From the NCBI RefSeq assembly GCF_003711265.1, contig NZ_CP024634.1:2666001-2730000 (forward strand): 64,000 bases of DNA, given 5' to 3'. Positions within the stretch are counted from its first letter, which is position 1. Each line of letters starts with the position of its first letter. A model generated the notes under the pieces. That model ran no database searches and had not been told where the DNA came from. It saw only the letters and a list, made by a program, of their open reading frames with translations. This document shows, one piece after another, positions 1 to 64,000 of the stretch. Source of the stretch: Bathymodiolus thermophilus thioautotrophic gill symbiont. Its GTDB lineage: Bacteria > Pseudomonadota > Gammaproteobacteria > PS1 > Pseudothioglobaceae. The translations under genes were made by a program, and so were the position numbers.

Positions 1-293
1 CTGCAGAAATAACAACATTGTTGCGACAATCAATTACCGAACTGTGTGCCCCAGATTATAGCAACAACAAAGCCTTTTTGGGCAACTGGTTAGAGAATAA
101 AACAAAAACAAACATTGCAAAATAGATTAAAAATAACGACACTTGTGCAATCTCTGCTTTTCTTGAAGACAAAATAGTCGGTTTCGCTTGATTTACAATT
201 GATGGGAAAATATTACTTCTTTATGTGTTGCCGATATTCAAAGGCAAATATATTGGCAAATCCTTGTATCTTTATGCAAAGGTTTCATTATAA
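1..293 (+). pseudogene. GNAT-family N-acetyltransferase remnant, partial at left edge
   Basis: Frame 3 of the plus strand reads as acetyltransferase-like protein (ITELCAPDYSNN near the start, then AFLEDKIVGFA, then LYVLPIFKGKYIGKSLYLYA). The last part resembles the acetyl-CoA-binding region of GNAT enzymes, where beta-4 is followed by a V-x-P-x-[YF]-[QR]-G-x-G-[IV]-G-x-x-L pattern. The frame is interrupted by TAG at 123-125 and TGA at 189-191 and ends with TAA at 291-293. The interruptions sit inside the conserved region, so this is a decayed gene and not a short functional one. Its 5' end lies outside the window. It faces the end of the hydrogenase block. Confidence 0.72.
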
Positions 294-313
294 CGCTAAA
301 GCCTGATTTATTT

Positions 314-1753
314 TTAGTGTGCCGTGCAAACCATACAAGGATCAAATGATCTAACAATATGCTCTACTTTAACTGATTGACTACTAGGGGCATTGGTTCC
401 AATTAATGCTTGCTCCAAAGCGCCTTTTTGTTTTTTATCATCCATTGGGGAGAAATTCCAAGTAGTAGGAGCAATGATTTGATAATTACTAATTTTGCCA
501 TCTTTGACTTCCATCCAATGACCTAAACTACCTCTGGCAGCCTCTATCAACCCTTCTGATTGAAAATTCTTAGGTAACTCTAAGGCTTGATAAAAAGGGT
601 TACCTATTTCAAATTCATCCGCCCACTGTTCAAGCAATAGTGCAATTCTTGCAACTTCTATCATTCTCGCAATAACTCGATTGGCAACATTTGACTTGGT
701 GTGGTGATTTAAATCAACTATTAATGGCTGTTGATCAATCACTTGTCGAGCAAAAGCACCCACTTCAATCACTTTTCCATCTAACCTCGGTGCCTTGCAC
801 CAACTATAGGCTTCATCGGGTAATGCAGTTGGCATCTCTGTCGTATTTTTCAAAGGATGTTTGCCACTACAGGTGTTGTTTAAATAACTATATTGGGTAT
901 GCTCTTTAATTTTATCAGCATCTAATGGTTGTAATTTTCCTTGATGAAAAATGCCTGATGCAAAAGCGGTTGCTTCAGCCGATTGGTAATTTCCATAACT
1001 CATCAGGGTTAAATCCACACTGCCTAAATCCTCCAATTCATTGACTTCAATTAACTGAATAAATTGTGCAAAATCAGAGGCATTGTCATTAGCCCAATCT
1101 AGCAATTCTGCTCTGGTTTGCTTCTCTAAGAGTGTATGCAATGAGCCACCAAAAACACTTTCTTCTAAAAATAGTTTAAACTGACGAATTGTGTTTTTCA
1201 ATTCAATTTGTTCATATTTGTCAATCGCCTTACTGCTACCACCCGGCTGAATACTAAGCGTATGAGGCCATTTCCCTGCTAGAAGTGCCACCACTTTTAA
1301 CAAGTCGGCCCTTGCTGGGAGTATGTCATTTAATGCTTTGCCTTTTCCTGCTTGAAAGCGGTTTTTAATAGTTGGATACCAAGGTTTAGATTGATATTCT
1401 GCTTTAGCAAAATCTGGCATAAAAAACAAATAAAAATGCGTTAAATGATCCAATATATTCTCTGTTGCTAAAACTAAGTTGGTGGCAATTCTACCATTGT
1501 GTGGCACTGTTTTTGACTGACTATTTTCTAAAGCATAAGCACAAGCAATAGATTGTGATACCGAACAAATACCGCAAATTCTAGGTGTATAAACCAAGGC
1601 ATCTAGCGGTGGCTTACCAAGCAAAATTTGCTCAAATCCTCTATACATAGGCGAAGTTACTTTAGCGTCTAATATCTGATTGGATTGTATGTCTAATTTA
1701 AGTTCTAAATCGCCTTCAACTCGATTAAAAGGCCCTACAATAATATCAGACAT
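314..1753 (-). CDS. hupV: Regulatory [NiFe]-hydrogenase large subunit (H2 sensor)
   Basis: Large subunit of the cytoplasmic H2-sensing hydrogenase HupUV (HoxBC), which binds the NiFe centre and signals H2 to the kinase HupT. Seen: N-terminal Ni-site motif RICGICSVSQ, where family regulatory enzymes carry S/Q in place of the distal His of catalytic enzymes; C-terminal motif DPCMVCTAH ending exactly at the His. The absence of any residues beyond that His means no protease-cleaved tail, as is usual for HupV/HoxC and unlike the catalytic HupL in this window. About 479 aa, normal for the family. Start chosen at MSDIIVGPFNRVEG because an AAGGAGG ribosome site precedes it and it overlaps the end of hupU by 8 bases. 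Last gene of the hydrogenase block. Confidence 0.9.
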   Translation of the reverse strand: MSDIIVGPFNRVEGDLELKLDIQSNQILDAKVTSPMYRGFEQILLGKPPLDALVYTPRICGICSVSQSIACAYALENSQSKTVPHNGRIATNLVLATENILDHLTHFYLFFMPDFAKAEYQSKPWYPTIKNRFQAGKGKALNDILPARADLLKVVALLAGKWPHTLSIQPGGSSKAIDKYEQIELKNTIRQFKLFLEESVFGGSLHTLLEKQTRAELLDWANDNASDFAQFIQLIEVNELEDLGSVDLTLMSYGNYQSAEATAFASGIFHQGKLQPLDADKIKEHTQYSYLNNTCSGKHPLKNTTEMPTALPDEAYSWCKAPRLDGKVIEVGAFARQVIDQQPLIVDLNHHTKSNVANRVIARMIEVARIALLLEQWADEFEIGNPFYQALELPKNFQSEGLIEAARGSLGHWMEVKDGKISNYQIIAPTTWNFSPMDDKKQKGALEQALIGTNAPSSQSVKVEHIVRSFDPCMVCTAH

Positions 1754-2750
1754 CGGTGCCTCCTTTATTTGGCGTGCCTGACTTATAAGAAACCACATCT
1801 GCAGTAGCGCCCTCTTTTAAACGCTTCGGTGTTGCTGCTTTTGCCAAAGTGGACAAGGCAATAAACCAAGCCTTGGGCATATCCAATGGCAAGCCAACAG
1901 GAATACCACCCAATTTAGGTGTTTTCATAAAAGATTGCCTAGGTTCTTCAAAATCAGGTGCCGTGCAGTTAATACAAGCAAATCCACCTGATGTACAAGA
2001 GCCGCCACCAGGCCAAGGTCTAATATTGCAATCGGCTTGAGCTTGTGTGCCTAAACACCCCATATTTTCCATCATACAACCCAAATCTGTAGGTTGGATA
2101 GCACTTGCTTTAAACTCATAATATTCATTGCGATTACAACCATGATGAACCAAATGTTTGGTAAAAAATTTGGGTCGTAAATACTCATCTAAATCCTCTA
2201 AAGCCAACTGATTGTTTGCAATCATACTCAAAGTAATCAATACCCAATCTGGATGTGTTGGGCAACCAGAAATATTAATAACGGGCAGATTTTTTTTAGA
2301 TTTATATTGTGCAGATAACAATCCGCCAGCAATATGCCCCTCATATTGAAGTCCGCAAGCATCAGTTGGATTGCCACCAGCAGAAGTAATACCGCCATAA
2401 GCTGCACAACTACCCACTGCCACCGTGTAATCAGACTTGTTGGCCAATTTCTCCATCCAATCAATAAACGGAATATTGGTGCCTGCCATTATATGGCAAA
2501 ATCCCGTCTTATTTGGCGCCCTTAACAAAGAGCCTTCTAGGCAAAGTATGTCTAATTTAATTTTATCCTCTAAAATATCTGTTAATATTTCAAGCGCCTG
2601 ATGGGTGCTTTCCTCGCTAATTGAGGGGTGCCATAATAAGTTAATATTACTAACCTTTAATTGCTGGATAAAATGTGGATTGTTAGCAGATAATAACGAC
2701 ATCGTGCAACCCCCACAACCACCCGATTGTAACCATAATAAATTAAGCAT
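1746..2750 (-). CDS. hupU: Regulatory [NiFe]-hydrogenase small subunit (H2 sensor)
   Basis: Fe-S subunit of the H2 sensor. The protein begins directly with MLNLLWLQSGGCGGCTMSLL, so it has the proximal-cluster C-x-x-C but no Tat leader. This separates it from the exported HupS at 16036-17139 and matches a soluble sensor. Further cluster cysteines are seen near HHGCNRNEYYEF, CMMENMGCLG and CINCTAPDF. About 334 aa, typical for HupU/HoxB. It overlaps hupT upstream and hupV downstream, giving translational coupling within a hupT-hupU-hupV sensory module. An in-frame ATG two codons earlier is an alternative start. Confidence 0.9.
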   Translation of the reverse strand: MLNLLWLQSGGCGGCTMSLLSANNPHFIQQLKVSNINLLWHPSISEESTHQALEILTDILEDKIKLDILCLEGSLLRAPNKTGFCHIMAGTNIPFIDWMEKLANKSDYTVAVGSCAAYGGITSAGGNPTDACGLQYEGHIAGGLLSAQYKSKKNLPVINISGCPTHPDWVLITLSMIANNQLALEDLDEYLRPKFFTKHLVHHGCNRNEYYEFKASAIQPTDLGCMMENMGCLGTQAQADCNIRPWPGGGSCTSGGFACINCTAPDFEEPRQSFMKTPKLGGIPVGLPLDMPKAWFIALSTLAKAATPKRLKEGATADVVSYKSGTPNKGGTDV

Positions 2751-4017
2751 TATCATCACCCACAAGAGGCAGCACCAAAGTAAGTGTCAACCCTTGTCCT
2801 ATATTATTTTTAGCCGACAAACTGCCTCCGAATTCTTGGACAATATTGTAACAAATATACAATCCAAGCCCCATTCCTTCCCCGGTTTCTTTGGTGGAAA
2901 AAAAGGGGTCAAATATTCTAGATAGCTTCGATTGCTCAATACCTATTCCATTGTCAATAAAATCAATTTTAACCGTGTCCTTTTCAACAATGCTGTGGAT
3001 TGATAAAACCGGATTGTCAATCGACTCAAGTGCGTGTATAGCATTTTGCATTAAATTAACAAACAACTGATGTAACTTGCCAGTGTTGGCAAAAATAAAT
3101 AAGCCTTTTTGTATATTATTATCAATTTCAATGGGCTTTTGTTGGGATTTTTGTGTCCATAAAACAGCTGTTTTCATCACCGAATCAAGCTTAATCTTCT
3201 GAAATTCTTCTTTATAAATAGTAGAAAAATTACGCAATCCTGTAATAATATCAGTAATACGCTCCAAACCTTCAATCGTGCCTGCCATCAACTCTGGGAG
3301 GTCGTCAAATATCTCTTGAACTTCCCTTTCAGGTGGCTTGTTATTGTTTACAATTTGTTGCTTCAAAATATCAAATGACTGACTTAATTCATAAATATTA
3401 CCGTAAACAAAAGAAACGGGATTGTTGATTTCATGCACAATACCAGAAACCAATCTGCCCAATGATGCCATTTTTTCAGATTCAACTAGGCGATTTTGAG
3501 ATTTTTTGAGTTGAGTGTGTGTCAGTTGTAATTTTTCATGTGCTCGTATTAATTCACCAATCGGCCTGCCAATAAAAACATAGCCAAGCATCCTTAGGCG
3601 ACTGTCTCTTCTTATGCAGCAACTAACATTATATTTTTCTGACTTATTAAAATCGCCAAATTTTATATCAAGATTAACATCTTGTAAATTTTTCCGCTCT
3701 TTTAAGCGCAACAATAGCGTTGCATCTAAATTTAACAATTGACTAAAATGTGTGCCCAATATTTCTTTTTCTATGTGATTTAATTGGGTTTTAAATGCAT
3801 TGTTACATTGAACAACAAGACCATCTTGATCGCAGACCAGTAACACATCGGTCATTGAACTCATAATATTTGATAAAAACACTTGTGTGGTTTCTAGCGA
3901 ACTGTTTTTGTCTTCAAGTTCTTGCTGGTTTTTGCTCAACAAACTATATGTTTTTTCAACTTGGTTCATTACTTCAACCCAAGCGGCTTCATTAAATTGT
4001 TGGTTGGCTTCTTTCAT
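2743..4017 (-). CDS. hupT: Hydrogenase sensor histidine kinase (PAS-HisKA-HATPase)
   Basis: Soluble histidine kinase expected to receive the H2 signal from HupUV and control HupR. Seen: coiled N-terminal part, a PAS-like domain at about residues 45-150 (VLLVCDQDGLVVQCNNAF), an H-box with the phospho-acceptor His (SGIVHEINNP), and a C-terminal ATPase domain with N-box (LMQNAIHAL) and G-boxes (DNGIGI, GEGMGLGLYI). No transmembrane segment, which fits partnership with a cytoplasmic hydrogenase. About 424 aa. Start taken at ATG 4017, just after the hypE stop; a TTG three codons upstream is possible. Naming as hupT rests on its position between hypE and hupU. Confidence 0.87.
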   Translation of the reverse strand: MKEANQQFNEAAWVEVMNQVEKTYSLLSKNQQELEDKNSSLETTQVFLSNIMSSMTDVLLVCDQDGLVVQCNNAFKTQLNHIEKEILGTHFSQLLNLDATLLLRLKERKNLQDVNLDIKFGDFNKSEKYNVSCCIRRDSRLRMLGYVFIGRPIGELIRAHEKLQLTHTQLKKSQNRLVESEKMASLGRLVSGIVHEINNPVSFVYGNIYELSQSFDILKQQIVNNNKPPEREVQEIFDDLPELMAGTIEGLERITDIITGLRNFSTIYKEEFQKIKLDSVMKTAVLWTQKSQQKPIEIDNNIQKGLFIFANTGKLHQLFVNLMQNAIHALESIDNPVLSIHSIVEKDTVKIDFIDNGIGIEQSKLSRIFDPFFSTKETGEGMGLGLYICYNIVQEFGGSLSAKNNIGQGLTLTLVLPLVGDDNA

Positions 4018-4019
4018 AA

Positions 4020-5042
4020 TTAGCAAATCCTTGGCAGTTGATCCCCTATGAGTTTGTCAATAATTTTAGTGCCACCAAATAAGGTTTTAAGCGCCACGAT
4101 ACCTTCTGGGCCAGTGGTTACTTCGCCAATAATACAGGCATTCTCTCCTTCTTTCGTGCACTTCATTGCTGTCAGAACTTGATCCGCATCTTGTTCTGCC
4201 ACAACGCATACCAGCGTGCCTTCATTTGCCAAATAAAGGGGATCCAGTCCAAGAATTTCACAAACACCACGCGTTGGCACTCTAATCGGTAGAGCGTCCT
4301 CTTTGATACTAATACAAACCTTAGAATCACTTGCAATTTCATTTAGCACAGTAGCAACACCGCCACGAGTTGCATCACGCAATGAATGAATGTTGCTTGA
4401 AACACTGAGCATTTTTTGTACCAAATGATTAAGCACTTGGCAATCGCTGTCAATGTCTGCTGAAATGGCAAGTTCGGTTCTTGATTGCATAATGGTTGCG
4501 CCATGGTCACCAATAAAGCCGTTAACAATAATTTTGTCACCAACTGTGGCCTTATATGCGTGTATTTCTACCCCTTTATCAATGACACCTACGCCAGCAG
4601 TATTGATAAATATCTTATCAGCACTGCCTTTTTCCACAACTTTGGTGTCGCCACAAACAACTTTAACACCTGCTTCTATTGCGGTTTTTTGCATAGACTT
4701 GATGATTTTATCCAATATATCAATAGACAAACCCTCTTCTAAAATCAAGCCACAAGTTAAATATAATGGTTTTGCGCCACTCATTGCCAAATCATTTACC
4801 GTGCCAGTAATAGCCAACTTACCAATATCGCCCCCTTTGAAAAACAAAGGGCTTACCACAAAACTATCTGTCGTCAATGCCAGCTGACCTGTTGGCATAT
4901 CAAGCCGTGCCTGATCTTCCATGGTTGCCAAATAATCATTGTTAAAAGTGTCTACAAAAATGTCCTTAATCAAATCACTACTCGCTTTGCCACCGCTACC
5001 GTGAGCCATGGTAATTTTTTTATTTTGATATTTTTTATTCAT
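4020..5042 (-). CDS. hypE: Hydrogenase maturation factor HypE (carbamoyl dehydratase)
   Basis: HypE converts the carbamoyl group received from HypF into a thiocyanate on its C-terminal cysteine, giving the CN ligands of the NiFe site. Seen: N-terminal glycine-rich ATP motif of the PurM-like fold (MAHGSGGKASSDLI), an internal VVCGDTKVV motif, and the characteristic C-terminus ending LPRIC, whose last residue is the acceptor cysteine. 340 aa, standard length. It overlaps hypD upstream by 4 bases and belongs to the hypCDE run. Identification is secure from the C-terminal signature alone. Confidence 0.96.
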   Translation of the reverse strand: MNKKYQNKKITMAHGSGGKASSDLIKDIFVDTFNNDYLATMEDQARLDMPTGQLALTTDSFVVSPLFFKGGDIGKLAITGTVNDLAMSGAKPLYLTCGLILEEGLSIDILDKIIKSMQKTAIEAGVKVVCGDTKVVEKGSADKIFINTAGVGVIDKGVEIHAYKATVGDKIIVNGFIGDHGATIMQSRTELAISADIDSDCQVLNHLVQKMLSVSSNIHSLRDATRGGVATVLNEIASDSKVCISIKEDALPIRVPTRGVCEILGLDPLYLANEGTLVCVVAEQDADQVLTAMKCTKEGENACIIGEVTTGPEGIVALKTLFGGTKIIDKLIGDQLPRIC

Positions 5043-6172
5043 AACTTTTGGTTGATTAAATCAATATTTTGCCCATAAGAATAATGCGCAGAACAAGCGC
5101 CTTCGGTTGAAACCATAAGCGCCCCTAGTGGTATTTCTGGCGTGCATTCTTTGCCAAAAACTTTACATTGCCAAGGCTTTAAAACACCTTTTAACACTTC
5201 TCCACATTGACAAACATCGGGGTCGGTTACCGTAACTTCTTTTAACTTAAATACCGCCTCTGCATCATATTGACGGTATTTATCATTAATTTTAACGCCA
5301 GAATGATTGATAGAACCCAAGCCACGCCATTCAAAAAATTCTCGTAATTCAAATACCTCTGCAATAGGGCTTAAAGCACTGGCATTGCCATTATCGTTCA
5401 CCAGTCTTTTGTATTGATTTTCAACTTTTGCCTCGCCATTTTTAAGTTGTTTTAAAATCATCCAAACGGATTGTAAAATATCTAATGGCTCAAAACCCGC
5501 TGCTACCAATGGTTTTTGATATTCATCAGCGATAAAATGGTATGGCTTGGTGCCAATAATCAAACTCACATGCCCTGGACCTAAAAACCCATCAATACGC
5601 ATACCAGGAGAGTCTAGCACGGCTTTAATCGTTGGGATAATAGTAATATGATTGCAAAATAAATAAAAATTATCTACACCTAATTTCTTAGCTTGCATAA
5701 TTGACAATGCCGTTGAGGGCATTGTAGTTTCAAAACCCAAACCAAAAAACACCACCCTTTTATCTGGATTATTCTGCGCAATTGTCATTGCATCAAGAGG
5801 GGAATATACCATCCGAATATCACGCCCATCTGCTTTTAAATCTAATAAACTTTTTTCACTACCTGGCACTCGCATAGCATCGCCAAAAGTGGTAAAAATG
5901 ACATCTTCATTCTCAGCAATACGAATACAATTATCCACCACTGAGCGTGGTAAAACACACACAGGGCAACCTGGTCCGTGAACAAATTCTAATTTTTTAG
6001 GCAATAATTGATTCAGTCCATAGCGAAAAATAGAATGGGTATGTCCGCCACACACTTCCATAATTTGAATCGGCCTGTCTTCTGGCAGGACAATTTCGGT
6101 GCATAATTTATCGATTTCAAGAAGTATTTTTTTAGCCTGCTTTGGGTCTCTAAATTCATCAACATATTTCAT
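5039..6172 (-). CDS. hypD: Hydrogenase maturation factor HypD (Fe-S scaffold)
   Basis: HypD with HypC holds the Fe(CN)2CO unit while it is assembled. Seen: conserved CGGHTHSIFRYG near residue 41, GPGCPVCVLP, GFETTMPSTA, and the C-terminal cysteine cluster CQCGEVLKG, PWQCKVFGKECTPEIPLGAL and GACSAHY that binds the 4Fe-4S cluster. 377 aa, normal. The stop overlaps the hypE start and its start adjoins the hypC stop, so hypC, hypD and hypE are translationally coupled. Confidence 0.97.
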   Translation of the reverse strand: MKYVDEFRDPKQAKKILLEIDKLCTEIVLPEDRPIQIMEVCGGHTHSIFRYGLNQLLPKKLEFVHGPGCPVCVLPRSVVDNCIRIAENEDVIFTTFGDAMRVPGSEKSLLDLKADGRDIRMVYSPLDAMTIAQNNPDKRVVFFGLGFETTMPSTALSIMQAKKLGVDNFYLFCNHITIIPTIKAVLDSPGMRIDGFLGPGHVSLIIGTKPYHFIADEYQKPLVAAGFEPLDILQSVWMILKQLKNGEAKVENQYKRLVNDNGNASALSPIAEVFELREFFEWRGLGSINHSGVKINDKYRQYDAEAVFKLKEVTVTDPDVCQCGEVLKGVLKPWQCKVFGKECTPEIPLGALMVSTEGACSAHYSYGQNIDLINQKL

Positions 6173-6450
6173 TATTTTTCCCCTTGCTTCAGGTCTTCCA
6201 TAGTGGCATATAATTCACCTATTTCATCTAGGATTTTTAAGGTTTTATACGCCTCTTCTTCGTCAACTACACTTAATGCAAAGCCAACATGTACTAAAAC
6301 CCATTGACCAATTAAAGTTTCTGCTGAATTTGTATCACTCAGAACACAAGCAATATTAACCGCCCTTGATACACCAGATAAATCTACCATTGCCATTTGA
6401 TTGTCCATATCAACAATTTCTTTAATTTGTGCAGGAACACCTAGACACAT
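6172..6450 (-). CDS. hypC: Hydrogenase maturation chaperone HypC
   Basis: Small chaperone that carries the iron unit with HypD to the large subunit. It starts MCLGVPAQI, the family signature in which the N-terminal Met is removed so that Cys2 becomes the functional terminus. 92 aa. A ribosome site AAGGAG lies inside the last codons of hupR. A second HypC-like gene (hupF) is present upstream in the block, so the two copies probably serve general and HupL-specific assembly. Confidence 0.95.
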   Translation of the reverse strand: MCLGVPAQIKEIVDMDNQMAMVDLSGVSRAVNIACVLSDTNSAETLIGQWVLVHVGFALSVVDEEEAYKTLKILDEIGELYATMEDLKQGEK

Positions 6451-6452
6451 AA

Positions 6453-7703
6453 TTATTTCTCCTTTAGTTTGGCTGACAAATCATCAGCCGTAATGTAATC
6501 AGTTTGTGCCAAAACCATGGCGCGCTGAATTTCATTTTGCAACTCTCTAACATTACCACGCCAAGAAAAATTTTCAATTAACGCAATGGCATCATCCGTA
6601 ATTCCTTTAACTGTCTTATTAAATAACAAGTTGCCTTGTTTAACAATACTCATGCTAATCAATATAATATCGCTTTTACGCTCCCTTAAGGGTGGCACTC
6701 TAAATTCCACGCCTGCTAATCGATAAAATAAATCCTCTCTAAAGCGACCTGATTTTATTTCTTGCTTGAGGTTTTTATTGGTGGCAGCAATTACTCTGAT
6801 GTCAATAGGAACATAGCGATTGCCACCTAGGGGGCGAATAATCTTTTCTTGTAAGGCGCGTAATAATTTAACTTGGAATGAAAGGGAAATATCGCCTATT
6901 TCGTCTAAAAAAATCGTGCCGCCATTAGCCTGCTCAAGCAATCCTTTTTTGTCATTATAAGCACCCGTAAAAGCACCTTTTACATGCCCAAATAACTCAC
7001 TTTCTAATAGGTCATCAGGCAATGCGGCGCAATTTTCTATAATCAATGGCTTTTCTTCTCTGCTACTATAATAATGAATGGCTCTAGCAAACAACTCTTT
7101 GCCCGTGCCAGACTCTCCATAAATTAAAACCGGTATATCGTAGGTAGAAAAATTTTGCACCTCTGTGCATAATTGATTTAATGGACTATCTTCGGCACGA
7201 ATTAATTGATCAAAAGCATATTTTTTAGCAATGGCGTCTTGTTTGTTTTTAATGTGTTTTTTGAGTTGCGCTTCACTAGGCCTAGGCAGTTCAGCGCTTA
7301 GTTCCAAAGACAACAATTGATTTTGTTGCTGAAGTTCGTATATGTTAACTGCATTGGCAATGATTAATTTTAAGTTTTCTGGATGCCAAGGCTTGCATAA
7401 AAATTGATAAATACCTGCCTCATTAATGCCCAATATTAAATCCCCTGAATCACTAAAAGCAGAAATAATAATACGCACGATATCGGGATACTTGGCTTTA
7501 ACTTGTTTCAAAAACTCTATACCCGTAGTATGAGGCATTTTTTGATCCGACAACACAACACTAATTGGAAATTCATAGAGAATTTCCCAGGCATCTTTAG
7601 CGCTAATGGCGCAATGCACTTCATATTGTTTTTTTAGCGTCCTATGATAGGTTTCTAACGCGCGTTTTTCGTCGTCAACAACCAATATATGGGCTTTTTC
7701 CAT
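6453..7703 (-). CDS. hupR: Sigma-54-type response regulator lacking a DNA-binding domain
   Basis: Response regulator of the HupUV-HupT system. Seen: receiver domain at residues 1-120 with acidic pocket DDEKR, phospho-acceptor in VVLSDQKMP and Lys in LCKPWHP; AAA+ domain with Walker A GESGTGKE, the sigma-54 contact motif GAFTGA and the Walker B region GGTIFLDEIGD. The protein stops at residue 416 just after the AAA+ lid (NVRELQNEIQRA, then SAKLKEK). Family HupR/HoxA proteins continue for roughly 60-70 residues with a Fis-type helix-turn-helix; here the stop is followed at once by hypC, so no such domain can be encoded. It either acts without specific DNA binding or uses a partner. Upstream hypB overlaps by one base. 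Confidence 0.88.
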   Translation of the reverse strand: MEKAHILVVDDEKRALETYHRTLKKQYEVHCAISAKDAWEILYEFPISVVLSDQKMPHTTGIEFLKQVKAKYPDIVRIIISAFSDSGDLILGINEAGIYQFLCKPWHPENLKLIIANAVNIYELQQQNQLLSLELSAELPRPSEAQLKKHIKNKQDAIAKKYAFDQLIRAEDSPLNQLCTEVQNFSTYDIPVLIYGESGTGKELFARAIHYYSSREEKPLIIENCAALPDDLLESELFGHVKGAFTGAYNDKKGLLEQANGGTIFLDEIGDISLSFQVKLLRALQEKIIRPLGGNRYVPIDIRVIAATNKNLKQEIKSGRFREDLFYRLAGVEFRVPPLRERKSDIILISMSIVKQGNLLFNKTVKGITDDAIALIENFSWRGNVRELQNEIQRAMVLAQTDYITADDLSAKLKEK

Positions 7704-8560
7704 TATACTTTAAGCGCTTTAACACTTGCCATTTGTGCCTTAAGCCATTGATACCACCTGTCCATTCCTTCTCCAGAAGTGGCAGATACTTGTAACACTT
7801 GAATTTTAGGATTAACCTGACGAGCAAAACGGATACACTTGTCTACATCAAAATTTAGATGTGGCAATAGATCTATTTTATTAAGCAACATAATATCTGC
7901 GGCTGCAAACATATCTGGATACTTAAGGGGTTTGTCTTCGCCTTCTGTTACTGATAGAATTGCCACTTTACAATATTCACCCAAATCAAAAGCAGCAGGA
8001 CACACTAAATTACCTACATTTTCAATAAACAACAAACTGTCTTGTTCAAGATTAAGCGCTTCAAATGCATTGCCAACCATATTGGCATCTAGATGACAGC
8101 CTTTGCCGGTATTCACTTGTACGGCTTGCACCCCTGTTTTGTTAATTCTATCGGCATCGTGTGTGGTTTGTTGATCACCTTCAATCACTTTTAAACTAAA
8201 TTCTTGCTTTAATGCCAGTAGACTGGTTTCCAACAATGAAGTCTTTCCAGAGCCCGGACTAGAGACTAAATTCAGTGCCAAAATACCTTTTTCTAAAAAA
8301 TAAGTACGATTGTTATTAGCATAACCATTGTTTTTTGACAAAATATCTAACTCTACTTGCACAATTCTTTCCTGACTCATGCCAGCAATATGCAAGCCAG
8401 CACTACCTGTGCCATAATGATGATGGTCATGGGAATGGTCGTGGTCGTGGTCGTGTGACTGATCATGAGGGTGGTCGTGATCGTGGTCATGTGAATGATC
8501 ATGAGAATGCCCATGATTGTGATTGTGTTGTGTTTCACCACATCCGCATACTGTGCACAT
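7703..8560 (-). CDS. hypB: Hydrogenase nickel incorporation GTPase HypB
   Basis: GTPase that delivers nickel to the large subunit with HypA. Seen: N-terminal metal motif MCTVCGCGE, then a long His/Asp-rich stretch at about residues 12-48 (repeated HDH and HDHDH units) likely to store Ni or Zn, then the G domain with Walker [13 protein letters not shown], the metal-binding CH pair (TGKGCHLD) and the NKIDLL guanine-recognition motif. 285 aa. It follows hypA by 4 bases and runs into hupR with a 1-base overlap. Confidence 0.96.
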
Positions 8561-8564
8561 ACTA

Positions 8565-8909
8565 TTACTCCTTTATTGCTATTTGTTTAATTTTTAATTC
8601 TTCACCAGCAGTTACTGTAAGTTGATGAGAATTACATTTTGGACAAGCATCATATCGTTGCTTGACTATTACAGTTTTATCGCACTTAAAACACCAAGCA
8701 CTTGCTTGGGTTTGTATCACTTCTAATTTAGCGTTATGTGCTATGGTATCACGAATAACTACTTCAAAACTAAATTCTAATGCCTGCACTTCAACGCCTG
8801 AAAATGGGCCTACTTCTAGCCACACCTTCTCGATGGCCTTGTAATTATTTTCCTTCGCCGATGCTTCTAAAGACTCAATAATACTCATGCAAATACTCAT
8901 TTCATGCAT
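8565..8909 (-). CDS. hypA: Hydrogenase nickel/zinc maturation protein HypA
   Basis: Partner of HypB in nickel insertion. Start set at [14 protein letters not shown] because the N-terminal Met-His-Glu is the nickel site of the family; an open frame upstream of it lies inside hupK. A zinc finger is seen as CFKCDK and CPKCNS. 114 aa, normal. Overlaps the end of hupK by 8 bases. Confidence 0.95.
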
Positions 8910-10068
8910 AATCCACCTCAACACTATAGCCCACACAAGGATCAATGGCATTGACCAATAATTTTACCTTGGCAATTAAGTCTTCTTTATCGGTGAAATT
9001 AAGCGAAAAAATCATTTGCTTTAACACGCCATTGGGATGAAAATTCCATTCTGTTGGCGCCAAAATTTGATAGGATATGATTGTTTTATTGCGAATACTC
9101 ATTTGATGCACCAACCTTCCTCTTGCCGCTTCTAATTGGGTCAAGGCAGTTGTTTCAATCTCAAAAAATTGCGGTGTATAACTAATATTTTCAAAAACAA
9201 TATGTTGATAATCGTTTTTAACACGATGAAGTAATTCAAACACTTCGAACAATTGTGCGCTTGCCCGAGTAAACACACCTCTGCCATTAACTTCTGTCAT
9301 TTCCTCAATAAAAGAATGGGTGGATTGTCTAGAATATGGGGTTGTTTCATAAAGGGTATTTTGATAATTAGGTTGCTTAATATAAGCATCATTCTGCAAC
9401 AAAACACCCAGTTCTTTTAAATTTAAATCTGGTAAGTGTAACGCCTTAACATCCCCTATTTTATTAAGCGATTGCAAATTATTTAAAAAAATAGCGGCTT
9501 TGCTTTCAGCTGTTTGTAACCAACTGTCAAAATGCTTTAAGTGGCTAAATACAAGATTAGAATCAACTTGTTCTCCGAGCAACAAAGATTGTAATTGCTT
9601 TTCAAGTTTGAATATCAATTTTTCAACAGACTCAAAAGGTTGCAATTGTTTGTTTGCCAAAGATAGGGGGTCGCCCCCTGTAAACAAGGTGTTGCTAATT
9701 TCTTTGATTGTGGTCAGTAGGCTTATAATGCCGACATCAATTGAAGTGTACTTGCTTATATTCCATTTAGATGCAATGCTAAAGCAGTGCTCTTTTATTG
9801 TTTCTAATGCTAGCAATAAATGGTAAGCGCTCATTTCATTTTGACTCAATTGAATTGTTTTATTTTCATTTAATAATTTTAAAAAAGCAAATCTATGTGC
9901 AATATTGCATAATTGATAAAGCATATTAATAATATTCTCAACAGTATTTATTGATTTTCCAATAAATAATTGAGCAATGTGCAATGGGCGAGAGGAAGCA
10001 ATTTCAACAAATTCAATCTGAGAAAATCTGGCCTTAACCTTGATTGTTATTTCACCTTCAACAGGCAT
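8902..10068 (-). CDS. hupK: HupK-like hydrogenase assembly scaffold
   Basis: Large-subunit-like protein without a complete active site, matching HupK/HoxV, a scaffold on which the iron unit is thought to be built before transfer to HupL. Seen: the C-terminal part resembles large subunits (QILAPTEWNFHPNG, ending [13 protein letters not shown]), but only the first Cys of the usual DPCxxC is present and the N-terminal RxCGxC is absent. 388 aa. An AAGGAGG site precedes the ATG within the end of hupJ. Sequence otherwise diverged, so the name rests on these remnants and on position. Confidence 0.82.
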   Translation of the reverse strand: MPVEGEITIKVKARFSQIEFVEIASSRPLHIAQLFIGKSINTVENIINMLYQLCNIAHRFAFLKLLNENKTIQLSQNEMSAYHLLLALETIKEHCFSIASKWNISKYTSIDVGIISLLTTIKEISNTLFTGGDPLSLANKQLQPFESVEKLIFKLEKQLQSLLLGEQVDSNLVFSHLKHFDSWLQTAESKAAIFLNNLQSLNKIGDVKALHLPDLNLKELGVLLQNDAYIKQPNYQNTLYETTPYSRQSTHSFIEEMTEVNGRGVFTRASAQLFEVFELLHRVKNDYQHIVFENISYTPQFFEIETTALTQLEAARGRLVHQMSIRNKTIISYQILAPTEWNFHPNGVLKQMIFSLNFTDKEDLIAKVKLLVNAIDPCVGYSVEVDYA

Positions 10069-10585
10069 TGCCCCCTCCTTTAAAAAATGCCCTTCTTGAG
10101 GAGGCTTTATTTAAGACTTCTTGATCTTTAATCAATTGTTGCGCTTCCGCTTTGTCTTTTTTAATTTGCTTAAACGCTTCAGTTTGCAGGAGTTGCGCCA
10201 TGGCGGCTGCGGCAGTTTCTCGTGCGTCACGCTGAGTTTTAAAATCAAACATAGGGGAAAACAATGAGCAAGTTAAATAAATACCAAAATCTGCATCCAC
10301 TTGAGTTAAAAAAGAGTACTCGCCATCTGGAAACAATATGTTGACTGTTTTGCCAACCCTGACTTCCTGCCTCATGCTGTCTTTAGGAAGTAGTACGATA
10401 TTCATAAACCAAGGTGTGATTAACACGCCCACTTCCACTTCAGATTGATCTTTAGAATGCCCCCAATCAACAAAACCAACTGCCTCAACTTCAAGTGCTT
10501 TATTAAGAATAGGTATGTCAGCCATTTGATTGACACAAACAGATTGATAATGTGCTTCTAAACGATTAACATTATTACTAAACAT
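10058..10585 (-). CDS. hupJ: [NiFe]-hydrogenase assembly chaperone, HupJ/HybE family
   Basis: Chaperone of the HybE/HoxT/HupJ family, expected to assist maturation or quality control of the small or large subunit before export. Seen: the family core around VEVGVLITPWFMNIVLLP and VNILFPDGEYSFL. A lysine- and glutamine-rich tail follows, ending near ASSRRAFFKGG. 175 aa. Lies between rubredoxin hupI and hupK with a short overlap of the latter. The SRRAFF string near the C-terminus has the look of family HybE-fusion tails but carries no visible motif of its own. Confidence 0.82.
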   Translation of the reverse strand: MFSNNVNRLEAHYQSVCVNQMADIPILNKALEVEAVGFVDWGHSKDQSEVEVGVLITPWFMNIVLLPKDSMRQEVRVGKTVNILFPDGEYSFLTQVDADFGIYLTCSLFSPMFDFKTQRDARETAAAAMAQLLQTEAFKQIKKDKAEAQQLIKDQEVLNKASSRRAFFKGGGNAC

Positions 10586-10591
10586 ACCAAG

Positions 10592-10819
10592 CTACACAAT
10601 ATCGCTTCGATCAATCACCATAAATTGATCTTGAAAACCATCACAATTAGGGCAATGCCAATGAGCTGGTAATTTAGAAAACGGTGTATTGGGTGCTATT
10701 TGCCAATAATCATCACCTTCTTCAGGTTGGTAAACATGATGACAAATCTTGCATTCCATACATGCATCGTCTGCTATTTTTTCATCATCACCTAAATAAC
10801 TACCTTCAAAAGTCTTCAT
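10592..10819 (-). CDS. hupI: Hydrogenase-associated rubredoxin
   Basis: Small rubredoxin (HupI/HoxR) that binds one iron through four cysteines, seen as CKICHHVYQP and HCPNCDGFQD. Such rubredoxins protect or assist small-subunit assembly of uptake hydrogenases under oxygen. 75 aa. The start overlaps the stop of hupH by 4 bases. The CMEC just before the first CxxC adds an extra cysteine upstream of the canonical pair. Confidence 0.93.
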   Translation of the reverse strand: MKTFEGSYLGDDEKIADDACMECKICHHVYQPEEGDDYWQIAPNTPFSKLPAHWHCPNCDGFQDQFMVIDRSDIV

Positions 10820-11709
10820 AATTCATCAGCAAATTCTTTGAGTCTTTCGACGCTTGATTCTATATCTTCTTGCGCTGCACATGCAACAATAGGTATTTTA
10901 ACCACCTCAATCGTACTTAAAATCTCATTATCAGTAGAATTAAAATATTTTACCCACCAAATAGACGAAGTGCCTGTTGACACAATACGACAATTGCCAT
11001 AACCCCTAGACAAAATGACCGTATCACCGGCACCCAAAATATTATTAATACAAGCAAGGTCTTCTTCTGTATGCGGCAATAATGTTAAGTTAATGGCCTC
11101 AATTGGGTTGTTCATTTCATCAATAACAATATCACCAAGCGAATCAAGCGTCTTTCTCTTGTCTTTTAACTCGGTTAAGATTGCAGGTACATTTACGACG
11201 CCATCTGGCAATAGTGCATTATTAAAAAGCACCTTGCCTGGTTTTTCTTGATTGACACTAACAATCATTTCAGGAATATTACCTGCTTCAATATAATCTT
11301 GCAAGAGAGTGTTGTTATTGTCAACAACAGTAACACGCCAAATACCAGTAAATATGGATTCTTGAATATTCACAATTTGATGTTTCTGCTTAATCACGGC
11401 ACTAACTTCACCCTCGCCAAGCAGGGTATTTAAATAATCTAAATTCTCGGCATTGAGACCCGTTACTTCAAAAATTAAATTATCGTTATTGATGTCATAG
11501 CCTGCTAATTGCGTATAAATGTTTTCTAAAAACACTCGACATTCAGACAGGTTTATATTTTCATCAAATGCATAAATTTTGCTGTCTATATCAAAAGTGG
11601 ACATCTCTGTCGGCATTTGCATATATTCAAGTGTGTCTTCTTCGGAGGTTGTTTGAGAGCCTGCGCCTAAAAAATTAGCTGGAATAGGTGGAACTGGTAT
11701 AGATGACAT
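10816..11709 (-). CDS. hupH: Hydrogenase expression/formation protein HupH
   Basis: Member of the HupH/HoxQ/HyaF family, needed for maturation of the membrane-bound hydrogenase small subunit. Seen: N-terminal SIPVPPIPANFLGAGSQ and TLEYMQMPTEM typical of the family, C-terminal DDxx-poor tail rich in acidic residues, and SRGYGNCRI with IWWVKYFNS near the end. About 297 aa. Start placed at the second ATG (11709), which gives better spacing to an AGGAG site than the ATG two codons earlier. Followed by hupI with 4-base overlap. Confidence 0.9.
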   Translation of the reverse strand: MSSIPVPPIPANFLGAGSQTTSEEDTLEYMQMPTEMSTFDIDSKIYAFDENINLSECRVFLENIYTQLAGYDINNDNLIFEVTGLNAENLDYLNTLLGEGEVSAVIKQKHQIVNIQESIFTGIWRVTVVDNNNTLLQDYIEAGNIPEMIVSVNQEKPGKVLFNNALLPDGVVNVPAILTELKDKRKTLDSLGDIVIDEMNNPIEAINLTLLPHTEEDLACINNILGAGDTVILSRGYGNCRIVSTGTSSIWWVKYFNSTDNEILSTIEVVKIPIVACAAQEDIESSVERLKEFADEL

Positions 11710-11726
11710 GGTCATTTCTCCTTTTT

Positions 11727-12134
11727 TTAGTTTTGAGTTAAATCTATCTTAACAGGTGGTGTTGTGGGCTCTGACATCATTAATTTTTGAATTTCATTCA
11801 TATAATCATCCCAGTTTTGGACTTTAGAAATCACACCTAAATACGCACCCTCTTTAAAGAAAACCAAAGAAGGCCAAGTGCTAAAACCGTAGTTTCTCTG
11901 AATTTTCATTTCATCATCACGACTGACAAGCGCTGGTACGATTTGTCCTTTAAAGGTAGAAATCAACTCAGGCAAAATAATAGCAACATCCAAACTTTCT
12001 GGAAATAATTTAGCATCATTACAAAAGAATAACACGCTATAACGGTGTTGCTTAATAAAGTTACTAATATTGCTTTCTGATAAAAGCGGATAATTGTGTG
12101 TGGTTATTAATTGTTGTATTAGTTCTGGAAACAT
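11727..12134 (-). CDS. hupG: HupG/HyaE-family thioredoxin-like chaperone
   Basis: Thioredoxin-fold protein without the CxxC active site, matching HupG/HoxO/HyaE, which bind the Tat leader of the small subunit during assembly. Seen: beta strand SVLFFCNDAKLFPESLDVA, PALVSRDDE, and the cis-proline region GFSTWPSLVFFKEG. 135 aa. Sits between hupF and hupH as in other hup operons. Confidence 0.85.
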   Translation of the reverse strand: MFPELIQQLITTHNYPLLSESNISNFIKQHRYSVLFFCNDAKLFPESLDVAIILPELISTFKGQIVPALVSRDDEMKIQRNYGFSTWPSLVFFKEGAYLGVISKVQNWDDYMNEIQKLMMSEPTTPPVKIDLTQN

Positions 12135-12137
12135 AAT

Positions 12138-12446
12138 TTATTTATCGTTATTTAAAAAAGGATTAATCGGTTCGCGATTAATTAAATCACCAAATAAGGC
12201 TTGCACTCTATCGTCTTCACTGCCTTGAGTGGCTAAACTAACCGCCTTAAGTGCCGCATCAATTTCTTTGGCTCTGGCGGCAGAAATAACTTCTCTAGCG
12301 GCATCAATAAACACCAACACCCAAGTGCCTGTAATTTGAGGCCCCACGAGTTGCATATTAATTTTGTTATTAACGCCATTATTTTGACAAAGTGCAAAAG
12401 TATCACTCACAGGATCAATCACTTGCATAGGAATACCAATACACAT
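12138..12446 (-). CDS. hupF: HypC-like hydrogenase chaperone HupF
   Basis: Second HypC-type chaperone (HupF/HoxL). After ATG at 12446 it reads MCIGIPMQV, keeping the essential Cys2. It also shows the family strand TWVLVFIDAAREVI. About 102 aa. The start overlaps the stop of hupD; a GTG one codon upstream is disfavoured because only ATG places Cys at position 2. Likely specific to HupL maturation under oxygen, complementing hypC. Confidence 0.92.
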   Translation of the reverse strand: MCIGIPMQVIDPVSDTFALCQNNGVNNKINMQLVGPQITGTWVLVFIDAAREVISAARAKEIDAALKAVSLATQGSEDDRVQALFGDLINREPINPFLNNDK

Positions 12447-13141
12447 CACTTGCCCTCAAAATGTTTTCTACCATCAACAAAAACATTGGTATCACAAGAT
12501 ACATCTAACAATTCCACCTCTCTTTGCTCAAAAGTATGATCAAATAAAACTCGGTCATCGCCTTTTCTGCATGCCAAGTTTTCCGAAGGTCTGTTCACCT
12601 CATATTCGCTCATGCCAATAGTTGGGCTGTTGACGCCCTCATGCTCAGAAAGTGGGGTCTTTCGTTTTTTATAGACAACATTGTAACTGTCTAAATAATC
12701 AAGACAATGTTGGATTGCTGGCTGCATTTGTGCCTTGACCTCATCTCGCAAACTACCGCCAAAATCTTCTAATTCTACAGGTTGAACGCCAATTAGAAAA
12801 ATATGGTCAGGCGTTTCACCTGTTAATTCTGCGGTAGATAAAACTTCTTGAAAACCAGTTTGATGTAAACTCATTTTTTTAGCACCCATAAATTTGGGCA
12901 CTTCTTGGTCATGAATTAACTTCATCACACCGGGTTTTAAACCATAATCAATGGCATCAAAAACAATCAACAAATCACACTCTTGCACATGTTGAATTAA
13001 ATACAAACCTTGGGTGCCACCATCCATCAATTTAACATTATCACCAAACTCATATTGTCGATTAATACTTTCAACAGTTCTAACGCCAAAACCTTCGTCA
13101 GCCCACAAGATATTACCAACCCCTAAAATTAATACTTTCAT
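12446..13141 (-). CDS. hupD: Hydrogenase maturation endopeptidase
   Basis: Protease that removes the C-terminal tail of HupL after nickel insertion. Seen: MKVLILGVGNILWADEGFGVR with the nickel-ligand Glu, then FDAIDYG and SLHQTGFQEVL containing the second acid/His ligands. Start set at MKVLILG because family members begin there; the upstream 25 codons have no ribosome site. About 231 aa, some 25-30 longer than usual: a poorly conserved tail of about 60 residues follows the last helix (HCLDYLDSYN) and contains three cysteines or charged clusters of unknown role. Confidence 0.93.
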   Translation of the reverse strand: MKVLILGVGNILWADEGFGVRTVESINRQYEFGDNVKLMDGGTQGLYLIQHVQECDLLIVFDAIDYGLKPGVMKLIHDQEVPKFMGAKKMSLHQTGFQEVLSTAELTGETPDHIFLIGVQPVELEDFGGSLRDEVKAQMQPAIQHCLDYLDSYNVVYKKRKTPLSEHEGVNSPTIGMSEYEVNRPSENLACRKGDDRVLFDHTFEQREVELLDVSCDTNVFVDGRKHFEGK

Positions 13142-13216
13142 ATATCTCACTATAACAAGACAGGATATTTTGCAATACCCTGACATTGATGAAAAAATAA
13201 GAATACCGGCATACAA

Positions 13217-13918
13217 TCAATCTTTGCGGTTATCCTTCCATGTTCTCCAGCCATTAATCATTGTGCTAACCAGTGTTTGCCTTGACATAATGTCCTCTCT
13301 AATTGCAACATAAATATGTAGCATAATAAAAACAATTAAAAACCACATGCCCAAATGGTGCCAAGTATGCACATCTTGACTTTGCCCAAAGAGTGGAATC
13401 AGCCACCCTGCAAACGCATCATACCACCATGATCCCATGCCTTGACCTTCTGCATACAGTGCAAATCCAGTAAAAAGCATAAAAATAGACCCTGTAACAA
13501 ACATAAAAAACATAAACAATGAAGCGGCTGGATTGTGTCCAATGTATTTTTTTGGCTCTTTTTCTAAAAATGCATACCAACGCAATTCATGCCATACTTC
13601 CTTCCACCATTGTTTATTAAAGATAGGGGGCATAAACAGTTGTTTGGCGTGTTGATTGCCTACGAATGCCCAATAAACTCTACCAATCAAACCAATGGCA
13701 AAAATATAAGCTGCTGTGAAATGAAAAAATCGAATATAGCCCATCAAATAATAATCACTCGCCTCACCCGATAAACTCGGCAAAGGAGAGCCAATAAAAT
13801 AGCCCGTTATTGCCAATACAACTATTGCCGCTGCATTAATCCAATGCCATAAGCGCACTGGTGCTTCATACACATAAGTTGCCTCAGTTTTGGATTCTAT
13901 TGATTTTGAATTCATCAC
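13217..13918 (-). CDS. hupC: Hydrogenase cytochrome b subunit
   Basis: Membrane b-type cytochrome that anchors HupSL and passes electrons to quinone. Four hydrophobic helices are seen (around WINAAAIVVLAITGYFIG, FFHFTAAYIFAIGLIGRVYW, LFMFFMFVTGSIFMLFTGF, HLGMWFLIVFIMLHIYVA) with His residues suitable for two haems (LWHW, RFFH, WHHLG, MLHIY). 233 aa, normal for HupC/HoxZ. Its presence assigns the catalytic enzyme to the group 1 respiratory uptake class. Confidence 0.94.
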   Translation of the reverse strand: MMNSKSIESKTEATYVYEAPVRLWHWINAAAIVVLAITGYFIGSPLPSLSGEASDYYLMGYIRFFHFTAAYIFAIGLIGRVYWAFVGNQHAKQLFMPPIFNKQWWKEVWHELRWYAFLEKEPKKYIGHNPAASLFMFFMFVTGSIFMLFTGFALYAEGQGMGSWWYDAFAGWLIPLFGQSQDVHTWHHLGMWFLIVFIMLHIYVAIREDIMSRQTLVSTMINGWRTWKDNRKD

Positions 13919-13937
13919 TCACCTCCTTTTTCAAAAT

Positions 13938-14207
13938 TTATGACAACAAAAGTCCAATGCCCAATATAGAACCCAAGACACCAAACAATGTTAAGGTTAA
14001 ACTGAGCACCTGCTTTCTTTTATACACAAAAAATGCGCCGGTCATTAGTGCAAAACTCAAACTGAGTATGGCAACAATGTGGTAATTACTAGAAAAATAA
14101 TGCTGAACCGCTGCCATAAGATTCGCAAACTCAGATATACCATGACCAGGATGGGCAAAAACGGTGCTTGAGATAAATACAATTGCTATTGTTAATATTT
14201 TTTTCAT
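13938..14207 (-). CDS. Small HupE-like membrane protein with HPGHG motif
   Basis: 89 aa. A signal peptide (MKKILTIAIVFISSTVFA) is followed by HPGHGISEF and two hydrophobic helices (HIVAILSLSFALMTGAFF and LTLFGVLGSILGIGLLL). The His-Pro-Gly-His just after cleavage is like the start of HupE/UreJ nickel permeases, but those have six to seven helices, so this is either a reduced relative or an unrelated accessory protein. It lies between hupL and hupC, inside the structural operon, suggesting a role with nickel supply or the membrane complex. Function not established. Confidence 0.6.
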   Translation of the reverse strand: MKKILTIAIVFISSTVFAHPGHGISEFANLMAAVQHYFSSNYHIVAILSLSFALMTGAFFVYKRKQVLSLTLTLFGVLGSILGIGLLLS

Positions 14208-14217
14208 TTTAAGACTC

Positions 14218-16032
14218 CTATCTTACTTTAACATTAATTAATTCTTCACCGTCTTCGCTCATTATATGAGTAGAGCAGGCGAGACACGGGTCAAAACTGT
14301 GCAAAGTGCGCAAAATTTCAACAGGCTCATCAGCACGCTCAACAGGGGTTCCCATCAAACTTGCCTCAAATGCGCCAATATTACCATCAGGATCACGAGG
14401 TGAGCCGTTCCAAGTTGTTGGCACCACACATTGATAGTTTTCAATTTTTCCGTCATTAATAACAATCCAATGCCCTAATGCGCCACGCGGTGCTGCTGCT
14501 GTGCCATAACCTTTGGCGTGTTTTGGCCAAGTTTTTGGATCCCACTTCTCCATATTGGCCGTTGAACTGTCGCCATTTTTGATATTTTTAATAAGCGCAT
14601 GCCAATCATCAACCATCATATCTGCACAATATTCGGATTCTAATGCTCTAGCGAGAGTGCGGCCAATGGTTGACTGCAACGCTTGTTTTGCATTTAATTT
14701 GGTGCCAGCAAGAGCGTTGAGTGCAGAAAGCGCTTTGTTCGTTTGCTCAATAACATATTCAGAGCCTTGTGCATAAGCCAATACATAACGAGATAGTGGC
14801 CCAACTTCAACAGCATGACCTCTCCAGCGAGGCGCTTTAATCCATGAGTATTTTGCGCTTTCATCCAATTCTTTAATATTTGTTCTGGTGCCTTTGGTTT
14901 TAGAGCCCAATTCATAATTTGCCTCTGTGATGCCATCCCAAGGATGCAAACCCTTAGACTCATCTGGATATTTATACCAAGAATGGGTTACAAATTCCTG
15001 CACTTGTTCTGGATCTGCTGGATCAACTGGGAACACTTCATCCCAATTGTCATTAAGAATAACGCCACCTGGTAATTGGTCGGTTGATTTGTCATAATTA
15101 ACCTTAGGATAAGCACCGTAATCCATAACACTCTTGCCACCAATGCCACCGCCCCACAATTGTTTCTTATAAAAACTGGCAATGGCAATCACATCGGGAA
15201 CATAAACATTGCGATTAAATTGCACCATTTCATCAATACGCGACTTGACAAAATTTAAACGCTCCATATTAAGTGGTGCACCTGCCGCCATATCGCCATC
15301 CATATTGATAGCACAAGGAACGCCACCAACAAGGTAGTTGGGATGTGGGTTTTTGCCACCAAAAATTGTATGTAATTTGACAAATTCTTTTTGCAAATCT
15401 AACGCTTCAAGATAATGAGCCACTGCCATCAAATCTGCTTCTGGAGAAAGTTTGTACGCAGGATTGTCCCAATAACCATTTTTAAACGGCCCCAACTGAC
15501 CTGATTCAATAAACTTTCTGATTCTGGTTTGAATATCTTTAAAATAACCGGGGCTAGATTTTGCATGTTTTGGAGAAACGAGATTTTGTAAACCAGATGT
15601 CGCTTTCGGATTTGCCTTTAATGCATTAACTGGATTAACCCAATCTAGCGCATGTAAATGATAAAAATGCACAACATGATCATGCACTTGTAAAGTTTTT
15701 GCCATCATTTCACGAATCAAATGAGCATTCAACGGAATCTTAATATCCAAGGCATTTTCAACTGCTCTTACAGAAGTCAAAGCGTGGCAACCTGTGCATA
15801 CGCCACAAATTCTCTCAACAAAAGCCCAAGCATCACGAGGATCTCTACCTCTTAAAATAACCTCAAGCCCACGCCACATTGTACCTGTTGACACAGCGTT
15901 AACAATGACATTATTTGCATCTAAATTAACCTCGCAACGCATGTGCCCTTCAATTCTGGTTACTGGGTCAATAACAACACGCTTACCACTGTTGTCTAGC
16001 GTATAACCATTTGGTGTGTTTATAACTGACAT
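14218..16032 (-). CDS. hupL: Uptake [NiFe]-hydrogenase large subunit
   Basis: Catalytic subunit that oxidises H2. Seen: [14 protein letters not shown] (first Ni-binding pair) at about residue 73 and the C-terminal DPCLACSTH followed by a 15-residue tail beginning [10 protein letters not shown]. The tail after the His is the peptide removed by HupD. 604 aa, as usual for group 1 enzymes. Located directly after hupS with a 3-base gap. Periplasmic when mature, co-exported with HupS. The contrast with HupV (no tail, SVSQ motif) shows the two large subunits are functionally separate. Confidence 0.97.
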
Positions 16033-16035
16033 AAT

Positions 16036-17139
16036 TTACTCTCCTTTAACTTCTTTTTGATTATTCTTAGCGTTTTTTAAGGCACTTGCTGCTGCATGAA
16101 CAGCAATAGCAGCACCTGTCGCACTTGCAACTGCAATGCCAATCTCATCAGCATCCGCCTCAATGCCAAACCCATGAACCTCGGTTAGGCGGTCATAAAA
16201 TGAGCCCTTGTCCCAAAATCCATCCTCAGAACAACCAATACAGCCATGCCCTGCTTGAATTGGGAACGAAGTGCCTTCATTCCAGCGAATAGTAGAACAG
16301 GCGTTATAAGTGGTTGGACCCTTGCATCCCACCTTATACAAGCAATAACCTTTTTTTGCATTGTCATCATCAAATTCTTCAACAAATTGACCAGCGTCAA
16401 AGTGTGGACGACGATAACACTTGTCATGAATCCTTTGTGAATAAAACATTTTTGGCCTACCCTGCCTGTCTAAACTTGGCATTTTTTCAAAAGTGAGCAT
16501 ATAGGTAATAACGCCTGTCATTACTTCTGCAATTGGCGGGCAACCTGGTACCTTGATAATTGGCTTGTCAGTAATTAATTTATGTGTTGGTGTGGCACCT
16601 GTGGGATTAGGCCTGGCTGCTTGAACACAACCCCAAGAAGCACAAGAGCCCCAAGAAATAATTGCTTTACAATGTTTTGCCACTTTTTCAATTTGATGAT
16701 GAAACGGCTTGCCTGCAATAATACAAGACATACCCTCTTGATTAAGTGGCGTATTGCCTTCAACCGCAAGAATAAAGTTGCCGTCATATTTTTTAATCGT
16801 TTCGTCAATAATGGCTTCTGCCTGATGACCTGCTGCTGCCATAATGGTGTCGTCATAATCAAGTGAAATCATCGACAAAATAACATCTTTTGCCAATGGA
16901 TGTGCTGAACGAATAAAAGACTCCGAACAACAGGTGCACTCTAGTCCATGCAACCATAATACGGGTATTCTGGGCTTATTTTCCATTGCATAAGCAATTT
17001 TGCCGACAAACGAAGGCCCAAGTCCTAATGCAGTTGCCGTTAAACTACAATATTTAATAAAACTACGACGACTAATGCCTTGTCTACGCATAACATCGTA
17101 AAAACTCTCAATTGGCAATTTTGTTTCTGTCTCAGCCAT
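16036..17139 (-). CDS. hupS: Uptake [NiFe]-hydrogenase small subunit with Tat leader
   Basis: Fe-S subunit carrying electrons from the NiFe site to HupC. Seen: twin-arginine motif [10 protein letters not shown] at about residue 20, then proximal-cluster cysteines [20 protein letters not shown], the medial/distal cluster region ([34 protein letters not shown]) and a C-terminal hydrophobic helix ([20 protein letters not shown]) that anchors the complex. 367 aa. First gene of the block; a strong AAGGAGAG site precedes the ATG. Confidence 0.97.
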
Positions 17140-17228
17140 TTTCTCTCTCCTTCTTGATTACTAAAAAAATTATTTAGCCATTTCATATTTTTATAAAACT
17201 CACTTGCTTTATAATACAAGCAATAACT

Positions 17229-18479
17229 ATGCCAAAAATTTCATTACAAACCAAATTAGGTTTCAATCTTAACCTGACACCTTTATTGAAAAACTCAATA
17301 AAGCTATTGTCTATGCCGTATGTAGAGTTATTGTCTGAAGTCAATCAAGCATTAGAAAATAATATGCTGCTTACCGAAAATCAAACAAAAACAACCGAAT
17401 CTTCTTATTATTCTCGCAACCAAGAGGAAGTTATCTCGCAAATATCGTCCAAACCCTCTTTATTTTCCAGTTTAGAAAGCCAATTACGCAATGCTAATTT
17501 GACCACCTTACAGCATAATATTGCTCAAATTATCTTTGAAAATATTACTGAAAAGGGCTTTTTAGAAGTGGATATCGCATTTATTGCCCGAATTTTCATT
17601 AAAAAACATTCTCAGCAAACAATTGATAATCAAGATTGTGAACAAGTTAGGCAATACATACAAAACAATTTTGAACCGCTTGGCGTTGCTTCTTTAAGTG
17701 TCCAAGACTTTTTGCTATTGCAACTTAATCAACAATCCAATATTAAACACAAGTCTTTATTCGTCCAATTACTTTTAGCGCAAATTGACCTAGATGCCAT
17801 CAGCCCAAAACAAAGAAATCAGTTTCTCGCACTGATTAAAACCTTATCCAAAACGCCCGTTGATAACTTTGACAACAATGCTGATCGACAATATATACAA
17901 ACGGATATAGCCATTGAAAAAGAAGGGGAAAATTGGCACATTCATTTAAGAACACTACCCAGTATTGCCATTAACAAAAAATATTTATCATTACGGGCTC
18001 ACATCCAAGACAAAACTTTATTTAATGAACATTTGATGGCTGCCCGCAGTTTGATTAGTTTTTTATCCTATCGTAATCAATTTTTACAACTTATTACCAA
18101 AGAATTAATTGTTAAACAGACTCAAGCGCTAACCAAAGGGCTGAAATATTTAACCCCATTGACACAAAAACAACTGGCTATTGAATTAAATATAGGTGAA
18201 TCAACGCTATCACGCTTAATTAAAAATAGATATATGGATACCCCTATTGGGACAATTAGGATTAAAGATTTGTTTTCTTCTAATGTTGGCAATTATGCCT
18301 CTAAATCCGTTCAACAAATTATCAAAAGCATCATCCAGCGAGAAACCAAACCCTTGTCCGATCAAAAAATAACAAATTTACTAATACAAAAAAATATAAA
18401 CATTAGCAGAAGAACGGTAACCAAGTATAGAAAAACCTTAAACATTCCATGCGCCAAATACAGAAAATTAGCACTTTAG
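17229..18479 (+). CDS. rpoN: RNA polymerase sigma-54 factor (divergent)
   Basis: Alternative sigma factor that needs AAA+ activators such as HupR. Seen: region I (KLGFNLNLTPLLKNSIKLL) that binds activator, a core-binding middle, the promoter-binding domain (LTQKQLAIELNIGESTLSRL, then TPIGTIRIKDLFSS) and the RpoN box ISRRTVTKYR near the C-terminus. 416 aa against roughly 450-500 usual; the acidic linker after region I is short. Transcribed away from hupS, 89 bases apart. The location beside hydrogenase genes suggests it mainly serves them, though this is inference. A TATAAT-like string sits at 17210-17215. Confidence 0.92.
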   Translation: MPKISLQTKLGFNLNLTPLLKNSIKLLSMPYVELLSEVNQALENNMLLTENQTKTTESSYYSRNQEEVISQISSKPSLFSSLESQLRNANLTTLQHNIAQIIFENITEKGFLEVDIAFIARIFIKKHSQQTIDNQDCEQVRQYIQNNFEPLGVASLSVQDFLLLQLNQQSNIKHKSLFVQLLLAQIDLDAISPKQRNQFLALIKTLSKTPVDNFDNNADRQYIQTDIAIEKEGENWHIHLRTLPSIAINKKYLSLRAHIQDKTLFNEHLMAARSLISFLSYRNQFLQLITKELIVKQTQALTKGLKYLTPLTQKQLAIELNIGESTLSRLIKNRYMDTPIGTIRIKDLFSSNVGNYASKSVQQIIKSIIQRETKPLSDQKITNLLIQKNINISRRTVTKYRKTLNIPCAKYRKLAL

Positions 18480-18486
18480 AGTCCTT

Positions 18487-18897
18487 TTAACCTTGCTCCC
18501 AAGGCAGGTCATCATAACGCCATCCATCTAAATTGCCGCGTTGCGTTAAAGCATCTAAAGTGCCTTCAAAACCTGTTGTAATATGACTTACATTTTTAAA
18601 CCCTTTTTTAATTAAAGCATTTCCAGCCTCTAACGAGCGATTACCTGAACGACAAATCAAAATAATTTCAACCTCTAATGACGAAGGTCTATTTGCCAAC
18701 AAGGTAGAAACTGCATGGCAAAATCTAGGATTAACATCCCATTCAGGCTCATCCATCCATGGCAGTAAAATTACCTCAAGCGGATGCCCAACAAATTTAT
18801 ATTCCACACAAGATCGCACATCTAAAAATAAAACACCTTTATCTGCTTGTATTTTTTCATAGGCTTCCTTGGGGCTTAACTTACTAACTGCTTTCAT
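18487..18897 (-). CDS. Single-domain rhodanese-like sulfurtransferase
   Basis: Rhodanese domain: N-terminal GVLFLDVRSCVEYKFVGH and the catalytic loop LICRSGNRSLEAG, whose Cys can carry a persulfide. 136 aa, a single domain without signal peptide. The loop C-R-S-G-N-R-S is the standard cytosolic type. It overlaps the upstream DUF3579-like gene and converges on rpoN. In a sulfur oxidiser it may move sulfane sulfur, but nothing here identifies its partner. Confidence 0.87.
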   Translation of the reverse strand: MKAVSKLSPKEAYEKIQADKGVLFLDVRSCVEYKFVGHPLEVILLPWMDEPEWDVNPRFCHAVSTLLANRPSSLEVEIILICRSGNRSLEAGNALIKKGFKNVSHITTGFEGTLDALTQRGNLDGWRYDDLPWEQG

Positions 18898-19156
18898 CTT
18901 GTTCCTTTACATTAATGTATTTAATTACTAAATTGTGCATACTGGCAAAATCAAGAATATGATTTAATAAAACTGGGTCAACATCAGTCAAACATTCTTT
19001 AATTTGAATGCCCTTAATACCATCAACATTGATGATAGACACACATTCCCTAACTTTTTGATTAGTTGTATATGAACTGACTAATCGTTCTGTCCAGTCG
19101 TTAGGTCTAAATTTTATTTTTTTATCACAAAGACCAAGAACGATAAAACCCTGCAT
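18884..19156 (-). CDS. DUF3579-like small protein
   Basis: 90 aa without signal peptide or membrane segment. The string KFRPNDWTERLVSS near the start, followed by VSIINVDGIKGIQI and NHILDFASMHNLVIKYI, recalls the DUF3579 family (FRPSDWAERLCG pattern), found next to diverse metabolic genes in beta- and gammaproteobacteria. Start supported by GGAG six bases before the ATG. It overlaps the following rhodanese gene by 14 bases, so the two are coupled. Function unknown. Confidence 0.62.
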   Translation of the reverse strand: MQGFIVLGLCDKKIKFRPNDWTERLVSSYTTNQKVRECVSIINVDGIKGIQIKECLTDVDPVLLNHILDFASMHNLVIKYINVKEQDESS

Positions 19157-19190
19157 TTCTTACTCCAAAATAATAATTTATAACCATACT

Positions 19191-19300
19191 GAGACCTTTG
19201 CTGTGGCATATAGCGTATAGTAATTAGTTAAAAGCAATAACTGTGCCAATTGGGTAAAAAGTGGATTCTTAATGATGATTCATATTAATACAAAGGTCTC
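19191..19300. repeat. Palindromic repeat, family A, 110 bp
   Basis: Starts GAGACCTTTG and ends CAAAGGTCTC, a perfect 10-bp inverted pair. The right half (TGCCAATTGGGTAAAAAGTG, then GATTCTT, then ATGATGATTCATATTAATA) matches other copies at 22232-22419 and 37571-37731. No ORF. Lies between the DUF3579-like gene and the SIS gene and may act as a transcript-end hairpin. Confidence 0.85.
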
Positions 19301-19306
19301 TACAAG

Positions 19307-19945
19307 CTACAACAAACTATGTACTAAGTCCCAAAGAATATGGTAACTGGTTAAATGTGATTCTTGCACGCGGTGAATGCTATCAGTTTCAACTGTTAAA
19401 CAAATATCAACCGATTTGTTCTTTGCCATTTCGCCACCTGTTTGCCCTGAAAATCCAATAGTGGACAAGCCTATTTCTTTTGCAACAACAAAAGCTTGAA
19501 GTAAATTCTTTGAGTTACCACTGGTAGAAAAACCAATCAAGACATCATTCTTCCGTGCCATACAAAGCAATTGTCGTAGAAAAATATGATCATGGCCAAC
19601 ATCGTTAGCAATGGCAGTCATAGTGGCAATATCAGCACTCAAATTAGTGGCAGCTAATGCCTTTCTACCAGTGGTTACTGGGTGCATAAATTCAGTAGTA
19701 ATGTGTGCTGCATCACAAGATGAGCCACCATTGCCCATGGCAAATAAATGCCCGCCTTGTTGATAACTTTTGGCAATGGTTTGTGCTGCCTGAATAAGTT
19801 TTTCGGTGTTATTTTGAAAAAATATCTGCTTGGTTTTGATGCTGTCTGCTACTTTTTTATCAATTGACGCCAATAAATTTGGGTCAGCGATATTGTCTTT
19901 GTCTAAAAATGGATATAAACTTGATAAAGTTTTTTCATTTGCCAT
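19307..19945 (-). CDS. SIS-domain sugar-phosphate isomerase (GmhA/DiaA type)
   Basis: SIS fold protein: GGHLFAMGNGGSSCDAAHI and DVLIGFSTSGNSKNLLQAF are the two phosphosugar loops, and the closing HRVQESHLTSYHILWDLVH carries the Glu/His pair seen in sedoheptulose-7-phosphate isomerases. About 212 aa; start MANEKTL chosen because it overlaps the hypF stop, giving a coupled hypF-SIS pair. It may be GmhA (heptose synthesis) or the DnaA-binding homolog DiaA; sequence alone does not decide. The coupling to hypF is unexplained. Confidence 0.8.
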   Translation of the reverse strand: MANEKTLSSLYPFLDKDNIADPNLLASIDKKVADSIKTKQIFFQNNTEKLIQAAQTIAKSYQQGGHLFAMGNGGSSCDAAHITTEFMHPVTTGRKALAATNLSADIATMTAIANDVGHDHIFLRQLLCMARKNDVLIGFSTSGNSKNLLQAFVVAKEIGLSTIGFSGQTGGEMAKNKSVDICLTVETDSIHRVQESHLTSYHILWDLVHSLL

Positions 19946-22244
19946 ATTTTTTCTCCCTAGCGGCACAAATTGCCGCCTGTCCTAAACTAATTCCCCCATC
20001 TCCCATCGGTATTTTTGCAGGTATTAGTAATGTTATATGCGTGATTTTATCAAATAAATTGCAAACCAACTCTAATAACAACCGATTGTTAAACACGCCA
20101 CCTGATAGAACAATGGTATCAAAACCATGTTGCTTTTGTAATTGTAAGGCACAATCGCACAATAATTTAGCCAAATAAAGATGAAATTTATATGCAATAA
20201 CTTCCTTTGGCAACTTGTTTTTTATGTCTTCAAGCATTGCTACCCAAAGTTTAGCGGTGGTAATAATATTTTTTTCAGTCGTCATTTTCACATTAAAATC
20301 ATAGCCTTGTTGCTGGTCTTGCTGCAAACATTCACTGGCTAAATTTTCTAATTCAATTGCCGCTTGAGCCTCATAACTAATATTTTCTGGACAAATTCCC
20401 AACAAATAAGCCACTGCATCAAACAAACGCCCCACCGAAGAAGTTTCATATAGTGGCATTTTACTTGCCAACAAGGCGTCGAATGCTTTGGTTGGCTTGC
20501 CAGAGAAACAATCTTTTGTAGTCAATCCATGCTTTTTAACATAAGCATACATTATTCGCCACGGCTCGTTTGTGGCTTTATCGCCACCGAGCAATGGAAT
20601 ATATTCAAATTGTGCAATTCGATTAAACCCTAAATAATCTGCCAACAAAAACTCCCCACCCCAAAGACTATTATCACCCCCCAAGCCCATACCGTCCCAA
20701 ACTATTCCCAGCACTTTGTTGCTATTTAGGGGTTTACCATATTCAAACAAACAAGCGGCGATATGAGCGTGATGGTGCTGAATCTTGGCCAATTTAACAC
20801 CATGTTTTTGTGCGTAATTTTGAGCATATTTAGAGGACAAATAATCTGGATGTAAATCACATGCTAATCCCTTAATATTCGTTTGATACAATTGTTGATA
20901 CAAGCGAATGTTGTTTTGAAAATCTTGATAACTTTCCAAAGTTTTTAAGTCGCCAATATGCTGAGAAATGATGACCTGAGAATCGGTAAACAAACAAAAT
21001 GTATTTTTTAATTCTGCACCCACTGCCAAAAGTCCAGCACACCCTTCAAAGCCTTTAGGAATAGACAATGAAGTTGGCGCATAACCTCTTGCTCTACGAA
21101 TTACTCTGGTTGCACCACTAACATATTGCACCACTGAATCATCAACTCGATTAACAATATTACGATTATGCATTAAGAAATAATCTGCAATATTACTCAG
21201 TTCATTCAATGCCTCCTGATTGTCTATGATTTGCGGACAATGGCTTTGGTTGCCAGAAGTTAATACTAGTGGTACATCTAATGCTTGCAACAATAAATAA
21301 TGGAGAGGAGAGTAAGGCAACATAAAGCCTAAACATTTTTGCTTGGGGGCAACTTGCGTTGGCAGTAACGCATTATTTTTAGCCAATAATACAATGGGTG
21401 ATGCCTTGCTTGTCAACAAACTCTCTTCTTGCTTGGATACAAAACAGTATGCCTTTACCATGGTAATATTTTTTGCCATCAAAGCAAAAGGCTTGTGCTT
21501 TCTATGCTTTCTTCTTCTAAGGGTCGTAATGGCAGTTTCAATATTTGCCAAACAAGCCAAATGAAAACCACCAATCCCTTTTATGGCAATAATTTTTCCA
21601 TTTTTTAAAAGTGACACTGTTTTTTCAATAATATCATTTGCAACAACATCTTTATCCGCTGCACTTATTAATTGCAATTGAGGTCCGCAATCAGGGCAAG
21701 CATTTGGTTGTGCGTGAAAACGCCTGTCATTTGGATCTTGGTATTCTTTTTCACATGTTAAGCACATTGAAAAAACTGACATACTGGTCGATTTTCGATC
21801 ATAAGGAATACCTTTAATAAAAGAAAACCTAGGGCCACAATTGGTACAATTTGTAAAGGCATAACCATAACGCCTATTGCACCTGCTTGTAATATCAGCC
21901 ATGCAATCCTCACAAAGACATGCATCAGGCAAAACCATTGCAGAAATATCGCCTTTTCTGCTTGTGCCAATACTAAATGTTTTATAAGTCTGATCATGTT
22001 GATAATTATCTTCAATATGAATATCAATTATTTCCGCAAGACTTGGCAGATCATCTATAAGCAAGGTCAAAAATTTATCCAACTGTAGTTGGGTGCATTG
22101 AAGCACAACAACAACACCGACACTGTCATTATAAACTTCACCAAAAAGCTCAATTTGTTGTGCGATTTTATAAACAAAAGGGCGAAAACCAACGCCTTGA
22201 ACAGCGCCAATAATATTTATTTTTGCACTCAAAGACCTTTGCAT
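19935..22244 (-). CDS. hypF: Carbamoyltransferase HypF
   Basis: HypF makes carbamoyl-adenylate from carbamoyl phosphate and passes the carbamoyl to HypE. Seen in order: acylphosphatase domain (GAVQGVGFRPFVYKIA) at residues 10-95, two zinc fingers (CEDCMADI...CTNCGPRF and CLTCEKEY...CPDCGP) at 108-190, a YrdC-like domain (KGIGGFHLACLA) and the Kae1-like domain with HHHAHIAACL and VLSGGVFNN. 769 aa, normal. The first codons (MQRSLS) fall inside the end of a family A repeat, whose terminal ATGCAAAGGTC supplies the start codon. Separated from the main hyp genes by rpoN and others. Confidence 0.96.
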   Translation of the reverse strand: MQRSLSAKINIIGAVQGVGFRPFVYKIAQQIELFGEVYNDSVGVVVVLQCTQLQLDKFLTLLIDDLPSLAEIIDIHIEDNYQHDQTYKTFSIGTSRKGDISAMVLPDACLCEDCMADITSRCNRRYGYAFTNCTNCGPRFSFIKGIPYDRKSTSMSVFSMCLTCEKEYQDPNDRRFHAQPNACPDCGPQLQLISAADKDVVANDIIEKTVSLLKNGKIIAIKGIGGFHLACLANIETAITTLRRRKHRKHKPFALMAKNITMVKAYCFVSKQEESLLTSKASPIVLLAKNNALLPTQVAPKQKCLGFMLPYSPLHYLLLQALDVPLVLTSGNQSHCPQIIDNQEALNELSNIADYFLMHNRNIVNRVDDSVVQYVSGATRVIRRARGYAPTSLSIPKGFEGCAGLLAVGAELKNTFCLFTDSQVIISQHIGDLKTLESYQDFQNNIRLYQQLYQTNIKGLACDLHPDYLSSKYAQNYAQKHGVKLAKIQHHHAHIAACLFEYGKPLNSNKVLGIVWDGMGLGGDNSLWGGEFLLADYLGFNRIAQFEYIPLLGGDKATNEPWRIMYAYVKKHGLTTKDCFSGKPTKAFDALLASKMPLYETSSVGRLFDAVAYLLGICPENISYEAQAAIELENLASECLQQDQQQGYDFNVKMTTEKNIITTAKLWVAMLEDIKNKLPKEVIAYKFHLYLAKLLCDCALQLQKQHGFDTIVLSGGVFNNRLLLELVCNLFDKITHITLLIPAKIPMGDGGISLGQAAICAAREKKYGK

Positions 22245-22419
22245 AAATACAGGTGATTGGCAACATTCAATGTTTGTCCAATTGGCAATTTCTTTAAACT
22301 TTGCCCTAACAAGATTAAGGCTGGGTTTGCTCCCCTAGAGGACTGCTGAGTGTCGCTGGAAAAATTGCCAAATGGGTAAAAAGTGGATTCTTGATGATTC
22401 ATATTCATGCAAAGGTCTC
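22232..22419. repeat. Palindromic repeat, family A, about 188 bp
   Basis: Left end AGACCTTTGCATAAATA, right end TATTCATGCAAAGGTCTC. Internal segments TCCAATTGGCAATTTCTTTA and CCAAATGGGTAAAAAGTGG pair with each other or recur in copies near 29090, 37600 and 62780. Its left end overlaps the first 13 bases of hypF, so the promoter of hypF must lie in or beyond the repeat. Confidence 0.88.
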
Positions 22420-22458
22420 ACTCAGTAACACTCGCTATAGATTGCCAAAATGATAAAT

Positions 22459-22809
22459 TTACGAATTTTCACTTTGCTTTTCTGTCTTCTCTTTATTGGT
22501 AAGCACTTGCCCATATTGCTTCATATGCTCTTTTAACATCTTGTTAAATTCTGCTGTATAAAACTCAATAGCCTTATCAGTACTCTGATCGTAGTTCGCC
22601 TTTGACGCAGACATAGAGGCTGTAATAAAAGCGCTAAATCGTGCTGATGCATACAGTAACGCAGCATTGATCAGTTGATGGTCTGGAGATTCCACTTCAC
22701 ATAATTTATTAGCCTGCGCTATAAAAACATCTGCCAATTTAATAAAATTTTTATTTGCCTCTAATTGCTTTTGATTAAAGTCTTTTTGTTGATTATTGGT
22801 TTGATTCAT
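22459..22809 (-). CDS. DUF3144-like small helical protein
   Basis: 116 aa, Asn/Gln/Lys-rich at both ends. The core FIKLADVFIAQANKL, then LINAALLYASARFSAFITAS, resembles the DUF3144 family (pattern with AALLYAAARFNAF). Predicted all-helical, cytoplasmic; reminiscent of phasins in composition but without a phasin motif I can name. Free-standing gene between two repeats. Function unknown. Confidence 0.6.
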   Translation of the reverse strand: MNQTNNQQKDFNQKQLEANKNFIKLADVFIAQANKLCEVESPDHQLINAALLYASARFSAFITASMSASKANYDQSTDKAIEFYTAEFNKMLKEHMKQYGQVLTNKEKTEKQSENS

Positions 22810-22840
22810 GGCTTTATTTTAATGTATTTTTATATCAAGA

Positions 22841-22936
22841 GAGACCTTTGAATAAAGGACAAATTTTATTCAGTTGTAATTTTTTATAAACAAAGGCTGG
22901 GCTTTAGTTGGTACTTATGTCTAATACAAGGCTCTC
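22841..22936. repeat. Palindromic repeat, family B, 96 bp
   Basis: Starts GAGACCTTTGAATAAAGGAC and ends GTCTAATACAAGGCTCTC. Shares its internal AAGGACAAATTTTATTCA region and the CTAATACA end with the copy at 29205-29302. No coding capacity. Confidence 0.72.
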
Positions 22937-23046
22937 AAAGACCCCATCTTGTTTAAAAAAAATTGAGCACAACTCAATTATTTCGTTTAAGTCAGATATT
23001 CTTAGTGTAGAATTATCAATATTGACAAGTAAATATCACCTTAGAA

Positions 23047-23155
23047 TCCTTGTATGAATATGGATGACTAATAAAATCTATCCTATATATAGCATCAGCC
23101 AAATTGGTGAAAAATAGATTCTTTTTAATGGCTGCACATATTTCTACAAAGATTT
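23047..23155. repeat. Degenerate family A repeat
   Basis: Decayed copy: TTGTATGAATATGGATGACTA on the left and CCAAATTGGTGAAAAATAGA plus CATATTTCTACAAAGATT on the right can be aligned to the family A elements. The open frame of the downstream peptidase extends back into it, which argues against using the upstream start. Confidence 0.55.
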
Positions 23156-23181
23156 TTCCACTAATTAATAACAAAAACAAT

Positions 23182-24741
23182 ATGAAGCAAAAAATGCTAA
23201 TTTTTATACTGGGATTATTATCTGCAATAGCCTGCCAAGCAGTAACAAGTAAAGATAATGCAACAAATATGGACTATGATTATCAATTGCCAATTCAAGA
23301 ATTTCACTTTTTTAATCAAATTCAAAAGACGGGGAGCGCTACTACTACGCTAACAGTCAGTTATAAAGATTATAATGGCAAAACTCATAAAGATGGACTC
23401 CTTGAAATTCCTGCTGCCATTACTGATCAGGTAAAAAAATTATTTAACAACCTACTAACTAGCGGTTTTCTTTTTCAAGAAATCAAGCCTTTGTCACACT
23501 ATAGTAATATTTTTGAGGCAATAAAAAGCAACGCCACTTTTTTCTTCGCATCCAATACGGGAAAAATATGGTTAATGGTTAATCCCGTCAATAATCCGCT
23601 GATTATCCGTAATGACAAGAACAATAATAAAAAACTGACACATCATACACATACATCTGTTGACACAACATCCAACGAGTTAACAATATTTCCTGCTGCA
23701 GGTGTCTTATCAGTAAATGTAAATCAAACCGCTTCTACTGGAAAACTTATGCCAAAAATACTGGATGTATTCTCCAAGTATAATTTTTTACAAGCTTTAC
23801 AGGTAGGTGGCAATCCTGATTACTTATTTTTTGGTTTATTAGGTTACAAATACAATGCACCCCCTTCAATGCCTCCTAAAAAGATTAAAATGTCCAGCGC
23901 ACCTTCAATTGACCCAATATTCTCTTACGAGCCTCTGCCAGATAATGTGAAAAAAGCATTAATTGCCAGTGGATCGTGGAAAAAAGGCTGTCCAGTTAGT
24001 TTAGAAAGACTTAATTATGTTCAGTTCGGTTATCATGGCTATGATGGGAATATTGCCCAAGGGGCATTGGTAACAGCCGATGTTGTTGCGCCTAATATTT
24101 TAGAAATTTTTAGAAACTTTTTTAAGAATAAAATTAAAGTTGAAAAACCGGGCGGTGGAAAAGTTGGTGGCACTGGTATGTTTATTTGTCGAAAAATCAC
24201 TGGTGAATCTGGATTTTCACTCCATTCTTATGGTACTGCACTTGATCTCAGTTACTATCGAAACCCTTATGTAGGGGAATATAAACACATTAAAAGTAGC
24301 GGTGGCGCGTTCGCAACAGGGGTAATTATCACGCCAGACAGTCCGTTAACCTTTTTGAATCGCAATCAAAAGATAGGAGGCTTTAATGAAGTCCATGTTG
24401 ATTATATTCGCTCACAAGGTTTGTCTGAATGGGGTGGCCATTGGCTTAATCGCACTGACTATATGCACTTTCAATCCAGTCCATTTTTCTCATACTTGTT
24501 CCCTCTTATTGATTACGATAGTGGCAGAACCTTGTTAACTCTAGAAAAAAATGCAGACCGAATTTTGCATAAGTTTTCCATTCAAAGTACAGAAATAGCC
24601 AAATGGGTATTAATGGTGCGACTTTATCCCAAAGATTTTGCTCAAATGTTCGTTAAAAATATCGCTCAATTTGATGCTTTGGGTGAGGACAAATTTTACC
24701 AAATGCTTTACACAAAACTCCAGGCGCAAGCGAGCAAATAA
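23182..24741 (+). CDS. Exported M15-family D-Ala-D-Ala carboxypeptidase-like protein
   Basis: Zn peptidase of the M15 type acting on cell-wall peptides. Seen: N-terminal signal (MKQKMLIFILGLLSAIACQA; the Cys makes a lipoprotein possible but the box is not ideal), a poorly conserved region to about residue 270, then the catalytic domain with FSLHSYGTALDLS (first His and Asp ligands) and WGGHW...RTDYMHFQ (second His). About 519 aa, much longer than single-domain M15 enzymes, so the N-terminal half is probably a binding or spacer region. Start set at ATG 23182; the frame upstream lies in repeat DNA. Could remodel peptidoglycan in the cell or in competitors. Confidence 0.78.
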   Translation: MKQKMLIFILGLLSAIACQAVTSKDNATNMDYDYQLPIQEFHFFNQIQKTGSATTTLTVSYKDYNGKTHKDGLLEIPAAITDQVKKLFNNLLTSGFLFQEIKPLSHYSNIFEAIKSNATFFFASNTGKIWLMVNPVNNPLIIRNDKNNNKKLTHHTHTSVDTTSNELTIFPAAGVLSVNVNQTASTGKLMPKILDVFSKYNFLQALQVGGNPDYLFFGLLGYKYNAPPSMPPKKIKMSSAPSIDPIFSYEPLPDNVKKALIASGSWKKGCPVSLERLNYVQFGYHGYDGNIAQGALVTADVVAPNILEIFRNFFKNKIKVEKPGGGKVGGTGMFICRKITGESGFSLHSYGTALDLSYYRNPYVGEYKHIKSSGGAFATGVIITPDSPLTFLNRNQKIGGFNEVHVDYIRSQGLSEWGGHWLNRTDYMHFQSSPFFSYLFPLIDYDSGRTLLTLEKNADRILHKFSIQSTEIAKWVLMVRLYPKDFAQMFVKNIAQFDALGEDKFYQMLYTKLQAQASK

Positions 24742-24813
24742 TTTTGATTAAAGCGTTAAAATATCAAGCCTGTGTCTTGCCTTTGTGTACGCTCATAAAA
24801 AATGATATTTTGC

Positions 24814-24851
24814 GTTATTATTCGTAATAACCAAAAGTCTCACTGTATAAT
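24814..24851 (+). promoter_or_regulatory. Likely promoter region of pfp with upstream hairpin
   Basis: A short perfect hairpin (GTTATTA, loop TTCG, TAATAAC at 24814-24831) precedes TATAAT at 24846-24851, about 33 bases before the chosen pfp start. No convincing -35 hexamer is visible at the right spacing. Suggestive only. Confidence 0.35.
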
Positions 24852-24884
24852 TAGTGGTTTTTTATAATGTCAAAGGATACAACA

Positions 24885-26129
24885 ATGAAGAATGCTTTTT
24901 ATGCACAATCTGGTGGCGTAACTGCCGTAATTAATGCTTCTGCTTGTGGTGTGATTGAAACAGCACGCAAGCACTCGGATAAAATCGGCACAGTTTATGC
25001 GGGTCAAAACGGTATTATTGGCGCATTGACTGAAAATCTAATTGACACTTCTAAAGAGTCTGATGCTGATATTTCAGCACTCAAGCACACGCCTTCTGGT
25101 GGCTTCGGTTCTTGTCGTTATAAAATGAAATCCTTGGAAGACAACAAAGCAGAATACGAAAGATTAATTGAAGTATTTAAAGCACACGATATTGGTTATT
25201 TTTTCTACAATGGTGGTGGCGATTCAGCCGACACTTGTTTAAAAGTTTCTCAATTATCAGAGTCTATGGGCTATCCAATTCAGGCAATTCATGTGCCAAA
25301 AACGGTTGATAACGATTTACCAGTAACAGACAACTGCCCAGGATTTGGTTCTGTTGCAAAATACATCGCTGTTTCCACTATGGAGGCAAGTTTTGATGTG
25401 GCATCTATGTGTGCCACTTCAACTAAAATCTTCGTTTTAGAAGTAATGGGTCGTCATGCTGGCTGGATTGCTGCCGCAGGTGGCTTGGTTGACGATTCAA
25501 TCCCAGTGGTTATTTTATTCCCAGAAGTGGATTTTGATGAGAAAAAATTCTTAGCCAAAGTTGATGCCAATGTTAAAGAATTTGGCTATTGCACAGTTGT
25601 GGTTTCTGAAGGCACAAAATGGGCGGACGGTCGTTTCCTTGCTGAACAAGGCACTCGTGATGACTTCGGTCATGCACAACTCGGTGGCGCAGCGCCCGTG
25701 GTTGCTAACTTAATTAAAGACGCTTTAGGGCATAAATACCACTGGGCAGTGGCAGACTATTTACAGCGTGCAGCACGCCACTTGTCGTCTAAATCTGATG
25801 TTGAGCAAGCCTACGCATTAGGTGAAGCAGCAGTAAACTTAGCGATGGAAGGTAAAAACTCAGTAATGCCTGCAGTAATCAGAACTTCGAACAATCCTTA
25901 TACTTGGGAAATCGGCATGGGTGAATTAAAAGACATTGCGAATGTTGAAAAAATGATGCCAATGAACTATATTTCTGATGATGGTTTTGGTATTACTGCT
26001 GCATGTCGTGAATATTTGCAACCACTTATCGAAGGCGAAGACTACCCACCATACAAAAATGGCTTGCCAGATTATGTGGTAATGAAGAAAGAAATGGTAG
26101 AGAAAAAATTGCCTTCATTCGAGGTTTAA
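24885..26129 (+). CDS. pfp: Pyrophosphate-dependent 6-phosphofructokinase
   Basis: Reversible PPi-fructose-6-phosphate 1-phosphotransferase. Seen: N-terminal YAQSGGVTAVINAS, the phosphate-site motif GGGDSADTC, the catalytic PKTVDNDLPVTDNCPGFGS whose Lys marks PPi instead of ATP use, and VMGRHAGWIAAAGGL. 414 aa from ATG 24885, preferred over the ATG six codons upstream because AAAGGA lies 7 bases before it. In chemosynthetic symbionts this enzyme is thought to replace fructose-bisphosphatase in the Calvin cycle and recover PPi; this fits the sulfur-oxidation genes in the same window. Monocistronic, with a terminator after it. Confidence 0.93.
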   Translation: MKNAFYAQSGGVTAVINASACGVIETARKHSDKIGTVYAGQNGIIGALTENLIDTSKESDADISALKHTPSGGFGSCRYKMKSLEDNKAEYERLIEVFKAHDIGYFFYNGGGDSADTCLKVSQLSESMGYPIQAIHVPKTVDNDLPVTDNCPGFGSVAKYIAVSTMEASFDVASMCATSTKIFVLEVMGRHAGWIAAAGGLVDDSIPVVILFPEVDFDEKKFLAKVDANVKEFGYCTVVVSEGTKWADGRFLAEQGTRDDFGHAQLGGAAPVVANLIKDALGHKYHWAVADYLQRAARHLSSKSDVEQAYALGEAAVNLAMEGKNSVMPAVIRTSNNPYTWEIGMGELKDIANVEKMMPMNYISDDGFGITAACREYLQPLIEGEDYPPYKNGLPDYVVMKKEMVEKKLPSFEV

Positions 26130-26167
26130 TACCCTTGAATACCTTTTATAGGGTGTATAATTTTTTT
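26129..26167 (+). terminator. Intrinsic terminator of pfp
   Basis: Imperfect stem formed by ATACCCT and AGGGTGTAT followed directly by a run of seven T (26161-26167), beginning at the pfp stop codon. Confidence 0.6.
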
Positions 26168-26196
26168 AATATACATTTAATTTTTTAGAAAATATT

Positions 26197-26697
26197 ATGA
26201 CAACGCACCAGCAATTATTTGATTCAGTCATTAAAAACTACAATGGGCAATATCCAACGCCTGTAGCTCAAATTGCTGCTGAACTTGGTATTACTGTTGC
26301 AAGCAATAATTTCAATGACCAAGATAAATACGGTGAACTTAGTAAGAGCGAAGCAGGGAAATATGCCATCACTTATAATTCAGAATCAGATGCTTTGAGA
26401 CAACGACACACAATTGCTCATGAAATTGGACATTTTGTATTGCATGAAGAATACTTTAAAGACCATAACGCCATTACAGATATGAAGCTTCATTTTCGAA
26501 ATGGTGGCTACACAGAATCAGATCTTATTCAAGAAGAACAGGCGAACAATTTTGCAATTGAACTTTTAGTGCCGAAAAATTCTGTATTCACAATGTTAGT
26601 AGAAGGAAAATCTATTGAAGAAATTGCAGATATTTTTGTTGTTACTGAATCCACTGTTAATTTAAGTATCGGCTGGGAGGTTGGCCTTGAATGGTAA
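26197..26697 (+). CDS. ImmA/IrrE-type metallopeptidase
   Basis: 166 aa zinc peptidase domain. Seen: HTIAHEIGHFVLH (HExxH motif) at about residue 68 and a later EEQANNFAIELLVPK, the usual Glu ligand region of ImmA/IrrE proteins. Family members cleave XRE-type repressors to induce mobile elements or stress genes, and many act with toxins. No helix-turn-helix domain is fused and no XRE gene is adjacent. Its end overlaps the next gene by 11 bases, and that gene overlaps the one after, so the three form a cassette. Confidence 0.85.
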   Translation: MTTHQQLFDSVIKNYNGQYPTPVAQIAAELGITVASNNFNDQDKYGELSKSEAGKYAITYNSESDALRQRHTIAHEIGHFVLHEEYFKDHNAITDMKLHFRNGGYTESDLIQEEQANNFAIELLVPKNSVFTMLVEGKSIEEIADIFVVTESTVNLSIGWEVGLEW

Positions 26698-26971
26698 GAA
26701 CAAATCTATTGATGATGAGTTAGTTACAGCAGCTAAAAGAAACAAAGAAGCGGGTATGCATGATAATGCTAACGAAGTTGGCAAAGCCTTTAAAAACATC
26801 AAAATATGGAGCGCATATATTGGTGTTGGGATAGTAGTATTATGCATTGTCCTTATATTAATACATTATATCGCTAAATTAAACGATCCAGCCGTTAATG
26901 CAATGGGATTTTCTCTCATTGGTGCCATTGTTGGTGCTTTAATTAGCCATTTACTAACTAAAAAATTATGA
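26687..26971 (+). CDS. Small membrane protein of ImmA cassette
   Basis: 94 aa from TTG 26687, chosen because GGGAGG at 26675-26680 lies six bases before it. The N-terminal 40 residues are charged (NGKNKSIDDELVTAAKR). Two hydrophobic helices follow (YIGVGIVVLCIVLILIHYI and AMGFSLIGAIVGALISHLL), ending KKL. No family recognised. It overlaps the peptidase gene upstream and shares an ATGA stop/start with the 385-aa gene downstream, so expression is likely coupled. Confidence 0.78.
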   Translation: MNGKNKSIDDELVTAAKRNKEAGMHDNANEVGKAFKNIKIWSAYIGVGIVVLCIVLILIHYIAKLNDPAVNAMGFSLIGAIVGALISHLLTKKL

Positions 26972-28125
26972 TTGGTCCAAGAGAAATTAGTGTCCCTTTT
27001 CGCCCCATCCCACTGGATGTGCCTGAAGGAATGAAACCGAATGAGTTTTTTAACTCACCTGAGAATTTGGCAGATTTGTCCAATAACAACGGCTTGCTAG
27101 TCAATGACGAAGATTTGTTATTCTATAGAAAGGCGCTAGGACATTCAAATGAATTTGATTGCTCTATTATTTACAACACCTCGCAAAAGATTTTAAACCC
27201 ACTTGGTAGGCCAGTTAGGCGCACACAGGTGCCTGATAATGTGAAGAATGTTTGGAATCGAATGAACCAAATTATCATCAGTTTTATGCTGGAGCAATAT
27301 CCAAATCCAGAGACCCATTTGGTGTTAGCAGGTGAAGCCTCATTGGATTCTACTTGGCCGATTACTTCCCCTGGTGTACCGAGTATTAGGATGTTGCACA
27401 ACCACTTTATTGTATTTGACAAACAACAGCTTAAAGAGGCAAAGATAACAGACACTAGTAATCCGAATTTAACCGACGGTGGACAGCACTCTTTATTTGC
27501 TGCTTATATGCAAGAAGTTTATGTGGAGTTTTTATCGTCATTAGATTTAAAAATACTTAAACCAATGTCTGGCGAATCCTCCAGTCTTGCCCTTACGGGC
27601 TATCCACAAGGGCTAACACGCTGGGAAATACAAGGTGGTATTGACAGTTTAAAGAGCATTGATTTTTGGCATGAATACGATCAAATCCTCAAAGGCTTCT
27701 TAGATTTTTATCGTACTTTTTTTGCGCAAGTGTCTAGTCGAAATTCAGGAGTGCCAAAAAATGCTTATTTCCCACAAGAAATTGAAAAAATACTCTTGTT
27801 TAACAATGGATTTTTATCTGCCGCTAAGAAAGTGCGTGACAAATGTCTTAATGATGCCAAATATGCCTCTGATATTCGCTGGCAACCTGCATTCAAGCAA
27901 CTTATCTACCGTGATGACCAAGGTAGATTAATTGTTACTATTTCGCAAAATTCTATCGGCAATGCAATTACCGAATTACTGGGCGTGGTAGTCAAACGCA
28001 CACCAGATGCCGAAGGTTATGAGCAATCTGAACCTGCACTAATTGAAAAACTACTAAAAGTGCGCTCAAGGCTGATTGAAGCAGATTTAGGTTATGGTAT
28101 CAAAACTAAATACTGGGATAAATAG
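26968..28125 (+). CDS. Unknown 385-aa protein of ImmA cassette
   Basis: I do not recognise this protein. Soluble, no signal peptide. Visible features: MLHNHFIVFDKQQL at about residue 145, which loosely recalls histidine-triad nucleotidyl enzymes but lacks the full triad; GGQHSLFAAYMQEVYVEFL; ALTGYPQGLTRWE; and IRWQPAFKQLIYRDDQGR near the C-terminus. It is the third gene of the tightly packed peptidase-membrane-protein cassette and is followed by two strong palindromes. Base use is like its neighbours. Toxin, effector or enzyme roles are all open. Confidence 0.75.
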   Translation: MIGPREISVPFRPIPLDVPEGMKPNEFFNSPENLADLSNNNGLLVNDEDLLFYRKALGHSNEFDCSIIYNTSQKILNPLGRPVRRTQVPDNVKNVWNRMNQIIISFMLEQYPNPETHLVLAGEASLDSTWPITSPGVPSIRMLHNHFIVFDKQQLKEAKITDTSNPNLTDGGQHSLFAAYMQEVYVEFLSSLDLKILKPMSGESSSLALTGYPQGLTRWEIQGGIDSLKSIDFWHEYDQILKGFLDFYRTFFAQVSSRNSGVPKNAYFPQEIEKILLFNNGFLSAAKKVRDKCLNDAKYASDIRWQPAFKQLIYRDDQGRLIVTISQNSIGNAITELLGVVVKRTPDAEGYEQSEPALIEKLLKVRSRLIEADLGYGIKTKYWDK

Positions 28126-28147
28126 CACTCCATATCGTTAATAACAC

Positions 28148-28179
28148 TTGTTTACAGCTCAAATTTGACCTGTAAACAA
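28148..28179. repeat. 32-bp near-perfect palindrome
   Basis: TTGTTTACAG and CTGTAAACAA flank an inner TCAAA/TTTGA, with only one central C-C mismatch pair. It lies 22 bases after the stop of the 385-aa gene. No T-run follows, so it is not a classical terminator; a protein-binding or recombination site is possible. Confidence 0.7.
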
Positions 28180-28209
28180 AGGCGTCATACTTTCTACCTT
28201 AGAACATCA

Positions 28210-28273
28210 AATATTAATCGTAAAAACACCTATGCTATTTATTAATAACATAGGTGTTTTGACGATTAATATT
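28210..28273. terminator. Long hairpin (25-bp arms), possible bidirectional terminator
   Basis: Arms 28210-28234 and 28249-28273 pair at 24 of 25 positions around a 14-base loop (AATATTAATCGT outer, ACACCTATG inner). Between two convergent transcription units (the ImmA cassette and tpx). A related but degenerate sequence is at 58088-58130, so it may be a mobile or decayed element and not just a terminator. Confidence 0.55.
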
Positions 28274-28362
28274 AAAACAAAAGTGTTAAATTACTTATTA
28301 CCTAAAACGGCATAATTTACAATCAACTCACCTTTGTTTTAAATTAGAGTTTGTGCAATAAA

Positions 28363-28950
28363 CTATTTTATGTCTTTAAGTGCTGCAAGAATGTCTTTGT
28401 AATTTGGCTCTTTTTCTATATGTGCAACAACTTGCTTATAAGCAACCTTTCCTTTTGTATCCACTATATAAACAGTTCTAGCAAAGAATTTTTCTAAAAA
28501 TTTAGGCGAAGCGATCACAGAACCGTATTTTTTCGCATTACTTGCACCTTTATAGTCTGAAAGTGTATTAACATTCTTCACATCGCTTGCCTTGCAAAAT
28601 CTAGAAAATGCGAAAGGAGTGTCTTTGGAAATAATATTTATTTCAACATTGTCCATTTTGGCAACCTGCTTATTAAAATAAACGGTTTCTAATGCACAAG
28701 TATCTGTATCAATAGAAGGGACAAATGCAATAATCTGAACTTTATCTTTAGCACCACCAACAGTAACTTCCTTAAGGTCGTTTGACACGACTACAAATTT
28801 TGGTGCATCATCTCCAATTTTCAACCCTTGATTATTTGTAACAACTTTATGCTCCAAAAACATGGTATTCATGCCTTTGGAGTTATAACATCCAGTCACA
28901 CTCAATGTTACTAATAACGCTAAAAATATTGATCTGCTTAATGATTTCAT
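28363..28950 (-). CDS. tpx: Thiol peroxidase, Tpx type, with lipoprotein signal
   Basis: Peroxiredoxin of the Tpx class reducing hydroperoxides. Seen: catalytic Cys in FVPSIDTDTCALE and resolving Cys in FSRFCKASDV. The N-terminus MKSLSRSIFLALLVTLSVTGC is a lipoprotein signal with lipobox VTGC, which is unusual because most Tpx proteins lack a leader or have none in the cytoplasm. 195 aa. Expected to be attached to a membrane facing the periplasm. Standalone gene. Confidence 0.9.
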   Translation of the reverse strand: MKSLSRSIFLALLVTLSVTGCYNSKGMNTMFLEHKVVTNNQGLKIGDDAPKFVVVSNDLKEVTVGGAKDKVQIIAFVPSIDTDTCALETVYFNKQVAKMDNVEINIISKDTPFAFSRFCKASDVKNVNTLSDYKGASNAKKYGSVIASPKFLEKFFARTVYIVDTKGKVAYKQVVAHIEKEPNYKDILAALKDIK

Positions 28951-29082
28951 TTTTTCATCCTTTTTTAAAAAAATGTTATTGTACCCTATACTGAATTTCT
29001 AAAATTGATTCTAATATCATTTTAAAAAAAAAATAAAATACCTGCAATTGAGCAAATATTAACTGTAAAAATTTATGTTATT

Positions 29083-29184
29083 AGCATAAATATGGGTGAT
29101 TAGCAAAATTCAATTTTTGCCCACTTGGTGATTTCCTTAAACTTTGTCCTAGCAGGACTAAGACTGGGTTTAAGATGAATGTGC
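29083..29184. repeat. Half of a family A repeat
   Basis: Reads GCATAAATATGGGTGATTAG, then CCCACTTGGTGATTTCCTTA, then TCCTAGCAGGACTAAGACTGG, matching the left half of the copy at 37571-37731. The right half is missing. The stretch 28951-29082 before it, AT-rich, holds no gene that I can see. Confidence 0.8.
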
Positions 29185-29204
29185 ATCAATGCTGACAACT
29201 GTAG

Positions 29205-29302
29205 AGATCCTGTATTAGGCATGGATGTTGAATAAGGGGCAAAATTTATAAATGAGTGAAAGTTGGTCTTTGGTTAATATTTATATCTAATACAGGGTCT
29301 CC
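29205..29302. repeat. Palindromic repeat, family B, 98 bp
   Basis: Ends GAGATCCTGTATTAG and CTAATACAGGGTCTC form a 15-bp inverted pair with two mismatches. Adjacent to a family A half-element. The following 29303-29477 contains no supported gene. Confidence 0.8.
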
Positions 29303-29477
29303 TGTAGGATTTGTGCCTGATAAAACTTACTACCACACCATATTGCTTTACTTGATTCAGGTGTTTTAGGAAAAATCATTTGCTTGATTCTTATGCTGTT
29401 GCCACTGCTTTTCTTGTGCTTTATATTATAAGACCACTCTCTTGCGTCTAAGTTTTTTTTACACCAAAAAAAATTAA

Positions 29478-29822
29478 TTATTCTTTATTAATTTCTACTT
29501 TCAAACCTTTGGTATTTTTTGAAAGGGAAAAGTCGGCTTGCGCCTTCATAATAGAATCAACACACTCATCTAAATCGGTATATTCATCTGTACCCGTATC
29601 AAAACGCTTGTCACGCATAAAGTAAAACATATTTTTATACTTGCCATCCGCTATTTTAAGCACCACAAAAGTGTAGTAACCATCTTCCCAAACAGCTGCT
29701 GGCTTTTCTTCGCCACCAACTTCAATATCGCCCATATGCACACCATGGTCTTTCTTTTGCCAACGACCATCAATATGTTTTTTAATGGTATCAATTTCAG
29801 ATTGAGTAAAGTCTATTGCCAT
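29478..29822 (-). CDS. Hypothetical 114-aa protein of SlyD operon
   Basis: Not recognised. Soluble, acidic. Pattern: MAIDFTQSEIDTIKKHI at the start, repeated aromatic-glycine strands (EDGYYTFVVLKIADGKYKNM, YFMRDKRFDTG) and a helical tail ending KVEINKE. Last of three co-directional genes downstream of aprA, 21 bases after the SlyD-like gene. Context suggests a link with sulfur metabolism or protein folding but no more can be read. Confidence 0.72.
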   Translation of the reverse strand: MAIDFTQSEIDTIKKHIDGRWQKKDHGVHMGDIEVGGEEKPAAVWEDGYYTFVVLKIADGKYKNMFYFMRDKRFDTGTDEYTDLDECVDSIMKAQADFSLSKNTKGLKVEINKE

Positions 29823-29843
29823 AATAATATTAAATACCTTAAA

Positions 29844-30359
29844 TTAGTGAATTTTGCGAGCGTTTGGCATATCAAACGCTGGTGTATCTTCGATTGGGCC
29901 ACCAGCGGCGGCCTCTTCATCAGTTGGCTCACGCACAGTAATAACTTGTAGAATGAAAACAACTTCTCTGCCACACATTGGATTATTGCCATCAACGGTC
30001 ACTGAATTTTCATCAACACGAGTAACGATAAAATCTTTAGGCTCACCTGCTTTATTTTCCATGGTAACAGTCATACCGATTTTTCTATACGCCTTTGGCA
30101 CATTGTCAATATGGTCAGTAAAAACCAATGACTCGTCTCTAGGGCCATAAATTTCATCACAATTAATGGGTAATTCAATAACATCACCTTGTTCTTGACC
30201 CACCAATTCTGCTGTTACTTCAGGCGATAAAACTTCGCTAATCCCCTGTATGTAGCCGAGTGGAAACTCAACTTCAGACAATACATTCTTGGTTTTTTTA
30301 TCAATGACTTTATAAATCAATTCAACAAATTTACCGTCTTCAATGACCATTTTACTCAT
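29844..30359 (-). CDS. SlyD-like FKBP-type peptidyl-prolyl isomerase
   Basis: FKBP fold with insert-in-flap domain: KFVELIYKVIDKKTKNVLSE at the start, GYIQGISEVL (active loop), the flap insert around IYGPRDESLVF, and VTVDGNNPMCGREVVFILQV closing the FKBP domain, followed by REPTDEE as in SlyD. 171 aa. The metal-binding His/Cys-rich tail of E. coli SlyD is absent; instead it ends PAFDMPNARKIH. Positioned next to the apr genes, so it may help fold or assemble a periplasm- or cytosol-exposed redox enzyme; inference only. Confidence 0.87.
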   Translation of the reverse strand: MSKMVIEDGKFVELIYKVIDKKTKNVLSEVEFPLGYIQGISEVLSPEVTAELVGQEQGDVIELPINCDEIYGPRDESLVFTDHIDNVPKAYRKIGMTVTMENKAGEPKDFIVTRVDENSVTVDGNNPMCGREVVFILQVITVREPTDEEAAAGGPIEDTPAFDMPNARKIH

Positions 30360-30361
30360 TG

Positions 30362-30718
30362 CTAAAAAATAGTAGCGCCGAAGATTTTAATGTCATTATC
30401 TTCGTTATAACCCAACACCAAACGGCCAAGATACTCATTGCCCGCCATATTTTTATTGGTCTGCTTATACAACACAGTAACATGTTCGCCACGGCGAATC
30501 ATACCCAAATACTCGGGGTCTTTTTCCAAACCCTTGGTCAACTTACTACGAGCAAATTGTTTACCCATTTCAATTTCATTGGCACCACGAAGCATTTCTT
30601 CAGAAAAGTTTCGAGTAAATGCGCCATAATTCTTATTGTTAGAGTATTTAACCAAATCATTCCAAAATGGGTTGGCAACTGCCAATATTTCTTCATCTGT
30701 TTTTTCAATAATATTCAT
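30362..30718 (-). CDS. Hypothetical 118-aa protein of SlyD operon
   Basis: Not recognised. Start MNIIEKTDEEIL chosen because the open frame upstream lies in repeat DNA. Contains FTRNFSEEMLRGANEIEMGK and YLGRLVLGYNEDNDIKIFG; the pattern of a long helix followed by strands hints at an NTF2-like fold, not proven. It lies 2 bases from the SlyD-like gene, so the two are translated together. First gene of the trio after the aprA terminator. Confidence 0.7.
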   Translation of the reverse strand: MNIIEKTDEEILAVANPFWNDLVKYSNNKNYGAFTRNFSEEMLRGANEIEMGKQFARSKLTKGLEKDPEYLGMIRRGEHVTVLYKQTNKNMAGNEYLGRLVLGYNEDNDIKIFGATIF

Positions 30719-30748
30719 TTTTTTTATTCTTAGCCAAATTATTTTTTT

Positions 30749-30796
30749 GAGACCACTATATGCACTGAGCATTCACTCAATGCATATAAAGGTCTC
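30749..30796. repeat. Minimal family A palindrome, 48 bp
   Basis: GAGACCACTATATGCA and TGCATATAAAGGTCTC are inverted ends around a short centre with GAGCATTCACTC. It looks like two repeat ends without the interior. Confidence 0.7.
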
Positions 30797-30810
30797 TTTA
30801 AACAAAATAA

Positions 30811-30837
30811 AAAACCAACATAAGAATGTTGGTTTTT
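30811..30837 (-). terminator. Bidirectional intrinsic terminator after aprA
   Basis: Stem AAAACCAACAT/ATGTTGGTTTT with a 5-base loop and T-runs on both strands. It lies 49 bases beyond the aprA stop, so it ends the apr transcript; the SlyD trio therefore needs read-through or its own promoter. Confidence 0.85.
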
Positions 30838-30885
30838 TATCGTTTCCAACAAAAACTCGTTAAAAGCCTTTGTTAAGCAAGATTC

Positions 30886-32793
30886 CTACTTCTCGTTATC
30901 ATCCACTAAGTGATACAATGGTTGTTTCTCCATCTTGTATTCACCAGTAGTGCGATTGCGCTGTGAAGTTGTCAAAACATGCCAATTTTCATCGTCAAGT
31001 TTCATCTTATCACCACGATAGTAGTAACCAGGCCAGCGAGTTTCCTCACGGAACAAAGTGTGCTGAACGACACACTCAGAAGTACGATGACGGTGCTTAA
31101 GCTCCCATGCGCGTAACAACTGGTGAATGTCTTCTGCACCTACTTTTTCTAAATCTTCTTCTAAAATCTTCAACTTATGAAGACCCATATTTAGAAGTTT
31201 GTCATTGGTCATATACTGAACCGTTACACCACCAGCATACTCATCCATCAACTTTTGCAAACGCTGTAAACCAGGCATTGGCAAAATGTAACTTGGGGAT
31301 ACTGTGCCACCAACGATTTCATTACGACCTACTGTGTAAGTTTCTAAAGGCTTATAAATTTCAGTCTTGCGATCATCAATTTGTTTTTGTGAAATGCTAA
31401 TGCCTTCTGCTTTACCATCATCAATATATTTACAAGCAGCCTTTGCAGATAAACGACCTTCAGTAAATGAACCTGAAGAGAATGCATGTGGTGTACCACC
31501 AACAGCATCGCCTGCACCGAATAAACCATTAACAGTCATCATGCGGTTATAGCCCCAGAAGTACTCAGGAATATTACCTGAAATGTCCTCAGGACCTGAA
31601 CACCATGCGCCACAACCTGTAGCGTGTGAACCCATAACATACGGCTCAGAAGTTGTTAATTCAGGGTTGATGTACTTAGGATCAATGTCTGTTGCAGCCC
31701 ATAATACTGCTTGACCAACTGTCATACCTAGGAAGTTTTCCCACCCGACTTCTTCTAAATGAGGGTCTTGGAATGCTTCTACAGTTACCATGTGAATTGG
31801 ACCACGACCTGCAGCAACTTCTGAGATAAAGGCATGGTTACGCAAACAAGTTGGAATTGGCTTGTGAGAGAAATGTTGATTTTCAGTATCAAGATACGCC
31901 TTACCTACTCTTTCTGCTAACTCTGGGAACCATTTTGACTCATACTCGTCGCCATAAGCATTTTGAGTATAAGTTTTAAGGTGTAAGAAGTAAGCGCCAA
32001 CTGGGCCATAACCGTCTTTGAATCGAGCCAAAACGATACGGTTTTCCATTTGCGTCATCTTCGCACCTGCTTCAATTAATAATGCATAAGCAGAACCTGA
32101 AGACCATGGCGCATACCATACACGACCTGCACCTTCACCTACTGAACGCGGTTTAAAGATGTTAGACGCACCACCAGCACCAACAACAACTGTCTTAGAT
32201 TTAAAGACATGATAATTACCTGTACGCACATTAAAACCAACGGCACCTGCAACACGATTATCTTGTGCATCGTCCATTAATAGGTGTGTAACCATAATAC
32301 GGTTAAAAGTCTTATCAGCATTCACTTTAGCAGCTTCAGCAACGATAGGCTTGTAAGATTCACCGTGAATCATAATTTGCCAACGGCCTTCACGCATATA
32401 AGCACCTTTACCAAGTTCGCCCTCTGGTAAGTCTGCTCTCTTAGGATCTTTCATTAATGGCAGACCCCATTCTTCAAACTTATGTACTGCAGAGTCAACA
32501 TGGCGCGCCATATCAAATGCTAAATCTTCACGAACCATACCCATTAAGTCCATACGCGCATAACGCACATGATCCTCAGGATTGTTTTCGCCCCAACGAG
32601 TACCCATATAACAGTTAATCGCATATAGACCTTGAGCAACCGCACCACTTCGGTCAATATTTGCTTTTTCAGCAATAATAACCTTCTTGTTACGACCCCA
32701 ATATCTTGCTTCATAAGCGGCACCTGTGCCACCTAAACCTGCACCAACAACTAAAATGTCAATGTTATCTTCAATAATTGTCTTGTAGCTCAT
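30886..32793 (-). CDS. aprA: Adenylylsulfate reductase alpha subunit
   Basis: FAD subunit of APS reductase, working here in the oxidative direction (sulfite + AMP to APS). Seen: FAD motif ILVVGAGLGGTGAAYEA at residue 13, GAVAQGLYAINCYMG, the substrate-site WGLPLMKD region and GEGAGRVWYAPWSSGSAY, and a conserved C-terminal REETRWPGYYYRGDK. 635 aa, as normal. The one-base overlap with aprB and the 33-base gap to aprM make one operon aprM-aprB-aprA. Well conserved. Confidence 0.97.
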   Translation of the reverse strand: MSYKTIIEDNIDILVVGAGLGGTGAAYEARYWGRNKKVIIAEKANIDRSGAVAQGLYAINCYMGTRWGENNPEDHVRYARMDLMGMVREDLAFDMARHVDSAVHKFEEWGLPLMKDPKRADLPEGELGKGAYMREGRWQIMIHGESYKPIVAEAAKVNADKTFNRIMVTHLLMDDAQDNRVAGAVGFNVRTGNYHVFKSKTVVVGAGGASNIFKPRSVGEGAGRVWYAPWSSGSAYALLIEAGAKMTQMENRIVLARFKDGYGPVGAYFLHLKTYTQNAYGDEYESKWFPELAERVGKAYLDTENQHFSHKPIPTCLRNHAFISEVAAGRGPIHMVTVEAFQDPHLEEVGWENFLGMTVGQAVLWAATDIDPKYINPELTTSEPYVMGSHATGCGAWCSGPEDISGNIPEYFWGYNRMMTVNGLFGAGDAVGGTPHAFSSGSFTEGRLSAKAACKYIDDGKAEGISISQKQIDDRKTEIYKPLETYTVGRNEIVGGTVSPSYILPMPGLQRLQKLMDEYAGGVTVQYMTNDKLLNMGLHKLKILEEDLEKVGAEDIHQLLRAWELKHRHRTSECVVQHTLFREETRWPGYYYRGDKMKLDDENWHVLTTSQRNRTTGEYKMEKQPLYHLVDDNEK

Positions 32794-33272
32794 TAGTAGT
32801 ACACTCCTTCTTTAAGTTCCAAACCGTTAGACTTTAATGTATGCAAGCCACCATCGTCTAAACGAATTGACTCAGGCTCAAACGCTAGCAACTCTGAGTT
32901 ACGCATTTCAGCACTAGGCTCTGCTTCATTTCTGAAATCAGGGATTGCTGAACCCCATGGCTTAGTAGTGATTGGTGATAAGAAATTCTTCTCACGACCA
33001 TCTCTAAATTTAATTTTCCATGCAATTGTGCCTTTTTCTTCATCACGAATTACACGAACACTGTGACCTAATGGTGCAAAGTCTGCGTAGCCACGAACAT
33101 CAATTGCTTGATGTGGGCATGCTTTTACGCATGAGTAGCATTCCCAGCACATGTTAGGTTCAATATTTAAAGCACGACGATATTTTTTATCGATATGCAT
33201 AATGTCAGATGGGCAGATATCTACACAATGTCCACAACCATCACAACGGGTCATATATACAAAAGTTGGCAT
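32793..33272 (-). CDS. aprB: Adenylylsulfate reductase beta subunit
   Basis: Two [4Fe-4S] ferredoxin-type subunit. Seen: CDGCGHCVDICPSDIMHID and CWECYSCVKACPHQAIDV, followed by the beta-hairpin tail that wraps AprA (VIRDEEKGTIAWKIKF). 159 aa. Carries electrons from AprA to the membrane partner. Start at MPTFVYMTRC is fixed by the family pattern. Confidence 0.97.
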   Translation of the reverse strand: MPTFVYMTRCDGCGHCVDICPSDIMHIDKKYRRALNIEPNMCWECYSCVKACPHQAIDVRGYADFAPLGHSVRVIRDEEKGTIAWKIKFRDGREKNFLSPITTKPWGSAIPDFRNEAEPSAEMRNSELLAFEPESIRLDDGGLHTLKSNGLELKEGVYY

Positions 33273-33306
33273 ATTATTTTCCTCTTTTTTAAGTTAGTTT
33301 ATAAAA

Positions 33307-34131
33307 TTAGTAATGGTTTGGCGTTTCACGCTTAATACCAAGACCCATATCCATCGGTGCATCAACTAACAGCTCCATGGAATGTCTTTTTTGTTGCTCA
33401 GGCTCATCTCTAGTAAGAGTCGGCAAGTTTTCAGCTGAACCGTCTGCTTTGGTAATACGCTTATCATAAGCAGCAAATGGCTTGAAGAACATGTGTGAAA
33501 ACTTAGACCAGTAAACGCCGCCGAACAAAGAAGCAGTTGCAAGAATTACCAATGCAAACTCCCAACCCATTGCGTTGCCATTAAAAGACCAAATTAATGC
33601 ACTCACAGAAGTTGCCATTAATGACAAACTAAATGCATCTCTTCTTAGGTCAATATTAAACGGTGAGTTACCCTCAGCAGCAACATCGACTTTGAAACAG
33701 AACCAAAACCAAAAACTACCTACAAACAACATAATCGCACCAATGTGCCATATTAGCGTCAAAGTTGCATTACCGCCACTTTCGCCAAATATCATTGCTG
33801 CTGTTGAAGCGTTGAATAAAATAAAACCATACATTGTTAACAAATGAACCAGTCGACGCACAGGATTGTTAAACTCACCTGCTGAAACAACATCAGTTGC
33901 AATCGTTGCTACTGCAATACCAACTTTGTCGCCAGCGGTCAATTCTTTTGTTGCATTTTTCTTGGCTTTACTTGCATTTTCAAAGAAGTACTTAGCGCTT
34001 TTCTTATGCAACATATCCATTACTGTCATAACAATAACAAGTGCAACCATTATGATGGCATAAGTTTGCATATCAGTATATGTGATATTTGTTGTCGCTT
34101 CTAATAAAGCGATTGGTGTATTAGTGATCAT
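33307..34131 (-). CDS. aprM: AprM, membrane anchor of APS reductase
   Basis: Membrane protein found beside aprBA in sulfur oxidisers, thought to link AprBA to the quinone pool. Five or so hydrophobic helices are seen (TYAIIMVALVIVMTVMDML, LLTMYGFILFNASTAAMIFG, TLIWHIGAIMLFVGSFWFWF, FSLSLMATSVSALIWSF, WEFALVILATASLFGGVYW). His residues in helices (VHLL, IWHIG) could bind haem. 274 aa. First gene of the operon, co-directional with sat upstream but separated by hairpins. Confidence 0.9.
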   Translation of the reverse strand: MITNTPIALLEATTNITYTDMQTYAIIMVALVIVMTVMDMLHKKSAKYFFENASKAKKNATKELTAGDKVGIAVATIATDVVSAGEFNNPVRRLVHLLTMYGFILFNASTAAMIFGESGGNATLTLIWHIGAIMLFVGSFWFWFCFKVDVAAEGNSPFNIDLRRDAFSLSLMATSVSALIWSFNGNAMGWEFALVILATASLFGGVYWSKFSHMFFKPFAAYDKRITKADGSAENLPTLTRDEPEQQKRHSMELLVDAPMDMGLGIKRETPNHY

Positions 34132-34162
34132 AGTTTTATTCCTCCTATAGGTAGTTAATCAC

Positions 34163-34200
34163 ATTAAAAAAATTATCAGGCTTTTCAAAAGCCGATAATT
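34163..34200 (-). terminator. Intrinsic terminator of sat
   Basis: On the minus strand the stem ATTATCGGCTTTT/AAAGCCTGATAAT is followed by seven T, about 60 bases after the sat stop. It separates sat from aprM. Confidence 0.8.
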
Positions 34201-34210
34201 ATATACTAGT

Positions 34211-34250
34211 TAGCAGAAGTCTCAACATGATTATGTTGAGGCCTCTGCTA
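34211..34250. promoter_or_regulatory. 18-bp-stem hairpin between sat and aprM
   Basis: TAGCAGAAGTCTCAACAT (34211-34228) pairs with ATGTTGAGGCCTCTGCTA (34233-34250), two mismatches, 4-base loop. Located just after sat and ahead of its terminator, so it probably protects the 3' end of the sat mRNA or is a processing site. Confidence 0.6.
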
Positions 34251-34258
34251 GCTGGTAT

Positions 34259-35467
34259 TTATTTGGCTGAGTGTCCACTCAACTTAATTTCTACTTTGTC
34301 TTCTTCTTTAATGGTGGCATAATAAGCCTGCAAAACTTTGGCCACTTCTGGGCGTGAAAACTCTTCAGGTAAATCTTCACCATCTGAAAGCATCTTGCGC
34401 ACTTTAGTGCCTGACAATAAAACACGGTCTTTTGCTTCGTGCGGACAAGTCTTCATTGAAGACATGCCACCACATTCATGACACCAGAAAGTCCAGTCAA
34501 TTTTAAGGGGTTGTGTAATGAGTGCATCATCTGCAATTTCATCAAAGATATTGTGTGCATCAAATGGGCCATAATAATCATCAACACCCGCATGGTCACG
34601 ACCAACAATTAAGTGTGAGCAACCATAATTTTGTCTAAACAATGCGTGCAATAACGCCTCTCTTGGACCTGCATAACGCATATCTAATGGGTAACCAGAT
34701 TGTAGCACTGTGTTATCAACAAAGTAATTGTCAATCAAAGTTGAAATCGCTTCTGAACGCACATCAGCAGGAATATCGCCTGCTTTAAGTCCGCCCAATA
34801 CTGAATGAATCATAACGCCATCACAAATCTCTACAGCAATTTTTGCTAAATATTCATGAGAACGGTGCATTGGGTTGCGTGTTTGAAAAGCGGCGATGGT
34901 TTTCCAACCTTTTTCATCAAAATAAGCACGCGTCTCAGCAGGTGTCATATACAAACTACCAAACTTCTCAGGAAAGCCACCATCAGACAAGACTTTAATT
35001 GGGCCAGCAAGATTGTACTTACCTTGTGCCTTTACCATTACCACACCGGGGTGTGCATCTTCAGTGGTTTTAAATACCGTTTCACATTCGTGGTCTTTGT
35101 CAATGCTGTATTTTTCGGTTACGGTCATTGTTGCTAAAACTTCGCCAGATTTTCCGCTGGTAATGGCAATTTCATCACCTGCTTTTACTGCTTCATCATC
35201 GGTTGACAAAGTAACAGGAATTGGCCAAAACAAACCGTTTGTCATTGTCATATTATCACAAACGCCTTTCCAATCTGCTTCACCCATAAAGCCATCTAAT
35301 GGGTTAAAACCGCCAATACCCAACATAACAATATCGCCTTCTTCTCTAGAAGAACAAGTAATTTTTTTCAATGATTCTGCTCTCGCTAACTCTGATGTTA
35401 AAGCATCACCTGATAATGCCAATGCATTTATTGTATCGCTACCATGTGGTGGGACTAATTTTGACAT
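34259..35467 (-). CDS. sat: Dissimilatory ATP sulfurylase
   Basis: Makes ATP and sulfate from APS and PPi in sulfur oxidation. Seen: [13 protein letters not shown] (nucleotide-binding QxRN and HxxH), [12 protein letters not shown] and [12 protein letters not shown] Cys pair in [14 protein letters not shown] fits a Zn site of Sat enzymes. 402 aa. The PPi it consumes may be supplied or recycled with the PPi-dependent Pfp in the same window. Own promoter with a palindromic operator-like site upstream; not in the aprMBA operon although next to it. Confidence 0.96.
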
Positions 35468-35547
35468 ACCTCGTCCTATATTAAATTCAAAAGAAAGGAT
35501 TATACCAATAGCGACTTTTGACGCTTTCTTTTATAGTAATACTTTTT

Positions 35548-35567
35548 TATACCTCCTAAGGGGTATA
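35548..35567. promoter_or_regulatory. CsoR/CstR-like operator candidate upstream of sat
   Basis: TATACCTCCTAAGGGGTATA pairs with its complement at 8 of 10 positions per arm and has the A/T-TACC(C)...GGGGTATA shape of CsoR-family (copper or persulfide sensor) operators. On the minus strand a TATAAA-like -10 lies 18 bases downstream of TTAGGA inside it, so a bound repressor would block the promoter of sat. No csoR-like gene is in the window; inference from sequence shape. Confidence 0.45.
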
Positions 35568-35576
35568 TTAAAGGCA

Positions 35577-36056
35577 TTATAACTTAATCTTAAATCTAAC
35601 ACGCCGAGTGCCGTCTTTAGACTTATTGGCAATAATCCTCTCTTCTTTAATATCGTAATCCAAAACACCGCCACTAAAAGACTCAAAACCTTGAGTTAAA
35701 TGCGCCTCACCTTCAAGGCGCACCTGCTGTTTGTCAATAAAATAAACAATCTTCTGTGCCACCGCCTCTACAAAATTTGCCCGATTAGGTTGATTTTGTT
35801 GATAGTGTGCCAACTTCTTTTTAGTGCCTGTGGCAATGACCTTGGTAATAACTTGCTTTTTACTAAAAATTTGTATTTTTTCAGCACTAACAGCCAACGA
35901 GCCTTGTGTAATACTAGCGTTACCTGTGTAAGTACTAAGCCCCAAGCGTTCATCAATCACCACAGTATGTGCCTTCACATTCATTGGCGCCCTCTTCTCA
36001 GGCAATGCATGTGATGCAAAAGATAGCAACAGCATCATTAACAAAACGCTACTCAT
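35577..36056 (-). CDS. lptA: LptA, periplasmic LPS transport protein
   Basis: Bridge of the Lpt machinery carrying LPS through the periplasm. Seen: signal peptide VLLMMLLLSFASHALP and a beta-jellyroll repeat pattern (STYTGNASITQGSLAVSAEKIQI, LEGEAHLTQGFESFSGGVLDYDI). 159 aa. Start ATG 36056 overlaps the end of lptC by 8 bases. lptB does not follow; after lptA the next gene is sat on the same strand, separated by the promoter region. Confidence 0.85.
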   Translation of the reverse strand: MSSVLLMMLLLSFASHALPEKRAPMNVKAHTVVIDERLGLSTYTGNASITQGSLAVSAEKIQIFSKKQVITKVIATGTKKKLAHYQQNQPNRANFVEAVAQKIVYFIDKQQVRLEGEAHLTQGFESFSGGVLDYDIKEERIIANKSKDGTRRVRFKIKL

Positions 36057-36987
36057 AACGCCCCACCACACCACCTGTTAGCTTTATTTTCTGTGCTTTA
36101 ACATTGTAATGCATACCGATTGAATGAATGTCTAATGCCTTAGATTGATAATGCACTTTTTCCTTAGTGCTATAAATCTCATTGCCATTTGACTGGTCAA
36201 TAGTCAAAGATTTGGTGTCAATACTTGCGCCTGATTTTTGCAAAATATGCACCTTACCAAGCAAAGTTGTCAGTCCTTTTTTCATATCTATGTCAATGCC
36301 TTGTGCATCAATTTTATTACCTGTCGCCAAATAAGTGGTCTTGTGTTTGGAATAATAATGTTTTTGCTGATTGGACTGGTCAATAAACAAATCTTGGGTA
36401 AATATCCTCTGCCCACCTTCTTGTTTGATGCGATTTTTGCCCTTTAACTGCATCTTATCTTCTGCCACTTTGATATGCACCCCTTCTGCTACTACTGTCG
36501 TTTTTTCATCAAAATAAATGACTTCTTGATGGCTAATCAAATCATGGGTTTTGGTATTTGCCAGCAATTCTTTGGCATTAATTTTATAAGCAACCCCTGT
36601 TTTGGAGCGAATATCCACCTCACCTGTGAATTTAACTTCGCCTGTGTCTAAATATTGAGCGCGTTTTGAAGTCATGGTATATATTTCTGCACCATTTTCA
36701 TCATAAGTAATCACTTTTGGTGCTAACAATAAATCAGGGTCATTGTAAAAATTAAAGTATTGCTTGGCTTTAATAACATGCAAAATCCGTTGCTTTTCAT
36801 CAAAATCCTGTAAGGCAAAATTATCAATTTTTTCGATATAATTAATACTTTGATTCGGCACCATAACCTTTGGTTTGTCTGCTGTAAATAACAATGAAGC
36901 CAGAAATATAAAAAGCCAAACAATGCCAACAAACACTATAATAAGAGTCATGACTAACAAATTGCGCCTTAAGTGGAAACTAATCAT
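36049..36987 (-). CDS. lptC: LptC-like LPS transport protein, extended
   Basis: Inner-membrane LptC: one N-terminal helix (LLVMTLIIVFVGIVWLFIFLA) and a periplasmic jellyroll (ILHVIKAKQYFNFYNDPDLLLAPKVITYDENG, then KVTFTGEVDIRS-like repeats). 312 aa from ATG 36987, against about 190 usual; the extra 100 residues repeat the same strand pattern (GKNRIKQ, LTTLLGKVHIL, IKLTGGVV). Either a fused LptA-like repeat or a long LptC. The start overlaps the divergent thiE start by 15 bases; ATG 36951 is the alternative. Confidence 0.8.
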   Translation of the reverse strand: MISFHLRRNLLVMTLIIVFVGIVWLFIFLASLLFTADKPKVMVPNQSINYIEKIDNFALQDFDEKQRILHVIKAKQYFNFYNDPDLLLAPKVITYDENGAEIYTMTSKRAQYLDTGEVKFTGEVDIRSKTGVAYKINAKELLANTKTHDLISHQEVIYFDEKTTVVAEGVHIKVAEDKMQLKGKNRIKQEGGQRIFTQDLFIDQSNQQKHYYSKHKTTYLATGNKIDAQGIDIDMKKGLTTLLGKVHILQKSGASIDTKSLTIDQSNGNEIYSTKEKVHYQSKALDIHSIGMHYNVKAQKIKLTGGVVGRYE

Positions 36988-37563
36988 AATAAAAGAATAA
37001 GCGGCATTTACGCTATCACGCCAAACCATGCCTTAAACATTGACGCCATTGAAAAAGTTATTATTCAATACAATATCACCCTATTGCAATATCGACATAA
37101 AACGCTTGATGCGCAAACACGACGCAATGAAGCAACGCAATTGCAACAACTGTGCTTGAAACATCATACTTTATTTATCATCAATGATGACATTAACCTA
37201 GCAAAAAAAATAACCGCTGATGGCGTGCATTTGGGCAAAAATGACGCATCAATCCAACAAGCACGCACACAACTCGGCGCAAATGCTATCATTGGCGTGT
37301 CGTGCTATAACGATATTATTCTAGCAAAAAATGCACAAAATCAAGGCGCAGATTATGTGGCATTTGGCGCATTGTTTCCCTCACTTAGCAAGCCTGATGC
37401 CCCCCGATGCAGTTTGGATGTCGTTACCCAAGCACGGCAAATACTTGATCTTCCCATTGTTGGCATTGGTGGCATTGACTTTGACAATCAACAACAGGCA
37501 TTAAATGCGGGCTGTAACGCTGTAGCAATGATTAATGCCTTGGATATGGAAACAAAAAAATAA
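36973..37563 (+). CDS. thiE: Thiamine-phosphate synthase
   Basis: Joins HMP-PP and thiazole phosphate. Seen: GIYAITPNHAL, LLQYRHKTLDAQTR, LFIINDDINLA, DGVHLGKNDA, GVSCYNDIILAKNA, ADYVAFGALFPS and VGIGGID, the whole ThiE TIM-barrel signature. 196 aa. GTG start at 36973; the coding start overlaps divergent lptC, so the two share a compact promoter. Followed 8 bases later by a family A repeat. Confidence 0.95.
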   Translation: METNHNKRISGIYAITPNHALNIDAIEKVIIQYNITLLQYRHKTLDAQTRRNEATQLQQLCLKHHTLFIINDDINLAKKITADGVHLGKNDASIQQARTQLGANAIIGVSCYNDIILAKNAQNQGADYVAFGALFPSLSKPDAPRCSLDVVTQARQILDLPIVGIGGIDFDNQQQALNAGCNAVAMINALDMETKK

Positions 37564-37570
37564 AGGCATT

Positions 37571-37731
37571 GAGACCTTTACATAAATATGGATGATTAGC
37601 AAAATTCAATTTTTATCCACTTGGTAATTTTCTTAAATCTTGTCCTAGCAGGGCTAAGGCTGGGTTTAAAAAATTACCAAGTGGGTGAAACAAGGATTCT
37701 TGATGGTTATTCATATTTATGCAAAGGTCTC
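37571..37731. repeat. Family A palindromic repeat, 161 bp, most complete copy
   Basis: GAGACCTTTACATAAATATG at the left and CATATTTATGCAAAGGTCTC at the right are inverted; the interior CCACTTGGTAATTTTCTTAA pairs with AAAATTACCAAGTGGG. The centre TCCTAGCAGGGCTAAGGCTGG forms the loop. No ORF; about 28 bp of each end is conserved across copies. It could fold into a long RNA hairpin. Confidence 0.9.
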
Positions 37732-37809
37732 TAATAATTGATATTTTTTTAATTGTTTTTTGTTGTACAATGAGAACAAATTTACCAACAATTAAGGACA
37801 GCAAAAAAA

Positions 37810-38598
37810 ATGTTAAAAATATTACTAGCAAGTCTTCTTTTCATCGCCTCCCAAGTACAAGCAGAAATGACACTTAAACATGGGTTTTATCTCAGTAGTT
37901 CCGTTGGCAGTCTAAAGGCAGATATTTCTGGAAAACATCAGGATTTCTCGGGTGGACTAACTGAAAATCCAACAAATAAAAATGCCACAGTCCATGATGG
38001 CAAAATATCTAACGCCCGTTCTTTTGGTTATAATTTGAGATATGTGCCAAAAGTTGGTTTTGGCTATGAAGTGGGGCTTTACTTTACTAAAATTAAAATG
38101 CCAACCCAAGATGCAGCATTAATGAATGATGATAATGGCGGTTACATTCAAATTCCTAAATTTGAGGAAGGGAACCCTTATCCTGTAGGTCTAAAAGATG
38201 CTGTCGTAGACTCCCCTTCATCTTACATGTCCACCACCGATCTGTATTTAGGTGGTTTGTATAATTTTAAAGTTATTGACAAAGTCATGCCTGATACAAT
38301 TTTTGATAAAATAATGCCTTATGTTGGACTGGGTTATGCCAAAGTTAAAGGTGATTGGTACAAGTCTCACTACGACAAAAGCATTCCCAATGATCCAGCG
38401 TATGGAACCAAAGGAAAAACCTCAATTGATGGTCATTACCTCAGCGCCAAAGCAGGTATAAATTTCAACGAAAATTACAATGTAGAAATAGAACACGCCA
38501 AACATAAATTCCATGCTGATGCCTTTAGAAGTTTCAATATTAATGGCTCAGATGCTGAGTTTTCTCGCACTTCCATTAATTTTATTTATACTTTCTGA
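37810..38598 (+). CDS. Outer-membrane beta-barrel protein (Omp25/OmpX-like)
   Basis: Small barrel porin-like protein. Seen: signal peptide MLKILLASLLFIASQVQA, alternating hydrophobic strands (GYNLRYVPKVGFGYEVGLYF, DLYLGGLYNFKVI, GLGYAKVKGDWY, GHYLSAKAGINFNENYNVEIEHAK) and C-terminal aromatic FIYTF, the usual end signal for assembly. 262 aa, about 8-10 strands. Function of the barrel unknown; could be surface adhesion or porin. Preceded by AAGGA and followed by a terminator. Confidence 0.82.
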   Translation: MLKILLASLLFIASQVQAEMTLKHGFYLSSSVGSLKADISGKHQDFSGGLTENPTNKNATVHDGKISNARSFGYNLRYVPKVGFGYEVGLYFTKIKMPTQDAALMNDDNGGYIQIPKFEEGNPYPVGLKDAVVDSPSSYMSTTDLYLGGLYNFKVIDKVMPDTIFDKIMPYVGLGYAKVKGDWYKSHYDKSIPNDPAYGTKGKTSIDGHYLSAKAGINFNENYNVEIEHAKHKFHADAFRSFNINGSDAEFSRTSINFIYTF

Positions 38599-38616
38599 TT
38601 GGTAATAATTTTTGAC

Positions 38617-38645
38617 AAAAAAAGGTGGCTTTACTGCCTTTTTTT
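38617..38645 (+). terminator. Intrinsic terminator after the barrel gene
   Basis: A-rich arm AAAAAAAGG and CCTTTTTTT flank TGGCTTTACTG, giving a stem followed by seven T. 18 bases past the stop. Confidence 0.8.
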
Positions 38646-38688
38646 ACGACTAAACCCAAGGAGTAAAAAGGCATATTCTTTATTTGAA

Positions 38689-38711
38689 AGACCCCTGCAT
38701 TAGACATAAAT
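38689..38711. repeat. Family B repeat terminus at island left edge
   Basis: AGACCCCTGCATTAGACATAAATAT matches the family B end (GAGACCCTGTATTAGATATAAATAT on the complementary strand of 29205-29302). No partner end is present nearby. Confidence 0.6.
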
Positions 38712-38730
38712 ATCGCCCTTATGTAGCAAA
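38711..38730. repeat. Left inverted repeat of methylase-nuclease island
   Basis: TATCGCCCTTATGTAGCAAA recurs in inverted orientation at 41735-41758 with a 4-base insertion (TGTA). The two copies bracket the D12 methylase and HNH nuclease genes. Confidence 0.55.
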
Positions 38731-38801
38731 ATAAACCATTAAAAGCCCTAAAATAACTACTTTAAATATAATTACACTATGAACTTTTTATAGGAGCGAT
38801 T

Positions 38802-38861
38802 ATGTCAAAACACCCTTTATACAATACATTAGGAGTTCAAAAAAATCTCATGTTCCAGTAG
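38802..38861 (+). pseudogene. Truncated 19-codon gene start with good ribosome site
   Basis: AGGAG five bases before ATG 38802, then SKHPLYNTLGVQKNLMFQ and stop. LYNTLGVQKN looks like the first turn of a DnaJ J-domain (LYxxLGV pattern). It may be the stump of a gene cut by the insertion that brought the methylase island. The rest of 38862-39098 is AT-rich with no supported gene apart from the methylase leader. Confidence 0.45.
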
Positions 38862-39098
38862 GTAAATATGGTATCTTTGTTCACAGGTTAATTGTGTATA
38901 TTTTTACATGTTTCACTCCTTCTTCTTGTCGGATTAAAGAGTGGTTAATATACCCTTTGACCAACTAATTGAGTATTGCACTTATGATGTGAATTCAAGA
39001 AAGTTAGAAATACTGCTTTTGATTTAAATAGTATTGATATTGCAAAATGACATATTTTAAAAAAATATACTATTGTTTCACAGAAATAAGGACAAAAC

Positions 39099-40325
39099 AT
39101 GACAGCACTCATACAGCCAAAAACAATTAAAGAAACAAGATTGCCTCCCATTTTAAAATGGGCTGGTGGCAAAGAACAAGAGCTTAAATATATTCACCCT
39201 GCAATGCCTAAAAAAATCAATAACTACCATGAGCCTTTTGTTGGTGGGGGTGCTGTATATTTTTCACTTCAAGCAAAAGAGATGTTTATCAATGATAAAT
39301 CTCACGAGTTAATACACCTTTACAAAGCTATTAAAAAGCAAGATGAAGATTTTTTTAGTGTTGTAAATGAAATTCTCCATAATTGGGAATTACTTGAAAA
39401 AATTGTAGAAAAAAACAAAAATATTTTTATTGAAACATATCTTAATTTTTCACAAAAAAAAATGTCAGAACAAGAGGTAGATAATTGGTTGTCATCTTTT
39501 GTATTGCTACATTCACAAGAATTTAACGGGATGTTTAGCACCTCTTTTAATGTTAATATTGATAACTTTCTAAAAGAAATAAAAAAGAATTTTAAAAGTA
39601 AAATAAAGAGAATGAAAAAAATCGAAAAGGAGAGAGGGAAACTCCCTGAAAAAGATATTTTAGACAATATGGAGGCATCATTAAAAAGTGCTTTTTATAT
39701 GCACTTTAGACATCTGTATAACAATATAGAGCAATATAACATCTCTCATAGTTTTGTGGTTGCTATATTTTTCTTTATAAGAAACTATGCTTATAGTGGT
39801 ATGTTTAGATATAACAAAAGTGGTGGATTTAATGTGCCATATGGTGGCATAGGTTACAACAGAAAGAACTTAGCTAAAAAAGTGAATTACCTTCAATCAG
39901 AAGAACTTGTAATGCACTTGCAAAAGACAATTATTGATAACTTGGATTTTGAAGATTTTTTCAAAAAAAACAAACCAAAAAAAGATGATTTTATTTTTTT
40001 AGACCCACCTTACGATAGCGAGTTTAGTACCTATGCTAAGAATAAGTTTACACAAGAAGATCAAAAAAGATTAGCTTCTTATCTTGTGAACAAGTGTAAG
40101 GCCAATTGGATGATGGTGATTAAAAATACTGATTTTATTTATTCACTTTACAACCATGATGGAATTTATATGAGTTCTTTTGATAAAAAATATCTTGTTA
40201 GTTTTCAAAACCGTAATAATAAGAATGCAAAGCATTTAATAATAACAAACTATAAAATCCGATATAATGGTTTTTTATTCAAAATAAAGGATTATAAATG
40301 CCAAGAATATCGGAATCTGATTTAA
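39099..40325 (+). CDS. D12-class (Dam-like) DNA adenine methyltransferase
   Basis: N6-adenine methylase of a restriction-modification system. Seen: ILKWAGGKEQEL (D12 N-terminal motif), YHEPFVGGGAVYFS (AdoMet site), and FIFLDPPYDSEFSTY (catalytic DPPY). 408 aa, about 120 longer than Dam because of a Lys-rich helical insert around residues 150-200 (KKNFKSKIKRMKKIEKERGK). Its stop overlaps the next ORF, so the nuclease genes are in the same operon. Sequence specificity cannot be read; GATC-type is possible but the insert makes this uncertain. Confidence 0.9.
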   Translation: MTALIQPKTIKETRLPPILKWAGGKEQELKYIHPAMPKKINNYHEPFVGGGAVYFSLQAKEMFINDKSHELIHLYKAIKKQDEDFFSVVNEILHNWELLEKIVEKNKNIFIETYLNFSQKKMSEQEVDNWLSSFVLLHSQEFNGMFSTSFNVNIDNFLKEIKKNFKSKIKRMKKIEKERGKLPEKDILDNMEASLKSAFYMHFRHLYNNIEQYNISHSFVVAIFFFIRNYAYSGMFRYNKSGGFNVPYGGIGYNRKNLAKKVNYLQSEELVMHLQKTIIDNLDFEDFFKKNKPKKDDFIFLDPPYDSEFSTYAKNKFTQEDQKRLASYLVNKCKANWMMVIKNTDFIYSLYNHDGIYMSSFDKKYLVSFQNRNNKNAKHLIITNYKIRYNGFLFKIKDYKCQEYRNLI

Positions 40326-40608
40326 TAATACCTGCCCTAAATGCAATGAATGCGTCTCCAAATGGAACAATATCTACTACAGACTTAATTGCTGAACTGA
40401 CCACTTCAATGAACCCAACAGGTGAAGATTTAGACATATTGAAAAATAGAAATGATACTAAGTTTAGTCAAAAAGTCAAAAAGTCAGAAATCTTAAATCG
40501 CATAATGCCATGATAGGATTGGCTAGATATACTCATGCTACCGCACAAGGTGAAAGTGGTACTTTTACAATAACCACTAATGGTCAAACCCATTTGGCAG
40601 ATAATTAG
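40298..40608 (+). pseudogene. Winged-helix protein (HNH-nuclease sibling), frameshifted
   Basis: Starts MPRISESDLIIPALNAM with good similarity to the N-terminus of the HNH gene downstream (RVTEEQLILPALYLM). After FSQKV the frame shifts: an 8-bp direct duplication, GTCAAAAA at 40467-40474 and 40475-40482, causes early stop at 40513. Removing one copy continues as VRNLKSHNAMIGLARYT, later SGTFTITTNGQTHLADN, to a stop at 40608, matching the HNH N-domain to its end at about 100 aa. An 8-bp tandem repeat could also flip back, so it may be reversible rather than dead. Confidence 0.75.
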
Positions 40609-40615
40609 GAAAATT

Positions 40616-41410
40616 ATGGCAAGAGTTACAGAAGAACAACTTATTTTACCCGCTCTTTATTTAATGAATATTTCTCCAACTAAGAGTATTACTACAACTG
40701 AAATGAAAGAAGATTTAGTTGAAATTTTTAAACCAACAGGTAAAGATAATGAGTTGGCAGGAACAAGAGGCGACACTCTTTTTACTCAAAAAGTTCGTAA
40801 TTTAAAATCACATGATAAGCTTGAAAAACTAGGATATGCCGTTTATCATGAAAAAATTGATGGTGAGCCAAGTGGAAGATTTGAGATAACAGTAGCAGGG
40901 AGGCAATATTTAGATAAAAACATGGATATTGTTGATTACTTACTTAACAATACTTTTTCATCAGAAGATTTAAAAGTGGCTTTTGCAACTGTTTACAATA
41001 ATAGAGATAAAGTTAAAAAAATAGAAATTTTTGATGAAAATGCAACCGTGGTTGAAGGAACGCAAGCTATTGCTAGAACCAAAGTATATAAACGGTCAAA
41101 TAAATTAAGAAAAAAAGCTATACAATTCTATACTGTTAATGATAGAATTAAATGTCAAGCTTGTTGTTTTGATTTTGAAGAATTTTATGGGGAGTATGGT
41201 AAAAACTTTATAGAGATACATCATCAAAAACCTGTATTCCAATTTGATGGAGATGATTTAGAGAGAACTATTAAAAAAGCCCTTGAAAATGTCATCCCCG
41301 TATGTTCAAATTGTCACAGAATGATACACAGAAGAAGAGATAACCCCCTTACCCTTGATGAATTAAAAGAGTATGTTCGGCAAGATTTAGATTTTTGTAG
41401 TGAAGATTAA
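40616..41410 (+). CDS. HNH restriction endonuclease with N-terminal winged-helix domain
   Basis: Predicted restriction partner of the D12 methylase. Start at ATG 40616 with AGGA five bases upstream; the earlier ATG is in the preceding pseudogene. Residues 1-100 are a winged-helix domain like the sibling (FTQKVRNLKSHDKLEKLGY). Residues 160-250 are the HNH fold: CQACCFDFEEFYGEYG, IEIHHQKPVFQ (His pair) and PVCSNCHRMIHRRRDNP. 264 aa. It could cut unmodified or modified DNA; the adjacency of a methylase favours a type II system. Confidence 0.87.
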   Translation: MARVTEEQLILPALYLMNISPTKSITTTEMKEDLVEIFKPTGKDNELAGTRGDTLFTQKVRNLKSHDKLEKLGYAVYHEKIDGEPSGRFEITVAGRQYLDKNMDIVDYLLNNTFSSEDLKVAFATVYNNRDKVKKIEIFDENATVVEGTQAIARTKVYKRSNKLRKKAIQFYTVNDRIKCQACCFDFEEFYGEYGKNFIEIHHQKPVFQFDGDDLERTIKKALENVIPVCSNCHRMIHRRRDNPLTLDELKEYVRQDLDFCSED

Positions 41411-41419
41411 ATATTTAAA

Positions 41420-41642
41420 ATGAAATCTGAGCCATCCGAACTAAAACTAACCCACAATCAAACAAGCCGTAAAATATGCTTAGAAACATACGATGAGGGC
41501 TTTTTTAACCCAAAGCATAGGATTCAGAATTAGTTGTAAAAAAGCCATTTAACGATATGGAGTGTGCCTGATGGTGGAGCACACAGAAAAAGAGGCTAGA
41601 GGGGATTTAGTTAAGGCTATTGGGGGGGGTAAGGAGAATTAA
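41420..41642 (+). pseudogene. Region with small orphan ORF fragments downstream of the HNH gene
   Basis: A 37-codon ORF (41420-41533, beginning MKSEPSELKLTHNQ) is followed by an out-of-frame tail reading MVEHTEKEARGDLVKAI, then GGGKEN and stop (41571-41642) that includes a G8 run at 41622-41629. Neither is assignable; protein-like composition suggests pieces of a lost gene. The stretch to 41762 holds the right island repeat. Confidence 0.35.
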
Positions 41643-41734
41643 GCGGTGCTATTTTATTTCGTTTTTGGTTATAAAATTAGCTTCTAAAGAAACATTTTTG
41701 CTTTACAAAAAGCGATTCTCTTATTTTGGGTTGC

Positions 41735-41758
41735 TTTGCTACATACATAAGGGCGATA
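41735..41758. repeat. Right inverted repeat of methylase-nuclease island
   Basis: On the complement: TATCGCCCTTATGTATGTAG then CAAA, like 38711-38730 except for four added bases. Ends a few bases from the stop of the AddA-like gene. Confidence 0.55.
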
Positions 41759-41762
41759 AATA

Positions 41763-44700
41763 TTAACTCGTAGGCAGTTCAATTAAGACGGGAATAGCAG
41801 GGCAATATAAAGCACAATGCACTGGTATTTTATAAATTTCAGACAGTGCTGTTTTGTAGAATGACAATTGCTTTGTATGTTGATCCTGTTGGCGTTGGAT
41901 AAATTTTTGCAACGGTTCATTGTCCGCAGGCTCGGCAGTTTTAAAGTCAATTATCCATAGCGTGCCTTGATCAATAAACAATCTATCAATAGCAATAGCG
42001 CGCCCATCCACGATAAACTCAGCCTCATTTACAGCACTCTCTCGTGCTTTAAATAGCCAATCAAATTTTGAATCACTTTTAGTATTCTCAAGTAATTTAA
42101 CAATAAACCCTTGCCAGCGCTCAATGTCTTGTGGTGCTGTGCCGATTTCAATCAAGCGATTGCGAATATTCTGCGTGCTTGGCGTGAATAATTGTTGTTC
42201 GTAATATTGATGCACCAGCGAACCCAATGTACTTTTAAATAAACGCTCAAAGTTTTGCTGGTATTGAACAGATTCACCTTGTGTTTGCTCTTTGTTTGTA
42301 GATGCTTGTAATTGGGAAAATCGATGTAGCAAGGGTGTCTTTAGATCGGTTACGGTGTCGGGCGTTGTGTCAATTTTTTCAAAGCGATGCGTGAAAAATG
42401 GCATTAAAAATGCCAACAAAGAATTGCTACTGGCTTTACCAGATTGACTTACTGCACCCAATAAATGTAAATTTGTTTTGGCACGCGTCATTGCTACATA
42501 CAATAAACGCATCGTTTCAAATTTATTTTGTTGCGATTCGATAAATTTCAAATATTCATAAGTGTCACTTTCACGCATATCAAGGGCGGATTTAATCGGT
42601 GCTAACAACAAAGATTGCTGAGGAAATTCACGCAATTGAATAATCGGCGCACTGTCACTCCTAGGCTTTTTACCTAAACTGGGAATAATAACAGTATCAA
42701 ACTCCAGCCCTTTTGATGCATGAATGGTCATTAACTTGACCTGTGCTTTATCGCTGGGCGCATATAGGCTTTCCATTGCACTGGTAATGGCGGATATGTT
42801 AAGATTGTTGTGCTGTTCACAATGATGAATAATTTGCAAAAATTCATCTTTAATCGCCAATTCGGTATTTGATAATGTGGCATTTTCTAACCCCAATTGG
42901 TTGATGGTATGGGTTAGTAATTCAACAAAATTAAAGCGCCCTTGATTATTGACGGCATCTTGTAAACAATGATGCAAATGTTTGGCGCGTTTTTGCCCAT
43001 CTTGACTCAGTTTCTCCAGCATACTGGTATCAACAAGTTGTTGATAAATAACACAAGAATCATCAGCGGATAACACCAACAAATCATTCAAAACAAGCCC
43101 ACACCAAGGCGCACGCAAAATACTTAACCACGCCAATTTATCGCCCAAATGCAACAATGCTTTGGTAAGTGAAAGCAAATCACGGGTTAATAAATGGTTC
43201 TGCAATTTGGTAATCTCAACCGACTCAAAAATAATATTGTCGTCTTTAAGTTGTTGAGAAATATATTCTAAATGTGTCCGAGTGCGCACCAAAACTGCAA
43301 TTGTGCCAGACGCATCTTCTTCTAAAGAGGTTTTGACAATCTTACTCACTGTTTGCGCCTCCAATCCAAATTGGTCGTGAGCAAAAGGATGAAACACAAT
43401 GGCTTGCGCCTGTTCATCGTCTGAGTTTGAGTGCGAATGTGAATAAGAAATTGCCCCTTGATACACATCATTATGCACTGGGAAAATGGCTTGGAAAAAG
43501 TGATTATTACCTTCAACAATGCTTTTTGAAGAACGAAAATTGGTGCTTAATATCAGCGATTTTGGCGCAATATCAGCAATCCCTTGATCTTGTACCTGTA
43601 AAAATAAACCCACCTGCGATTCTCTAAATCGGTAAATTGACTGCATCGGGTCACCCACTAAAAACAAGGTCTTGCCATCCCCTTCTTGCCATTCATTAAT
43701 CAGTTTTTCAATGGTGTTAAACTGCGATGCCGAGGTGTCTTGAAACTCATCAATCAACAAATGCTGAACTTTGTAATCCAAAAATAAAGCAATATCACTC
43801 ACGCCCACAGTCTCATCCAATGCCTGATTAGCATTCAATGCCACTTCGATAAAATCGTGCGCTTGTTCACATTCAAAATGCAAGTTTAATTGTGCCACAC
43901 AAAGTTTTAACACCTTGGCAATCGTTGCCAAAATATCAGATTGTTCTTGCGAAAAAACCACATCAGGCAAAGTATGTAATTGCTTCAATTCCAGTCTTAA
44001 CGCCTCATTAAACAATTCTGCTGGTAATTTCTTTTCCAGAGCCTTGCGCCAACCGCCTGTTTTGGTCAAACAAAATTCAGCAATCAATTTCCATTTTTCC
44101 AAATCCGCACAATCTGCATCAGGCAACGCCGTAACCGTATTAAAATGTAAGTTATTGCTAGACAACATAAGCGCAAAAAAATCCTCACGCAAATGCAATT
44201 CTGCCAAGTTACGCAACCCCTCAAGGCTTTTAATGACAATCGTTTTAGCCGTATTCTGCAACACCTCAGGATCAATCACACCGTCCCTATACAAACGCGT
44301 AAGCCACTGGTCTCGCTTAGACAACATTTGCACCACCAAACTTTCAAATCTCACAACATTATTGTCCAAATGCAACAACAAACTGGCAATTGCCTGCCCA
44401 TATTCCTCATCATCAATCATCAACAATGTCTGCCCAGCCGCCTCTTTATAAGCATTCTCACGCACCCATTGATCTGCCATAATTTGGCGTGGAACCAACT
44501 GGTCTGGCAAGGGAAAACGATTGGTAATCAAACTATAAAGCCCATCAATCGTTGAAATTTTCAAACGCTTTGGATTTTGCAACAACTGCCAATCTAAATC
44601 CTCTGAACGCTGCATAACACGAAGTGCCAAATCATAAGTTATCTGCTTATGCGCCGCCTCTGGCCGTGGGTCAAAACTGGATTTCAATGCCAACAAAACC

Positions 44701-44891
44701 CGCTGCGTCATTTCTGCAACCGCCTTATTTGTAAAAGTCATTGCAATAATATTCTCAGGCACCTCACAACTCGTTAATAACTTCAAATATCGTTGCGTCA
44801 ATAACTCCGTCTTCCCCGAACCCGCAGGTGCTTGAATGATAAAAGACTGGCTAATGTCTAAGGCTTGTTGGCGTTGGGTTAAATCGTTCAT
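41763..44891 (-). CDS. AddA-like helicase-nuclease (UvrD superfamily)
   Basis: Double-strand-break processing enzyme or defence helicase. Seen: Walker A QAPAGSGKTELLTQRY at residue 18, AMTFTNKAVAEM (motif Ia), LIDEFQDTS (motif II), LVGDPMQSIYRFR (motif III), MTIHASKGLEFDTVIIP (motif V) and MRLLYVAMTRAK (motif VI); C-terminal PD-(D/E)XK nuclease seen as AIDRLFIDQGTLWIIDFKT. 1042 aa, in the range of AddA/RecB-type single proteins. No AddB/RecC gene is adjacent. Overlaps RloB-like gene by 4 bases. Could be chromosomal repair; its coupling to a defence pair makes either reading possible. Confidence 0.9.
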   Translation of the reverse strand: MNDLTQRQQALDISQSFIIQAPAGSGKTELLTQRYLKLLTSCEVPENIIAMTFTNKAVAEMTQRVLLALKSSFDPRPEAAHKQITYDLALRVMQRSEDLDWQLLQNPKRLKISTIDGLYSLITNRFPLPDQLVPRQIMADQWVRENAYKEAAGQTLLMIDDEEYGQAIASLLLHLDNNVVRFESLVVQMLSKRDQWLTRLYRDGVIDPEVLQNTAKTIVIKSLEGLRNLAELHLREDFFALMLSSNNLHFNTVTALPDADCADLEKWKLIAEFCLTKTGGWRKALEKKLPAELFNEALRLELKQLHTLPDVVFSQEQSDILATIAKVLKLCVAQLNLHFECEQAHDFIEVALNANQALDETVGVSDIALFLDYKVQHLLIDEFQDTSASQFNTIEKLINEWQEGDGKTLFLVGDPMQSIYRFRESQVGLFLQVQDQGIADIAPKSLILSTNFRSSKSIVEGNNHFFQAIFPVHNDVYQGAISYSHSHSNSDDEQAQAIVFHPFAHDQFGLEAQTVSKIVKTSLEEDASGTIAVLVRTRTHLEYISQQLKDDNIIFESVEITKLQNHLLTRDLLSLTKALLHLGDKLAWLSILRAPWCGLVLNDLLVLSADDSCVIYQQLVDTSMLEKLSQDGQKRAKHLHHCLQDAVNNQGRFNFVELLTHTINQLGLENATLSNTELAIKDEFLQIIHHCEQHNNLNISAITSAMESLYAPSDKAQVKLMTIHASKGLEFDTVIIPSLGKKPRSDSAPIIQLREFPQQSLLLAPIKSALDMRESDTYEYLKFIESQQNKFETMRLLYVAMTRAKTNLHLLGAVSQSGKASSNSLLAFLMPFFTHRFEKIDTTPDTVTDLKTPLLHRFSQLQASTNKEQTQGESVQYQQNFERLFKSTLGSLVHQYYEQQLFTPSTQNIRNRLIEIGTAPQDIERWQGFIVKLLENTKSDSKFDWLFKARESAVNEAEFIVDGRAIAIDRLFIDQGTLWIIDFKTAEPADNEPLQKFIQRQQDQHTKQLSFYKTALSEIYKIPVHCALYCPAIPVLIELPTS

Positions 44892-45478
44892 TTTATCTGT
44901 TTTAAGTAGTCTATTAATTCATCCACATTGGTATGCGGATTATGCTTTGCATTTTGACATGCGATTGATACTTTATCTTGTAAGTTGTTAAAAATATTTT
45001 CCGACTTGTCATAATTGGGAAAATGTTGTTTAAACTTTTTATCTTTTTTAAGATCGTCAAAATTACTAAATGGTTTATCGGTTTTTACAAAATGCAGTAG
45101 CAACCAAAACTCAAAACAAGGCTCTGAAAAAGCATAATAATAAGTATTCTTGGGTGTTGCTTGGTCAATATGGCTTTTTGTTTGTTGATATTTTGCATGC
45201 CCATCTTTGTCGAAAACACAATACACCCTGTCAAAGGGGTTTCCTTGTTTTTTAGACGCTCTATAAAGTTCTTTTGCTCTGTTAAATAAACTATCAGGCG
45301 TTGTTTGTTTAATGTCTAATATTTCAATATTAACCGTGCTTAATTTTAAATATCCAATCAATTCCTTAAAGTAATTAACTTCAGTTTTACCCTCACAAAC
45401 AATCAAAACTCTATCATAATCTTCTTTTGTTGGGGGCTCCCTAAAGTTAAAACCAGTCTTGATTCTGCATTTTGCCAT
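44888..45478 (-). CDS. RloB-like Toprim protein
   Basis: 196 aa. Toprim/RloB features: VLIVCEGKTEVNYFKEL (Glu) and VYCVFDKDGHAKYQ (DxD-type acidic). The rest, PCFEFWLLLHFVKTD and SENIFNNL, resembles RloB proteins that pair with ATPases of the RloA/OLD type in restriction-linked operons. It follows the RloA-like gene by one base and overlaps the AddA-like gene. Predicted nuclease or abortive-infection effector. The family function is not settled. Confidence 0.84.
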   Translation of the reverse strand: MAKCRIKTGFNFREPPTKEDYDRVLIVCEGKTEVNYFKELIGYLKLSTVNIEILDIKQTTPDSLFNRAKELYRASKKQGNPFDRVYCVFDKDGHAKYQQTKSHIDQATPKNTYYYAFSEPCFEFWLLLHFVKTDKPFSNFDDLKKDKKFKQHFPNYDKSENIFNNLQDKVSIACQNAKHNPHTNVDELIDYLKQIK

Positions 45479-45479
45479 A

Positions 45480-46724
45480 TTATTGTTTTAAATAGGGTAC
45501 GGCACCATAACGACCAGAAAGATAAGCGCTTTCCAAATTGTCCACGCCCTTTCTAACCTTAAAATCAGCAAGTGAAAAAACTTTCGTTGCATTATTTTCC
45601 TTTTCACAAAACCACACTTGATCTTTTCTAAAGGTATCTTGATTAAGTAATGATGTCTCATGGGTAACAAAAATAAGTTGTGCAGCGTTTTTATTAATCT
45701 CTGGATTGTGAAACATGCTCACTAAATACGCCACCAACTTTGGGTGCAAACTGTTATGCAACTCGTCCATTACTAGACAATAACCATTTTCCAATACATC
45801 TAACCATGGCCCCACAAGCCTAAATAGTTTTTGTGTGCCATTTGATTCTTGATCTTCAAAATCAAAAGACACCATGCTGCCATCATTGGAAATATGTTGC
45901 GTCTCCACCTTAAAATTCTTAAATTTTGACGCATCCAAATTCTTTTCTTTTAAAATTTTCTTAAATTCATCAGGGATTGTTTCTTCATCTACTTTTTCCT
46001 CAAACACAGAGAAACCCTCAATATTAATATCAGCTGCCTGCATGAATTCTAAAATTCCTCGCTTATTTCCTTGACTTTCATTTGCCTTGAGGCAAGTAAA
46101 GTTAAAATTCAAGGGCTCTTTATACATATCTTTTAACTTGTTGATAGCAGAAAAAACAATTGACAATAATTCGCTATTGAATTGCACAGCAGTTGACAAA
46201 AACAAAGAGTTGTCTTTGGTGCTGTCTTGCCAAATTTTCTTCTTGCCTTTAAGTCCACTCATTACCCCCCATTGAGTGGTAGATTTCCTGTCAATTAAAT
46301 TTTGTGGACTGCCTTTTGGATATTGATACAACCATTCATCAATAATCTTTTCTTGAGTAGCAGAAAAACCATACACATAACGGATTCCGCCATCAATCAA
46401 ATCTAGTTCAAACTCTGTAGGTTGTCCAACACTTTCTTTGGAAAGTAAAAAAGGCTCAATATTTTTAACGCCTTGATTCGGCTGGTAACCAAAGGAATCA
46501 TCAATAATATTCAACATAGCCCCCAAAGCCCATACCAAGTTAGATTTACCGCTAGCATTGGCACCATAAATCACAGCACTATTAAGCACTTCAAGGGTTT
46601 TACCTGTAGATAACTCAACCGTTGTAAAGTTGTTTTCCAGTTCGTTCTTTTTGGTTTTTAACAAGCTAAGCGTTTGCTTTTCTTTGATTGAGCGAAAGTT
46701 AGTAATGCTAAATTCAAGCAACAT
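45480..46724 (-). CDS. RloA-like AAA15 ATPase
   Basis: SMC/ABC-type ATPase. Seen: FSITNFRSIKEKQTLSLLK at the start, Walker A IYGANASGKSNLVWALG, a long middle domain, Walker B CLVMDELHNSLHPKLV and LIFVTHETSLLN. 414 aa. With the RloB-like partner it forms the ATPase-Toprim pattern shared by OLD-, PARIS- and RloAB-type systems, often anti-phage. Sensing and effector functions are likely divided between the two proteins. Confidence 0.87.
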   Translation of the reverse strand: MLLEFSITNFRSIKEKQTLSLLKTKKNELENNFTTVELSTGKTLEVLNSAVIYGANASGKSNLVWALGAMLNIIDDSFGYQPNQGVKNIEPFLLSKESVGQPTEFELDLIDGGIRYVYGFSATQEKIIDEWLYQYPKGSPQNLIDRKSTTQWGVMSGLKGKKKIWQDSTKDNSLFLSTAVQFNSELLSIVFSAINKLKDMYKEPLNFNFTCLKANESQGNKRGILEFMQAADINIEGFSVFEEKVDEETIPDEFKKILKEKNLDASKFKNFKVETQHISNDGSMVSFDFEDQESNGTQKLFRLVGPWLDVLENGYCLVMDELHNSLHPKLVAYLVSMFHNPEINKNAAQLIFVTHETSLLNQDTFRKDQVWFCEKENNATKVFSLADFKVRKGVDNLESAYLSGRYGAVPYLKQ

Positions 46725-46787
46725 AATTGATAAAAATATAAAACAAAGTTTATATTTTGACAGTTTTTGTCAAAAAGTCAAGTTTAT

Positions 46788-46967
46788 TTATATTTTATTA
46801 GGCACAAACACACTTAATAATCCCAAACCGTTTGCCAATATTTGGGCAATTATAAGCACTATGTTTGCAATTTCTATATTTGAATTAGAATATAACTGTG
46901 AAAATTACTGACTAAATCACGCAAACAATAGATAGCATCTAATTCGTAATCAAGGGCGTTTTTTGAT
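46788..46967 (-). pseudogene. Degraded duplicate of argS 3' end
   Basis: Minus-strand translation gives ALDYELDAIYCLRDLVSNFH then later [19 protein letters not shown] and stop, a clear relic of the C-terminus of the intact ArgS at 48665-50362 ([38 protein letters not shown]). Internal stop and deletions are present. It lies between the RloA-like gene and the DUF4276 gene; the last codons of the DUF4276 gene read into it. Confidence 0.88.
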
Positions 46968-47576
46968 AGCGTTGGATGAAATCGTTCCAAGGCTTTCTAG
47001 TTGCGTCAACCAAGCATCAAAACCTTGGCATTTTTTTCGTATTTCTGTTAGCCCAATTTTTTTAAGAATATTCGGTGCATGTGTTGTTTTAATATATGTA
47101 CAATGCTCTCCAATTCTTTTAGAAGGTGCAGTTTCTTTTGAATTATTAATTGTTTCTATGTTGCCAAACTCATTTAGAATACTATCAATCCAATTTTTAT
47201 ATGTATTTAACCCATCTGCCATTTTTTCACTATCACTAAACAATAATGCCTCAAATTCATACATTTGGATATAGGGGATAATCTTATCTCTTTGTGTTTC
47301 TTTGATCTTGTTTTTAATCTTATCCTCTAAACTTTCTTTAGTTTCGTTACCCCCTAACCCTTTCTTCTTAAAACCATAAAAATCATAAAAAGTCGTTATG
47401 TGATCATACTTATAGATCAAATCATTAAGTTTTGTTTCAATCCTATCAAGCCCAATCTTGCCCTTCATATTCTGCACAAAAACAAAAATACCAAGGTCTG
47501 CCAAATGTGGGACAATAACTTCTTTTATAAATTTATATTCTGAATGACCTTCTACTGAAATCAACAACCTTACCAT
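46950..47576 (-). CDS. DUF4276-type Toprim protein
   Basis: 208 aa. LLISVEGHSEYKFIKEVIVP (Toprim Glu) and TFYDFYGFKKKGLGG, PYIQMYEFEALLFSD (acidic residues) match the DUF4276 Toprim-like family, partner of AAA ATPases in defence loci. It overlaps the ATPase gene by 7 bases. The C-terminus (AIKKRP) extends into the argS relic, so the natural end may have been altered by the insertion. Second ATPase-Toprim pair in the island; not closely similar to the RloB-like gene. Confidence 0.82.
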   Translation of the reverse strand: MVRLLISVEGHSEYKFIKEVIVPHLADLGIFVFVQNMKGKIGLDRIETKLNDLIYKYDHITTFYDFYGFKKKGLGGNETKESLEDKIKNKIKETQRDKIIPYIQMYEFEALLFSDSEKMADGLNTYKNWIDSILNEFGNIETINNSKETAPSKRIGEHCTYIKTTHAPNILKKIGLTEIRKKCQGFDAWLTQLESLGTISSNAIKKRP

Positions 47577-48661
47577 TTTGGCTCACCGCCCAACAAGCCT
47601 TCACTCCAAGCCTCCCCAACTTGATAAGTTTCAATCCAGTCTTTAAAATATTTTTCTTCCAACCTTTTAAGTTTGGACTCACCATTTTCATAATTCACTA
47701 CAATAAAATCATCAGGTTCAAAATAATTGGCCAATTCAACAGATTGGGTAGAAATGATGACTTGCGCCCCATCATTGGCAATGGCTTGAATAATTTCTGA
47801 CAACACCGCAATTGCTGTTGGGTGTAACCCAATTTCTGGCTCATCCAGCACAATGGTACTAGGGCGTAATCCTTTAGGTTGTAAAAATAGGGTTGCCATA
47901 CAAATAAAACGGGCTGTGCCATCGGATAAGGTTTGGGCTGAAAACCCTAAATTGCTCAAATCATTTTTATGTTGCCAACGCAGCAAAACATTTTCATCTT
48001 GAATATTGAAATCAAAATCTTGAAAATAGGGGGCAACGGTTTGCACTGCCTGGACTATGTTTTTATAGTCTTGTGAAAAATTGTTTTTTAAAGAATATAA
48101 AAAAGGTGCTAGATTAGAGGCAAAACTGTCTAAAAATTTATTTTCCCCTATGTTTTGGAAGGATTTGAATTTGGCTGTAGAAGAGGTATCGTGAAAATGA
48201 TATAACTTACATTGTTTTAAATATTCTCTTGAATATTCAACAATTGGCTGTCGATTATTTTTAATGTCACTCTCTAAAGCATTCTGACTTATCACCCTAT
48301 ATGGTTGAGTATATTTTTCGCTACCATTCCAATAACCCTCGTCATGCCAAATAAATAAAGTATCTTTTTCGTTGTCTTTTATCAAAGAAATACGGTATCC
48401 ATTATCTCTTAACTCTAAATCAATTGTTATCTCATCAGTTATTTGATTACCAAAATGTAAAAATCTCTCAGAGCCGCCATTTTGTTTAATATAAGTTTGC
48501 AGTCTTTGGGTGTTAATGTTTTCAAGCAGCCTAAAAATAGAAATAAAATTACTCTTGCCTGCGCCATTCGCACCAATCAAAACATTAATCGGCTTCATCT
48601 CTAAATCCAATTCTTTAATAGACTTAAAGCCTGTAATTTTAATGTTTGATAAATTGCCCAT
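47570..48661 (-). CDS. AAA21 ATPase, partner of DUF4276 protein
   Basis: ABC-like ATPase: IKITGFKSIKELDLEMKP, Walker A IGANGAGKSNFISIFRL, signature-like AQTLSDGTARF, Walker B STIVLDEPEIGLHPTA and VIISTQSVELANYF. 363 aa. Starts 3 bases after the argS stop. The module ATPase-DUF4276 lies between intact argS and a relic argS end, so it was inserted at this site. Expected anti-phage or anti-plasmid function by family. Confidence 0.87.
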   Translation of the reverse strand: MGNLSNIKITGFKSIKELDLEMKPINVLIGANGAGKSNFISIFRLLENINTQRLQTYIKQNGGSERFLHFGNQITDEITIDLELRDNGYRISLIKDNEKDTLFIWHDEGYWNGSEKYTQPYRVISQNALESDIKNNRQPIVEYSREYLKQCKLYHFHDTSSTAKFKSFQNIGENKFLDSFASNLAPFLYSLKNNFSQDYKNIVQAVQTVAPYFQDFDFNIQDENVLLRWQHKNDLSNLGFSAQTLSDGTARFICMATLFLQPKGLRPSTIVLDEPEIGLHPTAIAVLSEIIQAIANDGAQVIISTQSVELANYFEPDDFIVVNYENGESKLKRLEEKYFKDWIETYQVGEAWSEGLLGGEPKW

Positions 48662-48664
48662 AAC

Positions 48665-50362
48665 TCACATTTTATCAGGCGCAGACACACCCAATAACCC
48701 TAAACCGTTTGCCAACACTTGTTTGGTGGCTTGGATAAGTTGTAAACGGCTGGCTTGTAAATTTTTATCTTCAATAAGAAAATCGCAATTGTTGTAATAA
48801 CTGTGGAAATCGCTGGCGAGATCACGCAGATAGTAGGCAACAACATGCGGTTCGTAATTAAGGGCGGCATTTTTAATGGTGTCGGCGTAACGACTGAGTT
48901 GTTTGATGAGGGTTTGTTCGTATTTATCGTTTAGTAAGGCTAAATCTGCTTGGCCGCTGTCTTGGGCTTTGTCCATTACGGAGCAAATGCGGGCGTGGGC
49001 ATATTGGACATAAAACACGGGGTTTTCGTTGCTTTTGGATTTGGCTAAATTTAGGTCAAAGTCCATACTTTGTTCTGATTTGCGCAAAATATAGAAAAAA
49101 CGCGCTGCATCGTTGCCCACTTCCTCACACAATTCTTTCAAGGTAACAAACGAACCACTGCGTGTGGACATCGGTATTTTGACGCCGTCTCGATACAGGT
49201 GAGCGAATTGTACCAGCAAAATTTCCAGTTTATCAGGGTTGTGATTCAGGGCTTTAATGGATGCTTTTACCCGAGCGATATAGCCGTGATGGTCAGCGCC
49301 CCAGATGTTGATAATTTTGTCATAACCTCGTTCAAACTTCTCAAGATGATAGGCAATATCAGAGGCAAAATAAGTGTGCATACCGTTATCACGCACCACA
49401 ACACGGTCTAAATCATCGCCAAAATCGGTGGTTTTAAACCAAAGTGCGCCTGCTTTTTCGTAAATCTGCCCTGAGTCTTGTAATTTTTTCACCGTTTTTT
49501 CACTCAAGCCACTGTCCACTAAAGATTGCTCACAAAACCATTGCTGATATTCGACGCCAAACTCCGCCAAATCGGTTTTAATGCCACTTAAAATATCATT
49601 AATTGCCAAATCAAAGATTTTTTTATAATCACCACCCAATTGCGATTTACAATTAGCAATCAAACCATCAATGTGTTTTTCTTTGTCCCCACCCTCTTTT
49701 TCATCCTGACAAACGCCAGCAAAAATATCCTTTTTTTCAACACCCCTAATTTTTTTAGCAATATCAAAAATATAATCCCCCTGATAGCCATTATCTGGAA
49801 ATTTATCCGTCTCTACATAACGCAAATAAACCGAAGTCGCCAAAATATCCATCTGCCGACCCGCATCATTCACATAATATTCATTATCAACCGCAAACCC
49901 TATCGCCCGCAACAGATTGGCAACACTCGCTCCATACGCCGCCCCCCGACCATGCCCCACATGCAATGGACCTGTCGGATTAGCAGACACAAACTCCAGC
50001 AACACCCGCTGTCCCTCGCCCACATTTGACAAACCATAATCTGCCCCCTGCTCAATAATACGATTAACAACCGACGCATTAGACCCCTGCGACATAAAGA
50101 AATTAATAAACCCCGGCCCCGCAATTTCAATTTTATCCACTGCCGAAGTATCCGGAAAATTCGCCTTAATCTGCTCTGCCAACACGCGTGGCGTACATTG
50201 CGCCTGTTTCGACAACACCATGGCAATATTAGAAGCAAAATCCCCTTGCGTCTTGTCTTTAGAATGATCAAGCCGCACAGCCTCAGGCACACTTTCCAGC
50301 ACGCCTTTATCCACCAATACGGTTAACGCTTGCTTTAACAGGGTTTGCAGTTCTTGTTTCAT
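48665..50362 (-). CDS. argS: Arginyl-tRNA synthetase
   Basis: Charges tRNA-Arg. Seen: N-terminal additional domain ([15 protein letters not shown]), HIGH motif within [32 protein letters not shown], the KMSKS-like region [14 protein letters not shown], and the anticodon-binding C-terminal domain ending [13 protein letters not shown]. 565 aa. Housekeeping gene embedded in defence genes: its start overlaps the mcrC stop by 4 bases and its stop is 3 bases from an ATPase gene. Confidence 0.97.
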
Positions 50363-51636
50363 AATACTTTCTCTAAACTAAAGTCTGTTATTTTATCATC
50401 ATCAATCGGAAAAGGCACCACACCTAATTGTAAAGTTTTATCAAATTTAAACCCAAAAGGTTGGCTAAATTTACGCCATTGTGGATAAATTAAGAATACT
50501 TTTGACACGCCATATTTTTTACCATAAGCAAACAATTGATACACATCACTTTGGCTAATGCCTTTTTTCTTATCTAGATTGCCATTTTTATAAACCTGAT
50601 TTTCGTCAATCAGTTTCCATTTTGTATCAAGAATATATGCCAGATCGCCATTTTCAACAATGGCTATATCGGGTTTCAAATTAAATGCTTTTGGCGTTTC
50701 TGATAAAGATTTGCTTGATATTTGCACTTTTAAACTGTATTTTTTACGCAATATCTTAACCACATACCTTTCAAACAACACCTCCATCGGCAATAAAAAC
50801 GAAATCCCAGCGTTGTTGTCTTTCAGCGTAAAAGGACTTTGCTGATTCAAAATCAACTTCAACCACGGCAAAACACTTTGATAATAATTCAGCGCCCGAC
50901 TGTTTGACCATTTGAAAAAATCATCTTGATAATTTGCCGATAACGGCACTTCGTCAAAAAAGGTTAAAAACCGTTTGACTAATTTTTGATTTTGATTGTC
51001 GTTACTCCATTTTAAAACCTGCATTAATGCCGAATGAATAAGGCGATTTTCTGCCCTATCAGGCGAAAAAACATCATATTCAATAGAAAATAAATGTTGC
51101 TTGTGTGGCGGTTCGTTAAGTTGCTTATGCGTTTGCAATTGCCCTTTTAAAAACTTTTCTTGTGCCTGAATTCTAGAATAATCCTGACGCACCCCTTGTT
51201 TAACAATCCCATCCACACAATCCAAAAACCAACCGATTAAGACCTCTGACAAAGGCTGGTTCTTAATTTGTAAATCCGCTTCTGTGCTTTTTATAAAGGG
51301 TAAATTATGCACAACCTTTAACATTTTTGTTAAAGTTTTACGGCTTTTTTCCGCATCTGCATCCTCACTTGTTTTAGGTAAAATTTCAATTTGAGTGCCA
51401 TCTGGCGTGGTGATAACGCCGACAAAATTTTGAACCTTTAAAACTTTTGAATTTTTAAACTTTAAAAACCTATCTTCTTTATTGTCCGAATCAGCAAATT
51501 TTTCTAAATTTTCCCAAGCGTCTTTATTGAGATAAATTCTATCAATATTTTCACACTTATTCACATCACCCAAATGAATTTCACCCCATTCACGAATAAC
51601 CAGCAGTTTTTTGTCACTGCTCATCTTTATTGACAT
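50359..51636 (-). CDS. mcrC: McrC-like nuclease subunit of McrBC system
   Basis: Endonuclease partner of McrB. Seen: N-terminal [15 protein letters not shown] and [18 protein letters not shown] typical of McrC, middle QYDV-rich region, and C-terminal PD-(D/E)XK core [21 protein letters not shown]. 425 aa counting from ATG 51636, with ATG 51624 an alternative. Overlaps the small ORF upstream and argS downstream. With McrB it should restrict modified DNA. Confidence 0.9.
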
Positions 51637-51776
51637 TCAGGCAAATTTTGCGCTTCAATTCTAACCACTTTTTTGGTTTCTTCGTCCCAAACCACTGCGT
51701 AATGCCCCAAGGCTTTTTTTAATGCCAAAACTTTATTAACGCCTGCAATAATAGTAAATTTTGGGCTGTCATTCAT
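51627..51776 (-). CDS. 49-aa ORF coupled between mcrB and mcrC
   Basis: Starts ATG 51776, overlapping the mcrB stop by 8 bases, and stops at 51627, overlapping the mcrC start by 10. Protein: MNDSPKFTIIAGVNKVLAL then HYAVVWDEETKKVVRI, ending PECQ. The two-sided overlaps and protein-like composition support expression. No family recognised. Could be a regulator of the translation of mcrC or a small subunit. Confidence 0.65.
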   Translation of the reverse strand: MNDSPKFTIIAGVNKVLALKKALGHYAVVWDEETKKVVRIEAQNLPECQ

Positions 51777-53343
51777 CTTTATTTTTATAAATTTGCTGAA
51801 AATCTTCCGCTGTTAATTCGTCAATATTGGCTTTTTTATAACTGTCTTTTTGAATATTTTCATCGTCAAAAAACAACGACTCGTCAACTTCTATTTTTTG
51901 ATAAAACTTACCCTCTTTATCATTCAAAACTTTTCTAATATTCTCAAAATCATCATAAAAATATTCCTCTAAAAGTGGCAAAATTTTATTTTTAAAAACA
52001 TTTCTTAACCCACGCAAATCATCAATACCCATCAAAAATGAATGCCCAATTAAATGCTCTCGGTCGTATAAAATCTCAATCCTTTGATTGATAAAATCTA
52101 AGATTTCACCAACCTTAATACCATCAAAATCACCTTTAACCAAACCAACATCAGGTGCCATTTCAATAAAATCAAACCGTCTTCTAAGCGCCGTATCCAT
52201 CATCGTCAAACTCCTATCCGCCGTGTTCATCGTGCCAATAATATACAAATTATTTGGCACCGAAAAATCTTCTTTTGAATACGGTAATTTAACCGATATA
52301 ACTTCACTTTCCCCTGCTCGCTTGCTCGGCTCAATCAAAGTTATCAACTCGCCAAAAATCCGTGAGATATTACCACGGTTGATTTCATCAATAATTAAAA
52401 CATGGGGTTTTAATACAGATTCTTCCAAAGAATTTTTGTCTATTTTTTCAAAAATATACTTTGCAATCTTTGGTTGATAAGAATAATGTCCATGGGTCTC
52501 ATGAAAATCTTGTCTTTTCAAATATTCCAATATTGAATTTCTTGATAAAGTATATTCTTTATCTTTAGAATTTTTTATTTTTATCTTGTCATCAATATTT
52601 ACTATTTCAAACCCTTGCCCTGTAATTGTTATAAATTGTTGACCGACTGTCAAATAATCATTAAATTCCATATCATCTAACTTAAGCTTTATTTTTTGTT
52701 GCCCCTTTGAATTTTCACAAATTTCTTTAAAAATGCCGCTTTCAATTTCGTAAGACAAATCCCCATCATCAGTTTTTGCTTTCAGTCCTTCTACAAAATC
52801 CTCATAGCTGAAACTTTGATGAAAGGTTACAAATTCAACTTGTGAGCCAAATTTCTCTTTTAACTTGCCAATACTATTAATGTCAGAATTACGATTTTCG
52901 CCTAACAAAATATCAAGTGCCTTATTGACGGTTGAATAAGTTTTTCCTGTGCCAGGTGGTCCGTATAAAATTTGGTTTAGTGGAGAGGCACACATTTTCA
53001 CACCAAGCGTGGAAATAATTTGATTGTCTTCGTAAGTAGATTCTTGCTTGATTTTGTTAATGGTGATATTGCCTCTGTTAGCGAAGAATTCAGAATATCT
53101 AGCAATGGCGCACCTCCATGTTCCATTCCCATTATTTCCAACATTTGCATAGTCCCCATTTAGGCTATATTTTTGAGATATTCCATTAATTTTGTCTTGC
53201 TCTTGGATTTCATAAACATTGATCTCTTCGCCAATCCTTTGAGAATAATCTTGTGATATGCCGTTAATGGCACTTCTATATGAATTAGCAGTATTAGGCC
53301 GCTTACCTATACTAATAAGATAATCGTAAAATTCTTGTTTCAA
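51769..53343 (-). CDS. mcrB: McrB-like AAA+ GTPase of McrBC system
   Basis: NTP-driven motor of McrBC restriction. Seen: N-terminal DNA-recognition part (FYDYLISIGKRPNTANSY and YSEFFANRGNITI; not the typical DUF3578 or YTH type), Walker A YGPPGTGKTYSTV at residue 128, Walker B VLIIDEINRGNISRIFGEL and the McrB signature IGTMNTADRSLTMMDTALRRR. 524 aa. First gene of the mcrB-smORF-mcrC-argS run. The N-domain type suggests a specificity different from E. coli McrB. Confidence 0.9.
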   Translation of the reverse strand: MKQEFYDYLISIGKRPNTANSYRSAINGISQDYSQRIGEEINVYEIQEQDKINGISQKYSLNGDYANVGNNGNGTWRCAIARYSEFFANRGNITINKIKQESTYEDNQIISTLGVKMCASPLNQILYGPPGTGKTYSTVNKALDILLGENRNSDINSIGKLKEKFGSQVEFVTFHQSFSYEDFVEGLKAKTDDGDLSYEIESGIFKEICENSKGQQKIKLKLDDMEFNDYLTVGQQFITITGQGFEIVNIDDKIKIKNSKDKEYTLSRNSILEYLKRQDFHETHGHYSYQPKIAKYIFEKIDKNSLEESVLKPHVLIIDEINRGNISRIFGELITLIEPSKRAGESEVISVKLPYSKEDFSVPNNLYIIGTMNTADRSLTMMDTALRRRFDFIEMAPDVGLVKGDFDGIKVGEILDFINQRIEILYDREHLIGHSFLMGIDDLRGLRNVFKNKILPLLEEYFYDDFENIRKVLNDKEGKFYQKIEVDESLFFDDENIQKDSYKKANIDELTAEDFQQIYKNKDE

Positions 53344-53529
53344 TTCCTACCCCTATTCTATTTTGTGGTGCAACTATTATAAAGAAATATCTCTCTATTA
53401 TGTTTGATATTGCCCACACTCCCACACTATTACCTATGTAGATTATCTAAACAGTATAAGAACAAGAATACTTTTTTCGTTTCAAGAAAAACAAAACGAT
53501 AATCAAGAGCGATTAAAAGGCACTCTTCA

Positions 53530-56500
53530 TTAAAACACTGTTAAGTCTTGTGCTATCCATAATTCTGCAGTGGGGGCGTTGATGTTGCTATAAATATCAT
53601 AAGTGATATTACCCTCTGTTTGCATAGAATCCTTGACAAAGGCATAGACCATAACTTCTATATCGACTTTATCACCTGAATTGCCAACAACTTTGAGAGT
53701 GTTGGTTTCACTGGAAATATCCAGTAAGTCATTGAGATTAAGTTTCAAGATATTATCACCTGAGCCTGTCAAATCAATGATTTCAATGTCTTGAATGCGA
53801 CCATTGTCTATTTGACTCAGGTCTAGGTTAAGGTTGCTGCCTGCTAATTTTAGTGTATCACTACCGCCACCGCCATCAACACGAGCGAGTAAATGACTAC
53901 CAAGTATACTGCTGTAGAGTTTATCAAGGTTGTTACTATTAATAATAATGGTGTCATCACCTGCGCCTGCATTAAAGACATCGGTGCCACCGCCACCTAT
54001 TAAGATGTTGTCGCCTAAGCCAGCAACAAACAACTCATCAGTAAAAGTGCCTATATATTCGCGCTTGTCTCCTTGGAAATCAATTGCATGGGCAACGGCA
54101 CCTTCGTCCTTACTAATATCTGCTAAATTAACAGCCTTTGTATCGGTTTTTCCAAATACCACATAAGATTTACCTGCGTCGATTCCAGAAGTAACGCCTT
54201 CAATTACAGTGCCAACAATCAAATCATCCAAGCCGTCACCATTGACATCGCCTGCTGAGGAGACTGAGAAGCCACTTTTATTATTAGTACTCTCACTATT
54301 AATAACAAAGCCACCTGTACCGAAGTCTGAGGCTATAGCTGATAAATTAACGGCAGCTCCGTTGGTCTTGCCAAATACCACATAAGATTTACCCGTACCA
54401 GAGCCACCATCAGGATTATAGGCACCAACAATCAAATCATCCAAGCCGTCGCCATTGACATCGCCTGCTGAGGAGACTGAGAAGCCACTTTTATCATTAG
54501 CATTCTCACCATTGATAACAAAGCCACCCACGCCAGAGGCTATGGTAGATAAATTAACAGCAGCTGTGTTATCCTTCTTGCCAAATACCACATAAGATTT
54601 ACCTGCGTTGGAGCCAGAAGCGGAATCTGCCTTATGAGCACCAACAATCAAATCATCCAAGCCGTCGCCATTGACATCGCCTGCTGAGGAGACTGAGTTA
54701 CCGCTATAATCTTGAGCATTCTCGCCATTGATAACAAAGCCACCCATGCCAGAGACTATGGCAGATAAATTAACAGCAGTTGTGTTATCCATCTTGCCAA
54801 ACACCACATAAGATTTACCTGTTAAGAGGGGACCAGCAGTAAGCCTTGCACCTTTAGCACCAATAATCAAATCATCCAAGCCGTCGCCATTGACATCGCC
54901 TGCTGAGGAGACTGAGGAGCCACTTAGATCAAAAGTATTCTCGCCATTGATAACAAAACCGCCCGTGCCAGAGGCTATGGCAGATAAATTAACAGCAGTT
55001 GTGCTACCCTTCTTGCCAAATACCACATAAGACTTACCTGCGTAGGCGGAAGTAACAGTAGATGCATTATCAGCACCAACAATCAAATCATCCAAGCCGT
55101 CGCCATTGACATCGCCTGCTGAGGAGACTGAGGAGCCACTTAGATCAAAAGTATTCTCGCCATTGATAACAAAGCCGCCCATACCAGAGGCTATAACTGA
55201 TAAATTAACGACCGCTCCGTTGGCCTTGCCAAATACCACATAAGATTTACCTGCATTGGAGGCAATAGCACCTGCACTTGGAGAGCCAACAATCAAATCA
55301 TCCAAGCCGTCGCCATTGACATCGCCTGCTGAGGAGACTGAGAAGCCATCTTTATCCACAGCAGCCTCACCATTCATAACAAAGCCACCCGCACTCGTAC
55401 CTAAAGCTATAGCCAATAAACTAACAGTGGTTTTGTCAGTTCTTCCGAATACGACATAAGATTTACCTGCTGCGCCTTCAACCTCATCAACAACAATCAA
55501 ATCATCCAAGCCGTCACCATTGACATCGCCTGCTGAGGAGACTGACCAACCATTCCAAGTGCCAACACTCTGACCAATACTCTGGCCATCAATAACAAAG
55601 CCTTGTGTAGCAGGAGGTCTCACCGATACAGTAACGGCTTGCTCTGTTGCGTTGCCTGCAATATCAGTGGCAATAATGGTAAATGTGTCATCATTATGCA
55701 CTGTCGTTTGTATTGTTTTGTAAGTGACTATTCCAGTATCATCAGTAATTGAAAATTTACTGGTGTTTGCATTTTTTATACTATAAGTGATACGATCTGC
55801 ATCGCCAACGCTTGCTTGGGCGTTATAAACAGTGGTCGTAATAGGGGCGTTAACAAAGATATCGACTGTAGTAGATTGTTGGGCAAATATTGGACTTGTA
55901 GTGTCCACAACAATAGGCGAAATAATTTTAACGATGTCTGAAGCATTACCAGCTATATCAGTTTGTTTAATCTGAATGGCATTAGCACCATAAGTGCCTT
56001 CAACCAGCGTAAAACTACTGCCTTCGCCATTGGTAAAGTTTGTGCCACCATCAACAGAATACTGCCAAGTTATACCTGACTCTAAATCACCAACAGTAAT
56101 CACGCCATCTTTGGTAATATCATCATCCAATGAACCGGTATTTACAAAGGTAAGCTTTGGTGTTACTGGAGAGGTAGCATCCACAACAATAGGCGCAATA
56201 TTAGAGGCGATTGAGACATTGCCAACTACATCAGTTTGCCTAACCTGAATGTCCTTCCTGACATAAGTGCCTTCAGCCAGAGTAAAACTACTGCCTTCGC
56301 CATTAGTAAAGCTAGTACCATGATTAATAGAATACTGCCAAGTTATACCTGACTGTAAATTACCAACAGTAATCACGCCATTTTTGGTAATACCATCACC
56401 CAATAAACCAGTATCTGTAAAGTCAAATGTTGGCATTGTTGGCGCAATTTTGTCAATCGTTACCGCCCTTACTATTTCTTGACCTGTAACATTGCCATCA

Positions 56501-57892
56501 TTGCCAGATAATTTAACAGTAACAATGTAATTACCGTTTTCAAGTTGCGAAGTCCAAGTGTCGTTATTGACTAAAGTCCAAGTGTTGTCGTCATTAATAC
56601 TCGGAAGAAGATTGGCGTCAAGCGTATAAGTAGTATCAGTACCCTCTCGTTTAAAGGTAATACTGGTAATAACAATACTGTTAATATTTATGCCAGTAAC
56701 TGTACCACCCAAAGTAGCCATTGCCAATTCTTCAATATTGATACTATCATTACCACCAATATTATCCCAAGCAACTGTGGTGGATAAAACAAAATCTTTC
56801 ACCGATATAGTAACGAGTTGCTTTGTTTCATTACCTGCAGTATCAGTAGCAATAATGGTAACTTTGTCGTCATCATGTATTGTTGTTTGTTTTTGCTTAT
56901 ATTTTAGTTCACCCCTCTCGCTAATCGTAAATTTGTCTTTTTGATTTCCATCTTCTAAAGCGTAAGTAACTATATTATTGTCTGTTGCTACTGCCTTATA
57001 TATTACTTCTGATGCATCGGTGTTTGTTCTAACACCAACAGTAGTTGAACTGATAAATGAAGGGGCTGTGGTGTCCACAACAATAGGAGAAGTGTTTGTA
57101 ATTTCTGAGACTTTGCCAGTTGCATCAGTTAGTTTAATCTTAATAGCATTGGCGGCATGAGTGCCTTCAACTAGCGTAAAACTATTACCTATACCATTGG
57201 TATAATAAGCGCCACCATCAATAGAATACTGCCAAGTTTCGCCTTCCTTCACGCCACTAACAGTAATCACAACACTGCTGGTAAAGCCACCTGTATCTGC
57301 AAAGGTAAATGTTAGCGGTGTATCATCGTCATTATTATCACTACCACTACTACTAACAACAGCCACAATGGCTGCAACCACAACCGCCGATACAATTCCT
57401 ATATTCGAAGTAACGACATTAAAAAAACTTTGATTGCCACTTGTACGGACTGCACCAGATTCTGTAGAAACAATAGATTGTTCGCCATAAAAATACACCA
57501 CTTGGGTGCCGTCTTCTAAAGTAAAGAAGGCATCAGCAACAATGTGATAAAGCCCACCGTCTTCGGTGGGCAGAGAAACCAAGCAAGACAAATCAGTCTT
57601 GCAAATAGTAAAATAGTTATCAAAGACAATAACGCCTTCTTTTAATGCTACTTCTAAATCATCATCAACCCTTTTGGCAATTAGGCTTGTCTTTTTAGGG
57701 TTGAAATCTTTGGGGTTTAATTGATAAGCGATACCGACTTGAGTCTGAATGTGTTGAATGTCTTTGGTAATAACAATGACTTCTTCATTAAGTTTATTGG
57801 AGGCTTTTTGTGCTTTATTTTGTAGCGTTACAACTTGTTTCTGTGTTAATGTTTGGATATTTTTCTCCCTGTTCCATTTCTTGCAACTCCAT
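53530..57892 (-). CDS. Giant FG-GAP/Ig-like/RTX surface protein with 5' frameshift
   Basis: Large exported protein, about 1450 aa. In order: N-terminal domain (VVTLQNKAQKASNKLNEEV, later DLEVALKEGVIVFDNYF and LEDGTQVVYFYG) like the prefix of type I-secreted adhesins; a hydrophobic stretch (IVSAVVVAAIVAVVSS); several Ig-like repeats (TWQYSVDGGTNFTNGEGSSF, IVVDTTSPI); seven FG-GAP repeats with the calcium loop AGDVNGDGLDDLIV, probably a seven-bladed propeller; one RTX-type GGGGTDVFNAGAGDDTI and a C-terminal domain. The main frame has no usual start codon; ATG 57892 (with AAGG upstream) is off by one base from the main frame, see findings. Likely adhesin or host-interaction factor secreted by a type I system. 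Confidence 0.8.
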
Positions 57893-58253
57893 TATACCTT
57901 GATATAAGCGAGATGCTTATCCTTATTAACGCCTCACCTCTAGTAGCAAAAACCAGCCTTTGGCAAGAACGAGGCAAAGCTATTGCCCAAAAATTAGAAA
58001 AACTTAATAACACAACTCTGTCAAAGGTCTCATATTGTGCCAAGTGCGAATGAATAATATAGGGCTTATAATCGCCTCGGTATTAGCAGTAAAAATACCT
58101 GTGCTACTTATTGATAACATGGGTATTAAGGTGGTGTCAATTAACACGATTAACTTTTGTGCTTTCTTGTCGTATAAATCAACACTCATTTTGTGGTTTT
58201 TAAAGGTTGGCCATTTAAATCAATAAGCAGGCTGATGGTGGGAGGGTTGGTGT
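57893..58253. pseudogene. Decayed DNA between adhesin and polA
   Basis: Protein-like relics on the plus strand (LINASPLVAKTSLWQERGKA, then KLNNTTLSKVSYCAKC) and a repeat end CAAAGGTCTC at 58022-58031. The 58088-58130 segment aligns well with the loop and inner arms of the hairpin at 28210-28273. No intact gene is supported. Confidence 0.4.
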
Positions 58254-60995
58254 TTAGTGGGCTTCTTGCCAAGAGTTGCCGATGCCGATATCAACTTTAA
58301 GGGGGATGGTGAGGGGGTGGGTGACTTCCATTAGGTTTTGGATTTTGTGGGAAAATTCGGTGGCTTTGTTGGCGTTGACTTCGAATACCAGTTCGTCGTG
58401 GACTTGCATAATCATTTTGATATCAGGGTTGTTGGTGCCGATCCAGATGTGGATATCAAGCATAGCTTTTTTAATAATATCGGCTGAGGATCCTTGCATT
58501 GGGGCGTTGATGGCGGTACGGAGGGCGTGCTGTTGGAGCATTTTATTTTTGGCGTTGATTTGGGGGAGGTATAGGCGTCTGCCGAGGATTGTTTCGACAT
58601 AGCCTTGGGTTTTGGCGATTTCTTTGGTGGTTTCCATGTATTTTGCGACGGCGGGGTAGTTGGCAAAATAGGCGTCAATATATTGTTTGGCTTCGGTGCG
58701 GGAGACTTCGATTTGCTTGGCAAGACCGAAGGCACTCATACCGTAGATTAGGCCGAAATTAATGGCTTTGGCTTTGCGGCGATGGTCGCTGGTAACTTGT
58801 TCGATGGGGATATTGAACATCATTGATGCGGTGGTGCGGTGGACATCCATATCGTTGTTAAATGCATCTAGGAGGTGTGCATCTTGGGAAATATGCGCCA
58901 TAATGCGTAACTCAATTTGTGAGTAATCAGCGGCGATAATCACATTGCCTGTTTGGGCAATAAAGGCACCACGGATGCGGGCGCCTTGTTCGGTGCGGAT
59001 GGGGATGTTTTGCAAATTTGGATTGGCGGAGGACAATCGACCTGTGGCGGTAACGGCTTGATGGTAGGAGGTGTGTAGGCGTTTGGTGGTTAAATCTAGT
59101 TGTTTGGGCAATGCTTCAAGGTAGGTGGAATTAAGTTTTGCCAGTGTGCGGTAGCTTAGAATCAAATCTACCAAGGGGTGATCTAAGAGTTTGAGGGCTT
59201 CTTCGTTGGTTGAGGGGGCGCCTTTAGGGGTTTTTTTCTTGGGTTCTAGCCCAAGACCTTCTGCGCTGAATAAAATTTGCTGAATTTGCTTGGGTGATTC
59301 TAGGTTAAAAGCATCGCCTGCGAGTTCAAATGCTTGGGTTTGAATGGCTGTCATTTGCTTGGCAACATCAATTTGCTGGGTGTTAAGTGCTTGGGAATCT
59401 AGGGCGACGCCGTTGCGCTCCATTGTTACCAGAACGGGGATGAGGGGCAATTCTACTTGTAGATAAAGTTTGTATAAATCTGGGTATTTCACCAATTCGT
59501 GTGCCAATGTTTCGTTAAGTTTGTGCGTTACAATCACATCTTCACAGGCGTAAGGGGCGGCAATGTCAATGTTTACTTGATTAAATGGGAGTTGTTTTTT
59601 GCCTTTGCCAGCCACATCGGCAAAATGGATGGTTTCGTGTTGTAGATAAAACACGCTCAAATCATCCATATTGTGCCGAGTGGCAACTGAGTTTAGGCAA
59701 TAAGATTTCAGCATGGTGTCATCGATAATGCCATTTAACTCAAGGTGATAATTCGCCAAAACATGGGCATCGTATTTTAGATTCTGTCCGACTTTGCCGA
59801 TGGCAGCGTTTTCCAAAATTGGTTTTAATTGATTAAGCACTGTGTGGCTATCTAATTGCTGTGGCGCATCTAAATAATCGTGTCCAACGGGAATGTAAAA
59901 ACTGTCCTTGTCCACCAAAAATACCCAGCCAACAATGTGTGCATTCATATAATCAAGTGAGGTGGTTTCTAGGTCAAATACAAAACTTTTACACTGCTCT
60001 AACCGTGCTACTAAATGCTCAAAATCTCCTTGATTAAAGACAACTGTTTGCGTGTATTGATCCAGCCAATCGGCTTTAGGTTGGGCGACTTGGGGCGTTT
60101 CTGCTAATGGGGTTGTTGGGGCAAGTGTTTCAGGGGGGGCGCTGTGTCCCAATTGTTGAAACCAGACTTTAAATCCGTATTGTTGGTAAAGACTGGACAA
60201 TTTTGCGTTATCAGCATCTGGCTCATCGTCCAAAATATCGCATGGCAAAGGCACATCAAATTTGAGTTGAACCAAGCGATAGGACAACGCCAATAAATCA
60301 AAATTCTCACGCAATTTTTCGCCCACTTTGCCCTTAATTTGCTCGGCATTGGCTTTAACGCCTTCAATTGAACCAAATTGTTCTAGCCATTTAACCGCCG
60401 TTTTTGGGCCAACGCTTGGCACGCCGGGGATATTGTCTGCACTATCGCCAGTAAGTGCCAACAAATCTAAGATTTGCTCAGGGAGAACGCCCATTTTTTC
60501 AACCACACCTTGGCGGTCGTACAAAGTGCCTTTCATGTCTAATTGAAAAACATTAGCACTCACCAACTGCATTAAATCCTTATCACTACTGGCAATCAAT
60601 GTTTTGATATTTTGCTTATCTGCATAAGTTGCTAATGTTGCAATGACATCATCCGCTTCAACTTTGTCAACACAAATAAAATGCAGTCCCATGGCACGCA
60701 CAATCTCATACAATGGCTCAGTTTGCATGATAAGTTCTTCATCAGCTGGTTTTCTGTGTGCTTTGTATTCTGGGTAAATATCATGGCGAAAATTCTTTCC
60801 CTTGGCATCAAAAATTGCAATTATCTTTGCTGCTGGGTGCTGATGTTGTAAGCGCTTAATGGCGTTTATCACACCAAACATAGCACCGGTTGGAAAGCCC
60901 TCGTCATTGCTTAAATTTTGTGCAAGGGTGGAGAAATACGCTCGGAATAAAAAGGCAGTTCCGTCTAATAAGATAAATTGATAAGGTTGTTGCAT
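58254..60995 (-). CDS. polA: DNA polymerase I
   Basis: Repair and Okazaki-fragment polymerase. Domains: 5' nuclease (ILLDGTAFLFRAYFS, later SSDKDLMQLV, LTGDSADNIPGVP) at residues 1-290; 3'-5' exonuclease (FVFDLETTSLDYMNAHIVG, NLKYDAHVLANY, AYACEDVIVTHKL) with acidic residues present, so proofreading is likely intact; polymerase (SSANPNLQNIPIRTEQGARI, VIAADYSQIELRIMAHIS, RRKAKAINFGLIYGMSAFGL, MIMQVHDELVFEV). 913 aa from ATG 60995, chosen since upstream codons lie in the repeat and have no family match. Divergent from znuC. Confidence 0.96.
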   Translation of the reverse strand: MQQPYQFILLDGTAFLFRAYFSTLAQNLSNDEGFPTGAMFGVINAIKRLQHQHPAAKIIAIFDAKGKNFRHDIYPEYKAHRKPADEELIMQTEPLYEIVRAMGLHFICVDKVEADDVIATLATYADKQNIKTLIASSDKDLMQLVSANVFQLDMKGTLYDRQGVVEKMGVLPEQILDLLALTGDSADNIPGVPSVGPKTAVKWLEQFGSIEGVKANAEQIKGKVGEKLRENFDLLALSYRLVQLKFDVPLPCDILDDEPDADNAKLSSLYQQYGFKVWFQQLGHSAPPETLAPTTPLAETPQVAQPKADWLDQYTQTVVFNQGDFEHLVARLEQCKSFVFDLETTSLDYMNAHIVGWVFLVDKDSFYIPVGHDYLDAPQQLDSHTVLNQLKPILENAAIGKVGQNLKYDAHVLANYHLELNGIIDDTMLKSYCLNSVATRHNMDDLSVFYLQHETIHFADVAGKGKKQLPFNQVNIDIAAPYACEDVIVTHKLNETLAHELVKYPDLYKLYLQVELPLIPVLVTMERNGVALDSQALNTQQIDVAKQMTAIQTQAFELAGDAFNLESPKQIQQILFSAEGLGLEPKKKTPKGAPSTNEEALKLLDHPLVDLILSYRTLAKLNSTYLEALPKQLDLTTKRLHTSYHQAVTATGRLSSANPNLQNIPIRTEQGARIRGAFIAQTGNVIIAADYSQIELRIMAHISQDAHLLDAFNNDMDVHRTTASMMFNIPIEQVTSDHRRKAKAINFGLIYGMSAFGLAKQIEVSRTEAKQYIDAYFANYPAVAKYMETTKEIAKTQGYVETILGRRLYLPQINAKNKMLQQHALRTAINAPMQGSSADIIKKAMLDIHIWIGTNNPDIKMIMQVHDELVFEVNANKATEFSHKIQNLMEVTHPLTIPLKVDIGIGNSWQEAH

Positions 60996-61001
60996 AATGG
61001 T

Positions 61002-61020
61002 TAAAGACCTTTGCAGTGCA
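61002..61020. repeat. Single family A repeat end upstream of polA
   Basis: TAAAGACCTTTGCAGTGCAT, the GACCTTTGCA end seen in other copies, lies 7 bases upstream of the polA ATG. The other end is not found within 200 bases. Confidence 0.5.
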
Positions 61021-61145
61021 TAGGCTTTTTTTAAGGGTTGGAAAAATATAATAGATTTTATCCTTCTACGAGGGTTGTTAAAGATATTTTTAAAAAGTTT
61101 TTGGTATAAAATGCAGATTTTAACACCCAATTTTTCCAAAAAATC

Positions 61146-61865
61146 ATGTCAAAAACGCTCATCAGTGCCAATCACATTAGCCTCAGTCACCACGGCAAAA
61201 AGGTACTAGATGATGTGAGTTTTGAGCTAAAAGCAGGTGAATTTATCACCTTAATTGGGCCCAATGGCGCTGGCAAGAGTTCGTTGATTAAAATCTTGCT
61301 TGGGCTGATTGCCTCTGACCATGGAAAGATTAAAAAATCTAAAGACATAAGATTGGGCTACACGCCACAAAAATTCATTGCCAATGAATTTATTCCAATT
61401 ATAGTGGCTGATTTTCTCAAACTCAATCAAAAGATTGACACCCAGTTTTTAACCGATATCGCCACACTCACTGGCATTGAAACACGACTAAACTTACCCC
61501 TAAGCAGTTTATCTGGTGGCGAAATGCAACGCGTATTGCTCGCCCGTGCATTACTAGCAAAGCCCAATGTCCTTATCCTTGACGAGCCTGCACAAAACCT
61601 TGATATTGATGGACAAATGCAACTCTACAAACTCATTCAAGACATTCATCAACAACAAGATTGCGCCGTCTTAATGGTCTCTCACGACCTGCATCGAGTC
61701 ATGAAAGAATCAACCCAAGTGCTGTGCCTATATCGCCATATTTGTTGTATGGGTCAACCTGAAACCCTTATTAAAAACCGTCAATTTAACGATTTATTTG
61801 CCGACCAAATGGATGAATTGATGGCAACTTACGAACATCATCACAATCATTGTCATAAAGATTAG
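61146..61865 (+). CDS. znuC: Zinc ABC transporter ATPase ZnuC
   Basis: ATP-binding subunit of a zinc importer. Seen: Walker A LIGPNGAGKSSLIKIL, signature LSSLSGGEMQRVLLARALL, Walker B VLILDEPAQNLDI and H-loop VSHDLHRV. The tail LMATYEHHHNHCHKD is His-rich, typical of ZnuC and absent from most other ABC ATPases. 239 aa. znuA and znuB are not adjacent. Followed 46 bases later by dapD. Confidence 0.88.
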   Translation: MSKTLISANHISLSHHGKKVLDDVSFELKAGEFITLIGPNGAGKSSLIKILLGLIASDHGKIKKSKDIRLGYTPQKFIANEFIPIIVADFLKLNQKIDTQFLTDIATLTGIETRLNLPLSSLSGGEMQRVLLARALLAKPNVLILDEPAQNLDIDGQMQLYKLIQDIHQQQDCAVLMVSHDLHRVMKESTQVLCLYRHICCMGQPETLIKNRQFNDLFADQMDELMATYEHHHNHCHKD

Positions 61866-61911
61866 TGGCTTGCCCTGATATAATGTTTATTTTTTGAACG
61901 ATGGATAAATT

Positions 61912-62727
61912 ATGAAGGATATTATTGAAGCAGCTTTTGAAAACAGAGCCAACCTTAACCCACAATCAGCCAGCACGGAAATCAAACAAGCCGTTGCCGA
62001 AGCCATTCACCTACTTGACTCAGGACAAGCACGCGTCGCCGAGCAAAAAGGGGTGGGTGATTGGGTGGTCAACGAATGGCTAAAAAAAGCGGTGTTATTG
62101 TCTTTTAGACTAGAGGACAATGTGCCTATGCAAGGCGGTTTTACCCAATATTATGACAAAGTTCCTTCAAAATTTGCCACTATGTCCGCAGACGAATTTG
62201 CAGCAGCAGGCGTTCGTGTCGTTCCCCCGGCAAGCGCACGCCGAGGTTCTTTTATCGCCAAAGACACCGTGCTAATGCCCAGTTATGTCAATATTGGCGC
62301 TTATGTGGATTCAGGCACTATGGTAGATACTTGGGCAACTGTTGGCTCATGCGCACAAATTGGTAAAAATGTTCACTTGTCTGGTGGCGTTGGTATTGGT
62401 GGCGTATTAGAGCCATTGCAGGCTAGCCCAACGATTATTGAAGACAACTGCTTTATCGGCGCTCGTTCAGAGGTTGTGGAAGGGGTGATTGTGGAAGAGG
62501 GTGCGGTGATTTCAATGGGTGTTTATATTGGACAATCTACCAAAATTTTCAATCGTGAAACAGGGGAAATTACTTATGGTCGTGTGCCAGCAGGATCGGT
62601 TGTTGTTTCGGGTAATTTGCCTTCAAAAGACGGCAGTTATTCACTTTACTGTGCAGTAATTGTTAAACAAGTTGATGCCAAAACTCGCTCTAAAGTAGGC
62701 ATTAATGAGTTGTTAAGAGGTATTTAA
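61912..62727 (+). CDS. dapD: Tetrahydrodipicolinate N-succinyltransferase
   Basis: Lysine/diaminopimelate biosynthesis enzyme. Seen: [17 protein letters not shown] and LSFRLEDN, then a left-handed beta-helix with [40 protein letters not shown] and [18 protein letters not shown] hexapeptide repeats. 271 aa, normal. The succinyl-CoA pathway is the usual gammaproteobacterial route. Confidence 0.97.
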
Positions 62728-62738
62728 CTGCTGGACTG

Positions 62739-62876
62739 AGAGGTTTTTGTGTAAATATGAATATGCATCAATAATCCACTTTTTCGCCCACTGGGTCATT
62801 TGTTTAAACCGTAAAATCCACCAAGTTGGCAAAAAAAATTAAATATTATTCTTCATTCGTATTTGCACAAAGACCT
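62739..62876. repeat. Degenerate family A repeat overlapping lipase 3' end
   Basis: Left GAGAGGTTTTTGTGTAAATA, interior TTTTTCGCCCACTGGGTCAT and CCACCAAGTTGGC, right TATTTGCACAAAGACCTT. The right end lies inside the lipase gene, giving its last residues (GLCANTNEE). Confidence 0.7.
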
Positions 62877-63622
62877 TCTTTCATTTTTTCCAGCTGACTG
62901 ATGTAGTTAGGTAATAAATGGTCCTCCGCCCAGTCTTCAATGCAGCCACTGCCAAAGGTTATACTAAATTCTTGATTTACATGCTGATAATAACAACCTA
63001 AGGTGTTTTTTAAAGGCAATTTTGGCACTTCGTCGTTTACATTAACCACTCGCCAAGAATTGAGGTTTGCATTGTTGTATATTGCAGCATATTCAGGAGA
63101 GCCTGTGCGAGGCGCTGCAAATGAGTAGAGAATAAGGTCTTGATATTCTGTATGCTTGACAATATCAAGTGCATTCAACACAGCAAGAGCGCCACCCAAA
63201 CTGTGGCCAGTCAAATATATATTGCCTTTTATTTGCCTCTCTTTAAGAAAGTTCAAAACCTTGACCTGAGGGGAGAAAATTTTTTCTGCCAATGTATATA
63301 CTTGATAAAACCCAGATTCAACTTTGCTGCCTTCTGTAAGGTAAGCACAATCTTCTTGCTCAAAGTCAATCGCTTCAAACCACTCTTCAATGGTAAGAAC
63401 ACCACGCCAACTAATATAAATATCCCCTCCTTTAGAGGCGATAAAGCCCAATGGATAAGGGTCACCTTCATGCGTTGTTTGGAATGTGATTTCTAATTTA
63501 TAGCCCTCAGGTACTGTCCATTTTTTGCCTTTTATATAATCAACATATTGAGCATATGTCGCAGCGCTCAAATGAGCCAATTCTAAGGCTAGGTTTATAT
63601 CAAATTTTTTTGATGAAGTCAT
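62846..63622 (-). CDS. Class 3 lipase (alpha/beta hydrolase)
   Basis: 258 aa without signal peptide. Seen: nucleophile elbow IYLTGHSLGGALAVL (Ser at about 147), SFAAPRTGSPEYAAIY with the Asp and the DEVPKLPL loop, and FGSGCIEDWAEDHLLPNY with the catalytic His. The N-terminal AHLSAATYAQYVDYIKG and ISWRGVLTIEEWFEA (oxyanion region) fit Lipase_3. The last codons derive from a repeat end. Substrate unknown; could be phospholipid or intracellular triacylglycerol. Confidence 0.9.
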   Translation of the reverse strand: MTSSKKFDINLALELAHLSAATYAQYVDYIKGKKWTVPEGYKLEITFQTTHEGDPYPLGFIASKGGDIYISWRGVLTIEEWFEAIDFEQEDCAYLTEGSKVESGFYQVYTLAEKIFSPQVKVLNFLKERQIKGNIYLTGHSLGGALAVLNALDIVKHTEYQDLILYSFAAPRTGSPEYAAIYNNANLNSWRVVNVNDEVPKLPLKNTLGCYYQHVNQEFSITFGSGCIEDWAEDHLLPNYISQLEKMKEGLCANTNEE

Positions 63623-63659
63623 TTTAATTGAATTGAGTGTTAATATCAGTCAAGCAAAA

Positions 63660-64000
63660 CTATTGGCAAATCAATGAAGCACGCTTGTTGGGGAACCATA
63701 TACATTTTCCAACATTACTTCCTTTTTGATTATAAAATCTAAAGACTTTATCCTTGTCGGTCAAAATTCCGTAGCCGAAACCTGAGCGAGAATAAACAAA
63801 ATTAGCCTTATGTTTGTTAATATCAACGGATTTTTTCGTGGTGTTACCCACTTTGTATAATGCTGTGCCGCTATTGCCAACAATCAGTTGATCGTAATCG
63901 GTGTGCATATCTAACACTTGTAAATAATGTGCGTGCCCAGCAATAAATAGGGTGCGATTAGGCAGTAGGTTTTTGAAGGCCATTTGTTGGGTTAAATTGC
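63660..64000 (-). CDS. Calcineurin-like metallophosphoesterase, C-terminal part (runs off window)
   Basis: The open frame continues to the window edge (NLTQQMAFKNLL), so the 5' end is missing. LFIAGHAHYLQVLDM is the terminal GHxH metal motif of calcineurin-like phosphoesterases; LIVGNSGTALYKVG follows and SRSGFGYGILT lies near the C-terminus. The metal-ligand-rich N-terminal half should be beyond base 64000. Confidence 0.75.
   Translation of the reverse strand, partial: NLTQQMAFKNLLPNRTLFIAGHAHYLQVLDMHTDYDQLIVGNSGTALYKVGNTTKKSVDINKHKANFVYSRSGFGYGILTDKDKVFRFYNQKGSNVGKCIWFPNKRASLICQ

Follow-up and report, generated by a model that had tools for sequence, protein, structure and literature searches.

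The window, i.e., the whole stretch of 64,000 nucleotides that was analyzed, comes from the genome of the Bathymodiolus thermophilus thioautotrophic gill symbiont (G000, a single contig). It contains a run of genes that are all encoded on the minus strand, in the order mcrB-like, mcrC, argS, HEC01A, HEC01B, a scar, RloA, RloB, and addA, with the following features:

51769–53343, minus strand: mcrB-like AAA_5 ATPase (Pfam AAA_5; NCBIfam McrB below its cut-off), the upstream end of the co-directional run.
50359–51636, minus strand: mcrC (PF10117, 300 bits), whose stop overlaps the argS start.
48665–50362, minus strand: intact argS (TIGR00456, 455 bits, cut-off 262), the left flank of the hotspot.
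48665–49015, minus strand: 3' tail of argS (nt 1348–1698), the portion that tends to go with the HEC-01 cassette between species.
47570–48661, minus strand: HEC01A, an AAA_21 ATPase, first cassette (PF13304, 97 bits; PADLOC HEC-01A, E 6e-132).
46950–47576, minus strand: HEC01B, a DUF4276 protein (PF14103, 140 bits; PADLOC HEC-01B, E 4e-57), whose last ~11 codons enter the scar.
46963–46987, minus strand: remnant of an addA start, left half of the joint (21/25 identical to the addA start of the window).
46792–46975, minus strand: argS 3' relic, codons 493–564, right half of the joint (alignment to the intact argS).
46757–46773, no strand: palindrome TTGACA-N5-TGTCAA upstream of RloA, operator-like by its sequence.
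45480–46724, minus strand: RloA/AbiLi ATPase (AAA_21), second cassette (PF13304, 106 bits; PADLOC AbiLi, E 4e-96).
44888–45478, minus strand: RloB/AbiLii (PF13707, 120 bits, cut-off 31.5; PADLOC AbiLii), whose stop overlaps the addA start.
41763–44891, minus strand: addA-like helicase-nuclease, the right flank of the hotspot (UvrD-helicase and UvrD_C; PDDEXK_1 below its cut-off).

The profiles of Pfam, PADLOC, and NCBIfam agree with the gene names of the original prediction (RloA-like, DUF4276, ATPase, argS, and AddA-like), addA being a working label (neither the AddA nor the RecB model of NCBIfam reaches its cut-off). HEC01A and HEC01B, an ATPase with its DUF4276 partner, fit the HEC-01 candidate system according to PADLOC and Pfam, and the RloA-RloB pair fits the AbiL type, i.e., an AAA_21 ATPase followed by an RloB family protein, with both Pfam matches over the cut-off. 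Both cassettes consist of an AAA_21 ATPase and a small partner (RloB or DUF4276), and they are putative anti-phage defence cassettes. RloB has been described as OLD_TOPRIM-related and AbiL as an abortive infection system in the available part of the source (PMC10440598). The predicted structures are of too low confidence to bear on this description (mean pLDDT of 55 for RloB and 46 for HEC01B), and a search of the PDB for sequence relatives of RloB and HEC01B returned none at E 0.01.

The spacer between HEC01B and RloA had been read in the original prediction as a decayed ArgS C-terminus, and the nucleotide alignment bears this out with a score far over that of shuffled sequence. In a local alignment with 46740–47000 as the query, 46792–46975 matched 48669–48885 of argS with a score of 61.5, while 500 dinucleotide shuffles gave a mean of 15.7 (sd 2.2) and a maximum of 28. 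The same two blocks were recovered by blastn (53 nt at 83% identity, E 3e-10; 70 nt at 73%, E 2e-5). The relic shows indels as well as stops in the three frames inspected, and thus it is not a gene. In addition, the first ~25 nt of the spacer (46987–46963) match the start of the window's own addA at 21 of 25 positions, and none of 2000 shuffles was as good. Directly after HEC01B there is the addA remnant, and then the argS relic, with ~13 nt of overlap resembling both genes; the whole joint of the window comprises ~25 nt plus 184 nt at 46792–46987.

The argS-addA junction was surveyed in 83 genomes of the family, one per species, comprising 12 of the window's genus, 12 of a genus that we call Ruthia-type (the one holding G074 and G075, Ca. 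Ruthia, and G022 and G077, Ca. Ruthturnera), and 59 others. The relatives include the symbionts of B. brooksi (G004), B. heckerae (G008, BHECKSOX2), and Bathymodiolus sp. 5 South (G006), and Ca. Thiodubiliella endoseptemdiera from Lau (G005). In a tally compiled by hand from the genome comparisons, the junction is empty, with argS directly beside addA, in 57 of the 83 genomes (gap of 0–79 nt between tblastn match ends, within 30 nt in 54 of the 57). HEC01AB stands alone in seven (G007, G010, G011, G022, G070, G075, and G089), being broken or decayed in G070 and G075 and having a shortened HEC01A in G010; RloAB stands alone in one (G008); and both cassettes are present in five (G000, G005, G006, G009, and G084). 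Remnants are found in three more, i.e., a 70-nt HEC-01 deletion scar in G074, an RloB remnant behind the RloA leader palindrome in G073, and a broken HEC01A in G077. The genome G004, with argS, HEC01A, and the start of HEC01B on one contig and RloB-addA on another, probably carries both cassettes; G003 has RloAB-addA, the argS side being missing from the assembly; and eight of the 83 junctions were not assignable to a state. In G007, G010, and G022, which have only HEC01AB, the end of HEC01B leads directly into the addA start and no argS repeat separates the two, and in G008 RloA begins 73 nt past the argS stop; thus, both cassettes occupy one and the same slot. The two arrangements that the original prediction had pointed to, argS joined straight to the RloA-like gene (G008) and argS joined straight to the AddA-like gene (the 57 empty junctions), do exist. 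As to its view of argS as a recurrent landing site, the argS junction is a recurrent site for defence genes in this lineage, with HEC01AB, RloAB, or both in the window's genus and in some relatives.

In the five complete stacks (G000, G005, G006, G009, and G084) the order is always HEC and then Rlo; independent events of a symmetric kind would not be expected to give this. The constancy may reflect either common descent or a constraint, as a leader with a conserved palindrome comes with the Rlo cassette only. The palindrome upstream of RloA recurs unchanged in G008 and G009, almost unchanged in G006 and the remnant of G073, and in a looser form in G084. Counted strand-wise, the motif TTTGACA-N5-TGTCA was hit 12 times across the 12 genomes of the window's genus; seven of these hits lie just upstream of RloA in G000, G006, G008, and G009, and the RloA gene of G005 has no exact hit upstream. 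A promoter upstream of RloA was also considered; the count of promoter-like sites over the locus (44) is near the level of shuffled sequence (34.6 ± 6.3), and thus no RloA promoter is claimed.

Defence genes flank argS on both sides in the window, and the upstream side is a second variable defence position, with mcrBC in the window, G002, G007, and G084, and McrC fragments persisting in G008, G005, G001, and, by eye, G004 (window 50359–53343; L002 1–334; L032 3015–3080 and L031 3139–3231, both oriented; L045 3691–3843). The gene directly past mcrB, at 53530–57591 of the window, encodes a large and likely secreted or surface protein that contains seven FG-GAP repeats and weakly matches Ig-like and RTX-type calcium-binding domains. 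At the other end, between a D12-class methyltransferase gene (39099–40325) and an HNH gene (40580–41410), 40298–40605 holds a diverged partial copy of the N-terminal part of the HNH protein (segments of 44% and 49% identity), possibly another remnant left by the stacking or replacement of a defence gene. In the Ruthia-type genus, five members have their cassettes deleted, broken, or interrupted, i.e., L126 (G074), L131 (G073), L124 (G070), L125 (G077), and L127 (G075). The hosts of Ca. Ruthia, Ruthturnera, and Vesicomyosocius are mainly clams, and it looks as if defence decays with the clam-bound life style.

The argS genes of G004 and G008 are 99.3% identical and the ~330 nt upstream nearly so (their addA genes are 81.6% identical), and the two genomes part at the argS stop codon, one continuing into HEC01A (G004) and the other into RloA (G008). 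Within the Ruthia-type genus, the five species that bear HEC and the five that lack it share 83.8% identity over argS nt 1–1200 and 63.8% over nt 1348–1698. When compared with seven HEC-bearing species of the window's genus, the HEC-bearing Ruthia-type species show 77.5% identity in the tail and 74.4% in the argS body, and the HEC-free ones 63.2% and 74.2%, respectively; the imported tail could sit in either group. Over 29 argS sequences, the tail-minus-body identity of HEC pairs and mixed pairs differs by 15.0 points, a value reached in none of 2000 permutations. This set took in 10 of 12 genomes from the window's genus (all but G003 and G009, in which no whole argS was found), 10 of 12 from the Ruthia-type genus (all but G072 and G076), and nine of the 59 others; G089, whose argS is split between contigs, and the second copy of G005 were left out, and 13 sequences were labelled HEC, including those of the deletion scar G074 and the broken G077. 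When argS was scanned in 11 segments, the last three passed (0/1000 permutations each) and seven of the eight earlier ones failed, the segment 900–1023 also passing with a small effect of 3.5. The linkage is carried mainly by the Ruthia-type genus (2/252 label sets as extreme) and is weak within the window's genus alone (9/120). Thus qualified, the final ~350 nt of argS tend to go with the HEC-01 cassette and not with the species, and the core idea of the original prediction, that the argS end travels with the module, is supported by this statistical linkage of HEC-01 to its own argS tail.

The exchanged tails have no fixed border. The best single breakpoints lie at argS nt 1350–1387 in G074, mostly at 1331–1338 in G022 and G077, and, depending on the reference, at 1087–1281 in G070 and G075, so that the span in the Ruthia-type genus is about nt 1090–1390 with most estimates at 1225–1390; in G005 the breakpoint is at ~1456. 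The HEC01A of G006 is closer to that of G022 (85%) than to that of the window (73%). G084 (L128), from another genus, has mcrBC-argS-HEC01AB-RloAB-addA on one 9.4-kb contig, and in quick trees its argS groups with those of the window's genus and most of the Ruthia-type ones (SH-aLRT 99), while its addA groups with another genus (100); it represents either a cross-genus exchange or a chimeric contig. The mosaic of argS extends well beyond the 3' end and across genera, nt 751–975 of the window's argS being 85–93% identical to G006, G012, G022, G070, G073, and G074, with 60–77% at both ends. The tail linkage, weak in the window's genus alone, the variable breakpoints, and the chimeric G084 together support exchange by homologous recombination in the flanks of the junction.

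A fuller version of the joint is preserved in G005, whose order is argS, HEC01A, HEC01B, addA codons 1–165, argS codons 325–565, RloA, RloB, and addA. The join reads GATTATGGCATGCAC, where addA has GATTATGGC and argS has GATAATGGCATGCAC, with an exact 5-nt match, ATGGC, at the crossover. The argS piece on the right agrees with the argS on the left at 478 of 480 nt, and its remaining 3' part agrees at 193 of 244. The addA piece differs from the full addA over the ~40 nt next to HEC01B; past these, the two are ~99% identical save for a single 38-nt deletion. Since the argS and addA copies are near-identical elsewhere, G005 contains two tandem copies of one locus that differ only in the cassette and its immediate edges.

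A scar of 78 nt of argS is kept at the same place in G006 (score of 34 against its own argS, the maximum of 1000 shuffles being 20.5; score of 16.0 against the argS of the window, with 18 of 1000 shuffles as good). Its addA match is weak and elsewhere than that of the window, with 2 to 94 of 2000 shuffles as good over five addA starts (12/2000 against its own addA), and its best matches lie ~40–65 nt inside the gene, unlike the match of the window to the addA start. G000 and G006 both have GAACGATT after HEC01B, which at first suggested a joint common to the two; as GAACGATT belongs to the addA-start match in the window, and the best matches of G006 lie elsewhere and are weak, a common joint is no more than possible. 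The stack of G009 has no scar between the cassettes. The spacer of G084 was rejected as a third scar, since argS is undetectable in it (960/1000 shuffles as good) and its addA match is a weak trace at most (14/1000). That the relic stems from an assembly or chance artefact is hardly credible: nothing specific speaks for it beyond several of the relatives being MAGs, and it is opposed by the shuffle tests of the relic, the addA remnant, and the scars, by the argS scars in two more assemblies (G005 and G006), and by the window's genome being a single contig that matches a published complete PacBio genome; for the relic of the window it is already refuted.

In a tree, the relic groups with the argS of G000, G004, and G008 (support 95/94). 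AU tests of its placement rejected G006 as a partner marginally (p 0.048), and the result for the second copy of G005 was not significant (p 0.159). The relic could not be assigned to an RloA-linked argS allele by shared sites, as 11 of its discriminating sites are shared with the current argS, 11 with the argS of G008 (RloA only), and two with neither. The tree and the AU tests favor more than one stacking event; one old event with later homogenization may also be compatible, given the marginal exclusion of G006 and the non-significant result for the G005 copy.

The original prediction had explained the relic by an element that integrates at a tRNA-related gene: the HEC01AB module would have entered site-specifically at the argS 3' end, bringing a replacement end and displacing the old one. 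In its favor, the relic does copy an argS 3' end, and the HEC-01 cassette is linked to a distinct argS tail. However, the mechanism is not supported, and we consider it very unlikely. No integrase is present among the 20 proteins of the window that were scanned with Pfam, a set covering all the genes from mcrB to addA; a constant crossover with an attachment repeat at the far end was not found, as the breakpoints of the exchanged tail vary and no argS repeat lies beyond HEC01B in the HEC-only G007, G010, and G022; and an insertion into argS alone would not place a piece of addA, longer still in G005, between HEC01B and the relic. Insertion of a module into argS is disfavored because the joint shows a second argS-cassette-addA copy joined on. 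A variant in which HEC01AB entered between argS and an already present RloAB, by homologous recombination in argS and illegitimate recombination on the other side, leaving the host argS end behind and involving no addA, accounts for the relic beside RloA and for the linkage of the argS tail; it leaves the 25-nt addA start (0/2000 shuffles) and the joint of G005 unexplained, and we regard it as unlikely.

The homologies and the joint are shown, as are the linkage of the tail, the more complete joint of G005, and the junctions that are empty or hold a single cassette. On this basis we propose, with a probability of about 0.78, that the relic is the scar of two copies of the locus that were joined in tandem by unequal recombination and then eroded. 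The argS-addA junction would be an integrase-free defence hotspot, at which HEC01AB or RloAB cassettes pass from one strain or species to another by homologous recombination in the core genes on either side, often taking part of the argS 3' end along. In the window's lineage, one such exchange would have misfired: a strain with argS-HEC01AB-addA would have been joined, without a swap, to DNA carrying argS-RloAB-addA, through an unequal, illegitimate crossover at a short match. The product, argS-HEC01AB-addA'|'argS-RloAB-addA, would have kept both cassettes, each with its own flank, and the addA'|'argS joint that separates HEC01B from RloA, being of no use, would have eroded to the present remnant of the window. 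Homologous recombination in the core flanks fits because of the variable breakpoints, the gene-scale exchange between genera, and the lack of an integrase among the 20 proteins, and an unequal crossover that stacks two alleles fits because of the addA'|'argS joint. Homology-facilitated illegitimate recombination is a named process. We infer the direction of time, the unequal crossover, the uptake of DNA, by transformation or otherwise, as the source, and the action of both cassettes against phages. Natural competence was considered as the source of the DNA; the comEC and DprA families are present, yet they are also found in 10 and 11 of 14 control genomes, and thus their presence is no evidence for competence.

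The two copies might alternatively have arisen within one genome, by a tandem duplication of argS-cassette-addA through a short-match crossover, one of the cassettes being replaced later by homologous exchange. The argS copies of G005, 478/480 identical away from the cassette, and its addA starts, which are likewise near-identical, are in line with this order of events, and merodiploids with two different alleles made by transformation are documented in pneumococcus, according to the part of PMC3784515 available. It requires two steps, compared with one for the joining of two conspecific alleles, and the same cassette twice was seen at no compared locus, so that we hold it to be possible, if rather doubtful.

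The stacking of two alleles in tandem may have a further consequence, which we put forward tentatively and consider far from certain: the repeats of core-gene ends might let a lineage add a cassette, and, while the repeats last, drop one, without any mobile element, erosion then locking both in place. If this were true, recombination between the argS copies would remove HEC01AB and recombination between the addA copies would remove RloAB, and fragments of core genes in defence islands would be general fossils of island growth.

How integrase-free defence hotspots are built has been posed as an open question, in the part of PMC10250203 available. At this junction the empty, single, stacked, eroded, and lost states are visible among sequenced relatives, and a step of growth can be read rather than only inferred because the join itself is preserved. 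As a rule for searching elsewhere, defence islands can be screened for pieces of the core genes that flank them. Among the open-access papers covered, on argS as a defence hotspot (where the results are mostly noise from 'ARGs') and on defence or restriction genes in Bathymodiolus symbionts, no title or opening of an abstract describes this locus.

As two-gene systems, HEC01AB and RloAB, known here from their sequence, would not differ in kind from HEC-01 and AbiL/RloAB. In the integrase-free hotspots treated in PMC5635113, homologous recombination in flanking core genes was proposed as a driver, as inferred statistically, and for the core defence hotspots of Pseudomonas (PMC10250203) it was noted that recombination in the flanks would leave no scars derived from mobile elements. 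The present locus has in common with them the variable, often defence-related genes between fixed core genes; unlike in those hotspots, as far as the available parts of both sources describe them, here a scar of core genes records one joining event. In Streptococcus pneumoniae, merodiploids made by transformation carry two alleles of a chromosomal segment in tandem after unequal crossing-over (PMC3784515, from the part available), and in this respect they are alike; their duplications span ~100–900 kb and arise between repeats, whereas here the unit is of ~3 kb (in G005), was joined at a short match, and is eroded in the window. A close parallel in layout is that of the minimal mobile elements of Neisseria, in which, according to the part of PMC3898611 available, whole-gene cassettes, often restriction-modification systems, are exchanged between two conserved genes by homologous recombination alone. 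The hotspot described here also lies between two conserved genes, argS and addA, and holds different whole-gene cassettes in different species; it differs in its host, a mussel symbiont, in that the comparison is between species and not between strains, and in having two stacked cassettes with a fused piece of both flanking genes between them. An integrase-free hotspot of the minimal mobile element type is already known, and it is the scar that is unusual.
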